Below are positions 1 through 64,000 of a stretch of DNA of 64,000 nt, piece by piece. The stretch lies in the NCBI GenBank assembly GCA_010015805.1, contig ML978127.1, forward strand, positions 186,001 to 250,000. Reading direction: 5' to 3'. The notes under the pieces are model-generated. The model worked only from the letters and a program-made list of their open reading frames with translations. It made no database searches and was not told the DNA's origin. The stretch comes from Rhizodiscina lignyota (lineage: Eukaryota; Ascomycota; Dothideomycetes; Aulographales; Rhizodiscinaceae). The translations under genes were made by a program, and so were the position numbers. The first letter of the stretch is position 1, and each line of letters begins with the position of its first letter.

Positions 1-126
1 GCCGAACACCTTCTGAGTTGGGACGGGTCCATGTTGCCGGAGGAGCACCGATGTCGCCCGTCGTTGACAGCTATCAATCGACCCCGCTAGGATAGCTTCC
101 CACCTCCGTTTGATACTCTTTGTCAT
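1..126 (-). CDS. possible 5' end of a gene leaving the window
   Basis: On the minus strand a reading frame opens at an ATG whose complement is at 124-126 (protein begins MTKSIKRRWEAILAG) and stays open to the left edge. It is only about 42 codons, so no domain can be recognised and chance openness is not excluded. It would be divergent from the amidase at 456. Treat it as a placeholder for whatever lies to the left. Confidence 0.15.
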   Translation of the reverse strand, partial: MTKSIKRRWEAILAGSIDSCQRRATSVLLRQHGPVPTQKVFG

Positions 127-455
127 GAGAAAGTCCTCGGCCCTGCATGAGTCTTGCGTATCAATCGAGCCGATGCGGGCATACGCGATAGAGCATTTTC
201 TGCTTGCAGAATCAGGTAAAGTATGGCTGGTATAAGAGATTCCAATTCCTTTCCTGTCTCTACTCCACCTCCTCACAAGTACAGAAGCCCTCCTCCCAAT
301 CTTGGGTATACTGAACCAGCGCTTTCTTCAGTGAGGGACGGTCCTGCCTTTGACTGCCGACATTCTATATTCGACCGTTTACCAAGTCGGGAGCGTGTAT
401 CTAGCCAAGCAAGGGAGCATTAAGACTGCGTGTAGAACCGGCTACAAGCTACAAT
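127..455. other. intergenic, upstream of amidase
   Basis: I see no supportable gene here. A 66-codon frame at 223-423 has no recognisable motif and lies immediately before the amidase start, so it is more likely leader or promoter sequence. Confidence 0.4.
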
Positions 456-2352
456 ATGACAGCTAGTTGGGAGCAGACGGCTACGGCAAAGCGTAATGCC
501 ATATATGAGAAGATCCCACAGGAATGGCGCCTTGCGAAGATTCCCACTGCCGAAGAACAGAAAGATGTTACAGGCACATATGTCCATCAATTCCTATCGG
601 AGAAGGAAATAGAGATAACTGAGACGGATGCTGTTGGTATTGTCGAGAAGACGACGAGTGGGGCGTGGACAGCGGTGGAAGTAACTAAGGCATTCTGTCA
701 TAGAGCTGCAATTGCTCACCAGCTTGTATGTGCAGAATACTTCATCCTGAGCCTGGAGTCTCTTCGAGGACAGTGCTAATACGATGGCTTTACAGCTCAA
801 CTGCCTCCTCGAAATATTCTTCGACGCTGCTATTGCCGATGCACAAGCCTACGACGACTACTTTGCGAAGAACAAAGCTCCCATCGGCCCCTTGCACGGT
901 CTCCCAGTCTCTCTGAAAGATCAGTTCCATGTCAAGGGCGTGGAGACTTCAATGGGATATGTTGGCTGGATTGGTACATTTGAGGGCAAGAAAGGGACGG
1001 GCAAGGAGAAGGTCTTCGAGTCTCTGATGACAACGGAACTGAAAGATCTCGGTGCAGTGCTTTACTGCAAGACAAGTGTGCCGATGACACTGATGACTGG
1101 CGAAACGATCAATAATATCGTAGGCTTCTGCTTGAACCCGAAAGACAGGTTTCTGAGTGCTGGTGGGAGTTCCGGTGGTGAAGGAGCTCTAGTGGGATTT
1201 AAGGGAAGTCCTGTAGGCTTTGGAACAGATATTGGTGGCGTGAGTGGTTCCATACGCTATGATTTGTTGCCAGCTGATCGCATCTAGTCAATCCGAATTC
1301 CTGCTGCATTCAATGGTATGTACGGCCTTAGGCCATCAGCGGGACGTTTACCATACGAGGGCATGGCGAATAGCTGGGATGGACAGAATACCATCTTGTC
1401 TGTTGTTGGGCCAATCGCGACATCGGCACGTTCGCTCAAGTTGCTCGCCAAATCTATCTTATCGACCAAGCCATGGCTCCACGACCCGCTTGTACACGAG
1501 CTGCCATGGCGGCCTGAACAAGAGCAAATCGATACAAGCAAGTTGACGTTTGGCGTCATCAAGCACGATGGTATTGTTACACCCACCCCACCAGTACGAA
1601 GAGCGGTGGACATGGTCGTAAAAGCGCTCGAAAAGAGCAGCCATGAGGTAAAGTCTGGATATGTCTGCAGCAATTCTCCTTTTAGCTAATTGGCTTAGGT
1701 CATTGATTGGTCTCCCACACCTAATCACGAAGCGATTCTCAAAACCGCTTTCAAAACCTGGATTTATGATGGCGCAGCGCACGCACATGAGTCTTACGCG
1801 CTGTCCGGCGAGCCTGCCGTACCGCAGTTGGCCAACTTCGGTGACGAGCCGGGACCCCAGTACAACGCGTCACAGATTGCGGCTGTCAATGTAACGAAGC
1901 GCCAACAACAGAAGGAATACATGGAGTATTGGAACTCAACTGCAAGCAAGACGAAGAGCGGAGCACCTGTCGACGTAGTGATATCCCCCGTTGCCCCATA
2001 TCCTGCTGCAAGGCGAGAATTGTTCAAGTATTACGGGTATTCGGTGTGGGTGAATCTGTTAGATTATACGAGTGTTGTCGTGCCCGTTACAGTGTCGAGT
2101 AAGGAGTTGGATCCGGTAGACAAAGATTTCAAGGCGGCGAATACAAGTGATCAGGAAGCCCACGATGCTTGTGAGTGGCACTCTCGTACGAGAATTGGAC
2201 ATTGAATAAGAGCTGACATGACCATAGATGATCCCGACATTTACGATGGTGCAGCCGTCAGCATCCAACTTGTGGGCCGTCGACACCAAGAAGAAAAGAC
2301 TATTGCGATTGCCGAATATGTTGCAAAGGTCCTCAAAGATGCTGCTACATGA
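456..2352 (+). CDS. amidase-signature hydrolase (fungal acetamidase-like)
   Basis: Amidase-signature enzymes hydrolyse carboxamides to the acid and ammonia. I join five exons: 456-725, 796-1239, 1288-1647, 1699-2170, 2228-2352, giving 556 residues, a normal length. The Ser-cisSer-Lys triad is complete: Lys131 in PVSLKDQF, Ser215 in AGGSSGGE, and nucleophile Ser239 in GTDIGGSIRIPA; the 84 and 24 residue spacings match the known family. Intron 2 (1240-1287, GTGAGT...TAG) splits exactly before the codon of the nucleophile, which is why an unspliced reading seems to stop. The C-terminal YDPDIYDGA...QLVGRR block is typical. No signal peptide, so probably cytosolic; the substrate is unknown, and nitrogen scavenging from amides is the usual role. 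The gene looks intact. Confidence 0.9.
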
Positions 2353-2418
2353 TACCAAGCCAAACTATAGTCAGGTCATACTGTAAGATTGGATCAACAG
2401 TCTGATTTGATAGACTGG

Positions 2419-3398
2419 TCAGGATTTCCTGCCTATGACAGTTTTAATGTAAAACACCACATACGCACCGTTCTCAGCCTCCTTCTCCATCTGTGCTACG
2501 ACGTACTCCAATTCTTCCAAGCTCCATGCTGCTTCCGCTCCATTTTGTATCGCCTGTTTACCAACGCCTAGCACCACACGCATCTCCACCTTCGTACTGA
2601 TCTCCCGAAGCTCAGGAAGACGATCACTGGTCACGGGGTCCAACACGACATCGTTCAGACCCGCCCCTTTGAATGCATTGAAGAGATTCTTGCAGGCTCC
2701 GGACAACCGATGCCTGCACAGCTCCCACAATTTGTCGCACCCTTTTTGCAGATATTCCGTTGATGCGCCAAGCTTGTCGCGAAGAGCGGTGTGCATGGGT
2801 TCAAGGTCGATTTCAGCCCACTGGATCCAACCTCCGGGCTTCAGCAAGGTCTTCATATTGTTCACGACAAGGATCCAGTCCATGGAATCCATGGCGAGAA
2901 GGAGCAGTCTCGCGTGGATCATATCGAATTGGCCGTGGAATTCTGCTGGGAAGGGGCGCTTGACGTCTGCAATGTGTAGGTGCACATTTGACGGTACTGA
3001 GTCCTGAGACGGGAACTGCGCGCTTGAAATATCGAAGCCATCAAAGGTCCAAGAAGGATGCGTGTCTTTCGTAGAGTGTGACAGGTCGAGGGTCCAGATT
3101 CCAGTGCCTGTTGCTATGTCTGCAATACGAGCATTAGGAGGGAGCGTCGCTTCAATGGTGGGGTGAACGCGATAGCCTTGGTTTCTGAGCAGTGTTTCAG
3201 TGACATGCAGAGTTGAGGCAGAGTTGAGGAGAGACGCCGCACTTTACCCAGACGTGATGCTGCTCTATGAGGCGCCGCGATTCATATGAATCACGATTCA
3301 GCAGGTAGTTCTGGAGCGTATTAGTTCCATGACTGGCAGTATATAGGAGTCAGCTGCACTTTACGCGATGCATCAAGCGATGCGTCGAGATTCTCCAT
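2419..3398 (-). CDS. class I SAM-dependent methyltransferase
   Basis: Exons on the minus strand: 3398-3360, 3310-3243, 3184-2419, about 290 residues. Motif I is RIADIATGTGIW, followed by an acidic motif II region (FDGFDISSAQF), the DMIHARLLL strand and the post-motif LLKPGGWIQWAEID, all standard for the fungal methyltransferase family whose N-terminus reads YLLNRD...RL...QH...HP. It transfers methyl from S-adenosylmethionine; the substrate cannot be told from sequence. The start is uncertain: either MENLDASLD at 3398 with a GTGCAG donor, or an ATG at 3373 (MHR) with a GTAAAG donor. The second intron keeps frame only with a GTGCGG donor. Convergent with the amidase, 66 bases apart. Confidence 0.75.
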
Positions 3399-4538
3399 CG
3401 TAATGCTTTCGACTTAATGAACGGTTCTAGTTTGACGACGTCAACTCAGCGCCACGCTTTATAGATGCAGCACGATGCGCTTATATGTAATCCATGCCTT
3501 AATAAGCACTATGATGGTATACGAGAAGAGATAGACAATACTGATCGAAGAACATCTGACCGCAGCAACAATGACATTTCGATGGAAGCTAACCAAGCAA
3601 TATCAAGATTGTAAACTTCAGGTCAAGTCCACGGCGCCATAATCGGCTTACCGCCAGACACTCGCGCGAGTACCTTCAAATACGACGAACGCCTCTGGTA
3701 AAGACACAAAATTCAACAGGCGTATGAACTTGTTTCTATGGAAATGCTGACCTGAGCAAGATCTCCACGTAAAGTTCTCTCGTGAGCGTATGGACCCGAC
3801 TGAGGTAATGTGGAGAGGCTAGACGAGGTCTCGTTTCAGCAAAGGAAGTTCCTTAACTTGGTGCATCAGTCCGGCGCAAAATTCGTGGATTCAACAAGTC
3901 TGGTGTGGCTTGAGGATGCTGGTGGGATGAAGGCCGTCTATGAGACTCCTCTACCGTAACACAGCATAGCTGGCTACATCTATCGGCAAATCGTTCTGTG
4001 GCTTGCAGGTGGCCTCTGTTGAAAATCCTTCGGCAAATGACTAAACGCTTGCGCTCCACATGCTGCTTTGGTAGTTTGCCAGACACCAGGCATTTTTGGT
4101 GTTTTGAATCTATCTGTCCGAAACACAAGTTCATGGCGAAGTGTTCTCTAGATGTGGCAGTGCAGAATATTTCGCTTCCAATCGCTAAGTGCATCAGCTC
4201 GCCGTAATCCAGCTTGCTCGGCCTGGGTGACTGCCCCTCAGCTCCCGAGAGCTCTCTCGATTCGGACACCGCGGGAAGAACAATGTCAGCGGTGTAGTCG
4301 CATCGCGCAAAACGATATAAATATTAGATTATCGACTTACTGAATGAAATCTCCTAAGCTTGAGAAGTTAGCCTTAGGCAATGAAGTATATCAAAGTGCT
4401 TGGTTTCCCCGGCTACGCACAAGTTCAAATACATTTACGGCAAGAACCAATCAATTCTACATCTTGACACTCAGGCTTTCCTTTACCTAACTCTATCTAA
4501 TTCGGTCTTACACATACAATTTCCTCTGTTCTCTCACC
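3399..4538. other. intergenic, no clear gene
   Basis: About 1.1 kb between the methyltransferase start and the ABC-F start. A 138-codon minus-strand frame at 3853-4269 (begins MSESRELSGAEGQ) has no domain I know and no convincing codon pattern. The last 200 bases are pyrimidine-rich before ATG 4539, as in fungal promoters. Confidence 0.4.
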
Positions 4539-6897
4539 ATGGTTCGAAAAGCAAAAGATCCTGTCATTGGTGAAGGTATCACGGTGACCGCACAGCAATC
4601 TCGCTTCCACGTTGACTCGGTTGAAGCTCCAACTCTGAAAGAGATTCTCGTGAAAGACCTTAGCATCTCTATTAACCAGCGAGAGCTTCTTGCCCATGCA
4701 GAGCTGTTCTTAAAAGAGGGTGGCCACTATGTGCTAGTGGGACGGAATGGCACAGGAAAATCGACTTTGCTGAAAGCATTGGCAGAGGGCATGATTCCCG
4801 GAATTCCCTGGAGCTTCAATATCCTCTTGCTTGGGCAGACGACGATCTCGGCGAGTGTAGAGGAAGATATGTCAAACTTGGGCATTCGGGACGAAACGGT
4901 GTTGCAGCATGTGGTTCGCAGTGATAAGAAGAGGGAAAGGTATATGCGGGAAGCTTCTCGTGAGCATTCGCCAATTCTTTTGGGCCGTTGCCGGCCGTAT
5001 ACGTTCTCTAATTGGCTCTATAGTCTTGTCGTCAGCGTTGGAGAGTACGACCGACCCCACAAAGCCTGTGACAGCATTCCGGCGGATCACTCATGAAAGG
5101 CTGGAGCTCAAGATGGAGGAATCAAGTCGGAGAGCCGACCGTATCAGCTCATCAAGAAGAGATGGCGCGAGAGGGTTAAAGGCCAGGAAGGCACTAGTCG
5201 CAGCAGAGGGAGAACTTGAAGCCTCCCAAGAAAAGCTCGGCCAAGAGCCTTCCGCAATCGACACGGAAGAGATTAGTCGGGAGACACAGGCTGCAACAGA
5301 GATGCTTGGAGACGTACAGAGTGCTCTGGAGCTGGTACGCAATTCTTAGGAGAGAGAGAAGAAATGAGCTGACAATATACAGATGGATGCTCCGGCAGCA
5401 GAAGCAAAAGCTCGTACCGTCCTGCGGGGTCTCGGCTTCTCTGTCGACAAAATCGAAGACTCCATGTCGCAGCTTTCCGGTGGATGGCGAACGAGGTGTA
5501 AAATTGCATGCGCACTGTGCCAGTATCCGGATATTCTTCTACTGGACGAACCGACAAACTTTCTCGATCTCCCGTCAATTATCTGGCTCCAGAACTATAT
5601 CCAAAGTCTGGAAAAGACCACCGTTGTGGTGGTTACTCATGATCGCGACTTTGCCGACGCCGCAGCGCAAGAGCTGCTCGTGTTGAGGAATCAGCAGCTC
5701 GAAACATTCCGCGGTAACCTCTCACTGTATGAAGCGGAGCGTTACAAGAACCAGAAATACATGGCACGTATGAAGGACGCTCAAGAGAAGCAGAAGAAGC
5801 ATATCGAGGCCACAATCCAAGGCAATATTCGGGCTGCGAAGCGAGCAGGTGATGATAAGAAGCTCAAGCAGGCAGCGTCCCGCCAGAAGAAGCTGGACGA
5901 CCGAATGGGGCTCGAAGTCTCGGCAAAGGGTACCAGGTTCAAGCTTAATAGAGACCGGGCAGGTCAGTATGGATTGTCAAGCCGGGCGGAGATCAAGATT
6001 GATCGCTTTGAGACTCCGGTGAGGCTGAACATACCGGTTGCAGTACCCGATCTGAGATTTCCTGGCGCACTGGTTAACCTGGAGAAGGTTTCGTTCGCAT
6101 ATCCCGGGAAGAAAAGGTTGGAAGTTTTGAAGGAAGTTAGCTTGACGATCCATCCTGGAGAAAGAATCGGCCTCGCTGGTCTTAATGGATCAGGAAAGAC
6201 AACGTTGGTGTCGCTTATCATAGGTTCCGGAGAGGGCGCTTCGAGCACGGGTGGCATGAGTCCGACGAGCGGAACGATAACGCGCCACTCAAGAGCAAAA
6301 TTCGCTAGATTTTCGCAGGACGCAGTTGAAGAGCTAGAGGAAACAGCTGCAAGGGAATCGCAGTTGACGGCTCTTGCGGATTTAATGAGACGTAGTGAAA
6401 ACAGTCTCACGGAGCAAGAGGCTCGCGGGATTCTGGGCGGCCTCGGGCTGCAAGGACCGATTGTATCAGACGTGCCAATCATTGCACTGTCTGGAGGTCA
6501 GAAGGTTCGATTGGCACTCGCAAAACTGTTATGGAATCCACCGCATTTGCTCGTGCTCGACGAAGTAACGACTCATCTGGATGCCGACACGATATTGGCG
6601 CTAGTATTGGCATTGCGAAGGTACGAAGGTGCACTACTGGTGGTGACGCATGACAGATTCTTCATGAGATGCGTGGTGGAGGGTGAGAGCCCATACAAAG
6701 AGGCAGATCGAGTTGGCCTGGAAGAGGAGGATGATGGGGATAGTGACGAGAGTGATGAGGATGGAACGGGGAAGAGGGGAGTGGTGTACAGGATGTTCAA
6801 GGGGAGTTTGAAGCTGCTTGAAGGGGGCATGACGCAGTACGAAGAGATTGCCTCAAGGGCGAGCTCGAAGTTTGGAAAGATTCCAGCAGGATTGTAG
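4539..6897 (+). CDS. ABC-F family ATPase
   Basis: Exons 4539-4959, 5024-5334, 5383-6897; 748 residues. Two nucleotide-binding domains and no membrane segments, the ABC-F layout of translation and ribosome factors (Arb1/Gcn20 group). NBD1: Walker A GRNGTGKST (68-76), signature LSGGW (275-279), Walker B ILLLDEPTNFLD with Asp299/Glu300, then VTHDRDF. A charged helical linker rich in Lys and Gln (about 350-430) lies between the domains. NBD2: Walker A GLNGSGKTT (510-518), LSGGQ (613-617), LLVLDEVTTHLD with the catalytic Glu, VTHDRFF. An acidic insert (about 691-705) precedes the C-terminus. Substrate transport is unlikely. The exact ABC-F subgroup is not settled here. Confidence 0.9.
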
Positions 6898-7700
6898 AGC
6901 TTGTGCTGAAGACCTGGCCACAAAGGTCAAAGCGGTCATATTTGCGCTCCATATTGTCATCATAACAGGGTATGGTCTTGATAGGAGACTGCTTCAGCGT
7001 GTCTGACTCGTGATATCGTTCTTGTTCGGAGACTTGCGGAGAAGTCTCCTAGGTTTTAGCGCTTGAAAATGAGGCTGCTCTGTGCGGGAGACGTGCAAAG
7101 GCAGCCCTGAGTATTGTTTTCGGAATGCCGGGAGAAAGATCAATTCAGCTTAGATTGGCAGGGAGACGACCATGGGCTAAATTCGTGGGAGCACTGCATT
7201 TCCTTGCAAGCCGTAGCAACGGACTAGACTCTCGTCGCCAGAAGCGACCTCTCCAAAGAGTGTGACGCTGTCCAAGACGGCTGCGGCAGGCTATATAGGG
7301 AAGGGGAGGCAGGGGATGTAAGGAGGCTAAAGGAGCAAAAGTCGGGGAGAGCTCAGGGGTGACTGACCCGGCGTCACGTTAGCGCGCGCCACGATCGTGG
7401 GCTGGCGTGCACGTCCCACATCGAAAAGGGACGGTACGTCTTTTGACGCTCTCTAAAACTGGCAAACATCGTTGCGTCTCTTTGCCCGTTTGCGTTTCCG
7501 CCGCGTCCTCCACCTTTTCTGTACATTTCCTACGCTCATTTCCCATCTTACTTCAATGTAGCCACTACAATCTCCAAATTTTCCGCTTTCCTTTCTACCC
7601 TAGTCATTCGTTAGCAAACCCCCGCGTCTCCGCATTTGCAACTTCTCCTGCCCTGTACCAATTGCTCTTAACTGTTCTCGACGCTCTTCCGAAGAGCAGC
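6898..7700 (+). promoter_or_regulatory. promoter and long leader of the zinc-finger gene
   Basis: About 800 bases. A TATATAG at about 7292 and pyrimidine-rich sequence from about 7490 to 7640 suit a core promoter and leader. The downstream frame stays open back to 7407, but that part reads as low-complexity Ser/Phe/Leu without motifs, so I treat it as untranslated. Confidence 0.35.
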
Positions 7701-10004
7701 ATGTCGGAACAAGTACAAACGACTTCTTCGACGCCTGTTTCTACGCATGAATCATCTACCCCTGTTGCAACGACTACTGTCTCCACCACAAAGGCTCCGA
7801 AGGACAAGATCTGCCCCTTCTGCCAAACGCCGTACACAGCATCCTCACTTGGCAGACATCTTGACGCGTATATCCGACCCAAGAACCCAAAACCGGTCGA
7901 TGGCTTACACGACGTCGACAAGATTCGAGAGATGCGGCAAAGCATCACGCGGAGGCAGATGCTAAAGAAAGTGAACACCAAACGAGCATCATCTACTTCA
8001 CAGTCACGCAAAGTTTCTGGGGCAAGCTCCAAGCAACCTTCAACTGGAGACGGTGACGAAGATATGGACGACGACAGCCCGACCTCCCCTCTTACCTCGG
8101 CGCCACCGAAGAACCCGAACATGACAGAGAATGGGGAACAGATGCGGTGGAAGATAAATGAGCTCAGCTGGCATGATACGGGTGTGATGAAGAATATCCC
8201 TCCACGGTCGTTGTCAATTGGCTCGGAAGCCCAAAGAGACACATCGAGGCAGCGGAATCTGAAGTCTGGCTTGGAGTCACGACGGAGGGTTTCGGACGAG
8301 CTTGATACTGCTAAGGCAGCGGAGATGGCATTGAAGGAGGTCCTTGGTAAAGTGAAAGAGGCCAGTGCACGGTCGGTGCAGGCGGGCATTTTCGATTTCG
8401 ATCCTTATGAGCTCAACTTTCCTGCGCTCTGTCTTAAGATACTACCTTCGCCTCCTACTTTGCGGTCTCAAACCCCTTTCCCAACGAACGAATCGTGGAG
8501 TCTCTCTCCACCGGGCCAGAGACAGTGGGAGTCTCTGCAGCGTGCTGTAAAAGAGAAGCTTGTAGGATATCAGAGGGCTTTCAATGGGATCTCGGGGTCG
8601 TCGCCCCTGCTTACCCCACCCCCTGTGGACATGGACTTGAACCGGTTGAAACATCACTTGCACGAGGCCTACAGCAATTGGCAACGTCTACCGGATGCGC
8701 AGAAGCAAGAGACGTGGCAGTTGGAAATACTGCGATCATATTCTCTTGCCGAAGAGAATCGGAAGGATCTGCAAGATAGGTTGGATGTCACAATCAAGGA
8801 GAACGAGGAACTAAGGAGACAATTGGAAGTAATGAGACAGGCGCTTGAGGATGACGGCGTGGAAAGAGGTCGTGAGATCTCGCGCATCCCTTCTGTGCCT
8901 TCTATCTCTCCGCAGACAGTGCAAGAGATTTGGAAGCTTGGATTCGACACACGACAATGGGATTATGAGTCTTTGATCGAGAAGTGGAAAGCAGCAATGC
9001 GTGAACAGAACCAGGGTGCAAATGGAATGGCTGCGCAACGGAAGCTCTCCGCCGCTCCTGCGCTGACGGTGAATTCGAGGGCTGAAAAGCCAAAGGCTCG
9101 CCAGTCCAATGCGAGGGATAAGGCTATCCAAAGCGCTGCTGGATTGAATAGCCGTTCTGCATCACGGTCCAGATATCAGAGAACATCCGATCAGGGGATC
9201 GTGAATACAGACATGACGGGTCATCAACATGAGCAGAGTAATGACCCGGATGCAGACGCAGAAGCAGAAATGGATCATCCATCCCAGTTGCAACCGGTAC
9301 ATGTACACCATGGCCTTCCACAAGCGCGATCTCCCAGGCCGCCCACTCCGCAGATGAACACTCATTTATCTGCACATCCTTATCATGACCAACGTCGGTC
9401 TTCAGCACAGCTATCTCCACACTCGATGCCAGGCCAGCAGCGTCGCCATTCTACTCAGTTTCAGCTTTCACCGCAACCCCCGCAAGGTCAACAACAGTCG
9501 CATCCAGACACACTCAGTCGAGCACCGCAGCAGATGATGCAGTTTTCGCAAGCACCTCCTCTTCTGCAAATCCCACAAAACTCTGAGGCACAGAACATGC
9601 CAGTGCAATCATACACGACGCAGTCACTTCAACAACCAACGATGCAGAGCTGGATGCCACAGCATCCGCAGCACCCACAGGCTCACCAACAAGCCCCTAA
9701 CCCCGTACAAGCCCTCACGCCTGTTTCAGTCTCGATGCCAGACCAGCCGCAATTCAACCAGCCTACAATTGCGGACCCTCAGTTCCAGCATCTTGGGTTA
9801 CAAGTGCCTTCAAACGACGGAAGACGCAACTCGCATCCCATGATCGACCCTGGCCATCACATCGATATGCAAGGCGTCGAAGCGCCATCCTCCGCAGGGC
9901 CATTCATGAATCATAGGATGGCTCTTGGTATAGATGGTATGCCGATGGGGTATGTTGGGACTAACATGGGGATTGTCGGTGGCGGTGGAGGAAGAGTAGG
10001 ATGA
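7701..10004 (+). CDS. conserved fungal zinc-finger protein with coiled coil and Gln/Pro-rich tail
   Basis: One exon, 767 residues from MSEQVQTTSS. Near residue 35-60 there is a C-x2-C finger, ICPFCQTPYTASSLGRHLDAY, followed by a PKPVDGLHDV and IREMRQSITRR block that I recognise as a conserved fungal arrangement without a named function. After that come a disordered Ser/Asp stretch, a helical middle with a strongly charged coiled coil (NRKDLQDRLDVTIKENEELR, around 355-385), and a tail very rich in Gln, Pro and His. The finger plus Q-rich tail suggests a nuclear or RNA-linked role, but that is inference. I chose ATG 7701 over an upstream in-frame extension because the conserved part begins just after it. 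Confidence 0.75.
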   Translation: MSEQVQTTSSTPVSTHESSTPVATTTVSTTKAPKDKICPFCQTPYTASSLGRHLDAYIRPKNPKPVDGLHDVDKIREMRQSITRRQMLKKVNTKRASSTSQSRKVSGASSKQPSTGDGDEDMDDDSPTSPLTSAPPKNPNMTENGEQMRWKINELSWHDTGVMKNIPPRSLSIGSEAQRDTSRQRNLKSGLESRRRVSDELDTAKAAEMALKEVLGKVKEASARSVQAGIFDFDPYELNFPALCLKILPSPPTLRSQTPFPTNESWSLSPPGQRQWESLQRAVKEKLVGYQRAFNGISGSSPLLTPPPVDMDLNRLKHHLHEAYSNWQRLPDAQKQETWQLEILRSYSLAEENRKDLQDRLDVTIKENEELRRQLEVMRQALEDDGVERGREISRIPSVPSISPQTVQEIWKLGFDTRQWDYESLIEKWKAAMREQNQGANGMAAQRKLSAAPALTVNSRAEKPKARQSNARDKAIQSAAGLNSRSASRSRYQRTSDQGIVNTDMTGHQHEQSNDPDADAEAEMDHPSQLQPVHVHHGLPQARSPRPPTPQMNTHLSAHPYHDQRRSSAQLSPHSMPGQQRRHSTQFQLSPQPPQGQQQSHPDTLSRAPQQMMQFSQAPPLLQIPQNSEAQNMPVQSYTTQSLQQPTMQSWMPQHPQHPQAHQQAPNPVQALTPVSVSMPDQPQFNQPTIADPQFQHLGLQVPSNDGRRNSHPMIDPGHHIDMQGVEAPSSAGPFMNHRMALGIDGMPMGYVGTNMGIVGGGGGRVG

Positions 10005-10251
10005 TTGTAGATTCCCCATGCATAGCGGTTTGAGAATATCTGGGACGAATTCGTGAAAATATTATGCAGTCTGGCACGGCTGCGAAGATAAAAGCTAGTA
10101 ACTTGTATTCACATAGCTAGTGAGCTGAACAAAAAACTTTGAACACCGCCTAATGCGTTAAATATCATCCGTGACCGGGGTATATCCGTTTTCAAACGCC
10201 AAATATGCAATGGCCTAATGTCAAGCCAGCCGTTTTACCAATGTCTCTGTT

Positions 10252-11385
10252 CTAGAAAATGTCATCTGCGCTACTCGCCGCCGCAACAGCAGCAGTCTGT
10301 GTCGCAGCAGTTGCATCACTCGGTTTGTCCTTCCCTCCAATCTCATCCCCAACAAATACCGCCAGGCCCGCAAACGCGTCGGAGAGAGTGCGCGAATAAT
10401 ATTCTTTGAGATCGTATCCTCCAGCATATATCTGTGGGTCCTTCTTTGCCATGTCGAACCAATCCCACTTGTAATCGTCCTGCACGACGAAATAGCTGTG
10501 GTCCACCTTGTAGCCGCCGAAGGGGTCGTATGGCTTCTCTGGCTCGGGAGCAGCAGCACGCCCTTTCAATCCCTTGAAACGGAGACCTGTATCTTCCTTC
10601 GCCATAGACTCCTGCTGCGCTGCTGCTGCGGCAGCCTGTTTCTTCCTCATTAACGCACGCGCAGTCTCACTCGCTATCTTCCGTGCGTCGCTCACGTCCC
10701 CGCTCGCCAGGCGATTAATGACATCTTGTCTCCCCTCTAGCCGCTCTCTTCGCTCTTCCTCGTCTTGCCTGACTGCTGCTGCACGCCGCTGCTTGGCTGC
10801 CTCGTTCTCCGCCGCCTGCCGTGCTTGGAAGGACTTTGTCTCCGTCGCTGCGAGGACTTCGTTTTCGTCAATCTCGCGGCGATTTGATTCTTGGTACTGC
10901 GCAATCTTTCGATTTGTGGCTTCGATTTCAATGCCGTTGAGCAGGTTGAATGTAATGTCCTCCACTTGATTCAGATAGTCGTTGTAATCCCTCAGCGACT
11001 CGAAATCTTCCTCGCGCTTGTTGAAGGTCTTCGCCATCTTCCGACGAATATCGACTTCTCGCTCCACGGCGATATCTTCGAAAGTGAGAGGGCGGAATTT
11101 GCCTTTTCGTAACGTGCGCTTGCAGCCGGCGACGGGGCAAGGTGCCGGTCCGTGAGTGAAGATACGGTCGACGCACGACTCGCACATTTTGTGGTAGCAT
11201 TCCGGATTGACGAGGAATCGCATGTTCGGGTTGAGGTACGTGGAGGATTTACAGACTGGGCAGATTTCTGTGGGTTGAGGTATTAGTATGAGACCGTCTG
11301 GAATTGAGCTCTTGAACATACCTCCATCGTTGACGAGGCTGCGCTTGACGCCCTGCGCGCCATCGCGGTGCGCGAGCCTGGACAT
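10252..11385 (-). CDS. TFB3: TFIIH/CAK assembly subunit (MAT1/Tfb3)
   Basis: Exons on the minus strand: 11385-11322 and 11267-10252; 359 residues. The N-terminal C3HC4 RING finger starts at Cys24 (EICPVCKSSTYLNP), continues NPECYHKMCESCVDRIF and ends PCPVAGCK. A helical coil rich in Glu/Arg follows (to about 260), then a conserved C-terminal tail with PYDPFGGY. MAT1/Tfb3 bridges the Cdk7-cyclin H kinase to core TFIIH in transcription and nucleotide excision repair. The 54-base intron (11268-11321, GTATGT...CAG) sits just before the RING. Divergent from the TPR/TIR-like gene with about 490 bases between starts. Confidence 0.95.
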   Translation of the reverse strand: MSRLAHRDGAQGVKRSLVNDGGMFKSSIPDGLILIPQPTEICPVCKSSTYLNPNMRFLVNPECYHKMCESCVDRIFTHGPAPCPVAGCKRTLRKGKFRPLTFEDIAVEREVDIRRKMAKTFNKREEDFESLRDYNDYLNQVEDITFNLLNGIEIEATNRKIAQYQESNRREIDENEVLAATETKSFQARQAAENEAAKQRRAAAVRQDEEERRERLEGRQDVINRLASGDVSDARKIASETARALMRKKQAAAAAAQQESMAKEDTGLRFKGLKGRAAAPEPEKPYDPFGGYKVDHSYFVVQDDYKWDWFDMAKKDPQIYAGGYDLKEYYSRTLSDAFAGLAVFVGDEIGGKDKPSDATAATQTAAVAAASSADDIF

Positions 11386-11874
11386 GGTTGCTCCTAGTAT
11401 TTTTGGAGAGAGGGAGGTGAAAAAAGGACGCCAGGAAAGTGAAGAGGGGGATGCTTTGGAGAGAGGGGGGAAGGTGGAGGAAAGATTGCTAATATAAAGA
11501 GGGCGCTGAAGCTTAGATAGCACGCTAGGTCCCACACATGAATGTGGCGTTTTCTGCGGAGGCGGATGTTGCCGAGCACGCCTATGCCCCGTCTACATGT
11601 AAGGACCTGAATAGTTCAACGCAGCCATCGCGAAATCCAGTTGAGCGCGAGGCTGTCTAAACAATTCGATGGCTCTTCTGTAGACCTCTTCTCGGCGCTT
11701 CTTCAAATCTCTGCCGCACCGTCTCTCCCGTGACTCACACTACTAACATCTCGCGTCAAAGTGTCCGGCAGCTGGTCTCTCTTTAATGTCGAGCGTCAGA
11801 ATTGGGCATGTATCTTTGGTCTCTGGAAATTATTTCATGCATTCACTCCTCTTGCCTTCAGAATTCGCTTGATC
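11386..11874. promoter_or_regulatory. shared divergent promoter, TFB3 / TPR-TIR-like gene
   Basis: The 489 bases separate two divergent start codons. Pyrimidine-rich sequence lies in front of 11875. A frame extending upstream to 11761 starts at GTG and lacks conserved features. I see no clear TATA box for either gene. Confidence 0.4.
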
Positions 11875-14802
11875 ATGACTACCCCCGACACATCAGATCT
11901 CCGAGAACCTCTCCCCAGCCAGCAAAATGGAGATTCCAGCACAGCAGGCGACATAATAGCTACTGCCAGCATCGCAGTTGACGAATGTGTATGCAAAATA
12001 CCGCCATCCGCCTTGTTACGGATGCTTCACGGCGTGGGCGTGGCAACAAAGACCCCCGAGGGCATTATTGAACTAGTCGCTGCATGGATCTTGTCTCGAA
12101 GAGTTACTGGATTCCATACTCCAGATAACGATCAAATTGATGCAGATGTTTCCTTTCCACTTTCGAAATGGATTGATACGATAGACTCTAGCCATCTTAG
12201 AGAATCCGACGACTTTCTGTCACTGGCCAGCATGGCAATCGGAGTTGCATTTCTGCGGGAGTCCTGCCGGCAGGACCATCATGTCACCGATGCAGAACTC
12301 GAGATCGTCTGGCAACTCATTTTCAAAGCGCTCACATCTACGCATCTCAGCCAGCCCTTTTACACTGCATCTCGCAGCGCGCAAGGGTTCCTGTCAGTCG
12401 CCCTCTGTAGTCTGGTGAAGGAGAATGGAGATATTGACGAGCTATACCGACTTCATGTTTGGCTACCCGATGAGAAGCGTGGAAGTCACGAATTTGCAGT
12501 ACATTCCCACCAACCTTTTGCCCAGAGCTGGATACTAGCTGGTGAAGGAAAGGATCATGCTTATAAGGTTCAACGAAATGTAGACTCGGAAGTTGCCACT
12601 CACGCGGAATATGAGCTCGCATGGGAGATTGGCAGAAATCTTCCAGGCACTACTTACAGCGCAGATCATAAATATTCCGTTGTCAAAAATACAGGAAGAT
12701 TGGTTCACACTACAGAATTGGGCTCGGCGGCTCACACTCGAGACATGACTTATACGATCGACGCAAATTGCTTCCACACAACAGAGGTTGCGCCGGATGC
12801 GTTCCATGCTACTCTTTTCTTCTTCGACTCTCACCGTGGATTCGTGAAAGATGCAGGCGTCCTGGGCCCCAAAAATGGAGATTCTAATGTCGTGGTTCGT
12901 GACTCTGCCGGTGTGACACCAGCAGATCTCGCCAGCGCCGCTAATGCTGTACGCTCCTGGGAAAAGTACATGGAACGAGGTCGGAGATACGGTCGGCGGT
13001 CTGAATTGGAGCACGAATTTCGAGAATTCAACAATGCACTCAACGAGTGCGATGCAATCGAAAGTGTACCACATGCAACTCGCTACAGACATCTGGTTCT
13101 TGGAGAGTTGGGATACCTGAACAGGAAGTTTGGAAAGTACGAAGTAGCCAAAGACCAATTGGAGGAAGCCATCAGAGGCCTGGACGGCACTGTGGAGCAA
13201 GTGGAGGTTCGCGGTGAATTAGGCGTCGTTTACCGTCATATGAATCGTCTTGAGGATGCAAGACGCGCATTCCAGACTCAATACGACAAAGCGAGGCAGA
13301 TTAACAACGACCTTGCAACATGTCGTGCCATCGGAAATTTGGGCATGGTCAACTATCAGCTATCTCAGCAAAATCACGACGGTCAGTTACTGGAGCTAGC
13401 CATCCAACAGCAATTTGAACGCATTCGCGAGGCACGTCGTATCCAGGAGACAATGGAGGTTCGAACGACGGATCAGAGAAAGAAAGCCCAATGGACGAAA
13501 CAAGTGTCCTCCTGGGAGTCTATTGGCCTGGACCGTCTGTCCCTTTGCTATACAGCACAAGGAAACACAAAGGAGGCAGTCAAAATTTGTTTACAGTCAC
13601 AAAAGATTACATGCCGCTCAGAAGATCCTACTGTGATCGCATTCTCACGCTTTTTCTTCGGCCGGGCGTTGTTACACGACGGACAATGTGAGGAAGCACT
13701 AAAGCAGTTCAATTCTTCTGACAGATGTACTCCTGCTATTGCGTTATGTAAAGAGCCCTCTGAGGAACATCGGCGATATTTGAAGGAATTGGTGGATGCC
13801 GGGGCGAACTTGGATCTTACCGACGAGAATAGCTACACTGCATTGGATTACGCCGTGTTTAATGGCGACTCAGCAGCGGAGCAGATAGTGCTTGAAGGAC
13901 TCCACCAAAAGCTCGAAGGCGATGTTGGGCGCAAGATTGTGGAGAGTCAGAGAGAGGCAAGGCTTCGGAAAGCCTATCGCGAGCTCTTTCAGGAAAAGAT
14001 GCGACCAGTACTCCTACGTGGCGGCGGCCATAAGACACAAGAGAATCTTCGGCGTGTTTACGACAATGCTCTCGCTGAAGACAAGGGCAAGAGAGAGATG
14101 TTTGATCAGCTCAAATTTGTGCGCTACTCTAATTTCCTCAACTTTGGCAGGCTGCCCCGATCCAGCGACGGACTTGCGCAGCCACTTATGACTGGACCCC
14201 AGGGATGCTACGGTGAGGCTTCGGTTGATTTCGTCATCTTCTTCTCCTATCGATGGATCAATAAAGAAGGAGGAATATCCTTACCGGACGACATGATGAA
14301 CACCCAGTATCACAGAATGGTCGCCGCAACTGAAGAGTTCCTGAGACTTCATGGAAGAACAGATCGAGACAAATTGGGCATATGGATGGTAAGTCACTCT
14401 GTCACAGTAAACTACTGGTCGACATCTCATTCATCCGCTTGACAGGACTATGCCTGCGTAAACCAAGACGAACCGGCCTCAGGTGTCGCGGCACTTCCCA
14501 TGATTCTTGCTCAGTGCGACGCAATAATAAGTCTCGTCGATGATATTTTCTATAGCCGGGCGTGGTGCTGCGTCGAAAGTATCATTGCACAGACACTGAA
14601 GAAATCGTACAACGAGCATCTATGGTACGAGCATGTGCCTATTCAACTAGACGAGAGCGGAATCGGTGGTGGTGGGAGATGGGGCTTAAGGGAAGGGCCA
14701 ACAGATTTCCAGATTGTCATGGCAGAGAAAGACCTAACAAAAGAAGAGGAGGACCGACCCAAGGTCTTGTTCTTAGAAAGGCAGAGCAGGTTGTTGGGAT
14801 AA
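11875..14802 (+). CDS. TPR-ankyrin protein with C-terminal TIR-like domain (NLR-like)
   Basis: Exons 11875-14388 and 14446-14802; 956 residues to a TAA. Order: a fungal N-terminal module of unknown function with HSHQPFAQSWILAGEG and FHATLFFFDSHRGF; tetratricopeptide repeats at about 396-502 and 549-615 (for example GELGYLNRKFGKYEVAKDQL, GELGVVYRHMNRLEDARRAF); one ankyrin-like unit at about 632-677 (LVDAGANLDLTDENSYTALD); then a TIR-like fold from about 784: VDFVIFFSYRWI, IWMDYACVNQDE, ILAQCDAIISLVDD, SRAWCCVESII. The W-C-x-x-E pattern is where TIR NADases carry their catalytic Glu. No signal peptide, so an intracellular sensor-like protein is inferred. Homologous coding sequence continues past the TAA (see 14803-15618), so this form may be a truncation. 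Confidence 0.75.
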
Positions 14803-15618
14803 ATCACCAGTGCCATGAAAGGTGAGTATTGAAACACCAAATGCAAGAGTAGACTGACCAACTTGCTCTGCTCGAACAGCGGTATGTTGCGAAACATTTC
14901 CTTCAAGTGACATGCTTAGGTTCGTTGAAGAACTCTGCCAGGAATTCGCATCCTCGAACACAGTTGCCACAGTTGAAAACTTCGACGAAGGATGCAGTGC
15001 TGCGGTAAAGGCAAAGCTGGCTTATAGCAGGATATGGATTTCAAATTGTGTTGAGAGAAGCTTATATATTTCTGACAGAGCATCTACTCTGCTCAGCACG
15101 GTAACCGTCGCATACGAAGCTCGGGAGATAATGCTGGACTGATATGACCGCAGTGCTACAGTTTGATGGCTCAACGCGACAATTGGCTCAATCTTCGCAC
15201 CGCTACACGTTCATCGAGATTGCAGAACTTAGTCGCAATGACAACCTCCAGATGAAGGAAATCTCGCTTGCCGCGCAACGAGACAGCACCGACATGCGCG
15301 CGATTGCTGTTCTGACGTTAGTGTTTCTGCCAGCTACATTTGTCGTTGTAAGAATCCAAAAAGGCGTCTCGGGTACATGCAGACCCACTACTGATGGCAT
15401 CATTTCTAGACGGTTTTCAGCACTAGCTTCTTCAACTTTACCAAGACTGGCCTGATTGTTCAGATCTTCATTGGGTCTACCGGGTCACTACTGTGGGCCT
15501 CACAGCAATCGTCGTAGCTTCCTGGCTCCTTTTCTCCTGGCGCATTCAGAAAAAACGCAAAATGGCTTCACGATCTGATAGCGATGGTAGAACAACGATG
15601 GCGAAGAAGACTGTCTAA
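14803..15618 (+). pseudogene. decayed CorA-like membrane tail of the TPR-TIR-like gene
   Basis: Directly after the TAA (14800-14802) the same frame continues ITSAMK, then a good intron (14822-14879), exon 14880-15100 (SSDMLRFVEELCQEFA, SDRASTLLST), intron 15101-15153, and SLMAQRDNWLNL. The frame then breaks near 15197-15217 and resumes as EIAELSRNDNLQMKEISLAA and MRAIAVLTLVFLPATF, the first membrane helix of the CorA-like family. Intron 15348-15409 joins TVFSTSFFNF; a second frame break near 15460 leads to the second helix (HWVYRVTTVGLTAIVV) and a basic end stopping at 15618. One stop and two frame breaks disable it; all splice sites remain good, so decay looks recent. Sequencing error is the main alternative. 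Confidence 0.7.
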
Positions 15619-16228
15619 CTGAATGTCTGCGCGAGCATGGGAGCAGAGTCAGGGTACCGTCGAACCAATCCTCTTCCGGCTGCAAGATCCGCATTTCTGC
15701 CTAGATAACCTGACACTGTACATATTATACCAGGCTCCGCAGAAAGTTGGAAGTCCTACTTTCTAGAGGTATTCATGTCAGCGTACACTGCAAAAGTGCA
15801 TCCGATGAATGAGCGAACTCTTGCTTGAAACCCGGGTCTTCACATAAAGAATAAAGAACAAACCACGAAGTCAGCAAGAAGTACAAAAAGATCTGAAGAT
15901 CAAGCTGCTGCTTAAACAGCTGGAATACTAGCCCACGAACGCCATTTCACATATTCTGATTTGTGCCGCACAACCGTGGAAGATGCCTTCTCCTCTGTAT
16001 TCATCATCAGTATTCGTTCTTCTCTCGCCTACTTTCAACCAAGAGTATACTGGCACTGTTAATCAATTCAAAGTCTTGTTTCCGCACAAACTTTCCTTTG
16101 TATGAGACATTGTATCGCGTCCGCATCGACCTCGCGAGCGGAAACCTCACTCGAGCATGGGTTGAAATATGGCTTCCTCCTGCCTTCTTCCGTGTTCTTC
16201 TTTCATTTCAGAAACTCTCAAACCCATC
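15619..16228. other. intergenic
   Basis: About 600 bases between the decayed CorA tail and the NFKBIL1-like gene. An open plus-strand frame at 15963-16346 overlaps the next gene in another frame and shows no motif. I see no gene here. Confidence 0.4.
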
Positions 16229-16870
16229 ATGGCTTTCGAGTACTCTCCGGATGCAGAGCCAGATGCAGGGCCAGATGACGATGACAACGATTCAAGCCGG
16301 CTCCCTAGCCTTCCCATTCTTTTATCTGTCTCTACGTTCTTTCTGAGCTTTCCGATGCTCTTCAGTTTTCCGATCTGCTTCGGCACGTTCCTATGCAGTT
16401 TTCCGTCGCTCCAGTTCACGCTCAAAGCACTGATATCTTTGGCAATCCTGATGATGCCAATACTCTTCCTACCGCGAGAGCGAAGGGGGAAAGAGGAAGA
16501 GGAAACCCCTCCCCGCCCGCAATTGATGTTGGAGACATACGTCAACTGGCGCAAGGAGTGCGACTCAGTGCTCGCCAACAAAGAGACCATGACTTCAATA
16601 CCGACTGCTCCTTGGTGGCCTTGCTCTGTCCCCTCGTGTGAAAAGCTAGAAAGCCTTCACGCGTGCCAACATTCTCTTGACCAGCTCTTCCGCTGCGCTG
16701 ATGGATACAACGGACTTGACTTGGGGAGCGTGCTCAAAGAGGAGTGGCGTCGATGGCACCCTGATAAGTTTAGCAGATGTCCCGAGGCTGCGAGAAAGAG
16801 CATTATGAAGGAAACGACCGTCATATTCCAAGTCATTGGCAACCTGTTGGATAAGGCAGCCAAGGAATAA
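16229..16870 (+). CDS. NFKBIL1-like fungal protein, probably rearranged inside
   Basis: From MAFEYSPDAEPDAGP the frame runs 213 residues. The C-terminal half matches the fungal NFKBIL1-like pattern: Y-x2-NW, a Trp-Pro-Cys box (APWWPCSVPSCE), and KEEWRRWHPDKFSRCPEAA, a J-domain-like RWHPDKF helix. The acidic N-terminus also fits. The middle (about residues 30-88, 16315-16480) is Phe/Leu/Ser-rich and would look membrane-like, yet family members have a Glu/Arg/Lys coiled coil here. The minus strand of the same bases does encode such a coil (see findings), suggesting a small inversion. The protein may therefore be non-functional despite being open. The start could also be 16169 (MASSCLLPC). Confidence 0.5.
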   Translation: MAFEYSPDAEPDAGPDDDDNDSSRLPSLPILLSVSTFFLSFPMLFSFPICFGTFLCSFPSLQFTLKALISLAILMMPILFLPRERRGKEEEETPPRPQLMLETYVNWRKECDSVLANKETMTSIPTAPWWPCSVPSCEKLESLHACQHSLDQLFRCADGYNGLDLGSVLKEEWRRWHPDKFSRCPEAARKSIMKETTVIFQVIGNLLDKAAKE

Positions 16871-17093
16871 GATTGTCGAAGCTGTTACACTTTTCGATTG
16901 GAGTTATGGAGAGAAATCCCTTTTGATCATTTCGTCATCTGTATGGAATAGCGTAAGTGTCTTCATGTTTGAGGAAGAATGATAAGTTGATTTCCAGTAA
17001 AAGATTTGTAAACTGTTGAATCACCGTGACTGTGACGTTGCCCTCCATGCTCTAGCCTCTCCATTTCCACCAGAGCTCTGACCTCACCGCAAC

Positions 17094-18299
17094 ATGCCAC
17101 CCGCCCAACCATCCTCGTCCACCTCATCAGCTTCCAATCCACAAGCACCATCTCTACTACCCGTATCTCAGGGCCCTCGTCTTATTGTTTACCACCAGAC
17201 GCATCATCTCTCAAATGGCGATCCTGTTTCTCTCCTTCCCCTCATAACGAATAACACTGGCATCACCCATGTGATTGTCGCCGCGCTACACCTGAACGAT
17301 GGACCTGGCAATATCACGTTAAACAACGATCCCCCTTCGCACAATAAGTTTGACCAGCTATGGGGTGAAGTGCGATGGCTACAAGGTGCGGGGGTTAGAG
17401 TGCTACTGATGCTTGGAGGAGCGGCACAAGGGACTTATGAGAGATTATGCGGAGACAATGCTTCGGTATGAAGATGGCATCTCTTCACTATATATACGAT
17501 CATGTCTTGCTAATGTAGGCCTCAGTTCGAAGCCTACTACCAGCCGCTCCTCTCCATCCTCCGAACCTACAACTTCAACGGCATAGACCTTGACATAGAG
17601 GAACCCGTGACGCATTTACCAATCCGTCGTCTCATCCTCCGGCTCCACCAAGACATGGGCGATTCCTTTCTCATCACTCTCGCACCCGTAGCCACTGCTC
17701 TGACCCCGGACCCAAAGATACCCATCATAATGCCCGTCTTCGGCCTGCTGCCTTCCCTTCGCCATCTCTCAGGCGACAAATTCAGCTACTTTGTCCTCGA
17801 GAGCGATCCAGAGCTCAAGCGCATAATAAGCTGGTATAATGTGCAGTTCTACTGCGGATGGGGTGATGCGAGCCGGACGACGCACTATGATACAATCATT
17901 CGGGCGGGCTGGGATCCGAGCAGAGTCGTCATGGGCGTGGTCACGAACGCTGAGAACGGCGCTGGCCATGTCCCTCCCGAGCGACTGAGCGAAGTGATCA
18001 CAACGCTGAGGCAGACGTATCCGGACTTCGGTGGGGTCATGGGATGGGAATACTTCAATGCTGGGTTGGAGAGCAAAGAGGGGAATGGGCCGTGGGAGTG
18101 GGTGGGGAAAATAGGAAAGGCGGCTAGGATGGTCTCGCCAGCAGCTTCCGTACCGATAGGCCCAAAGCCGAACATGTGGAAAGAGGAGGACGTGCAATGG
18201 CTGATAGAGATGGGGGCGGATAGGGGCAAAGCAGAAGGAGCGCTTGAGGCGGCGGATGGGAACGTGGAGGTCGCAGCAGGATTGCTGTTTGAAAGCTGA
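17094..18299 (+). CDS. GH18 glycoside hydrolase with C-terminal UBA domain
   Basis: Exons 17094-17465 and 17526-18299; 381 residues. The GH18 barrel shows a beta-strand LIVYHQTHH, a GVRVLLMLGG strand, and the catalytic motif NGIDLDIE with Asp145, Asp147 and acid/base Glu149; later strands include VQFYCGWG and GVMGWEYF. After a linker, residues about 340-381 read as a ubiquitin-associated domain (EDVQWLIEMGADRGKAEGAL, then DGNVEVAAGLL). GH18 enzymes cleave chitin-type or N-glycan GlcNAc linkages. There is no signal peptide; the N-terminus is Ser/Pro-rich. With UBA this points to a cytosolic enzyme acting near ubiquitin, possibly on misfolded glycoproteins (inference). Confidence 0.85.
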
Positions 18300-18671
18300 T
18301 CGGATTCTCCTGCACAGCGCGGAAGAAGCATCTTCTTTTAAATGAGAGCCTCTGCACAAGGACACCACTTGGGGCTAGTGCAATACAGGAGCTATCATGA
18401 CGACCGTGGGGAGTTGCACGTGAATTCAGATAACATTGCACACATATAGGTAGCACACGGCTCCAGATGAAAAGCGAGTAACTGATTGAATTTCGTTTAC
18501 TATGGGTGCTACCTTGAGACAGTCACAACCCAATGCAATCCATTCTCAGTCCTCACTAACTTTGGATACCATTCATTTTTGGATATCACTCATGGCCAGC
18601 CATTGAACTGGTTATTCTGAAAGCCGTGTGCGTCGTAACTCGAGCAATGAGAAAAGGGTCATCAGCAGCTG
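18300..18671. other. convergent 3' intergenic
   Basis: About 370 bases between the tail-to-tail ends of the GH18-UBA gene and the flavin oxidase. Only 3' untranslated sequence is expected, and I see nothing else. Confidence 0.4.
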
Positions 18672-20273
18672 TTAAGCACCAATGGCCTGTGGATTCCAGA
18701 AAATGTTCCCTGGATCGACTACCTCCTTCAGCGCAAGCAATTTGGCGTACAGCGTACTACCGTAGTATTCCTCATGAGCCTCAGCCGGTGTCAAGCTCGG
18801 ATCAATATAGTTCAGATATGCGCCAAACGTGGTGTTCGGCATGTCCTGCTCCAGCGCCGTGTTCATGCCTTGGACAAAGTTGAATGCGGTCGCTGGGAAA
18901 GACACGTTCGCTGGTTCGGAAGAATAGTGTTGGAATACCCAGAGTGCATCACGATCGGAATACGCGGCGAAGTCGATGGTCTTAGTGTTGATCTGGCTGC
19001 CTGGGCCGCCGTAGAGATTGCAGATGCTGAACCAACTGCCAGTGTCGGGATTCGCGCCTTCATTGATGAGATAAGTGAAATAGTTCGTCACGGCGTCTTC
19101 AGTAAGAGGCGAGATCTCGGGCACTGTAACACTTTTCGCGAAGAAGTTGTCATGTTCGTTGACTGGAGGATTCAGGCTTGTACCATCGAGGATTGTAAGA
19201 GCATCAAGCCAAGCAATTGACTCCGTCGTGTTCTGCGATGGCGATGGAAGGCCACGAAGCATCTCCGTAACGATTGGATCGAAACTTGCAAGAGTCCCCG
19301 TATAGATGCCACGGACGAGGAAAACACCTCGGTCGACGTACGTGCCAAACGAGAGGTTCTCATCAACCACAGATGAATTGCGCGCGAAGTCCTGGAGATG
19401 GATGAATGCAGAAGTCGCCTTCTCGACAGACTCATTCAGGCCGGGAATGGTATACGTGAACCAAACAACATCCGACGGAGCAGGCTCAGTCTGGAAGTAA
19501 AAATTGAGGACGACGCCAAAGAACTCTGCTGCTCCACGAAGCGCCTGTGTACGTAAACAAGAGCTGTATGCACGCGACGTGGGACACTTACGTAGAATAT
19601 TTCTGGGTAGGAAGTCATGGAGGTGGTTATGTAGGTACCATTCGGTAGCACAGCGTCCATAGCAATGATATGATCGAGTGTCAAGCCCCAAAGGCGAGAA
19701 GAGTATCCATACCCACCGTGGGTGGCATGACCACCGATGCCAATACTACAGCATTGGTCAGAATCAGAATCCAAGATAACCACTGGAGTCGACTTACCCA
19801 GAACAAGTGCCGTGAGGCAGAGCGCGTGTTCCTTCATTGAAGAGCTTCTGGGCCATCGTGCCGAGGCGCATACCACCTCCCACTTTGGCGACCTGGTTGC
19901 TGTCGATTGAGAAGTCTTGGAAGTTGCGAACGTCGATAACCATGCTTCCGTTCTGACCACCCAATCCAAAAGCTGCATAAGAGTGTCCACCGCTACGAGA
20001 TGCAACCTTGATGCCAGATTCAGATGCGCACACAACGGCATCCGAGACGTGCTGAGGAGTGGTGGGCAGCACGATGACCACAGGCTTGTATGGCAAGCGA
20101 AGATTGAACGGAGCCGAGAGGTTCGCGTATTGAGCGTCAGTAGAGTTGACATATGGCACTCCCTTCGTTGTTAAGCAGTCGCTTGGACATCCCTGCGCAC
20201 TTGCATCGACGACCAAAGTCACCGAAGAGGCCAGAAGGGTAAACGCCAAGCCGGACGTGAAAGAGAGTCTCAT
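18672..20273 (-). CDS. secreted FAD-linked oxidase, berberine-bridge/GOOX type
   Basis: Minus-strand exons 20273-19798, 19745-19592, 19544-18672; 500 residues. A signal peptide (MRLSFTSGLAFTLLASSVTL, cut near Ala-Gln) leads to an FAD-binding PCMH fold. His97 in RSGGHSYAAFG and Cys157 in PHGTCSGIGIGGH lie 60 residues apart, the spacing of the bicovalent His/Cys flavin link in glucooligosaccharide oxidase. The C-terminal BBE segment is present (YYGSTLYAKLLALKEVVDPG, then NIFWNPQ). Several NxS/T sites fit secretion. Such enzymes oxidise carbohydrates or alkaloids with O2, making H2O2; a sugar substrate is likeliest for a fungus. Introns are 52 and 47 bases. Confidence 0.9.
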
Positions 20274-22686
20274 CTTCGATAGAGTCCAGTTGATCGATAT
20301 GAGAATTTGGCAATGTAGGTAGCAGCAGCTTCCAGTTAAAAGATCTCGCCGCAAAACAGATGTTTGGTGTGAGATACTTTCTGAAAAGTGGTTGGAAGTA
20401 GGTAAGTAACAGAGCGAAAGACAGAATCGGAGAATTATATACTCTGGGGATCAGTCTGACGGTGCTCGTATTAAGCCTGGCGAATGATTCACAAACCAAC
20501 CCTATCAGAGTGAAGTTGGAGGAATCTATTTTCTGTGAGCAGGAAGTGACTCTCAGAAAGTAGTGTTCTCCGTGTCACTATAGCGGGTTCGCTCGGCTCT
20601 ACTTTCTGCAGCTTCGGGTAGTGTAGCACAAAAACAAGATGAGCCACGTGGAGATGAGTATAAACGAGCCGAGAGTTTCAAATTTCGAGATCCATCATCC
20701 GAGGTCGGCATTAGATTCGCGTGTTACGTGTAACTTTAAGCGATGAGATGGGAGAGGGAAAGTCTAAACTGCCGTACCACCTAACTAGGAAGTTACGATA
20801 TAGCTCTCCCGAACACACAGGATTAAGATTGCATCGCGAGGTCTGCAAATGCAGTGATTCGTCGCTCCTAACCAGCAACCGCATCTGCTACCAAAGAGTC
20901 GAGGGAAGCGGAGGCTGGCGGGCTTCAGCTGTATTAAATTCCGGGGGTTATCCCAGGGTTGAGAGCATCCTCGTCGAGAGGATTTGATCAATTTTGACCA
21001 ATTTTGGGGGCCTTCAGGTAGGATGAGGAGCCAAATAATCTCTCCTGCTTGCGCTCTCAGGGGGGCTAGGGTTCATATGTGCCTACGGAGGACCGGAGAG
21101 GCAGTTGGAAAGTCCAGTGAGGTCAATGAGCAGCGCCAAGTCGACGTCGGAAGAAGCGCTGCAGCCATCCGAAATTGGAATAGAGTGCCCTGGCGTGTTA
21201 GGCTTAGCGCGATCTTCCGCGACGCGTATGATCTCTTCACGCGTTTATCATTCCTCTTTGATTAATTTTGACTTCTCCGCTCTGCTCTATGTGCAATGGC
21301 TACGTCCAACTTCCCAATATACACCTGAGCATTATGTGGAGTGCTGTGGCGCCATCCTTTTAATCTTTCGAGAGAACCGAGAGAATTCTGCTTAATCCAC
21401 TGCCTTCCGAAAGATGAGTGGCTGCTCCAAGAAGGACGAAGAACTCCGGCGAATCTCGACAGGAGACAACAATTCGTGAAGGAGCAGACGAGGCTGGATT
21501 TTTATACCATCTACTGCCTTTCCGAATGTCCGCTCGTGCGCCGCGACGAGATGATCCTACGGATGCCCCTGATCACGCCGGGATTGAGGACAATATCACT
21601 GAGCGGTTCAAGGTGACAATACCTAGTATTGCAATTCGAGCTTGAAAATCATCTGGTGGTACGCTGCCGCGCTCGAATTATCAGCTTCAACAATTGCTAG
21701 CGAAGAACATCTGGAGCCGGGACTTATCACTTTTAACGAGAAATTTCAATGGCTTACTTTCCAAACTGGCCACAACGTTCTCGAACAAGCTATCGCATTG
21801 CTCGGGGGTAGTACTTCATGAGTTTATGGAGCTGCTAGAGACATGAGAACCTCCGTCCATTCAACTGACTATTCGGATTCGCTGCTGCTGTTCCAGGCTG
21901 CCTCACCTCTCATCCATTTTAGAGCCTCCTCGGATACTTTTTGGAGCAGCCCTAACAAATCGCACGGTCTATCAAGGTCAAGCAATGTCAATGCGTTTTC
22001 GCCATCCTTTACATCCGTACTCAATATCAGTGATGGTTTCAAACACCATGCTGGAGTTGAGGCGTGACGCACAGCCACTCTAAGCCTGCGAACCCGGCCT
22101 TGGCATGCCGATACACCTGCGGCTCTTCTGCGAGGATTACTCCGCTCTGCTGATCCTAATCCAACAGCAATTTTTGGCCCGAGCGATGTAGATGCTCTTC
22201 TAATTTAACTAATTCTTAGCAGAGCCCGCAACTCGTCAAAAATTAACTGGAAAAGTTTAGTCGGAAAGTCTTCCTTCGCCTCGTATTTGGACGGGAGAGT
22301 ATCATAATGTTCCTGGAATTAGGTCGACTGCGAGAATCCTGTGGCAGGGAAGTCTGCCATGGCCTCTCTCGTCTCTCGCTGTTATTTTTACCACATTCTG
22401 ATGTAGATCTGTTGCAGCGAGTCGCCCATACCGTTTCAGCCCCAAGTCCCTCTCCACATCCTTTCAATACAGGCACCGCCCAAACCGCGCCTCCTAGCGC
22501 CCTGTACGTCACTCCAGGCAAATGTAACGCTAATCATGGGCGAGAAGACTTGAAAATAGTCGATCTACGTTCGATCTGTCTTTTCCGCATCTTCACTTTC
22601 CTTCATAACATTCACTTTTGGTTCAGATTCATTCTTCGTCCACCACGTTCATTTCGGATTGCCATCGACATTAGTAAAATTCGAAC
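20274..22686. other. 2.4 kb stretch with no supportable gene
   Basis: Only short overlapping frames occur on both strands; none carries a motif I know. There is no obvious long terminal repeat or strong AT-rich repeat-induced-mutation signature. A 12-base string CTCCGCTCTGCT occurs twice (about 21273 and 22137). The first 300 bases are the oxidase promoter. The rest may be an old decayed element. Confidence 0.4.
20435..20441 (-). promoter_or_regulatory. candidate TATA box of the flavin oxidase gene
   Basis: TATATAA on the minus strand, about 160 bases upstream of the ATG at 20273. Position and sequence suit a fungal TATA element. Confidence 0.4.
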
Positions 22687-24287
22687 ATGAGGGTAAATCG
22701 CGCCTTTTTGGCGGTAGCTGGCGCCAATTTTGTTAGTTCTGGTGAGAAAGCGCAACGGATCCCATTCTGTAGGACGTCTGCTGATAGAGTAAAGTCGCAG
22801 TAAATTCCGAGGCTCTATACAGGAGAGCATCGAGCGATTGTAATCCGAATGTTTTCACGTCGCCTGTCGGTCTCGACTTCGATATGCATTGCGGGGAGAA
22901 CCAAATAGGTTCGTTACCACTCTTCAGCACCTTGACAAGCCGATGATTTTCACGTTTGCACCATTTGGAGGAATTGGGGCTTTGAGTGCCCATCGAAGCA
23001 CACCTCTTATATCTTGTGTGTAGGCGCATGCGCTAACCACGATTCGTTCGGACAGGATGGGACTTACACCCAGTCGGCGCGAATCCAGGCGGGACACTCT
23101 CAGGAAATTCCATCACAGATTGCATGAATGACTGCGCAACCATAGAGCCGCTATGCTATGGCACTGTTTTCGATGTTACTACTGGAACGTGTTGGTTCAA
23201 GAACAGTACCTTCTCATACCAACCGAACATCGTCGTTCAGGACAAGAACTCCCATCTTGCCGTTCCTCGATCCTCCGAGATTGAACCCCTCGACACCGAT
23301 TGCCCATATAAGAATGGATCAGTTCAGTCCTCCAATGATGAGAATTTCACTGTGCACTGCAGCCAGGACATTTTGGGAGCTGATTACTCTCCAAGCAATG
23401 CTCCAATTATCGGAAAGCCCTACCATGCTACCAGTCTTTCGGACTGCATGAACAAATGCTCGACGTCAGAGCCCCTTTGCGAAGGTGTGGCCTTCAACCC
23501 GGGCATGGGCAATGGATTTGCCAACTGTTATCCCAAATTCAACAATGGGAAACCTTTCTCGTTCATCACAAACTGGGCCTCCTCCAACAAGCCCGAAATC
23601 CGTCATTCAGCCGTTGCGAAACTCCCTAGCATCCCTTTTGACTGCAAGGATAGTCAAATAGTAAACTCGGGCAACGGAACAGCGTTTACATTGTCGTGTA
23701 ATCAGGATCGCGTTTCGAGCGACATCACAAACTACCACGACACGAGCCTCGAATCATGTATAGATACATGCGAGCAGTACACGAAGACAAAATGCGAAGC
23801 CGTTATCTTCGACACGAAGATGACATCGGGATTTCAGAATTGCTACCTTAAAGGCAACATCGGTACCCCTGCAGACGGCAGAGAAGGCTATATCTTTGCA
23901 ATGCCAAGCAGCGCAATGAAGAAGAAGTCAGAAGCCTGGATCGCAGGTCCTGTTGTTGGCGGCGTCGCTGTTCTTGTGCTCCTGGGAGCGGGGTGGTGGT
24001 ATTTCCAGCGCAGACGCAAGCGACAGGCACAGGCCCAAGTCTACGCATCCATAAAGCCAGATGAGAACAATGGCAATCAAGCGCGCGATGCCTACGGCAA
24101 CGTCGACTACAAGTACCAGCATCAACAAGGACACCAAACACCACAATTTGTTCCGGAAGGAGCAGTATGGCAAGAAGAACATCAAGAACCTGCCTATGAA
24201 CTGGACCCGGAGCCCGCAAGGCAAGAGATGCCAGCGACACAGACGGAGAGCGTAGAGCTGCCAGCGCACCATTCACCTACCAAGTGA
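22687..24287 (+). CDS. secreted-side apple/PAN-like repeat protein with one membrane helix
   Basis: Exons 22687-22741, 22801-22908 and 23056-24287; 464 residues. Signal peptide MRVNRAFLAVAGANFVSS; then three related Cys-rich modules each reading DC...F...C...D followed by S-x2-DC-x-N/D-x-C (SITDCMNDCATIEPLCYGTV, SLSDCMNKCSTSEPLCEGVA, SLESCIDTCEQYTKTKCEAV). A single membrane helix (AGPVVGGVAVLVLLGAGWWYF, without the final residue it is 20 long) is followed by RRRKRQ and a Gln/Glu/Pro-rich cytosolic tail. This resembles fungal apple/PAN or WSC-like surface proteins that bind wall polymers and may sense stress. Exon 2 was found by its module start (SSDCNPNVF, FDMHCGENQIG). Intron 2 is long (147) with an unusual GTTCGT donor. 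Confidence 0.75.
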
Positions 24288-24579
24288 ATATGAGATGAAG
24301 TTGCTTGAGAACTACTTATATTGGTCGATACTTTCAATGTTTACATAACTGCTTAAATGGCGTAGGTACTGTTGTACGAATCATTCTGAATCATCAAATT
24401 CTGACACAAAAACAGGGTTCCCAAGCTCGCCACTAAGCATCACATCCTCCTCCGCTCTCCATGAGAACACCTTTCTATGGGCCGTTCTCTCCCTCTGCAC
24501 ATCATACCGCCTACAAATCTGGTCGGCTCAGATCTCCTCTCTACTCTGAACGGGTACGGATTTCACCACCAGACTCCAA

Positions 24580-25051
24580 TCATCGCGCAAAACTCTCCAG
24601 TGGGATCAAACCCGACAGGATCATCTCCCGCCCATTGAGTTTCGACTGGAATTCCTGCAACACCTTGATAACTCCCGGCTCAACCTTCGACTCAGCCACG
24701 AATGTCTCTTGCTCATATCCAAAAAGCTCCCCGTGCTTTTCACTACGTGCTCTGTCCCTGATGCGGGTGGAGCGGCAATCTCGCTTGTACTCGTTCACGA
24801 ACGAGTCCAAAGTCGGTGGCAGGCATGAAGGCGCACTGATCAAGTCCGGGGGAGCAGCCGAGACCAATTTCTGACAGTGTGGTCATCCGGTCTAAGTTGC
24901 CCCTTTGTGCACCCTCCGCGTCCATCGCGGCAAGTGCAGCGCCTCGCGGTAGATGTTCTTCCAGCGACGACAGATTGGGAATATGGCTGCCCCATAATGG
25001 ACGGTACCCTCTCAGAGTGAAGCGCGGATCATGGCGGTAGCGCATCTTCAA
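24580..25051 (-). pseudogene. relic of a fungal RNase H-like (Gfd2/YDR514C-type) gene
   Basis: The first minus-strand frame (from 25051) reads RYRHDPRFTLRGYRPLW, then AALAAMDAEGAQRG and MTTLSEIGLG, like motif I (D-x-E ... EIG) of the DEDD exonuclease-like domain in fungal Gfd2-type proteins. Near 24870-24900 the match shifts frame without a possible intron: DSFVNEYKRD, RIRDRARSEKHGELFGYEQE, then REMILSGLIPLESFAR and a stop. Family members continue with more of the fold, so the 3' end is also missing. A frameshift plus early stop makes this a pseudogene. Family assignment is from memory and moderate. Confidence 0.5.
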
Positions 25052-25399
25052 TGATTATGAGATGATATGTTGGAAGTGCGAATGGATGCTGTCTTGGAAG
25101 AGTGGCTGATTAGTTTATTTTGAAGAAAGATTTGAAAGAATAACTTAATACTATCTGCACACATGTTCTCTTATGCATGGTGAAATGTTCGAATGAATCC
25201 TACGGAGTATCAAGCAAGCATACGTCGCGCCGAAGAACAACATCTGTGAAGTTATTTCTGTAGACAATCACATCATACCTCTTCCCAAGCAAAATTTTGA
25301 CTGCTTTCTGGAGTCAGTCTTTCGGCATTCATTATTCCTTTGAGGTGCCGGTTTCTGTTCCAGCGCTAAACATCGCTCATGCCACAAGCAGCTCCCGTT
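25052..25399. other. intergenic
   Basis: About 350 bases between the RNase H-like relic and the first F-box-like gene. No frame or repeat of note. Confidence 0.4.
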
Positions 25400-26599
25400 T
25401 TACACAATCTTGAGTATCTTCGCCACTTTCTCCGTCACCCAAACCGCGCGTCTGTTTCCTGGTCCAGCCGTACCCAAACCCTCGTTGTCGAGGACTTGCT
25501 CCTGGGTCGCATTTAATTGACTTCGTCTGGCGGCCACAAATTGGATCCACTGGGCCTTTCGCTTTGATGGTTTCTTGCCAAAAGCTGCAAATGATCGGTT
25601 CCCCGTCACGTGGTAGATTGCGTTAGATTCCGGCATATCCGTTTCGATGTTGACGCCTGAAATTCTCTTCACAATAGCTGCAACGGTCGCTGCAGCTGAG
25701 TCATACTCAAGATTGCCACGAGGGATACAGCGCAGCGAGCCACATTCATGGATGAATATGACTCGGACTCCCAGATTCAGAACAGATAAACTTGGTATTT
25801 GTGGCAAGAAATATTGCCATAATGTATCCAGCAGCCCGCCAGCTTCTGTGGGTAGAGGTGGTGTTTCTATGACTATGTCGATGCGCAGGAGTCGTAACGT
25901 CAAGCTGTCGGCAATGACTTGCAGCATTTGCGGCTCTTTCATAGAACCAACTAGGTCGAGCTCAAGGTGCTTGAATTTACGTTGTGAGCTCTCGGATCTA
26001 TCTTGGATGAACGCTCGCAGCACATGAGATGTGACATGAGGAAGTTCAGAGAGGAGGTGGGGGTAGTCATCGGTTTCGCGCTTGAAGCTGAATGCATTTT
26101 TGCCGTAGAGGACATCAGTGCCTTCGTCATACATCTGTCGACACGTTTCCAGGATGGACAAGTTCTTGTCGCGAAAGTTTGGAGTAGTGTACGTAAAGCG
26201 TGTGCTGTGTCTCCAGTTGCCATTGTGCCCCAAGCCTTTGCCATTCGAATGTTGCTTCTCAGAGACCTGCTCCTCATAGTCTTCCACATCGGAATCTTCC
26301 TCATGTGAGACTTCTGAAGATGTATCCCACAGTCCTTTTGGAATGCCCAACGCCATGCCGTGACAGCATTCTTCGAAATCATTGTGTGGGCACTTTTCAA
26401 TCCACGTTGACCGGTAGGTATGCTTAACATTTGGAACCGATACAAAGGCTTCGCCGAAGGCGTCCCAAAGCTCAAAATCGACTGAAAGCACTTGCACGAG
26501 GCCGTTCAAGCACAAGACATATTGACAGATCTCATCGCGTAGTTCTCGTGGAAGTTTCAGCAGCGGGAAAGGACGATCGTTGACCGGTAGGTTTGACAT
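25400..26599 (-). CDS. F-box-like/2EXR-type protein, paralog 1
   Basis: One exon, 399 residues from MSNLPVNDRPF. The defining N-terminal motif is FPLLKLPRELRDEICQYVL, typical of the large fungal F-box-like families. A middle block (LSILETCRQMYDEGTDVLYG, then NAFSF) is the shared C-R-Q-x-Y...E...FY/LY...N-x-F element of all four paralogs here. F-box-like proteins may recruit substrates to SCF ubiquitin ligases, but for this family that is untested. A longer frame to 26836 exists, but its first 79 residues are Ser/Thr-rich and look untranslated. Divergent from paralog 2 (550 bases). Confidence 0.7.
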   Translation of the reverse strand: MSNLPVNDRPFPLLKLPRELRDEICQYVLCLNGLVQVLSVDFELWDAFGEAFVSVPNVKHTYRSTWIEKCPHNDFEECCHGMALGIPKGLWDTSSEVSHEEDSDVEDYEEQVSEKQHSNGKGLGHNGNWRHSTRFTYTTPNFRDKNLSILETCRQMYDEGTDVLYGKNAFSFKRETDDYPHLLSELPHVTSHVLRAFIQDRSESSQRKFKHLELDLVGSMKEPQMLQVIADSLTLRLLRIDIVIETPPLPTEAGGLLDTLWQYFLPQIPSLSVLNLGVRVIFIHECGSLRCIPRGNLEYDSAAATVAAIVKRISGVNIETDMPESNAIYHVTGNRSFAAFGKKPSKRKAQWIQFVAARRSQLNATQEQVLDNEGLGTAGPGNRRAVWVTEKVAKILKIV

Positions 26600-27149
26600 T
26601 GTGTGATTTGTTGTCCTCTCTATAAGGGATATCGAACTAGAGTGCAGAGAGTAGATGGCGTTGCCGTGTGTTGTAGAACTTGACGTCGATGAAGCGTACG
26701 TGTTCAGGCAACAGTGTTTGAGTGTAAGGTTGGAAAGAGCGGAGGGAGCCGCCAATCTGTGTTCTTTCCAACCAACGTGTCTTTCGCCAACCCGTGTACC
26801 AGAATAACTGCAGAGTGTCGGTGGCGAGGAACACATTCAAGCTCCACACATTGGCATGAGGCCTACTTCGCAACGCCTCAGAACCAACCTTACTTTCGAC
26901 ACTTTCTCGGTGCACTGGCGGAAACACGCGACACTCCACTTGATCGCTACTCTTCAGTCACTGCTACACGCGTTAGCCTCCATTGTCAATTAGACACGAT
27001 TGGTGATTCTACAATCTACACCAACCTCTGCGATCGAACTCCAGCGATCGAACGTCAAATACATTCCCAAGCCCGCGAGCTTCAGTCACTTCCCTCTCCC
27101 GCTTTCACCTAGCGCCAATTCGGCAACACAATTCTTCTATTGCGGCAAT
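26600..27149. promoter_or_regulatory. divergent promoter between F-box-like paralogs 1 and 2
   Basis: The 550 bases separate the two start codons. Open frames run in from both sides but carry no conserved motif. I see no distinct binding site. Confidence 0.3.
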
Positions 27150-28475
27150 ATGGTGCACATTCTCAATGGCCTCCCTCGAGAAATCAGGGATCACATTTAT
27201 CGACACCTTGCCGTCCAAGACTTCATAGGAGGAGAACGGATCAATATAACTGCTGTGCGAGTGAGCTTGTCGCACAGCACGAGGGACGACAGTGCAGTGC
27301 GCTCAGGATGGTCCAGTGTAGAGTTGAAGGACGATACCACTAGCGCCGCTGGCCTTGGTCTTGATTTTCCTGCCGAATACAGAAACAGGATATTTCATGG
27401 TGGTGTCAACGAAGGCCAATATCCTGAAGAAAGCCAAAGGGGATTCCATCTAAAGCCAGTTGATGTAATTATCGAGGATAAGTTCTTTGAGACTTACCAG
27501 CGCTGCACAGACACCCCGATACCATCATTGGCTCTTATGAGGACCTGCCGACAGGTCTATGCTGAAATGACCGAAGTGTTCTATCGAGAGAACAAATTCT
27601 GCTTCCTCTCGACATCCAACTTTCCCCTATCGACGCCAAGCTCGTTCATTGCGATCAACTTTCTGAACGACCGATCGCAGGAAGCACTTAAGAATATCAG
27701 ACACGTGAGCCTAAAACTCGAGCTCGCAAAGGGAAGAATAGTTACTGGACAGAAGGGAATACCTGAAGACGATATTGACGATGATATCTATTGTGTCTGT
27801 CCAAACAGTATTCGCAACTTATGGCGGATTTTCAGTCGAATGGCTCTCCAAACGCTCCGTATTCAGCTTGAAGACAAGGATTACGACCTAAACAGGGGGT
27901 TGGACAACCTCATTTACGATTCTGACTGGATCGATGAATTCCAAAAGCTTCCAAACCTTCGACGAATATGGGTTGGCATTGGGGTGGATACGGACGAAGG
28001 TTGTCAGATAACTGACGATGGGTTACGCTTCGAGATCTTTCGTGCCATTCGTGATAAAAAGCACGAACTCCGAAGCCCTGTCGGACCATCATCCAGTTTG
28101 TCTCTGGAAAGAGTGTCAAAGGACGTCAACAAGATTGTGGCCAAAGTAGCTCCACATCTACACAGAGTGATGAGAAAAAGACCCAGATCACGGGTAGATA
28201 TTCTTGCCACAGTTCACCGGACAACCAAACGACGAGTCGCGTGGTGGACACTTCCAAGACAGCGAGTCTGGTTTGTGATGCATAACGAGAACAACAACCG
28301 AGTGCGACTCCCACACCTTCGGCACCGCGAGAAGTCGAGCGATCTTCCTACAATCAGAAACAAAAGTTGGGAGGTCATTCCACATGACGTTTTCAACGGG
28401 CTCCCTCCTGGGGTAAAGAGGCGAGATATCTGGCTCACGAAGTATTGTAAACTTGGACAAGGCGGGAGCGAATAG
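27150..28475 (+). CDS. F-box-like/2EXR-type protein, paralog 2
   Basis: One exon, 441 residues from MVHILNGLPREIRDHIYRHL. It carries the shared block LMRTCRQVYAEMTEVFYREN and the NDRSQEALKNIRHVSLKLEL stretch also seen in paralogs 3 and 4 as DRSES/DRPSE. An acidic piece (EDDIDDDIY) and a basic C-terminus follow. Function unknown; the LPRE motif suggests an F-box-like role. I start at 27150 because the motif follows at once; the frame is open 50 codons further up. Confidence 0.7.
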   Translation: MVHILNGLPREIRDHIYRHLAVQDFIGGERINITAVRVSLSHSTRDDSAVRSGWSSVELKDDTTSAAGLGLDFPAEYRNRIFHGGVNEGQYPEESQRGFHLKPVDVIIEDKFFETYQRCTDTPIPSLALMRTCRQVYAEMTEVFYRENKFCFLSTSNFPLSTPSSFIAINFLNDRSQEALKNIRHVSLKLELAKGRIVTGQKGIPEDDIDDDIYCVCPNSIRNLWRIFSRMALQTLRIQLEDKDYDLNRGLDNLIYDSDWIDEFQKLPNLRRIWVGIGVDTDEGCQITDDGLRFEIFRAIRDKKHELRSPVGPSSSLSLERVSKDVNKIVAKVAPHLHRVMRKRPRSRVDILATVHRTTKRRVAWWTLPRQRVWFVMHNENNNRVRLPHLRHREKSSDLPTIRNKSWEVIPHDVFNGLPPGVKRRDIWLTKYCKLGQGGSE

Positions 28476-29025
28476 CTTGGTGGACGCCCAGGCTCAGGGG
28501 CTGAGTGGTTATCGAGGGCAACCGATTGAACCGAACACGTGTGGATTTCAGAGAGTGGGCATTGACTTCAATTGCTGCAAGAGAATCGTGATTTTCTGGA
28601 GGTTATCAAAGCGAGATTGACTCAGTCTCTCAAGGCATGCTGTGGCTTTAAATTGCAATTCTGGCTGACTACACGCTTCATTATCGTCAGAAAATACTAT
28701 AGCAATTGCCAGGTAATGATTAAGGAGTTCGTTGCAACAAAAATATCTTCCAAGCCAAGAACTTTATTGCCCGTTAGAGTAAAGTTTCTAGATTATGCTA
28801 CCCCTGCCAAGCTGTCGTCTCGATCCTCATTGTCGGACCTACCTCAGCCCAACGGCTTGAGCATACCCTTCAAGATGAACGCGATGTTGGAACCAAAAAA
28901 ATTCACCTGACTAACATTCCAATACAATTCGACACTGACCCTCCACGGCGACCAGCCAGCCTGGCAAAACGAAGCTTTCTTGAATTCCGGCGCATTGAAA
29001 AGGGAAGCTCCAAAGCATTTAGACG
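28476..29025. other. intergenic between F-box-like paralogs 2 and 3
   Basis: About 550 bases. A 112-codon frame at 28572-28910 lacks any motif. Likely promoter of paralog 3. Confidence 0.35.
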
Positions 29026-30327
29026 ATGGCTCACTTCCTCGACCTCCCGCGTGAGCTCAGAGATCAAGTTTATCGAGAACTTCTTGTGAGACCAAGGGTC
29101 ATCATTCAAGACCGACGCATTCATCACCCCACTTCAGGCAGATCTCATTGGATGGGGATAATACACAACATCCGAGGAGGACGACGCGTTGTTCAAAATA
29201 GGGGCATCGAAACATATGAGATCCGGCGCGACGAAAGATGCAACAACCCAGAGATACAGCTTTTACGTGTTTGTCGTGAAATCAATCGCGAAGCATCACA
29301 GCTGTTTTACGTAGAGAACAGTTTTGCCTTCGAAACTAAGCTCACACCCGAGGAGAGACTTCCGTTCGCAACCCCCCCAAGCGTCGTTGCGATGCACTTC
29401 CTGGGCGATCGCTCAGAGAGTGTTCTGCGAAGCATTCGCTCTGTTGAGGTCAGGCTGGACACTGAATCGTCATGTACTCAACCATTGGAATGGAGAGTAG
29501 ACCACGATCAGATCCCACTTTGCTCGAACGCCATTTTGGCCTTGTGGGAAACCTTTATGAGGATGGAATTGCGGAATCTGGCACTTCATTTCCACGTACA
29601 TAAACAGGACCTAGAAGGCTTCATTAAGCGAATGACAACTTCCGATGCAGCGTGGATCAATCAAATCCAGAAGATCCAAACGTTGCAAAATTTATCTCTC
29701 ACTTGGTCCACGAAGCCCGAGGACAATCCAGTTCCACTAATTAATGAGGGCCTAACGTCTAGGGGCGAACTTATGTTTCCTTCTTTCGAGATCGCCGTGA
29801 GGAGCCCGGATCGTACCATCTCTATATATTCTGAAGAGTATGCACCAAAGGGAGCAACCTTGAATGATTTGACCAGGCTCCTGCGCACTGTGGCCGCAAA
29901 AATCGCCCCACAGAGCTTATACCATACAATTCAGCATTGTCCTCCAACTGGCCAGCTTCAGTTCTGGGGGAAGGTGGTCCGGACTAGATATCGCGACATA
30001 CGCGTGGATGAACAGTTCAGGCATCGCCTGTGGCTCGGGATAAGCAGCGAAAGTAAATGCAAAGTGTCACCGGATTTGGAGGAGCCCGAAGCACCGAAAG
30101 AACGTCATGCTACAGAGCTACTGAAATTCCGGAACCAGGACTGCATTCCCGGGTCCATCTTTGGAAGACGTATACCCGATAATGCTCCTTACGATACCTT
30201 CGAAGAAGATGAAGACCATACTCTATATGACGTTTTCGGACTGGTGGATCGTGAAAGTGAAGATGAGGATGATCCTGTTCTTGATTCTCGAGAGGTGTAC
30301 ATAACCAGTGATTTACTAAGGTTCTAG
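29026..30327 (+). CDS. F-box-like/2EXR-type protein, paralog 3
   Basis: One exon, 433 residues from MAHFLDLPRELRDQVYRELL. The next residues VRPRVIIQDR parallel VIPKVVIDTR of the fourth copy at 41.3 kb, so these two are closest in the head region. The shared block is LLRVCREINREASQLFYVEN and the DRSESVLRSIRSVEV stretch follows. The C-terminus is acidic (FEEDEDHTLYD, ESEDEDD). Function unknown beyond family membership. Same orientation as paralog 2. Confidence 0.7.
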   Translation: MAHFLDLPRELRDQVYRELLVRPRVIIQDRRIHHPTSGRSHWMGIIHNIRGGRRVVQNRGIETYEIRRDERCNNPEIQLLRVCREINREASQLFYVENSFAFETKLTPEERLPFATPPSVVAMHFLGDRSESVLRSIRSVEVRLDTESSCTQPLEWRVDHDQIPLCSNAILALWETFMRMELRNLALHFHVHKQDLEGFIKRMTTSDAAWINQIQKIQTLQNLSLTWSTKPEDNPVPLINEGLTSRGELMFPSFEIAVRSPDRTISIYSEEYAPKGATLNDLTRLLRTVAAKIAPQSLYHTIQHCPPTGQLQFWGKVVRTRYRDIRVDEQFRHRLWLGISSESKCKVSPDLEEPEAPKERHATELLKFRNQDCIPGSIFGRRIPDNAPYDTFEEDEDHTLYDVFGLVDRESEDEDDPVLDSREVYITSDLLRF

Positions 30328-30563
30328 TTCCACGAGGGAGTTGTTCGAATCCAGCTTCGGGCCAGGGTCCAGTGGACTTGCAATCTGCTTCAAATTTGTC
30401 TCAATTTGTCATACTGTTGCTGATACCAAGGACATATCCACTCCTCGTGGGCTATTGATATTGCAAGTAATCCTTGATCAAATGATTTTCTATACCCATA
30501 GTGTTGTAGTCTTTAGAACGTTGTCGCAAGACAAAGCACTCTCAGTAGGATCTCCATAACCGG

Positions 30564-32075
30564 CTAACCCATGAGACCTTCCCTTCTAAACTCCAACCCG
30601 TCGTCGAGATTTGCGAATTTGATGTCCCACATATCCCGAAAGTAGCTGCTCCTTGCCATCCAAGGCGCCTTATCCCCGCTCTTCGGAATCAAATCCTTCG
30701 CCCGCTCGAGATATGTGCTCTTCAGATTCATCATCGGTGCAGCCGTCATGCTCGCCTCTTCATCAGGAGACAGCCGCGGTACAACGCTCGAATACCCGTT
30801 CTTCCGCATGTGGTTCAGGATCCTCGTGGCCATCTGCGCCGTTGCGTCTGCGCCCAGCGTCCAGCTCGCGTTCGTGTAGCCGATGATGAACGAAGCATTC
30901 GGGAGATCCTGCAGCATTACGCCTCTCCACAAGAACTTCTTCCCTGGCTCCGCCATCACGCCGTCGACGCTGATATCTGCACCACCAGCGAGCTGGATTT
31001 TCAAACCTGTCGCCGTGACAACGATATCTGCTTCTACACTCTCCCCATTCTCAAGGAGGATGTCATTCTCCCTCACGGTCTTGATATGCCCAGTGACCAC
31101 ATCCGCCCGACCTTTCTGCAGCGCCCTGTAAAAGTCACCATCCGGGCACACGCACAGCCGCTGCTCCCACGGATTGTACTGCGGATTGAAATGTGGATCC
31201 CAGGGAACGTTATCCGGCAGTTGGTTCTTGGTCAAGCGTCGCATTATGCGCTTGGCGGCGTTGGGATATGCGCGACAGAGACGGAAAAACAGAAATGGAA
31301 TGACGAGGAACTTGACGCGCACAATTTGGAACGCGAGCCACGCTGGAAGAAGCTTGTGCGCGAGCCAACCCGTGTTGTCAACGCTGGGCAGCGACATGAC
31401 GTACGTTGGGGTCCGCTGTAGCATCGTGACTTTGGCCGCTTTCTGGGCTAAGGCAGGAAGGAGGGTGACGGCCGTCGCACCAGAGCCGATGACTACGATC
31501 TTCTTGTCGGTGTAGTCGAGATTCTCGGGCCAGAATTGTGGGTGCACAACCTCTCCCTTGAAATTGTCAATGCCTGGGATGACTGCAGGCAGAGGATTCT
31601 CGTAGTCGTAGTACCCTGTACCAAAGATGATATAGCCAGCGGTATAGATCTTCTTTTCCCCATCGTGTTCAACTGTGAGCGTCCACTGCTGCGCCTTGGA
31701 ACTCCAGTTTGCCGCGAGCAGCTTGTGGCGTAACCGGATCTTTTTATCAATCCCAAACATGCTCGCGGTGTCATTCAGGTACTTGATAATGCTCGGGCCG
31801 TCGGCAATGCTCTGCTGCTCCGGCCATGGCCGCCACGGGAAACCAAAGGTGTACAGGTCGGAATCTGAGCGAATGCCAGGATACTTCCAAAAGTCCCATG
31901 TCCCACCGAGATTGTTGCGAGATTCCAGAATGGCGTAGGAGCGGCCTGGGCACTGGGTTTGAACACGGTAGCCTGCATTGATGCCACTGATGCCGGCGCC
32001 GATGATAACGACATCGTAGTGATTTTCTGCGTTGCCGTTCATGGAGACGGATGCAATTGAAGTATTTTCTGACAT
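30564..32075 (-). CDS. flavin monooxygenase, Baeyer-Villiger type
   Basis: One exon, 503 residues. The N-terminal FAD-binding Rossmann motif is VVIIGAGISGINAG (GAGISG 26-31); then LGGTWDFWKYPGIRSDSD, a canonical block; the Baeyer-Villiger fingerprint F-x-G-x3-H-x3-W is met exactly by FKGEVVHPQFW (172-182); the NADPH Rossmann motif VVIGSGATAV follows. These enzymes use NADPH and O2 to insert oxygen into ketones. No signal peptide. A hydrophobic stretch (LAFQIVRVKFLVIPFLFF, about 248-265) may touch membrane. Neighbours do not form an obvious pathway, so the substrate is open. Confidence 0.9.
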   Translation of the reverse strand: MSENTSIASVSMNGNAENHYDVVIIGAGISGINAGYRVQTQCPGRSYAILESRNNLGGTWDFWKYPGIRSDSDLYTFGFPWRPWPEQQSIADGPSIIKYLNDTASMFGIDKKIRLRHKLLAANWSSKAQQWTLTVEHDGEKKIYTAGYIIFGTGYYDYENPLPAVIPGIDNFKGEVVHPQFWPENLDYTDKKIVVIGSGATAVTLLPALAQKAAKVTMLQRTPTYVMSLPSVDNTGWLAHKLLPAWLAFQIVRVKFLVIPFLFFRLCRAYPNAAKRIMRRLTKNQLPDNVPWDPHFNPQYNPWEQRLCVCPDGDFYRALQKGRADVVTGHIKTVRENDILLENGESVEADIVVTATGLKIQLAGGADISVDGVMAEPGKKFLWRGVMLQDLPNASFIIGYTNASWTLGADATAQMATRILNHMRKNGYSSVVPRLSPDEEASMTAAPMMNLKSTYLERAKDLIPKSGDKAPWMARSSYFRDMWDIKFANLDDGLEFRREGLMG

Positions 32076-33168
32076 TTTGAATCAAGTGGAATGAAGGGAT
32101 TTGGATTGTACGACAGAACTCGGAAGCATTGAGACGCAACGAACAAGACAAGTGCAATGGAATCGCTACAATGAAAAGTGCACATGCCTCGGTGCACGAA
32201 GCAGGTCGAATAGAACAATTGAGACAGACATCGTATGGGAGAAGCAAGCTGCCCTGGCCTGCGAAATCCTGCCGGCGGATGCTGTTTCGTCCGCTCGCGT
32301 GTCTCCTGCCCATGGCGAGCGCCACACGCGAAATCATGCCAGAAATGGACGAAGCCGAGGCAGGCGCTGGGACTGCAGATAGCATTAAAGAGAGTTGGAA
32401 GCGAGTCCACCTACATTTTCTCGCTCGATCTCGTTTGCCGCGCGCTGATTCCAAATCAGGTATTGAATGCGAAACATATGCAAAGGTGGTGTGGGAACGA
32501 TTGTGGTGGGGATGGAACCGAAGTGTGATGCCACTGCAGGCTTCAGGATCATCGGTTGTCAGCACCTTATTCTCACATGCACAGGACAGCTATATACTCG
32601 TAGGAGCCATTGATTAGCATCTACTGGATACTATCGCAAAGCTAACTTATTGGAGTAAGTGAAATCAAGGTGCTTCGTTCGATGTTGAAATGTATATGTG
32701 GGAAACAGGAGAATCGGGCAATGCAAATCTGTAGCAGCTGTCTCTTCATCATTCGGCTCACTGTCTACGACCTTGATAGACCCATCTCTGCAGCGCTCTT
32801 TCCTCTTTTCGAGCCTCAAGTGGGTGCAACTCTTGATGGTTGTAATTGACTTTCCGAGAGTTCCGAACGCAGGAATTCTCACTGGCGCAAACATAAATAC
32901 GGCTCACATAACGTGCGCTGTGGAGATTAAGATCAAACTGCACTTCTTCATACAGCTATCAGCCCTATTTACAAAACAAACGCCCGGCCTTGCAAATGTA
33001 CATGAAAAAGACTCAACTCTATGGTATCAAGTCGAGCAACCCGAATTTGTACAATCCGCATCAACGGGCTGTATACAGAATGGAAAGTAAATGAACAAAC
33101 GAAATAGGGGAATCTCACGGAGCACTTCCATTGGAGATCCGGGAATTAGAATAGAAGTACAATTCGGT
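32076..33168. other. intergenic, 1.1 kb
   Basis: This lies between the start of the monooxygenase and the 3' end of the CAS1-type gene. Frames on both strands are antisense or untranslated-looking. I see no gene. Confidence 0.4.
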
Positions 33169-35877
33169 TCACCACCAGATCTGCTGCTCGTTAGCACGGA
33201 GATTAATCCAGCAATCAGGGGACGACTTACCCAATTCAAGACCCACATTCCTGCCAGCAACACACCCATCCGGAGCCTCAAATCCTTCGGCCATACTCTA
33301 GCCCGCCATTGTTTCTGCGTTACGCTTATCCACGCGCCCTTCTCCAATGTGTCCATCTCCATCGCTCCCGAATCGCTCTCATCGCCCTCCTTCAGCATCC
33401 ATGCGGTGATTGTCCCTGTCGCAGCCGCAAGCTTCCAGCTTATCCAGAAGAATACCGGTGTGAGGACAATAAAGTCCCGCCACCTGTCTCCCATCAAACT
33501 ACCATCGCCGTGGAAGATGCCGATAGACAAGAGTCCCTTGGTATCCGCCGCAAGCCAAATGTGGAACTGCAGCGTGAAGGTCTCGAGACTGCACTTGCCC
33601 AGCCACGCGAATACGCTCGAGTGGAAGTTTCGCAGGGTGGGACTGGCATTGCGCAGGACGACGAATGCGAGGATCGGAACCGCAGCAAGGAAAGGCTGGA
33701 TAGCGTTCGAGGACTCTTTGGACGGGAACGTGCGATAGATGAGCTGCACTGCTGGGAGGGCGATGATGGAGGCGACGATGGCGGAGATGCGAATGGCGTT
33801 AAAGGATCGAAGTGAGCTGCCGGAAGAGACAGCGGTGTTGTATCGTTCGAAGAGGAGCGCAACGAGCATGCCGATAAAGACAATGTAGCGGTCGAGGCCG
33901 AGGCGGAATTTCCATTCATGCACATCCCAGTGGATGCGAGCAATGAACCCAAGAACTGCAAAGATTGCATCGAAGATTGGAGTCTCCAGCAAGATGGTAA
34001 CAAGAATTGCAGAAATAGCAATTTTGGCGATGACAAAGCCGGTATTGTCATTGCGTGATGAGTAGACGCGCATGGTGAGGTACACGACGCCAAACCAGAA
34101 GGTGACAAGCGGTGCGAAATAGTAGAAGAGGTAGTCGGTGCCCATGACGTACGGTAAAGCGCAGGAGAGAAGGTTGAGGCGAACGAGAACGCCAGCTACA
34201 CGCTTGAAGGAGAAGTCGCCCTTCTTGAGGAAGTAGCACGTGTGTCCGAAGCCGGTGAGGAAGAGGTAAGATGCCACCATCAAACGGATGATCTCGTAGA
34301 TCCAGAGGACGCTCGAGGCACCAGTCCAGTGGTAGATCAAGATCGCAAATTGCATCCAGCCTTTCCATTCCTCGGTCTGGTCTCGTGAGAGGAAGGGCTG
34401 GTCCTTTGGTGGACCACCATTGGAGGGTCTTCCAGATCGACGAATAGATAGGACGCCTGCCAGGAGAGTGAGGCCGGACAAGAGGAAGAATTCGCTGTTT
34501 TCAAAGTGCTTCTTGTCCTTGTCGAAGAGCTGAGTGCGATCTGCGAGATAGCAGTATGCAAGCGTTGCTACTGCAAAGAAGAGCGCCTGCTTGGTAGCAT
34601 CTTGCTGCTCAGCCCTAAAAGCATTGTATAGAGCGAAACCTGCAATGGCCAGCCCGGCCAAGAGAACTCCCCACTGAACAAAAACGGCAGGCTTGTATGC
34701 CGAGCAGCATGTTCGATCATAGGGATATCCGCCTGTTTGATCCAGCTTTGCGTTGCATCTCAGGTTCAGAAGAACGTCTGCTTTCGCATCGGCAATGTTC
34801 TGCACGACGTGGAATCCTGTGGGGTCCAGGCTGTCTTCCTCCTCTTCCGTCATTGCCAGATAACTCCACAAAACATTGTTCCGATTGCTCAAATCTTCCA
34901 GATAAACGTTCATCGTCTCAACTTCTCCCTGGATGATCGTTTCTCGGCGTATCCCTTCCAACTTGTCGTAGATGGGTATCTGAATCGGTGTTAAAAATAC
35001 CTGATCACCGACATCATTCGCTTTGGAGGTCGAAATCGTATCAGCCAGGCTCATCTCAGAGCGCGTGAACTCGGTGATGTTATCGAGGGTCTCCTGGTAT
35101 TCACGAAGGCTGTGTGCGAGGTCAAACCACCTCGAAAACCAAGCTCCACCACCCACCACCATCAGCGCGGCGCTGTCTCCGGTGTTATTTGACCAGACCT
35201 TTCCAGTTTTCTTGTGATTATAGGCCCTGAGCCCGTCATAGAGGCTTGATCCGTTGAGAAATGGATCCCACAGGAACTCTAGAGTGACACCATTAATTGT
35301 TGATTTCTGATCCTCATGTTTGTATGCTGAGTGCTCCAAGTCCTCCGCTTCGGTCTTGTTCAACTTCCGCGCCAGGGCCCAGAACACCTGTCGGACGGTC
35401 GAGTCGCCAGCAAAGACAATCTTCCTGTCGTCAACACATCGGGCAATCTCAGCGGGTTTGTACTGGTGTATTAAACATCCGGGTGCCTGCCAGCCCTTGT
35501 AGGGAGATCTGCTACCGTTCGATTGTAGGGAGTCGAGCCACTGGCCATCGTTCAACAACGCCTCGCATTTGTACGGATCTTGAGAATCTGCGCGAGTCAA
35601 TTCGAGTCAGCCTTGTCCTGCGAATATTCATTGCTGATGTCTTACCAAGGTCGTATCTCCTGTATGTGGCGGAGAGGAGAATTGCAGCAATGAGGAAGTA
35701 GGCAACATAATTGAAGATTTCAGCAAAGGAAGCCGCATGGAGAGGCTTCGCTTTGATCATGATGAGCCTCTGTAGTAGTCGCGCAAGTCGAGCAATAATT
35801 CGCATCAAGAGGAAGGACAGGGACGAGGGAGCGACCGACAATAGCAAATGTAGAATAGTTGTCTGAAAGATGTTCAC
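33169..35877 (-). CDS. CAS1-type polysaccharide O-acetyltransferase
   Basis: Minus-strand exons 35877-35646, 35587-33231 and 33183-33169; 867 residues. A first membrane helix (FNYVAYFLIAAILLSATYRR) is followed by a lumenal SGNH-like domain with PYKCEALLNDGQWLD, the IVFAGDSTVRQVFW nucleophile motif and DPTGFH, the likely Asp-His end. The C-terminal half holds about ten membrane helices with the acyltransferase core. Cas1p O-acetylates glucuronoxylomannan in Cryptococcus; in ascomycetes related proteins likely acetylate wall or secreted glycans in the Golgi (inference). The last exon of five codons (QIWW end) uses a strong GTAAGT donor and CAG acceptor; unspliced reading would add a long unrelated tail. 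Start could be the Met at MIKAKPLHAASF. Confidence 0.85.
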
Positions 35878-37115
35878 ATGCTTTCAGAGCCAGATGACCA
35901 AAAAGAAGGAGGGAGTGGAGGCCGAACGACGGAGCTGTTGGCGTTGAAGAAGAGTGGCAGGTGCCAAAAGTTTGGAGGTTTAGAGTACGAAGTTCTTACG
36001 CGTACGGAAGAGCCATAGGCGAGTAAGGGATACGATCTACAAGCGCAGAACCTCTATACTGCGGCCCCTGCAGCGCGTGGAAGCCAACGTATCTTATTAG
36101 TACGCCATCGCCAACTACAGAGAATTTGATCGCCAGAAAAGATAACTAATTCGCGGCGGGGAACGAGTGCGCAATCACCCGCGGACAGGGCAGGGTGGCA
36201 TCAGGCCATGCGTCTGGGACGGGACTTGCATTGACGCGACTTCGCGCCTGCTGTGAGTGGCCCGCTAAACAATTGCCAAGAGCTTGGCAACAGAGCGCAG
36301 CCTGTCCGGCGAAAGGGGGTTGGTGCAGTGGCTTATGACTCTCCCCTTTCTCGCTTGGTGCCAAGCGAGCTGAGCTTGCCGAACGACAAGACTTTGTTCG
36401 ACTGGCCGTGTGTGCATCCTGCTGTGCTGCCTCTCACATCTGAACCTCAACACTTTGCAGGCGCGGTGCTGTGCGAGACGACAAAGAGGTACAGCTGCAC
36501 GTGCGGAATCCCGCCTCAAATTATCTCCCCGTCGTCCAGGATAGACGCGAGGCGCATCTAAAACGCTCCTTACGGTCTACTAAGCTGTCGACCGGGTGCT
36601 ACCCGACCTTCCGTGCTTTCCTAATCTTGCAAAAGGATTTGATAGACCCTGCGTTTGAGCGATTCGTATTCATTTGAAACGAAACGACGTGCCTTTATAT
36701 ATACCTCATGTCTTTCGGTATTTCCGGGTAAAGCAGGTTGGAACATCAGCTTTGATCATGGACAATATTTCCATTATTACTTCGCTATGTGCAAAGCTCT
36801 ATTTCGCCAATTCTTCTTCAGATCAGTTTTGCGTATTCTCAGCGTCTCACTGACACGTTGCCTCCGACAATCTCATACTGAATGGGGCTTCTATGCATGA
36901 CGCGTCCTTGCGCTTCTCCATCCTGCAGACTCCCGTTCCCAGCGGTTACAGAGTGCTTCGCAGGTTTGAAGTACGTTGGACCACGTACTCATTACTTCCG
37001 ATCCGTGTGCAGTTTGGAATCGTCATTGTGCAACTCGTCGAGCCGCCGGCCAGGCTACGCACCAATTTGTGATGCAAACACCATATGAGATGCCCTTGTC
37101 GCTACGTACCACCTA
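35878..37115. other. intergenic, 1.2 kb
   Basis: It holds the CAS1-type promoter and the 3' flank of the arrestin-like gene. Frames such as 36253-36561 and 36655-36900 are short and without motifs. I see no gene, RNA or repeat. Confidence 0.4.
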
Positions 37116-38374
37116 TCACTCGCAACATTGGGGCGGAGCTACTCGCTCTACTTCGACCAGAGCTTGCTGATATGTTGGCATGCCCTCTCCCTCTGCAATA
37201 TCTGTGCTGGTTCGGTTACTCGATGAAGCTCCTGCTTGGGCACCGGACGACACCTGGTGTTGCGGTGACTGAAACCGCGGCAGAACAGTCACTGCAATCG
37301 CTGTAAAACTTCCCGACTTGGCCTGATATAGGAACTTTTTGTCTGCGACGGTCACGGTGGCCGATAAATGTAGGAAATATGACCTTTTGACCTTGTAAGT
37401 CTCAAAGGCCGGTGGAATGTACTCCGGAATTGTAGCTGAAAGCATCTTGGTCCAGCCTTCGCCCTTTGTGAAAAGCCCCTCATTGTTCCAGTCATGTCTC
37501 CACAGCGTGGCTGCTGTGCGATCGTATGCATCATGCGCCGCACCGTCAGCTTCAAATCTGTCATGCGCCTTGAGCTCGATGGTCAAAGACTCTAGATGCA
37601 CCTGTGGCAAGCAGGGACAGGTCGATTCCGGATGCCTTGGAAGATGTTCGATGCCGGCACAGACTAGGAGACGGCTACCAATCATCACGACTGAAGGGAA
37701 TGTAACGGTCAGTCTGAAGGCTGCCGTCGGAAGCTCGCTGCTGTTCAATACTGATTTTATCTTTTCCTTAAATGTCAAATCACGCCCTTCATTTTCTGGC
37801 AGGAGCTTCAAACTTCTCACAACGAATGTCTCCGGGAAGGATATATTCCGCGTATCCGGCAAAGGCGAGCCGGGTGGAAGTGAGAGAGTCGAGAGAACTT
37901 GATCGCTTGTTCAGCCTCATACATTGATAGGTGCGACTCGTGTTTGTAGATTGACGCCGTCAATTTGTATTCCACGAAAGCTCCTGAACCATATTGGTGA
38001 TGTGTGAAGGTTGGCGGCAATGTGTCATCCACATGGTGTAGAGTTGGACCGCTGCGCTTGGGCATCAGCGTTGGGAATGATATTGCAAACGGCCAGCTGT
38101 AGTCTCGGCCTCCGTCAAGAGGTGTCGAATGCGCATTAATCGTGCTTTGCTTCACAAACATTAGGTGGTGTGATGTATAAGTTGTCTGGTTTCTCGAGTC
38201 GCCGCGCGTTATCTCCGTTCTGATTCCACCCCAGAGTTTGATCTCGATCGCCCCGATGAGCTCTGGCTTCGAATTGAAGATGTTTACTTTGCCAGTGACC
38301 TGCTCTCCCGGCCCATACGTTTTGGGTGGGAAGTAGCCCGTGGAGATAAAAACTTGTGTTTCATCAGGAGACAT
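37116..38374 (-). pseudogene. arrestin-like protein gene with a frame break
   Basis: The first part from 38374 reads like a fungal arrestin N-domain: TYGPGEQVTGKVNIFN, a PELIGAIEIKLWG strand, then DYSWPFAISFPTLMP and VEYKLTASIYK. At about 37885-37905 the frame fails: after YEAEQAIKF the next family-like text (SLPPGSPLPDTRNISFPETF) lies in another frame with no usable GT-AG intron between. The second part runs to 37116 with AFRLTVTFPSVVMIGSRLLV and HLESLTIELKAHDRFEA, arrestin C-domain style. Intact arrestins link ubiquitin ligases to membrane cargo. One indel separates the halves, so this is a recent pseudogene or a sequence error. Confidence 0.6.
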
Positions 38375-38790
38375 CTTGAATTGGGTAGAATAGTAATTAA
38401 ACAAGAGAATTCGTGATATCAGGAGCAGTGAAGGAAAGCTGAAAGATTAAAGGCTTCGAAAGGATTAAAGACAAGTGCGATGAAAAGGAGAGTCAGACGC
38501 GAAGGCAGAAGCCAGTCGGACGTTTGAATCGATTTACCTACAGCCCGCAAACAAGAATTGCCATGGCCAAAATATAATTCTTCAGCTATGTATATGTTCA
38601 AGTTGGGCCCAAAAGAAGAGGGCAATGAGAGGGTTGGAGCACAGCAGAAGGCTTCGCTTCACAGCCTCCGAGTCATGAACAGAACAGGCATTGGATCCCT
38701 GCTCGAGGCGTTTATGGGCGGGTCATCTCTGCAGAGCGGATAGTGAACAGCCTCTCAGTCGCTTCCTCAACACATCGGAGTCTACGCGCA
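38375..38790. promoter_or_regulatory. divergent promoter, arrestin-like / beta-lactamase-fold genes
   Basis: The 416 bases lie between the divergent starts. No certain element is seen. Confidence 0.3.
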
Positions 38791-40655
38791 ATGAAGTCGC
38801 TTCTGGCCTTAGCATTATTTCTCTCCTCTGTACAATCTGTAATACCATCTCATCAAGAGCCGCTCCAGCCTCACGGACGGAAGCCACCCACACGGCATAG
38901 CTGGACACCTTTTACTGAGGAGTTCGACCGACGCGTCGCGCATGTCCTCGAGCACTTCCATGTGCCTGCCATATCAATTGCTGTGATCAATGGAAACGAG
39001 ACCTATGCAAAGGTAGTGCAATCAATGTTCATTGTTATTTTAATCCGTATCTTTAGGTGCGCCTCTTGATCTCACTTCCCGCGTTTTTTCGATATGTTTT
39101 CCATTGCGTCACCTTCGTCTCTCCACCTTCCAATTCGAGAGGCGATGCTATCAATTTTCATGTACGCTGAGGCAAGTTCAATAACTCTGTTAAGGGCTAT
39201 GGCATCGCAAACTTTCCGGACACCCAGGCTACCCCCGACACCCTCTACTACTGTGGCTCGACTACCAAATCGTTTACTGCCGCGGCTATTCTCAAGCTGA
39301 TTGAACGCTCCGCAAATGATTCGCAACCACTTAGTCTTCAAACTAAGATACAACCAATCATTCGAGAAGAATTTGTTCTCCCGGACGAATACGCCACCGC
39401 GCATGTCACTTTTGAGGACGCCCTCTCTCACCGGACGGGGATGCCACGCCACGATAACTCATATGGCGAACCCAACGCGACACTATCTGCCATGATTAGG
39501 CGCCTACGGTATCTCCCGATGACAGCTGAGATCCGTCAAGAGTGGCAGTATTGCAACATGATGTTCGCCGTTCTCACGTACGTCGTGGAAACCCTGACAG
39601 GCTCCTGGCTGGGCGATTTCTTCCGCGAGAATTTCTGGCACCCACTTGGTATGCACTCGACATTCCTCAGCTTGGCAGATGCAAAGAGAGCTGCCGCAAT
39701 GGGGAACGGGCACCTTGCTACAGGCTACTTCTGGGACAACTCGACCGAAGAGTACGTTGCAGAGGACTACATGGAGGATACGCCTGTCGTTGGAGGTGCA
39801 GGAGCCGTGATCAGCTCAGTTCTGGACTACGCAAGATACCTCCGTGCAATGGTCACCATGAATTCTACATTACTTTCCGCGGATAGCTTCCGTGAACTCC
39901 GACATCCCCGTATTATTACAGAGCATGAGAACGCAGAGACTGGATGGACTGGACCGATGATGTATGGCCTAGCTTGGATGTATTCTGTATATCATGGCCA
40001 CAACATCTTTCATCATGGCGGCAGTGTCACCGGCTTCGGGGCGCTCATGGCGTACGCGCCAACCATTAAAGACGGCCTTGGCATCGCCATGATGGCGAAT
40101 ACGGATGTCACGAGTAATTCCGTGGAGCAGATCCTGTCATTCGATATTTTGAACGATATTCTTGATATTCCGCACGAAGAAAGATTCGACTGGATCAAGC
40201 AGACTGAAGAGGGCTTCGAACGAAAACGAGCTGCTATGACACCTAAGGCAGCTCGCAAGCGACATTTCCCCGACGCGCCTGAGCCGGAGAAGGCGCTGCC
40301 GCCATCACAAACCCTCGAAGCCTATGCTGGCTCATACTGGAACGATGGCTATCGGAACCTTACTGTCACTGTGAAGGCTCGAAAGGACAGCCATGGTGCT
40401 TCGACAGAAGTCCTGGAAATTGTAGTTCTCGATAAAGTTTGGCCGCACGCGATCACGTTTGAGCATATCAGCGGAGACTACTTCTTAGCTTGGATCCATC
40501 AACCCGAGAGGGAGCCAGGGATGTTAATGGATGATGTGAAGCCTGCAGAATTCCGCTTGGGGGCGAGTGGGAAGGTGGAGCAGATGGGTATTGCGTATGA
40601 TACGCAGATGAAGGGGGAGATGATTTGGTTTAAGAAGACGGAAACAATTGGTTAG
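38791..40655 (+). CDS. secreted serine hydrolase of the beta-lactamase/class C fold
   Basis: Exons 38791-39012 and 39195-40655; 560 residues. Signal peptide MKSLLALALFLSSVQS. The class C motifs are in order: S-x-x-K as Ser96-T-T-Lys99 (YYCGSTTKSFTAAAI), Y-x-N as WQYCNMMF, and a HxG motif as HHGGSVTGFG. A C-terminal lipocalin-like beta domain (LEAYAGSYWNDGYRNLTVTV) follows. Such fungal proteins act as esterases or peptidases and are rarely true lactamases; the substrate is unknown. The intron (182 bases) is longer than neighbours, but the flanking NGNETYAK-GYGIANFP junction fits the family without gaps. ATG 38791 is chosen because the signal peptide starts there. Confidence 0.85.
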
Positions 40656-41276
40656 CCTAGCGAACCATAAGAAACGATAACCCTGGACATATTTCGTTTC
40701 TGTGGTCCTGGTTGAAGACTGTCTCCGGGCTCCTTGGCTACGGACTGGTGTAGCAGGTTTACTCTTCCACAGGAACTAGCCCCCGAATCACTGAAGTGAA
40801 CGAGGCAGATAACATAGGTTAAAGGCACGATGGAACAGAAGGAACGAATTGAGATACAGCAATTAGGGAGTGAACTTTGATTATTTCAATGTCTCTTATT
40901 AATATCAACATTCTCTCAAGGGTGGAATGTGGAGGGGCGGTTTGCTCGGAAACCTCCATTCGACTTAGCTGAACCAACGACAAAAATAACAATTCTGCCG
41001 CCCATTACTGTGAAAAATAGACACTTCAAGTGATTATTAATTTACCTGACTCATCTCAATATGAAGTGAATCCGCCGGGCATGAATTAATGCATCACTGC
41101 GCTTCGGAAGCACGCGCTAAATAGTGACACGGAAGTGGCCCCCTTCTTGTCGGCTCTTCCTCATCTTCAGCAAAACATTATGATCTCACACGAACCGAAT
41201 CAAGCTTCTGACTTTACTTTACCTACTTCAACTGATAGTTTCGTTGTTTCCATCTCCATGTGAAAGCAACATCATC
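40656..41276. other. intergenic
   Basis: About 620 bases, fairly AT-rich in the middle. It includes the 3' flank of the hydrolase and the promoter of the fourth F-box-like gene. No gene seen. Confidence 0.4.
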
Positions 41277-42617
41277 ATGGCTAAGGCAGCCGATGCTTCA
41301 AGTTCACCGCAATCCGTTGACAGACCTATTCGCTCCCCCTTTACTGAACTCCCGCGTGAGCTCCGCGACAAGATCTACCGCGATCTTCTCGTGATTCCCA
41401 AAGTCGTCATTGATACAAGACCTGTATCCGAATTGGCAGGTTCCGACTCTAACCCGAAGCTACGTCGTTCGACATGGCGCGCTGATGGAGACGATCGCAA
41501 TCGCCGCAAATTCGACGACTATTGTATGGTTACTTATGGTCGGCCGAAAAAGCAGAAATACGAGGAAGAAAACTACAATTTGGACCTGCATATCATGGGC
41601 ACCTGTCGTGATATGTATCGTGAGGCCACGAAAATATTCTACGCAGAGAACATATTCCACTTTCCACATGTCAGATATCTCAGTCCGGCTGTCCAGTTCA
41701 CGCCCGTGGCAACTTTGGTCGCTCGATTCTTGCAAGACCGGCCCTCCGAAGCTCGAATGATGATCAGATCTATCATATTCAATGCATACGTCTGCAGTCC
41801 CGGAAACTTGATATCACATATTCTGAAGCCGTTCTCTTACTGGTATGGTTCCCGGCGCGGGAGGCGGCGGCGGCGGCGGCGAGCTCAACGCGAACCCACG
41901 AGAGAGCTTGCTACTTCAAGTAGTATGAATACTCTTTGGGATCTACTGAAGGATATGCGAATTAGGGAGCTCTCGATTTATCTCTTTGATGCCGTTGAAG
42001 GGGCAATGGCCGAGCAGGCCGAGCCTGAGGAGAACTTTAACGGGGACGTTTATGCCCTCGACACTCACTGGACGTCACAAATGACTACTCTGCCGTTCCT
42101 CAAGCAGTTCAGTATCATAGTAATTGACGACAGACAGCATCATATCGAAGTAAAAGAAGAGTACATACATTTCGAATTCAACGAGCGCCGAAAACAGGGT
42201 GTCAAGAATTGGGCCAATTGTCTGTGAGAGCTGATCCAGCAGATCGTCCCACCCGATCTCTTACGGAAAATGCCCGTTACTGTACATGGCGAAAGACAAG
42301 CAGAGGTTTGTTTATATAACAAGGAAAGCAAATACGACGTCGATATCTATCTAGACTTTCTGTGGGAGAGGAACATCTACTTCTTATGCCTGAGCGTAGC
42401 GAATGGGAAATCAAGTCAGCCTCCCAATGGAGTCGCTGATTGCTCCCATCCAATGCCAGAAGAACTCAAGGATCGTGCACACGCTAAACTAAGAATCGTA
42501 CGGACGGACGTTGTGAAGCCTGAGAAGCTGGATGCCAAGCAGATGAGTAAAGAGTGGATCTTTTTCTACGAAGATATCTCACATTTAATCACGTCTGAAG
42601 GATCAGGGGTGGGTTGA
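41277..42617 (+). pseudogene. F-box-like/2EXR-type protein, paralog 4, with an in-frame stop
   Basis: The frame starts MAKAADASSSPQSVD and reads FTELPRELRDKIYRDLLVIP, then IMGTCRDMYREATKIFYAEN. A run of Arg (GRRRRRRRAQR) comes from a GGC-type triplet repeat near 41860. After 316 residues a TGA (42225-42227) interrupts; the same frame stays open for 130 more codons (ELIQQIVPPDLLRKMPVTVH, then SKYDVDIYLDFLWERNIYFL) to 42617. Full length would be about 446 residues, matching its paralogs, so a single nonsense change in a once-complete gene is likely. It could still make a shortened protein, or the stop could be read through. Confidence 0.65.
41862..41881 (+). repeat. GGC/CGG triplet microsatellite
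   Basis: A short run of CGG-type triplets within the fourth F-box-like gene, coding for poly-Arg. Confidence 0.6.
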
Positions 42618-43127
42618 GCAAGCCTTTTTTCGATGTCTTTCTACCACAATTCTTTTCGTGAGGGACGCCTGGATGAGCTCAGTGTATCTACCATTCGTTG
42701 TGTGGTATTTTCTCTAGCGTTTTGCTCTCCGGTGAAATAGTATCGAGAATTCTCTCATCAGAGAATCTTGCATGAGTCACATTAATCTGGGCTCACATGG
42801 CGTCATGTTAACATTCCAAATGGATATTATGGATGTGCAGACTCTTTTTTCCAATTATGAAACTAGATTCCAATGTGCAACGCCAACCCCAGGCATCGGA
42901 GACTTCTTTCCAACAAAGCAAAACAGCGCGTCAAGCGCAAGGCTCGGTGAGCATTCCGTCTGCACCGGCCGTGTGATGTAGTTACAACGCCTCTGAACAC
43001 CGATTAATGCTCTTCATCGCTCCTTCGTGCTCCACAATGCAATCATCGCTCTCATCCTTATGTCAAAGACATTCATCGCTTCCAAAACAAAATAAACTGC
43101 AAAGGTAAGCATACATATGGCAATCAA
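42618..43127. other. intergenic, convergent 3' flanks
   Basis: About 510 bases between the fourth F-box-like gene and the end of the kinase gene. A 69-codon frame at 42772-42981 has no motif. I see nothing else. Confidence 0.4.
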
Positions 43128-45738
43128 CTATCGCACAGGCCTGGGGGCCGTCTTCTTAAGGAACGGGCTAGGCATCTCGTCCCTCGTCGGGTCCCACTTC
43201 GGTGGTTCTTCTGGGACGGTCGTTCTCGTTCGGACCTTGCTCGCCGGCTCCATCTCGCTGTCGCTCCCAGCACCGCGAGATGGGATATCCCGTCCTCCGG
43301 CACGAGCTTGTGCGAGCTCGACAAGTGTGCGGCCTTGGATCTGGTTTCGCATCGCTTGACGGATCATGTCCTCGTAGGGCAACCCCTTCTTCGACTTCAG
43401 ACCTGTCCCTGTCGTCTCGCTCGATTTGCCATTCGCTGTAGAATTCGATGTTGCAGGAGCAGCACCAGTCTTGCGCGGCGATGGCCTCGTCGGACTAGCT
43501 GGAGCAGTAGTTGTTTTGCGTGTTGGCGAAGTTGTGACGACAGGGACTGCAGAGTTCGGCCGTGGCTTCACTTGCGCGCTGCTGTTGGCAGTTATGCGGT
43601 CCAATTGAGATTGACGTTGCTGCGCGGTAAATAAGCTTGGGGCTGACGCCAGACGCTGCTGCCCGCCTACCCTGTGGAGTGGATTGGGTTGACCCTTCTG
43701 TCCAACTGCGCCGCCAATGCTCGGTCGACCAGAGGCCTTGGATCTGGGACGAGGTTTGAAGGGATCGGTTGTATCTGCATTCCTTGTTGGAGATGGCAGA
43801 ACCGGAATACCATCCAATTCGTCGATTGCAGCATCATAATCCGTGTCGTCCGCATCAGAGTCCTCGATGTCGGAAATATTGGGCAAAGATGATGCATTTG
43901 TGGGCTCCCACTTGCTCGCTGGAGCGATGGCAAAGATGTTTTTCCCGGAACTGAGGATGTTTGATGAGCCGGCATCTGTTGCTGCTGCGGCAGCGCCAAA
44001 GTCAGGCTGTACACCTGGTTGTGTACGACGAGGAGAGAGAGCAAGAGCGCCGATGGTCATAGGTGACGGAGATGCCATATGGACGTCCATAGGTGAGTGT
44101 TGGTTCGCTGTGTCCATCATGGTCTTTGCGCGAGTAAAAGGAGTGCGTGTGGGACGCTTAGGTGGCTGGTTGCCGGGCAGTGAAGGCCGAGGTGCCTTTT
44201 TGGAGAGTAATGGTGATTCAATATGAAGGTCTGAAAGGTCTGAAAGATCGGTCTGTGATGGAAACTCGGACGCCTCTCCCAGTGTCGAGAATGACTGGCC
44301 TCCATTCCTCGAGATATATCCATCTTCATCGAGATCCGTATTCGTCGAATTACTCCGTGGTTTGGTCGGAGTGCACGACTGGACGTATGCTGGCCCTTGG
44401 TTTTTCAATTCCACTAGGCGTTCGGCAAGCCTCTTCTGCACTTCCTTTTCTACTTCATCCGGATAGAGCTCGTTGAGCTTTTTAATATGCTCTTGGACCC
44501 TCCTGTCAATCTCCAACTGAGCGCGGACCTCCCATTCTCTCCTCAATTTCTCATCTATTTCGTGGCGAGACTTTTCCATCTCTGCATTGACATTTCTAAC
44601 TCTGTCCTCTAGTTCTTTCGCTTTTCGGCTAGCCATGCTCTTCTCTTGCTTCAACTGGTTGCCAAACTCTACAACTTCTGTTTGTTTCCTCATCAATCTG
44701 ACAATTGGCAAATTGATCAACTGTGCGGTGTCTGGTCGGCGCGATGGGTCTGTCCTTAAGCAGCTGCCAATGACGTTCTTGAGTTCTTGGCTGTAGATTA
44801 CAGGAAGTGGCGCGGTCTTCCCTGCTTTGATCTTCTGGATCAAATCGAAGTGGGTCTTTGCATTGAACGGCGGCTCCTTCGCACAAAGCTCATACATAAT
44901 GCAGCCCAAAGACCAAATGTCGGAGTAAAGAGTATATCGTTCGGCAGCGCAGATTTCTGGAGACATGTAGAAGGGTGTGCCGACATAGGTGCTGGCGAAG
45001 TCATGGGAGGCGATGATCTTGGAGAGGCCGAAGTCTCCAAGCTTGACAGAGTTATCTTCACCGAGGAAGACTGCGAACTGTTAGCCATCACTCAGATTAA
45101 TTTGCAGTAAGGAGACCGACTGTTCTCTGGTTTCAAGTCTCGATGCAGAACCATCCTTGAATTTGCCCTTGGAGGCTTGATTTCTCTGCTTCCTCCAAGG
45201 AGATTTCGTAGCCCTCCGACCTCGGGTGGGTCCTCCCCGTAGTGACATCGGTACAGCGCAGAAACAATCTGCGAGAACATGCTCCAGACAAATTCTTCGT
45301 CGGCGTATTTGCTTTCGCGTTTTAATTGTTTGATGACCCTTCCCAGGTCTCCATTGCCGCAGTATTCCATGTATAGATGCACGTCCGCAGTGTCTCTGTC
45401 GTGTGCTCGATTGAAGTATGCGACAATGTTTGGATGTCGGAGTTCTTTGAGGATTTGGATCTCTGCGGAGAGTTGCTCACGCTCTTTTGGTGTCATACGA
45501 AGGTATGAGATCTCCTTGCGGCACAATATCTGAATGTCAAGATTAGCACGTGCTTTCTCTTCAATGTAGCGACAGTGTACATACCTGCCCGTCTGACTTC
45601 TTTCGCACTTTGTTGATGACACCAAATGAGCCTTGACCTGCGTGGCGTATAAGTAATAGTCTTGTATGAGGAAGGGAACTTTATAGATGTACCAATCTTC
45701 TCCAGCACATCATATTTGTCGCTTTCCTTTTCCGCCAT
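43128..45738 (-). CDS. nimA: NIMA-family cell-cycle protein kinase
   Basis: Minus-strand exons 45738-45693, 45637-45585, 45529-45121 and 45070-43128; 816 residues. It begins MAEKESDKYDVLEKIG with the Gly-rich loop GQGSFGVINKV, catalytic loop HRDLKPEN, DFGLSK, and YMSPE. As in fungal NIMA kinases there is an insert before HRD (GEDPPEVGGLRN, ANSRM). After the kinase comes a coiled coil (EKSMASRKAKELEDRVRNVN), then a long disordered Ser/Pro/Thr tail for regulation. NIMA promotes mitotic entry. Splicing gives PENIFLGEDNSVKLGDFG without gaps. Divergent from the ankyrin-BTB gene with 388 bases between starts. Confidence 0.93.
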
Positions 45739-46126
45739 CTTGTTTGCGTCGGCGGCAACTAGTGTGTTTAAAATCCAATGCGTTGGTACCTGAGTCAACT
45801 CATGCCCAGGAGATCGGGTTGAAGAAAAGTTTCCAAGATATAAAGGCAGTGAGGTTGTGTGGAGATGGCCGTGTGCATGTACAAGTCACAGGTACTTCAC
45901 GGTGCATGCAGGCAGAGATTCTTGTTGTCCGTCTGTGTTGCGAGGAGCAACACCGGGAGCGCTAACCTAATAAAGCCTAGCGCAGCTACCATGTGCTGTA
46001 GATCTTAAAGCCGCGGTATCGCCGAGTGGCGTCAGCGGCTCCGCTCAACTTCAAAATGTCTTCCACGCCCAAATTCTCGAGTCGCCAGCGCCGATTGTTT
46101 CTGCCGTAGAGTGCCAAGTCATCGCC
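45739..46126. promoter_or_regulatory. divergent promoter, NIMA kinase / ankyrin-BTB gene
   Basis: The 388 bases separate the two starts. It contains a short upstream frame (46056-46109) before the BTB gene; no certain factor site is visible. Confidence 0.35.
46056..46109 (+). other. upstream open reading frame of the ankyrin-BTB gene
   Basis: An ATG at 46056 starts a 17-residue frame (MSSTPKFSSRQRRLFLP) ending in TAG about 18 bases before the main ATG at 46127. If within the transcript it could damp translation of the main frame. Its inclusion in the mRNA is not known. Confidence 0.35.
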
Positions 46127-48306
46127 ATGGCAGCGGTATTCAAGAAGCACGATATTGAGGCCACTCTGTACGCCGAAAAGCAAGATATCGCCAGTGGTCG
46201 ATTAAAGGACGATAATCCATTGGATCATAGTGAAGGCTTTCGCCTTCTCTGCGAAGCTTGTCGAAGAGGTGATTTAAAAATCTGCCAGGAACAAATCTCA
46301 ACTGGCGTCAACATCAACGCAAGGGATCGATTCGATTATACGCCTTTGATATTGGTATGCTCTCCAATTACGCAAAGTTCACCGCCCACGCGCACCCACA
46401 ACCATTCGCCCAATTGGACTTTCGACTACCTAGATTTCCAATAATTCTGTATGCTAATAAAGTGTTTTATATATAGGCAAGTCTCTGCGGCCACTACGAA
46501 GTCGTGCGCCTCCTTCTCGAGTCCGGCGCACTCTGCGAACGCGATACTTTCCAGGGCGAGCGCTGTCTATACAATGCGCTGAACGACCGAATCCGCAATC
46601 TCCTTCTTCAATATGACTACTCCAAATCAACAGACCCGCTTCAACCTCTAGCTGGCCACATTACCTCTTTGCTTGCGCGAGAACATCCAAATACCAGCGA
46701 CATCAGTGTAGTAACTGATGGAAGGGAATTCAGGCTGCATAAGTTCATATTAAGCGCGAGAAGTCCCTTCTTTGAGAACAAGCTGTCGGTGGCTCCAGAG
46801 ACGACAATGTGGAGATTACCAAATAGTATACCGAGTGACTCATTTCTGGTAGCGATAAAATATCTCTACTTATCAGAAATGGCGACAGATCTTGGTGCGC
46901 ATTCGGATGACGAAGAGCAGGCGACCCTTACTGGCATTGATAAGCTCAGCCGCCAGCTAGAAATTGAGCGGCTGTTCGAGTACATACTCGAAAGGGGTGA
47001 CAGGCGGTTGACAAGGCAAAGAAGACAGGATGAAGTCTCCCGTGGGAGGGATCAATTAGAAGGCTGGTTCAAGGACAATGTCATACGACACAAGGTCACT
47101 GTCGATAAGGAGAAAGCAAACGAAGTGCGCTGGGATCGTAGCAATGGCATTTTCGCTGACGTACTCCTCCGCGCGGATGAAGAGGAAGATGAATGTGAGG
47201 AAGACGGAGTGATAGATCAATCGAAACTTACGGTCACGAAGACCGAAGGACCTCTAAACGGATTGCCCATCGGCAACTTCGACAGTCGTTCACGATCCGT
47301 ATCACGAACGAGAAGAAAGCGAAAATCCGTCCTGTATCCATGCCACCGTGCAATGCTCACTCGCTCGGAGTTTTTTATGACCATGTTCTCTTCTTCTTTC
47401 CGCGAGGCACAGCAGACGCCGTACCTGCAGATAATACCCATAGATTGCTCGCCCGCCGTCCTCGAGGTAATCCTCACGTATCTGTACACCGAGAGGGCAG
47501 ACTTCGATCTCAGCGTCGCAATAGACGTGCTGTTTGCCGCCGACTTGCTGCTGTTAGAGAAGCTCAAGGCTCGTGCTGCATTAATTATCTCGACATTAGG
47601 AAACGGCGCAGCAAGCATTGTGGAAGCAGCTGACCCGAGAGGCGAGACGGCAGAAGAGGAAGTCATTGACATATATGAGGTCGTAAGGGCAGGATGGGAT
47701 ACGAGGATGCATCGACTGGAAGAGTTTGGCGCTCGGTACATTGCGTATAGACTGGAGAGATTTGTTGACGAGGAAGAATTTGCTCAGTTGGTAAGGGAGA
47801 GTGCGGCAAGGATCAAAGAGAGGCAAGAGACAGATACTGTGGAGTTGGTTGATGAGTATGTTTCACCTCCTTTTCCTTCAACCAATTTTTGTTCCGGCCT
47901 TAGCTTTTGTTCAAATATAATGAAGCTGACAGAACACAACAGCATACGCTACTACCTCTCCGAGCGATTCCGCCTGCGCATGGAAGATGCCGGCCTCGAG
48001 GAAATGATGGATGATCAGGACATCGACGCCCTCGCTTCTACGCAAACAAAGCCCGATTTAGATCCAACATTTGCAGATGTCATCCCCACGGCCAACTTCG
48101 ACCAAGACGAAGGTATCGATATCCACTCTGGCGCCACTCCGCCAAGAGAAGAGATAGGATACGCAGCTGACTTAGAGACCGTGGCCGTTGTACGTACACT
48201 GGATGGCGAGGAGGTTGAAGATGAGTTTTCGCAGGATGCAATGAACTACCAGATCCTTCTTGGAAAGATTGATGGGCTACTGGACCGGTTGAAGTTGGAT
48301 GCTTGA
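46127..48306 (+). CDS. ankyrin repeat and BTB/POZ domain protein (ABTB1/YIL001W-like)
   Basis: Exons 46127-46354, 46477-47855 and 47943-48306; 656 residues. Ankyrin units near the N-terminus (FRLLCEACRRGDLKICQEQI, then ASLCGHYEVVRLLLESGALC) precede two BTB regions: first DISVVTDGREFRLHKFILSA, then, after a charged insert, FADVLLRADEE ... YPCHRAMLTRSEFFMTMFSS and VILTYLYTERADFDLSVAI. This matches the ankyrin-double-BTB family of yeast YIL001W and human ABTB1, possible Cullin-3 adaptors. The second intron (47856-47942, 87 bases) is a multiple of three and free of stops, so its retention would only add 29 residues. Confidence 0.88.
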
Positions 48307-48599
48307 GCTGTTTTATATGTACCGGTGTTGGCCTGGTGTAGGACTTCAGTCACGAAGATTCAGAGGGCCATTTACGGTGTGAATACCTTGCACTTAGACG
48401 AAGCGATTGGCATGTAGCGTTCTTTGTTCACGACTGTCGATAGTGGCAGAATTGCGTTTCAAGGAAAGCAGAAATCGATGCCTTTGGTATCTGTTACCGC
48501 TCGCTAGAGTATACGCCATATAGGAAACATTTAGGCGTCATATACCGACAAACTCCCTCTATTACCTCTCACTCAATCCAAGTAACCATGGAACATCTC

Positions 48600-50021
48600 T
48601 TATAACGCCACCTCATCGAAATCGCCTGCTTCTTCCTGCCCCTGAGCCTGCGCCGGGGCACCTTGAGCTGCACCTTCATCTGCCCTTCCTCTTGCTTTGC
48701 TCAACGCACCTTCAGCAAGTTCTCGTTGCCTGGCATAGTCCTCATCCTCATCCTTTCCCGTGTCTCCATTTCCATTCGTACTGAGCTCGTCATTCTCATC
48801 GTCATCGTCATCCTCCAGCGACGCTCGCTTCTCCGCCAATGTCTCGCCACCAAGCGTGGAGGTATCAGCTTCATGCTCTGGCCTAGATTGCTGGGGCACA
48901 GAGCTCGATGTAGACGGCGGCTCTGCCTCTTGAATTGGAGCAGATGTCGGAGCGTGCATTTGCACTGGCGGATGTGGCTGATCTGGCGTAGGCGGTGTGA
49001 CCTCTGTGCGAGGACTCTGGATTGGCGTCCTTGGTCTGACCGGTAATTGCTCCTGGCTGCCCTGCTGTTGTTGAGGCGGCGGCGGCGGTGGCTGCCCCTG
49101 TGTGGGCGTTCCCATCTGCCTGAGCCTTGGATCCGCATTAAGATAGTAACCTCTCACGCCCACGATCCTGCCCTCACGCTCGCAGCCTTTCACCCAGTCT
49201 GGCACGACCACAGGCACGTTCATCTCCACGGCTTTCTCCCAGTCTCTTCCCCTACCCTCAGTGGTGACGAAGTGTGTCGTGTCAATTCTCACCCCTTCAA
49301 TCATTCTCGCGCCCATCCTATCGATCGTCTCCTTCAGACTCGTCAACAGGGACGCAGGCATGATTCCAGGGCTGACCGTGATTCCGCTCAACTGCGTCAT
49401 CTTGTGCGTCCTGACCGTCAGCTTCTCACTACTGAACGTGCCCGCGCTCGTCCGCAGCACTAAATGGAACGTATACTCCGTATCGACTGCTAATCCGCTG
49501 ATCTTCGTGCTCATCATATCACGAGGGCGCGGGATGTTCCCAGCCTTCTGGCCATTGCGATAAAGGGAGAGGCTGCGTAGTTCGGAGGTTGCGAAGTCAA
49601 TAGCGTCCCATTCTAGAACAACGGAGGTTTGTGTGGCATTGCGGCAGCGTAAGACAGGCGCAGAGGGAGAATGTGCGCCAAAAGTGCGGTAGATGGTGTC
49701 CTGGAGGGCGGCGAACTTCGAAGCAGCCAGAGACTCGGAGGTGAGGTTGCGGGAGACGGTCACGTCGACGATGGAGCCGGAGGAGATGTCTGGTGGGAGG
49801 AGAACGGACGGGAATTCGATCTGCAGGTGGCACGTTAATATGAATTCTAGTATCAAGCAAACAAATGCGACAAAGGTTTTTAAATCGGCCACTACGCAAC
49901 GCGGGATGTAGCCTCATGAGTATGGGGCCAGGAAGTTAGAAAGTCATACCAGTCTCTTGTCTTCTGTTAGGAGGACAGCAACGCCAGCGTCGACTTTACC
50001 GACGGTGAGAGAAACGAGCAT
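48600..50021 (-). CDS. CHS5: exomer component CHS5 (chitin biosynthesis)
   Basis: Minus-strand exons 50021-49950 and 49820-48600; 430 residues. N-terminus MLVSLTVGKVDAGVAVLLTE with KRLIEFPSVLLPP after the 129-base intron, the Chs5 dimerisation head. Then a fibronectin-III domain (APVLRCRNATQTSVVLEWDA), a BRCT domain (MIEGVRIDTTHFVTTEGRGR, VPVVVPDWVKGCEREGRIVG), and a disordered Pro/Gln and acidic tail. Chs5 scaffolds exomer at the trans-Golgi and exports chitin synthase and other cargo to the plasma membrane. All expected domains are present. The tail is shorter than in yeast, as is usual in filamentous fungi. Confidence 0.95.
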
Positions 50022-50419
50022 CTTGGGCGTCGTGAGGCACAATTGGAGAGTTAAGGTTGAGCAGAGTCTGAAGTTGGAGACAGCTTGATGTTTCGCGATG
50101 CGCTGCGCTCTCGCTTCTGCTCAGCTCACCCTTGCTCAAAATCTAATCTTATCATTTTCCATATTCATCTTTAGATGGAAGAAAGCACAAATAATGCCAC
50201 TGTTGAAGAGTCCCATTTGTGAATAAGGCGCTGATATGTATGCAGACAACTTTTCCTCCACAGTTGTATATGAGTTTTGTAAAGTCATTGCGCCAGATCA
50301 CGTCTATTCATACAGAACATGCGCCATTTCCAGAATCCTCAAATATATTCTCAACAGAGTCGAGATGCCAACAGTCCTTGTTGCTTTTGCATGACGCCAA
50401 GAGGTAACCGGCCAAGAGT
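50022..50419. other. intergenic
   Basis: About 400 bases: promoter of CHS5 and 3' flank of the sugar nucleotidyltransferase gene. No other feature seen. Confidence 0.4.
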
Positions 50420-51902
50420 CTACATAATAACCTCGTTCGAGACATCCTATGGAGGCCATTAGCAAATGTCAAAATGTCCACGTTTGAGCTAGACTCACCC
50501 TCTTCAATGCCTTGTATGGCAAGCAGACGCAGTTCTGAACGCGAACTTCATCGCCAACTTCGCACTCCTTGCCCAAGATAGTGATGCTCTGCACCTTGAC
50601 ACCGTTCTTGACAATGCTTGTGCTGTGGCTCGTCACAGGTGTTGGTGTGCCCTCAACCCGTGCCCAAGCACCAACTTTGCTGCCCCATCCGACGATGGAA
50701 TACAGCACGCAGGCATCGTGCTTGACCTCCGCATCCTCGAGGATGATGGATTCCTTGATACGTGCGCCAGCACCAATTGTCACACGGGGGCCGATGGAGA
50801 CATTGGGGCCAAGCTTAGCGGTTGGGTCAACGTTCGCAGAAGGGTGAATGAAAACTGGGGGAAGGATAGTAGCGCTTGGAGCGGCCAACTCATCCGACCC
50901 GCTCTGGAATGCCTTCATGAGGTAGAGAGCATTCGCAGGCACAGCAGAACCGGCAGTCTTGATCTGACGCCAGAAGTCCTTAGTCTCGAGGACAAAAAAC
51001 TGTCTGCTGTCCGCGAGGTCGGAAAGAATGTCCTGCTCCAAGCGAATCACCTCATTGCTCTCGCCATTCTCCTCCTGCCCGTTATAATAGCTGTCGAGGT
51101 TCTCGGAGGACGGATAAGACACGAGACGCGGTCGCTCAGTGCGGCGCTTGATGGTACTGCGAATGGCGGGGAAGATGCACTCCGTCGCAAAGAGATACAC
51201 TCCGCAGTTGATGAGATTTGAGACATGCGATTCGGGGCGCTCGACGTAGTGCAGCACGCGCTTGTTGTGTGCGTCCGAGACGATGCAGCCAAAGTTCGAC
51301 GCAGCGTCGTTGCTCACGCGGGTGCCCAGAATGACTGCCTCTGCATTCTTCTCCTCGAACAGCTTGAGCATCTCCTGCAGGGGAAACGAGCAGCAGACGT
51401 CGACATTCAGGACGAAAAACCTATCTGGGTTGCCCTTGAGTATAGCATCACGGAAGTGGTATAGTCCTCCTGCCGTGCCCAATGCCTGGTATTCGCGCAG
51501 GTACTTGATGCTGATTTGCGGGAAGGCTTTCGAGGAGTCTTTGATGAAGTCGCGGAAGACGGTCTCGTCATAGTAACCGACAATGAACACTTCCTTGATC
51601 TCGGGGACCTTTGTGATAGCGCGGAAGCAATGCTCTAAGATTGGGTGGCCGGCGACTTCGAATAGAGGCTGCGAGGCGGTCAGTTGAGAGGGTAATACAA
51701 TTGAAACAAGGTTTGAGGACTGACTTTCGGGACGTCCAGAGACAGCGGTCGGAAGCGAGTGCCTCGAGAAGGCCCGCCAACCTGGAAACTGTAAGTGTGA
51801 ATACTGTCGAAGTGCGCCCTGAACTTTGCATACCAAAATGACAGCTTTCGTTGAGGGAGTGGCGCCGTTGGCCTTGCCTCGCATTGGGACCTGGAGGCTC
51901 AT
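50420..51902 (-). CDS. GDP-mannose pyrophosphorylase, alpha-type (GMPPA-like)
   Basis: Minus-strand exons 51902-51834, 51781-51725, 51668-50499 and 50446-50420; 440 residues. Spliced N-terminus gives KAVILVGGPSRGTRFRPLSL and DVPKPLFEVAGHPILEH, the nucleotidyltransferase signature in its alpha form (GGPSRGTR rather than GGxGTR). Later LREYQALGTAGGLYHF and FFVLNVDVCC are standard. The C-terminal left-handed beta helix shows hexapeptide repeats (ANVDPTAKLGPNVSIGPRVT). The last exon is nine codons and ends DVSNEVIM, a common family end. GMPPA proteins act with or regulate the catalytic beta subunit that makes GDP-mannose for glycosylation and wall mannan. Confidence 0.9.
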
Positions 51903-53183
51903 ATTGGCAGCAGTATAGGGTGAGGAAATACTCGAGGTATGCACGGAAATTTTCAATTGCTTAGAGAGCCAGAGAAGACTTGTAGAATTCAAACTGCGGT
52001 GTGCCCCAAAAAATTCAGGATGCTACGTATGCAGCTTGTGACAAGGGAGCTCAGGCCAACATCGTGAAAGGGGGACCGCCGCTGTGGCTGGAGCCGCGTG
52101 GTGACGATGAGCGCTGTGAGACGGCCACGCCTCCTTATCGATTCTCCAGAAATAATAGAGGCGATCCTCATCATGCTTAATACTGTATCCATGTTCCATG
52201 CTCGGGAACTGGCTGGGTTTCTCAGCTGGGCCAGGCCTACGGAGTACCTACTACCGACGAGGTGTGAGCGCAGCATGTGGATCTGTCCGTAAGTCGCCAA
52301 CTAGCGATGCCTCGACGATGTGGATTGCACTTGTTTCGCGACGAGCATTTTCGTGTGAGACGATTCACTGGCATGCAGCTGGCCATAATCTCGCATGTCC
52401 TCTTGAAGAATTGTTGGCGTGCAGGCTTGCCCAATTCCTTACGGCACTTCGTAAGGTTGCGCGTGCTCTCTCCGCAAACCGTCCCATAACGCCGTACGAT
52501 GCTGGACGCTCCACCTCAAACTCAACCCGCCTCTCGACTTTCTATTCCCTGAGGGGAAGTAGCGGCGAGTGCTCTAATTGGCCACATTTCTCTTACAGCT
52601 TTACACTGATCGCCCTGCTTCCCTCTCCCGAAATGTGAGCAGTCACTCCATGGCATTGGAAGCTCTTGTAAAGAAGCAGCTTACGGCCTCTCACATTGAT
52701 CTGCGCTACGCAGTAGCTGCCTGAAGGCGTTTAAAAGGAAAGTTTACGGTGCCTTATTCTGAAAATATGTTGAGCTGTCTTATTTTGAGAGGCGATTTTG
52801 TGGAGATCTCTGCCTTAACACGCACCTCTCCTACCTACCCGTGTGAATTGAGGCCGACTTTAACGCCTCCAGCTCCCGTTCATCGTGTTACTGGAGCCTT
52901 AGTCTTTTTTATGACTCACCCTTGATCTAATTCTTCGATTCTTTCCCTCCGGACTTCTTCCTCTCAAGTACAACCCTCAACCTCCTACCTTCCCCTTCCA
53001 CCTTCAACCTCTCACATCTAACCTCCACCCTTCTCACTTCTGCTATCAGTCTCCTGTGCAGTACTTCGCACTTGTACTTTTAGCTTCTCTTTCCTCTAAC
53101 GTCACTCGAAGTGACGCTTTTCACTTTTCACTGCACGTGAGGCGCGTGTTCGCGCTCGAAAATTAGCCTCAACCTCCACTACC
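51903..53183. promoter_or_regulatory. 1.3 kb divergent upstream region, GMPPA / dynamin-like genes
   Basis: Near the dynamin start, about 52935-53095 is strongly pyrimidine-rich (C and T in long runs), a common fungal core-promoter or leader feature. The remaining frames are short and without motifs. No gene seen. Confidence 0.45.
53100..53116. promoter_or_regulatory. inverted repeat with CRE-like half sites
   Basis: CGTCACT and AGTGACG flank a CGA spacer, 68 bases before the dynamin-like ATG. TGACG/CGTCA are half sites for bZIP factors, so a regulated promoter or leader element is possible. Confidence 0.3.
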
Positions 53184-55855
53184 ATGCCTACATTCAGCAT
53201 GGAACGCAGCAGTTCGCTGCCATCTCGTACACAATCCTCAACAACAAAGACACAAGAAGAAGAAGACATGGAAGTTGACGGCCTTAGCGGACAGACACAC
53301 GCGAATTCGTTCTTCGGTAACTTACCTTATCATGAATTGTCACCCAGATCTAATCAAGTGATAGGAAAAAACATTCACGTGAATGGTCATAGAGCGACTT
53401 CTACCAACCCGTCGACAGTATCGGACAGCTTCGATATCATTGGTGCCGACATGAAGGAGTTAATCGAGGCAATGACAGCGCTGGAGCGCCTTGGCGTCGA
53501 AAAGTCGGAGATCGCGGTACCCAAGGTTGTGGTCATTGGTGATCAATCCGCTGGAAAGAGCTCGCTCATCGAAGCGATGTCTGAGATTCAAGTCCCTCGT
53601 AATGCAGGAACATGCACACGCTGTCCTCTGCAGATTACAGTCGCTCCCGATTCCGAGCCTTGGAGATGCACAGTAACACTGGTGTATAAGTACGCTTGGT
53701 ACGATATTGAGGATCCGTATCCGTCCGATAAAGCTCAGCAGCCATTCCATCCGTGGACCGAAAGTGACACGAGCACGACTCACTTTGCTACGCTGACCAA
53801 CAAGGACGACCTGAAGGATGTCCTCGAGCGTGCCCAGATCGCGATCCTCCACCCGTCGCAAAATCCTACGAAGTACCTCAAAGGTCGGAAGCCAGTAAAG
53901 ACCGAGGTCGAATTTTCTCCGAACTACATTTCGTTACAGATCCAAGGCCCCAATCTTCCCAATTTGTCGTTTTATGATCTTCCCGGCATCATAAACCAAA
54001 CAGAGCATGGGGACAAAGAGTATCTCGTCGATATCGTCAGGAACCTCGCGAAGGAGTACATCTCCGATGACAGCTGTCTTGTACTGTTGGCCTGCTCAAT
54101 GGAGAGCGATATTCACACTTCAAGCGCTGGAAGCATTGTGCATAGCCTAAAAGCCAACGACCGCTGCATTGGAGTCCTGACCAAGCCTGATCGCTTGCCA
54201 AGTGGCGACCCTGTAGATATCTGGCGAGATATCTTGTCCGGCCGCAAATTCAAACGTGGCCACGGCTACTACGTTACCAAACAACCTGCTCAAACGGAGC
54301 TGGCCTTGGGTCACACGGAAGCACGTACTCTTGAGGACGAATTTTTCGCGAGCGCAGAGCCCTGGTGCTCGACTTTCGCCGATTTCAAGCACTTGTTCGG
54401 CACCAAACACCTTCAGCAGGCACTTTCTCGCAAGTTGGCGTCTCAAATCATGCGGTTCCTCCCCGATATTGAGCAGAAAGTGGAGGATAGGCTAGCATCG
54501 ATTGAGGAGGAACTAGCCACGCTTCCGAAAATTCCGGAGGCTGATGCCTATCACATCGTCACCGAATGCCTCAACTCTTTCATGAACGAGGTGAATAAGT
54601 TTGTGAAGGGGAAGTTTCCTGATTACGGGTTTCGTAATACCTGGAAGGCGGAAAAACAGGCCTATAGGGAGGCCATAACTGACCTGCGCCCACGCCTATC
54701 AGTGGCCTCGCAGCATGATGCGAAAATCCATCTACTTGCTAAGGCGTCGCCCTCGAAACCGAAGGCTCTTCACAACGTGATTTCTCTCGATGATGATGAC
54801 AATTCGCCAGAACCAGTGGCTGCAACGCCGACGAAGAAGCGCAAGGCGGATGATGGTCGTGTTGCTACACCAGCATCGACGCCATCTCGCACAGCGAGGA
54901 GGTCAACAACAAATTGTGAGTAATCCCAGTTATGCGTGAACACTAGTCAAAATGATATTAACCTCTTACAGCGCACGCAGTGACCATTAGTCTCGACGAT
55001 GTGAAGAAGGTGCTTGAGTTATTCTCCGTGTCCGGCCGCCCTGGCACCTTCGACCCGGAAGCTGTGGATCATCTCATCCTGAAGGGTCTCCAGCATTGGG
55101 GCAGTCCCACGGAACAGCTGAAAATTCACACACGTGTACACCTTGTTAAGGCCCTGAAGGTTGCACTGGACAGAGCCTTCGGCAAACATAAAGACACTCA
55201 ACTTTTCGCGCTCGTACAAGATATTGTGTTCACGTTTCTTGACCAGCGCCTTGTCAAACATCAGGAGATCTCTGAGATGTTTTTGGAACATGAGCATCAT
55301 CAACCTTCCACCGAGAATCACGACGGTCTGGAGCATGCACGCCTGGCCATGCTGAGCGAAATCGAAAGTTACCGGTTCACGCATCGCGCTCGCAAGCTGC
55401 TGATGGCTGAGGCGACCCAGGCCGGCAAGACTATCACGGAAGAAGAGTTCGAACTTAAGTTCAATAAGGATCAGAAGCGTCTCAAAGATGTGCTAGGTGC
55501 CGACCCCGCACAGAGAGAAATTGATGTTATGGCGGAGATCCGTGGTTACTATAATGTCGCATCTATGCGCTTTGTCGATAACATCTGCCGCAGCATGGAC
55601 GTGGAAGTCTTCGAGCACCTCAAAGAGAAGCTCCGTGCTGTGCTCGATCGCGAGGTCTTGTTCGTGGATGGCATGCATGTTCAAGAACGGTGTGTGCTTC
55701 TTCTCGCGGAAGATCCAGAGCGGGAGAAGCGCAGGGGAGAGTTGAAGATTGAGAAGAGCAACCTCTTGGAGGCGAAGACGGTCTTGGGGAAACTGCAGGA
55801 GAAGTTCTCTACCGACCCAATTCGTCAGGTTGACTGGGACCAGGCCATGTGCTAG
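53184..55855 (+). CDS. dynamin-superfamily GTPase (fungal Mx/dynamin-like)
   Basis: Exons 53184-54915 and 54972-55855; 871 residues. The G domain starts near residue 105: P-loop VIGDQSAGKSSLIEA (G1 about 118-126), switch RNAGTCTRCPLQI, G3 FYDLPGI (about 265), G4 LTKPDR (about 333). The stalk (LPDIEQKVEDRLASIEEELA) and a C-terminal GTPase effector-like region (MAEIRGYYNVASMRFVDNIC) are present. These proteins remodel membranes or act in fungal stress; no pleckstrin domain is seen. Between stalk halves is a disordered insert with an acidic patch and KKRKADD (about 551), resembling a nuclear signal. The 56-base intron splits within this insert. No obvious damage. Confidence 0.88.
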
Positions 55856-56463
55856 ATGCGGTGCATACGCTACTGAGATTGGGCTCACAGAATCGGGATA
55901 CGAATACCAGTTGAATGCACTTTCTTTTCCTTTTTTCCTTTTTGCCTTTGGGTTATGGTCTCGAATCACCACACACTGGTGAGATTTTGACTTCTTGCGA
56001 CACAAGAAGCTCTCTGCTGAGATACTGTACTCAGCGGGCCACTCTAATGGCAATGGAGCTGCTGAGAAGCTTTTCGGACGACTCTAGATAGCAAACTGAA
56101 TATGCTGTCACTGAAATAAAAATTTCTCCCAATCCACTCGCACGAGACGTAACATGCTCTACGTAGTGGTGATGTCTAATCAAGGTGCAGGCAAACTTCC
56201 GCTCCCTTCGGAAGACTGGACTGAGCGGCACAGAAGATACCTTTTTCACTGCCTATAAATAATACCGTAAATACAGCATTCGTCCTTCAAATCTTATATC
56301 CTAAACATCTTCAAGAGATCAGACCCACCTTCAAGCATTGAGCATCGCAAGGCTGAACCCCACAAAAATTTAGCGAACGCCACATCCGCCTTTGTCCCTC
56401 ACCATCCCATCTTCAAACCATTTTTTTTACACGAACCAAATTCTTGAATTCTCGCTGCCAAAA
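55856..56463. other. intergenic
   Basis: About 600 bases: 3' flank of the dynamin-like gene and Tsr2 promoter. No gene or repeat seen. Confidence 0.4.
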
Positions 56464-57188
56464 ATGGCTTCTCAAGCGCGCAATGGCATGTCTGCACCTG
56501 TCTCCAAGCCAGAACCCGTTTCCAATCCAAACGCAACACCAGGTATTCCCCAAACCCCGCCACTCCATTTCCACATCCGCAATGCTAACTCCCATCCTTC
56601 GCAGAGCAAAAAGTCGCCAACTTCACACTCGCAGTCTCCCTCCTCCTCGTCACCTGGCCCGCGCTCTCCCTCGCCGTCGCAAACTCCTGGGGCGGGCCCG
56701 ACAGCGCCGACAAGCGCGACTGGCTAGGCGGCGCGATCATCGACCTCTTCGAGTCTGCGCCGGGCACCGACGTCGAGGACGTGGAAGACGTACTGTTGCA
56801 GGTCATGCAGGACGAGTTCGAGGTGAATCTCGAGGATGGGAGCGAGGTGGGCGTCGCGAAGGGGATTATGAAGGCGCGAGAGCAGTGCGCGAGAGGGGAC
56901 TTCACGGAGATAAAAGAGATGGAGAGGGTGTGGAGGGAGAGGAAGGGCCCGGTCCCGAAGCCGATGGAGGTGATTGAGAATGTGCATGATGGGGAAGAGA
57001 TTGATGATGACGAAGACTATGAAGATGACGACGAGGATGAAGACGAAGACGATGGTGATGTACGGATGGGAGATGCGGAGGCATTGGTGCCGGATTTGGT
57101 ACCGGTATTAAAAGAAAGGGCCAAAAAGCCGGAGCCGGAGGTCGACGAAGATGGCTTTACGAAGGTCGTGGGCAAGAAGAAGAGATGA
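56464..57188 (+). CDS. TSR2: pre-rRNA processing protein Tsr2
   Basis: Exons 56464-56542 and 56605-57188; 220 residues. Spliced text reads NATPEQKVANFTLAVSLLLV, then TWPALSLAVANSWGGPDSAD and DKRDWLGGAIIDLF, the conserved Tsr2 core with its WGG motif. VEDVLLQVMQDEFEVNLEDG completes the helical domain. A very acidic run (Asp/Glu, about 165-190) leads to GFTKVVGKKKR. Tsr2 escorts Rps26 into the 40S ribosomal subunit. The 62-base intron (56543-56604) is needed to reach the core; exon 2 is more GC-rich than its neighbours. Confidence 0.93.
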
Positions 57189-57666
57189 GAGGTTATGCGT
57201 GAGACGGACAGCAACATCGATCGCTCGTTAATTAGAGCACGACAGCACTACAGAATGGAGGATTCAAATTTGCTTTGGTCCAATCCTAGATCTGGCAGAG
57301 CTGACAGGCCAGGATGGGCCTCATAGATCGATAAAGCAGCGATTAATCCCGTCAAAAGGCTCACTTAACCGAAGAGGCTCAGACTCGCAATACCGGGGAC
57401 AGCGAGGACGCAAACGAGCGCCTTGTTCAGAACCACCTAGCGATAGTCTCATTCGCTTCGAGCAGCAGCTATGGACACTGATAGAGAAGATAGTGCGCAT
57501 CTTGAATTGGAAAGACGATCATCGTTTTGTCTCTCATACGCCTATTGTACAATGCTGGTCTCAGAAAGGCGTATCTCATAGGCACCATGCCGTACCGCGC
57601 TATGCAAAATAATATTCACATCGCAATTCCCAGAATCCCAAATGCCAGTAATCGAAAGCACGTTCC
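57189..57666. other. convergent 3' intergenic
   Basis: About 480 bases between the tail-to-tail ends of TSR2 and the phospholipase B gene. No further feature. Confidence 0.4.
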
Positions 57667-59678
57667 TTACATAAACGCCATGATAACCCCACTGACCACC
57701 AACGCCATCCAGACTGGCGCATGTCTCCCAACCGCAGCGCTCTTCACATCAATCTGCTCATTTTGCAGCTTCAATGAGGGATTATACACCGCATCGGAGC
57801 TATTCGTCGTGCCATCCCAGCAATATTTCTTCATGCACTGCTGGCACACATCGGGCACTGTCGTCCCCGTACGCTCTAAACTCCTTGCAATAATCGCACA
57901 CCCGACGCACGTCGGCCATTGCGAATCGAGCGTCCCATTGCCCATTGTCGCGACGTCGTAGCCGTTCGTGATTATGGCGTTGCGCTCCGTGGTGTTGTAC
58001 GTCAAATCGAAGGTGCTGACGTTGCTGTTGTACACGTACGGCGCGTTGGCGATGTAGATTACCAAAGGAGTTCGAGCATTGATCTCTGCGCTGTCGTTGC
58101 AGCCGAAAAAGGTCGGGCGCGTGTTCAGGCCCTGGTTGACGAACGTGTTGACGTCCGGCACAGCGGGGAAGCGGGTTCCGTTAGCTATGTCGCTCTGAGA
58201 TCGCTCGTAGGATGCAACGAGCGATGTGCCGTTGGGCCAGTTCTGCGAAATGGTACCGGCAGGCGTGTCGGCGGAGCTGTCGACTGCGAAGATGATGTCC
58301 ACGTTACGGCGCGGCTCGACAATGGGGGAGAGGCCAATGTTCTGTCCGTCCTCACCGCCATCGACGAGCGTGAGGCGCCGGCTGGTGGCACCTGGGTTGG
58401 AGGCGTTATTCCAGAAGTAGAACGGGTTGATCCAATCGGAGATGTCGTTCTCATCGGCGCCAATATCTTCGAGGATGCTGGAGATGGCGGTTTTCAGGAA
58501 CTGCGGTGCGGTGGTACTGTTGACATTGAGGATGAGTTGGTTGAACAGCGATGAAGAGGTGCCCATGATGAAGCCGACGTTGTCAAAGCCTGCAATGCAC
58601 GACTCATTCTGGAAGACTTGGCCGCCACTGAACCGCGTGCCGACGTACTTCGTGGGTGCGAAGCCGAAAATAGTCGGGTCCCAAGAGCCCATTTCGAACG
58701 GATTGAATTCAAAGTTTGTGCTGTTGACAGGGATCAGCGTCTCGCCGGGATCGCGGCCGTCGGAGACACTGATGGGCATTGGCGCAAGACCATTGGCGAA
58801 ATCCGGATCATCGGCAATTGAAGACCAGGTGAAGGAAGGTCCTCCATTACTGGCATTGACGAGATAGTACGAAAGTCCTCGGCCCCAGTAATCTGTGAGA
58901 GATGTGTTATAGCCAGCGTCGGCTTTGCCATGGACGGAATCGAATAGTTCTGTGTAGTAGTCGGCAGTGGAGAGTAATTGAATGCCGCTTGTGTCAGGTC
59001 CTACTACGATCGACTTTCGAAAGTCCCACAACGACCCGCAGTTGTTACTGTCGCAATTCATAATATCTTCGACGGAAGTAAAGTTGTTCGTATAGATGCT
59101 CCCTGTCAGCCAGTTTCCGCCGGACAGACCAACAATATACGTGGCGGCCTGCAGAACTCCACCAATATGGCCAGATGAAGTGGAATTGGATGTTCTGTTA
59201 TCAAACGCAGCCAAGTTACCAGCTCCGTTCAACATTGCTCTCCAACCGCCACCAGAGAATGATATGGCAATGTTCGGAAGGGCGCTGATATTTTGAGAGG
59301 CGCTATCGAGATATGAGTCGACATCGAAACCCTCGATATTCAATCGTCCCAACAGGTCCTTCATCGCCGGAACGGTGTTGTTCCGTCTCTTTTCTAGCCA
59401 TGATTGTTCTTGTGATGATAGGGAGGAGGCGGATCGTATGGAGGGTCTATCGGATGGGCAATCGACCTTGGAAGGAGTGTAACCATCTGGTGCTTGTGGA
59501 GTTGCACGCTCCCGAAGTGATAATATATCGGAGACTGCATGGTCTGAAGGGGGAAGAGCACTGGCTGTGATTGTTTGTTAGCACGTGGACATTTCGGGAC
59601 CATCGGGATACTGCTCATACCTTGTGCGGCACTCAATAGGAGCGCGGAGAAGTACACTGGGTAGAAGTCGAGCTTCAT
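57667..59678 (-). CDS. phospholipase B / lysophospholipase, GPI-anchored
   Basis: Minus-strand exons 59678-59621 and 59564-57667; 651 residues. Signal peptide MKLDFYPVYFSALLLSAAQ, then the mature start APDGYTPSKVDCPSDRPSIR. The cPLA2/PLB catalytic core is clear: IAISFSGGGWRAMLNG (oxyanion glycines), YIVGLSGGNWLTGS with nucleophile Ser167, and LVDGGEDGQNI with the catalytic Asp. Many NxS/T sites and a hydrophobic end (HAPVWMALVVSGVIMAFM) indicate a GPI-anchored wall or surface enzyme. It removes fatty acids from phospholipids and lysophospholipids. Conserved C-terminal Cys (CVGCAII, CQQCMKKYCW) are kept. The 56-base intron restores the missing N-terminus. Confidence 0.95.
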
Positions 59679-62600
59679 GTTTGCAAACAACAAAGGAATG
59701 AGACAAGAAGATGGTGATACCGAAGTGGGAGTTCGGATGAAGTTATATGAGATCAAGCACCCTACGCGTAAATATGGGGCCCTGCGCCATGCTAACTTGC
59801 ACCAGTGACGTTATCCAGGTACGAGGTACCTACCCGCCCCAAGCTCGTGTCGTGTGCTCGTATGCTAACCCCGACGACATGCTGATCAGACGTTTATTTT
59901 TGGAGCTGGGGCGACTTAGCAGCCAACGATTAAAGGTGAAACGAGAAATCTCTGCGAGGTACGAGGATGTTGTGAGCCGCAGAAATGACAGCGAGCTGGC
60001 GTCTGTCTGAGATCTCTCACGTATGTACGAGACTCCGTAGCACGTTGGACGGGCCATATGCGTCAGTCTTAAGGCTTGCCTTCAGAGGCGAAGAATACAA
60101 GAGTTACCTTTTTCCTTCGTCGTGCCTCGTCCGCTTACGGCGCGCCGGCGGTGCCCTGCAGATGCAGACAGCCACATCTCCTTCGGGCCAAGGCGGATGC
60201 GCTGCCGATCGCAAAGCTCAGCCTCATCCAACGTTCATTTCAAAATATATCAAATCTTGGGTTTCACGTTACGGGTGCCGAGCCATATGCTGGGAGCGAC
60301 GTCGAAAATAGACTTCCAGTATCGATGTCGAGAGCACCTGGATATTCGTCTCGACTGTCCGAACTGCGACTTGGAATGGCGTCAGAACTCAATCGTCGAG
60401 AGGGTACCCTCATACTTTCTAGTGGGCCCTGATCTAATCTGATCAGATATCAGCTCCAGCCCAACTCCAACTAACCCAATCCAGAGTTCAGTCCTCCGAT
60501 GGCAAAATATCTGTTATGGTGTTAGCACAGTGAAAGATGGTATGCAGTGGCTGCAGAGTGCGGACAACTAAGCCGTATTTGTGGTAACAAATCGATTAGT
60601 ACCATGTTGGGGTTGATCCTCCATCAGACAACCTTTCTACGAGCGTTAAGCAAGCTTCTTCGCCTGACAAAGACCATCTCTGAGTAAAGAGTAGCGACAC
60701 TTCTTCATTTTCAGCTCTTCATCGCTCCGGATCTGCACCTAACCAACACACATTCCGACGAAGCAACTCCTTAGATGTGTTGACCTCTAACCCCCTTGCG
60801 CGCTTTAATCCCTCGATATCAATTGACATCCGCTTGATCAGATCCTCCTCATGTGCGGTCCCATTGGTGTTCATCAAGCACTCAGTCTTCTCTCTATATC
60901 GTAGATTCGAAGGTTTCTGCCCGAAATACAGCACCGGATGTGTGTAATCGGCGATTGACCAGTTCCCTCTAAAGTCTCTCGATTTAACCCCAGCTCGTTC
61001 CACAAGCATGTGCCATCGTCGACGTACTTGAAACCAAAGGTCGTGAGACAGTATGGATCTTGCACGGAGTGTCGAGGATTCCGTGACAATAGGTCCAAGA
61101 TTAATCGTTGTTACGGTCGAACAGGATGCATTGGGTGCGGTAGGTAATGCCAGCGGATGTAGTGGTAAGGGTCGACGACATCAGTTTGCGAATCTGCTTT
61201 AGACACGGTGCTGAATTGCTGACGTCCACAAAGTTGACCGCCATGCTCAACCTACTCCAGCTCATTGAGCTATTTCGGTGAGTGCCTCGTTCAGGGGTTT
61301 GATCGGAGAGGTGAATGAGGAGGGCAAAGTTGCATTTCACGTACCGGATGTACGTCGTACGCGATGGAGACACTGAAGACTACTGTGAGTAGAGTTCGTA
61401 TTTGGATCTCCAGTTTGGTACATTGCAGAGGCGGAGCTGCTCTTGCAGACCATCGAACTTGGCAGCTTCTAACCGAGCGTTGAGATCCTTCATTGTGCTG
61501 GCTGCTAACCTTGGTTGCAGTCTCGGCTGAACAGATTATGCTTGCCCAATCGCCCAGCCAAACATATTCGGATCGATAAGATCCGGGTCAAGCCCTCTCA
61601 CGGGCTGCTATATTCCAGTGCTCCGAATACGATATCAAGGAAATTGAATCCCAGAAACGAGGAAATAACCCTACCGCATCGCGCTCCAAAGCTGCTCTGG
61701 ATGCCTCTTAAAACGCGAATCTGAATGCTGCAGCCATTACAGAGAGTTTATGCCGCCACGGAGCACATTATTCAGCATAAGCGCTCCTGGGTCGGACGGC
61801 TTCCACGAAGAATTCGGGGGAATTCAATCCGGACGGGGAGGTAAGGCTGTAATATCGATGCAATCCAAGTCCACGACGAGCGCGCCCATCCCCTTCGCCC
61901 AGGTTTTCATGTCAGTTCCTCTTGGCAATGATTGATAGCTTAACTCCCTTGGTAGAACGGGATGGTATCCCTGGCTTTTGGGACTCGTCAATACGCTGGT
62001 GCTGCTGGAGGAATGTTGAGTTGTCAATGCTGTAAGATACAGGTCAATCGTGAATTTCGGGTCTCGTGTCATTGATGCTCGGTTGCGGGACGACTGAAAG
62101 TTGTCGGAAGAACTCGTTGTTTTCCAGACACTTTGATGGCGGATCTTGGAACGTTTGATATCTGCTGACAATCAGTTAATACGACCGGCTAGAATGTCTT
62201 CCGCTGCGGTTAGAGCAGCCATCATCGAGCGGATGATAGCCGTGCAGGTACAGTCTACAGACCCCCGGAAATCCGATCGGCTTGAGTCTCCAGGCGCCGC
62301 TTATTTGCTCCTTGGTGTGTGCTCCACACTTCCCAGCCTCCAGTAGCTGTCTCTTTCATTAAATTCATTGGCTCTGCGGGCTAAGACGAGTGTCGTCACG
62401 TAAACATTGATAAGTAGGGGTGACACTAAGAAAGCGCTGAAACGAATGGTCAAATTGAGCTGCGAAGAAAACCATCTGGATTCCAGATGATTGGTAAAAC
62501 ATGGGGACCTTTATAAACATTCAAAAGTGGAATACAAGTTGCTGAAGCCGTGACGCCATTTTGCGAATCTCTAGAGGCGTGCCACAGCCATGAGCCACAA

Positions 62601-63638
62601 TCACATTGACAACATCTTCATGAATGGATGGTCTGTGCAAGTGGCTTTGCTAAATCCAACATCAAAGTGCTGGAGAGGCAAAATTAGTCGACAAAGGATA
62701 CGGACAAACATGAGTTAGCCTTTCTCCTCTTCTGTTTAGAGAATTTAGGCTTCCTTAGATGCTCTTCTCGCTCGTAACGTATGGCGAGCAGAGGCTTGAG
62801 GTTGACAAGACATGCACACTAAATGGAGACGCCGCTGCCGATCGCCTATGTTTGGTTTAGTCAACAAGTCTGGGGCTTTTTCGCCTAGTAAGAAAACGGA
62901 AATACAGCGAAAGCGATATTGTCGGCGTTCGAATTGCGGGGCGTGTGAGCTCAGGGGTACATACATAGCAGTGTCGGTGTGAACGAACAATGTATAGCTG
63001 CGCCCCCGGCTGCACAGTGTGGAGCCACAGATGCCCATGCCTTGTTGCCTTTGAATTGGTTGGCATGGAAAAGGGTCACAAGAGAGATATGAAAGGCGTG
63101 ATTGTGTAGAAACGAGTTATGGGGCCGGGGATGGGCCTGGCTATGAAGTTGAGTCAGCATGGAGCACAACGTCACTCTTTCCCTTTCGAGGCGAAAGTGC
63201 GAGCTTCACGCAGCGTGGGTCCTGCTTGCGCCCTTGTTCAGCCTCAACTCGTGGGCGACTCTAATGTATGTACAGACGTTGATTTCTCCCTACAGCCCTA
63301 CAGTCTCGCGCGGTTCTTTTCATGGCATCTGTAGCCGTTTTGACAAGCATCGGGCGTATTTCCACGCTGTTTCCGGCAGACCAACCTCTGATCTCTGCTC
63401 CTTTCCCACTATTCTGTCGATAGTTTTGGATGGGCACCTTGTGCTGTTTGACGCCGAAGCCCCGCGCGTGGTTGTTCAGCCTTAATTCTTAAATTCAGGG
63501 TGGCGTCTATATGAGATTATCTAAGGGCTCGAGAAACAGCTTGGAGGAACGCTATTTGATTTGATTTTCGCCTTACGCGGGGTGCATCCTTAGTCGGACA
63601 ACATTATCAATTGTATCGGAGTTACACAGAGGAAGAGG
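59679..63638. other. 4 kb gene-poor stretch
   Basis: Many short frames, none with a motif. The longest minus-strand ones, 60719-61009 (begins MLVERAGVKSRDFRG), 61101-61373 and 61824-62171, could be pieces of an old spliced gene or of degraded genes, but I cannot join them or name a family. No tRNA, terminal repeat or transposase signature was recognised. The last part is the regulator promoter. Confidence 0.4.
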
Positions 63639-64000
63639 ATGACACAGATAGGAAAGTGTGATACATGTCGAAAGCGGAAAGTCAAAGTACGGACCTCTCA
63701 GATCTCATCTCGCATTTTCCAGGTCTAACAGTCTCGACCATAGTGCGATGAGAAGAGGCCACAGTGCCGCGCCTGCATGAAGAGAGGTAGGGCTTGCACC
63801 TACAACTCGGCATACAGCAGATTGGCCCAGTTCATGAACGTTGGCAGCAATGCAGACCAAGATTCTGGGTATGATTCTCCTATTCCTAGTGTGGAGGAGG
63901 ATAATTCACCGGAGCCTGAGTATATCGCCGTCGAGGATGCCATAGTCCGTGACATCAGCTTCAAAGCCAAGTCTATCCTCAGTCTGAGGTCATATGCACG
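63639..64000 (+). CDS. Zn2Cys6 transcription factor, 5' part only
   Basis: Exons 63639-63686 and 63744 to the window edge. Spliced N-terminus MTQIGKCDTCRKRKVKCDE completes with RPQCRACMKRGRACTY: the six-Cys pattern C-x2-C-x6-C-x6-C-x2-C-x6-C is perfect and the intron (57 bases) sits before the third Cys. Such proteins bind CGG-type DNA half sites. Downstream is acidic, disordered text (SIPS-like Ser/Glu/Asp). The middle homology region and C-terminus lie beyond the right edge, so the regulated genes cannot be inferred. Confidence 0.85.

What the first reader, a model, noticed from the sequence alone, without database searches (positions are those of the whole stretch)
11875..15618. Fungal intracellular receptor-like locus: TPR + ankyrin + TIR-like + CorA-like membrane tail
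One locus encodes a fungal N-terminal module of unknown role, TPR repeats, an ankyrin-like unit, a TIR-like fold with FFSYRW at the start and W-C-x-x-E at the place of the NADase glutamate, and originally a two-helix CorA-like membrane domain. TIR domains signal or kill by cleaving NAD in plants, animals and bacteria, and CorA-like effectors occur in bacterial defence. A sensor-TIR-membrane chain in a fungus would be a plausible self/non-self or cell-death system. That is inference; no HET domain is present.
Basis: partly seen in the sequence, partly recalled or inferred. Interest (0 to 1): 0.8.

Follow-up and report, generated by a model that had tools for sequence, protein, structure and literature searches.

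The report
Fungal repeat protein with TIR/HET-like domain

Summary
The gene is real: 11875-14388 plus 14446-14802 (+), one 57-bp intron, 956 aa. [quoted passage not shown] One paralog found in the 33.4-Mb genome keeps TPR-ANK-TIR-like order, the intron position, the three motifs and the stop codon, under constraint, without a CorA-like tail. The CorA-like pieces at 14903-15618 lie after the shared stop and resemble separate CorA-like genes.

The effector domain is not a standard TIR: Pfam TIR and TIR_2 match nowhere in the genome at E<=1. Its only Pfam match is HET, below cut-off and only when the domain is scanned alone. Its first half has HET spacing, its second half TIR spacing, with the Glu position of both. 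A cyanobacterial plasmid protein may be a distant relative. Structure prediction failed (pLDDT 35), so the fold is unconfirmed.

Most likely: a soluble, non-NLR TPR-ANK receptor or scaffold ending in a TIR/HET-superfamily domain that signals or kills, perhaps by cleaving NAD+. Activity is untested. New variant of a known kind.

The parts
11875..14388 (+). exon 1: N-terminal module, TPR, ankyrin, linker, first part of the TIR/HET-like domain
   Evidence: open frame from ATG; Pfam TPR/Ank
14389..14445 (+). 57-bp intron (GTAAGT...CAG), predicted by sequence; the paralog has an intron at the same codon and phase
14446..14802 (+). exon 2: rest of the TIR/HET-like domain and conserved C-terminal segment, ends ...LERQSRLLG*
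12430..12888 (+). second part of the N-terminal module (residues 186-338), a possible small-ligand (cupin-like) fold; lead only
   Evidence: weak tblastn match to a Rhodococcus plasmid protein; motif reading recalled, no family hit
13087..13674 (+). TPR region (residues about 405-600)
   Evidence: Pfam TPR_12 E 1.2e-13; coordinates
13708..13893 (+). ankyrin repeat region (residues 612-673)
   Evidence: Pfam Ank_4 E 6.4e-5 above cut-off, Ank_2 6e-4 below cut-off
14218..14637 (+). TIR/HET-like domain, residues 782-902 (intron inside): FFSYRW 789-794, IWMDYACV 836-843, WCCVE 878-882 (Glu882 codon at 14575, Cys879 at 14566)
14638..14799 (+). conserved C-terminal segment (residues 903-956), 62% identical to the paralog over 45 aligned codons up to the shared stop
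14903..15100 (+). probably NOT part of the gene: piece 1 of a CorA-like gene fragment, no other match in the genome at E<=1
15141..15347 (+). probably NOT part of the gene: piece 2 of the fragment, with the AVLTLVFLPATF membrane helix, similar to 7 other loci
   Evidence: 45% over 64 aa to L014; Pfam CorA E 0.048, below cut-off
15410..15618 (+). probably NOT part of the gene: pieces 3 and 4 of the fragment (FSTSFFNF; WVYR...second membrane helix) in different frames

Best explanation
An intact fungal gene for a soluble TPR-ankyrin protein with a C-terminal effector domain of the TIR/HET superfamily. The TPR/ankyrin part (and perhaps the N-terminal module) senses or scaffolds. On activation the C-terminal domains assemble, and Glu882, possibly with Cys879, cleaves NAD+ or a related nucleotide to signal or to kill the cell, as TIRs do and as HET domains are suspected of doing. 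Shown here: gene structure by sequence, repeats, motifs, paralog conservation, profile similarity to HET, and similarity to TIR once a cyanobacterial relative is included. Inferred: fold, assembly, NAD+ cleavage, role in self/non-self recognition or immunity. It has no NLR-type NTPase and no membrane helix of its own.
For: Pfam TPR and Ank; HET as the only Pfam match of the domain scanned alone. Profile comparison of the two fungal sequences with a 24-row HET alignment from the same genome: score 32.2, probability 65; 0 of 100 and 0 of 300 column shuffles reach it. Adding the Pseudanabaena plasmid protein P0001, which was picked for likeness to the fungal domain and not to TIR, gives similarity to an 11-row TIR alignment over 72 columns with SYRW, IWMD and WCCVE each opposite its TIR counterpart: score 28.5, probability 36, 0 of 300 shuffles. 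Glu is at the W-C-x-x-E position; plant TIRs RPV1, Roq1, RUN1 have WCLDE/WCLEE. dN 0.42 with saturated synonymous sites, and identical stop and intron positions in the paralog. HET domains induce cell death and are described as remote TIR homologs (passages of PMC4986451, PMC10890737) with a conserved, functionally important Glu (passage of PMC9153377).
Against: The HET match is below Pfam's cut-off, is absent from the whole-protein scan at E<=1, and its profile alignment covers only 15 columns around IWMDYACVNQ. The two fungal sequences alone show no TIR similarity above shuffles (44 of 300 reach it); P0001 alone against TIR scores 22.2, probability 2.8, with no null computed. HET against TIR also fails in the same test, so the test is weak. 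The structure prediction failed (pLDDT 34.7). [quoted passage not shown] No expression or activity data.
Confidence: 0.55

Rival explanations
1. The domain is TIR/HET-like in fold but not enzymatic: a scaffold that only assembles by homotypic contacts, with the TPR-ANK part bringing partners together.
For: Some TIRs act by assembly, and Glu is also frequent in TIR groups without reported activity (PMC9153377, PMC7075850, passages). Only two copies were found in the genome, unlike HET (151 matches).
Against: WC-x-x-E and the cysteine next to the Glu are identical in both paralogs; 60.5% identity in the domain against 39.3% in the TPR part.
Confidence: 0.25
2. One reading: TPR-ANK-TIR with an original CorA-like membrane tail lost by mutation.
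For: CorA-like pieces begin 100 bp downstream on the same strand.
Against: Both paralogs stop at the same codon after the same conserved C-terminal motif. The paralog locus has no match to pieces 1 and 2; it has two short weak matches to pieces 3 and 4 (E 0.02 over 15 aa and 0.18 over 21 aa), of which that to piece 3 lies antisense to a frame that looks by eye like a transporter. Similar tails occur in open frames of 536 and 570 codons without the TIR-like domain (L018, L020).
Confidence: 0.08
3. An ordinary TPR-ankyrin regulatory protein whose C-terminal domain has another alpha/beta fold unrelated to TIR in function.
For: No TIR or HET family match above cut-off; single-sequence model uninformative.
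Against: Three motifs in TIR order and, for the second half, TIR spacing; HET-type IWMDxxCVNQ motif at HET spacing.
Confidence: 0.12

Closest known systems
HET domain (PF06985), effector of fungal incompatibility (e.g. Podospora HET-E, BH)
   Same: SYxW, [IL]W[IV]DxxC[IV] and RxWxxxE motifs in order; first spacing 41 residues against 36-49 in 21 of 30 HET loci measured from the same genome; weak Pfam match
   Different: second spacing 32 residues against 75-127; below the Pfam cut-off; at the C-terminus behind TPR-ANK, whereas HET is N-terminal in the HNWD NLRs (passage of PMC4986451)
TIR domain (PF01582/PF13676), e.g. plant RPV1/RUN1/Roq1
   Same: F-x-S-[YF] strand, D after strand B, W-C-x-x-E; second spacing 37 against 34-35 in seven TIRs and 39 in L054, whose motif lacks the Trp (8 of 11 rows measured)
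   Different: first spacing 41 against 20-21; no Pfam TIR match at E<=10; extra D-x-A-C-[VI]-N-Q motif
TIR and TIR-like (SEFIR-resembling) N-termini of some fungal NLRs (PMC9815663, PMC10197012, passages)
   Same: TIR-related effector domains in fungi, some outside the Pfam families
   Different: those sit N-terminal to an NTPase; this protein has none. I could not compare sequences
Hypothetical protein WP_126390537.1 of a Pseudanabaena plasmid (P0001)
   Same: FISHRW, FWYDFSCLPQ, RGWCFAES in the same order; 33% identity over 80 aa
   Different: about 90 residues between the first two motifs; beside AAA, VWA and TPR genes; database-wide E only 0.8
Fungal NLRs (NACHT/NB-ARC with TPR or ANK)
   Same: TPR and ankyrin repeats joined to an effector domain
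   Different: no P-loop motif and no NACHT/NB-ARC match; order reversed

Membership tests
TIR domain | match to Pfam TIR or TIR_2 | tested here: not met
   no TIR family for the domain at E<=10; none in the whole genome at E<=1 for PF13676 and PF01582 (six-frame, so domains split by introns can be missed; other TIR-clan models not searched genome-wide)
TIR domain | profile similarity over strand A, strand B and helix C in register | tested here: inconclusive
   met with three rows (0 of 300 shuffles reach it), not met with the two fungal rows (44 of 300)
TIR domain | Glu of helix C (W-C-x-x-E) | tested here: met
   WCCVE in window gene and paralog; WCLDE/WCLEE in three plant TIR chains
TIR domain | spacing strand A to strand B about 20 residues | tested here: not met
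   41 against 20-21 in 8 of 11 TIR rows that could be measured
TIR domain | spacing strand B to the Glu motif | tested here: met
   37 against 34-35 in seven rows and 39 in one, 8 of 11 measured
TIR domain | five-stranded TIR fold | tested here: inconclusive
   single-sequence AlphaFold2 pLDDT 34.7, order E-H-E-H-E in the core; fold search never ran
TIR domain | NAD+ cleavage | not testable with these tools
   needs expression; not a feature of every TIR
HET domain (PF06985) | Pfam score above 22.5 bits | tested here: not met
   16.0 bits, E 0.016; not listed for the whole protein at E<=1
HET domain (PF06985) | SYxW and [IL]W[IV]DxxC[IV] motifs with about 43-residue spacing | tested here: met
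   41 against 36-49, median 43, in 21 of 30 HET loci measured
HET domain (PF06985) | 75-residue or longer segment before RxWxxxE | tested here: not met
   32 against 75-127 in the same 21 of 30
NLR | NACHT or NB-ARC NTPase | tested here: not met
   no Pfam match at E<=1, no [AG]xxxxGK[ST] in 956 aa
CorA-like membrane effector | membrane domain in the same polypeptide | tested here: not met
   frame closes before it; paralog agrees

The most novel reading that the evidence does not exclude
The domain is a surviving intermediate between TIR and HET: HET-type first half, TIR-type second half, with a working catalytic Glu and neighbouring Cys, in a soluble TPR-ankyrin receptor without an NTPase. 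Showing that it cleaves NAD+ (or makes cyclic nucleotides) would tie fungal HET-type cell death to TIR chemistry and reveal a non-NLR class of fungal immune receptor.
Probability: 0.3. Interest if true: 0.75.

Novelty: new variant of a known kind. Interest (0 to 1): 0.5.

Why it matters
How HET domains kill is an open question: PMC10197012 says their TIR-like activity has first to be demonstrated, and PMC10890737 that how they induce death is unknown (passages). A domain with HET spacing in front, TIR spacing behind and a clear W-C-x-x-E gives a small, testable bridge between the two. It also shows a TPR-ankyrin-effector architecture without an NTPase, which surveys that start from NTPase domains would not collect (my inference).

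Tried and rejected
Relatives of the domain: none confirmed in 84,980 prokaryote species genomes (98 pattern hits, none confirmed; two short patterns, so distant relatives are missed), none in viral contigs, none in phages at E<=1. In plasmids there were two weak hits for the window domain: Pseudanabaena (E 0.8) was followed; Sphingomonas (E 0.2, query 19-77) was not read. The paralog domain gave one Rhizobium hit at E 7, not read. P0001 found no further relatives. No PDB match by sequence, no PADLOC match.

The first TIR comparison, with three close plant TIRs, had no power and was widened to 11 rows. L056 (Rahnella plasmid; plant-like TIR in two pieces, perhaps contamination) was fetched and left out. 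For the HET alignment 24 of 30 fetched loci gave a row. In the spacing counts 9 of 30 HET loci and 3 of 11 TIR rows did not match my patterns and were dropped; the first HET count set the anchor two residues early in two loci, and the repeat gives 36-49 instead of 37-49. P0001 is the pick of a database search, so its pairwise scores (E 1e-7; hhalign 50.0 against a maximum of 25.8 in 200 shuffles) overstate significance. Its FISHRW motif lies outside the tblastn alignment and is the better argument; no probability was computed.

Cupin-like reading of residues 186-338: the Rhodococcus protein P0005 scores 40.1 against a maximum of 22.4 in 300 shuffles, again after selection from a database; its second half alone does not stand out (105 of 300 shuffles reach it), and no family matches. 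Kept as a lead.

Structure: both AlphaFold2 jobs ran on one sequence and gave pLDDT 34.7 and 40.0; neither is used as evidence. The fold comparison was asked for eight times and the machine was busy each time.

Paper searches listed nothing that I recognised as a TPR-ANK-TIR fungal protein or as a measured NADase activity of HET; I saw listings and passages only. One sentence of PMC12881547 says that 'both of these signaling modules' (HET as TIR relative, and PNP_UDP) exhibit hydrolase activity on NAD+ and ATP, while its table gives ND for HET/TIR proteins. The legend of Figure 1 of PMC9153377 names ankyrin repeats among TIR-protein domains of other taxa. The library lacks most subscription papers and all bioRxiv preprints.
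Full report
What is there. The window lies in a 33.4-Mb fungal genome held without a name (G000, contig 7). On the + strand an ATG at 11875 opens a frame to 14388, followed by a 57-bp GTAAGT...CAG intron and a second exon to a TAA at 14800-14802, giving 956 aa. Pfam finds TPR_12 (E 1.2e-13) and Ank_4 (E 6.4e-5) above cut-off. Residues 782-902 form the 'TIR-like' domain: FFSYRW at 789-794, IWMDYACV at 836-843, WCCVE at 878-882. A P-loop pattern search found none, and the best 19-residue hydrophobicity mean is 1.85, inside the domain's core.

The paralog. The same genome holds one relative that the searches found, on contig 2. Read by the same splicing, it begins at the TPR part, has an intron at the same codon and phase, conserves the three motifs (SYKW for SYRW), and ends at the same codon (LERQSKLLG against LERQSRLLG). 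Over 587 aligned codons identity is 49.7%, dN 0.42, synonymous sites saturated. The TIR-like part is 60.5% identical, the TPR part 39.3%, the last 45 aligned codons 62.2%. Both genes have thus probably been kept by selection, and the C-terminal segment with its stop is most simply ancestral.

The CorA-like tail. Pieces at 14903-15100, 15141-15347 and 15410-15618 are in several frames behind that stop. The middle piece matches seven other loci in the genome at E<=0.001; the first piece matches none at E<=1. Two of the seven, L018 and L020, have open frames of 536 and 570 codons that by eye hold both membrane helices, so this kind of tail exists in separate genes. Piece 2 is 45% identical over 64 aa to L014. 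The paralog locus shows no match to pieces 1 and 2, only short matches to pieces 3 and 4 at E 0.02 and 0.18. The simplest reading is a fragment of an unrelated CorA-like gene. How the pieces were once joined was not reconstructed.

What the domain is. Scanned alone its only Pfam match at E<=10 is HET, E 0.016, 16.0 bits against a cut-off of 22.5; in the whole-protein scan at E<=1 HET is not listed. The genome has at least 151 HET matches but no match to Pfam TIR or TIR_2 at E<=1 (domains split by introns could be missed). The two fungal sequences match a HET alignment of 24 rows from the same genome (score 32.2; 0 of 300 column shuffles reach it; 15 columns aligned) but not an 11-row TIR alignment (14.4; 44 of 300 shuffles reach it). 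With the Pseudanabaena protein added as a third row, both HET (29.3) and TIR (28.5) exceed all 300 shuffles, and the TIR alignment spans 72 columns with the three motifs in register. hhalign's own probabilities remain modest (44 and 36). HET against TIR fails in the same test, while bacterial against plant TIRs succeeds (probability 98), so the test sees near relatives and misses remote ones.

Spacing. In 21 of 30 HET loci that showed all three motifs, the first gap is 36-49 residues (median 43) and the second 75-127 (correcting). The window domain has 41 and 32. In TIRs the first gap is 20-21 and the second 34-35, or 39 in one row whose motif lacks the Trp (8 of 11 rows measured); the window domain measured the same way has 41 and 37. 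The domain therefore has a HET-like front and a TIR-like back. This is my main new observation; it rests on motif patterns I chose and on two fungal sequences.

Catalytic residues. WCCVE puts Glu882 at the plant W-C-x-x-E position and Cys879 at the cysteine three before it. PMC9153377 (passages seen) reports that a cysteine neighbouring the catalytic Glu matters for the cyclic-nucleotide activity of a plant TIR; that it is the same cysteine is my reading. The same source says HET keeps a functionally important Glu, and also that not all TIRs hydrolyse NAD+.

Distant relative. tblastn against plasmids gave a Pseudanabaena hypothetical protein at E 0.8. Its aligned part includes GFWYDFSCLPQ and RGWCFAES; outside the aligned part it has FISHRW. 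It sits beside AAA, VWA and TPR genes. PMC7159879 (passages seen) describes MoxR-vWA conflict systems with TIR effectors, cyanobacteria among them; whether this is one was not tested.

N-terminal module. Residues 1-354 have no second copy found in the genome and no credible family match. Residues 186-338 show a weak match to a Rhodococcus opacus plasmid protein (E 0.2). The order of His motifs suggests a cupin-like fold (recalled pattern), but the second half does not exceed shuffles alone.

Structure. AlphaFold2 on the single window sequence, with 19 intron-derived residues inside, gave pLDDT 34.7. The order strand-helix-strand-helix-strand of its core is compatible with TIR, but at this confidence it is not evidence. 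Fold comparison could not be run.

Mechanism. By analogy, the repeats sense or scaffold, the C-terminal domains assemble, and the Glu acts on NAD+ or another nucleotide. All steps after the domain assignment are inference. Passages seen in PMC4986451, PMC10197012, PMC10890737 and PMC9815663 treat HET as a remote TIR relative, and PMC10197012 and PMC10890737 say that its activity or mode of killing still has to be shown; PMC12881547 is less clear (see Tried and rejected).

Verdict.

Noticed in passing
window 12430-12888 and L061:1036-1683: Residues 186-338 resemble (E 0.2 in plasmids) a Rhodococcus plasmid protein with LHVW-P, H-x-H and S-x-[IV]-L-x-G order, suggesting a cupin-like small-ligand fold; P0005 itself has a Methylobacterium plasmid relative (E 4e-8).
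   Followed up: partly
L047:2147-3286: Pseudanabaena plasmid protein with TIR-like motifs and about 90 residues between the first two, beside VWA, AAA ATPase and TPR genes; a possible MoxR-vWA type conflict system.
   Followed up: partly
G000 whole genome: At least 151 HET-domain matches in a 33.4-Mb fungal genome, but no Pfam TIR or TIR_2 match at E<=1.
   Followed up: partly
window 17514-18299: A weak glycoside hydrolase 18 match (E 0.0047, below cut-off) followed in the same frame by a UBA domain match (E 3.2e-4, just below cut-off): an odd chitinase-like and ubiquitin-binding-like combination.
   Followed up: no
window 10255-11592 (-): TFIIH subunit MAT1/Tfb3-like gene (Pfam MAT1 E 9e-49, RING E 7e-31), an ordinary neighbour.
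   Followed up: no
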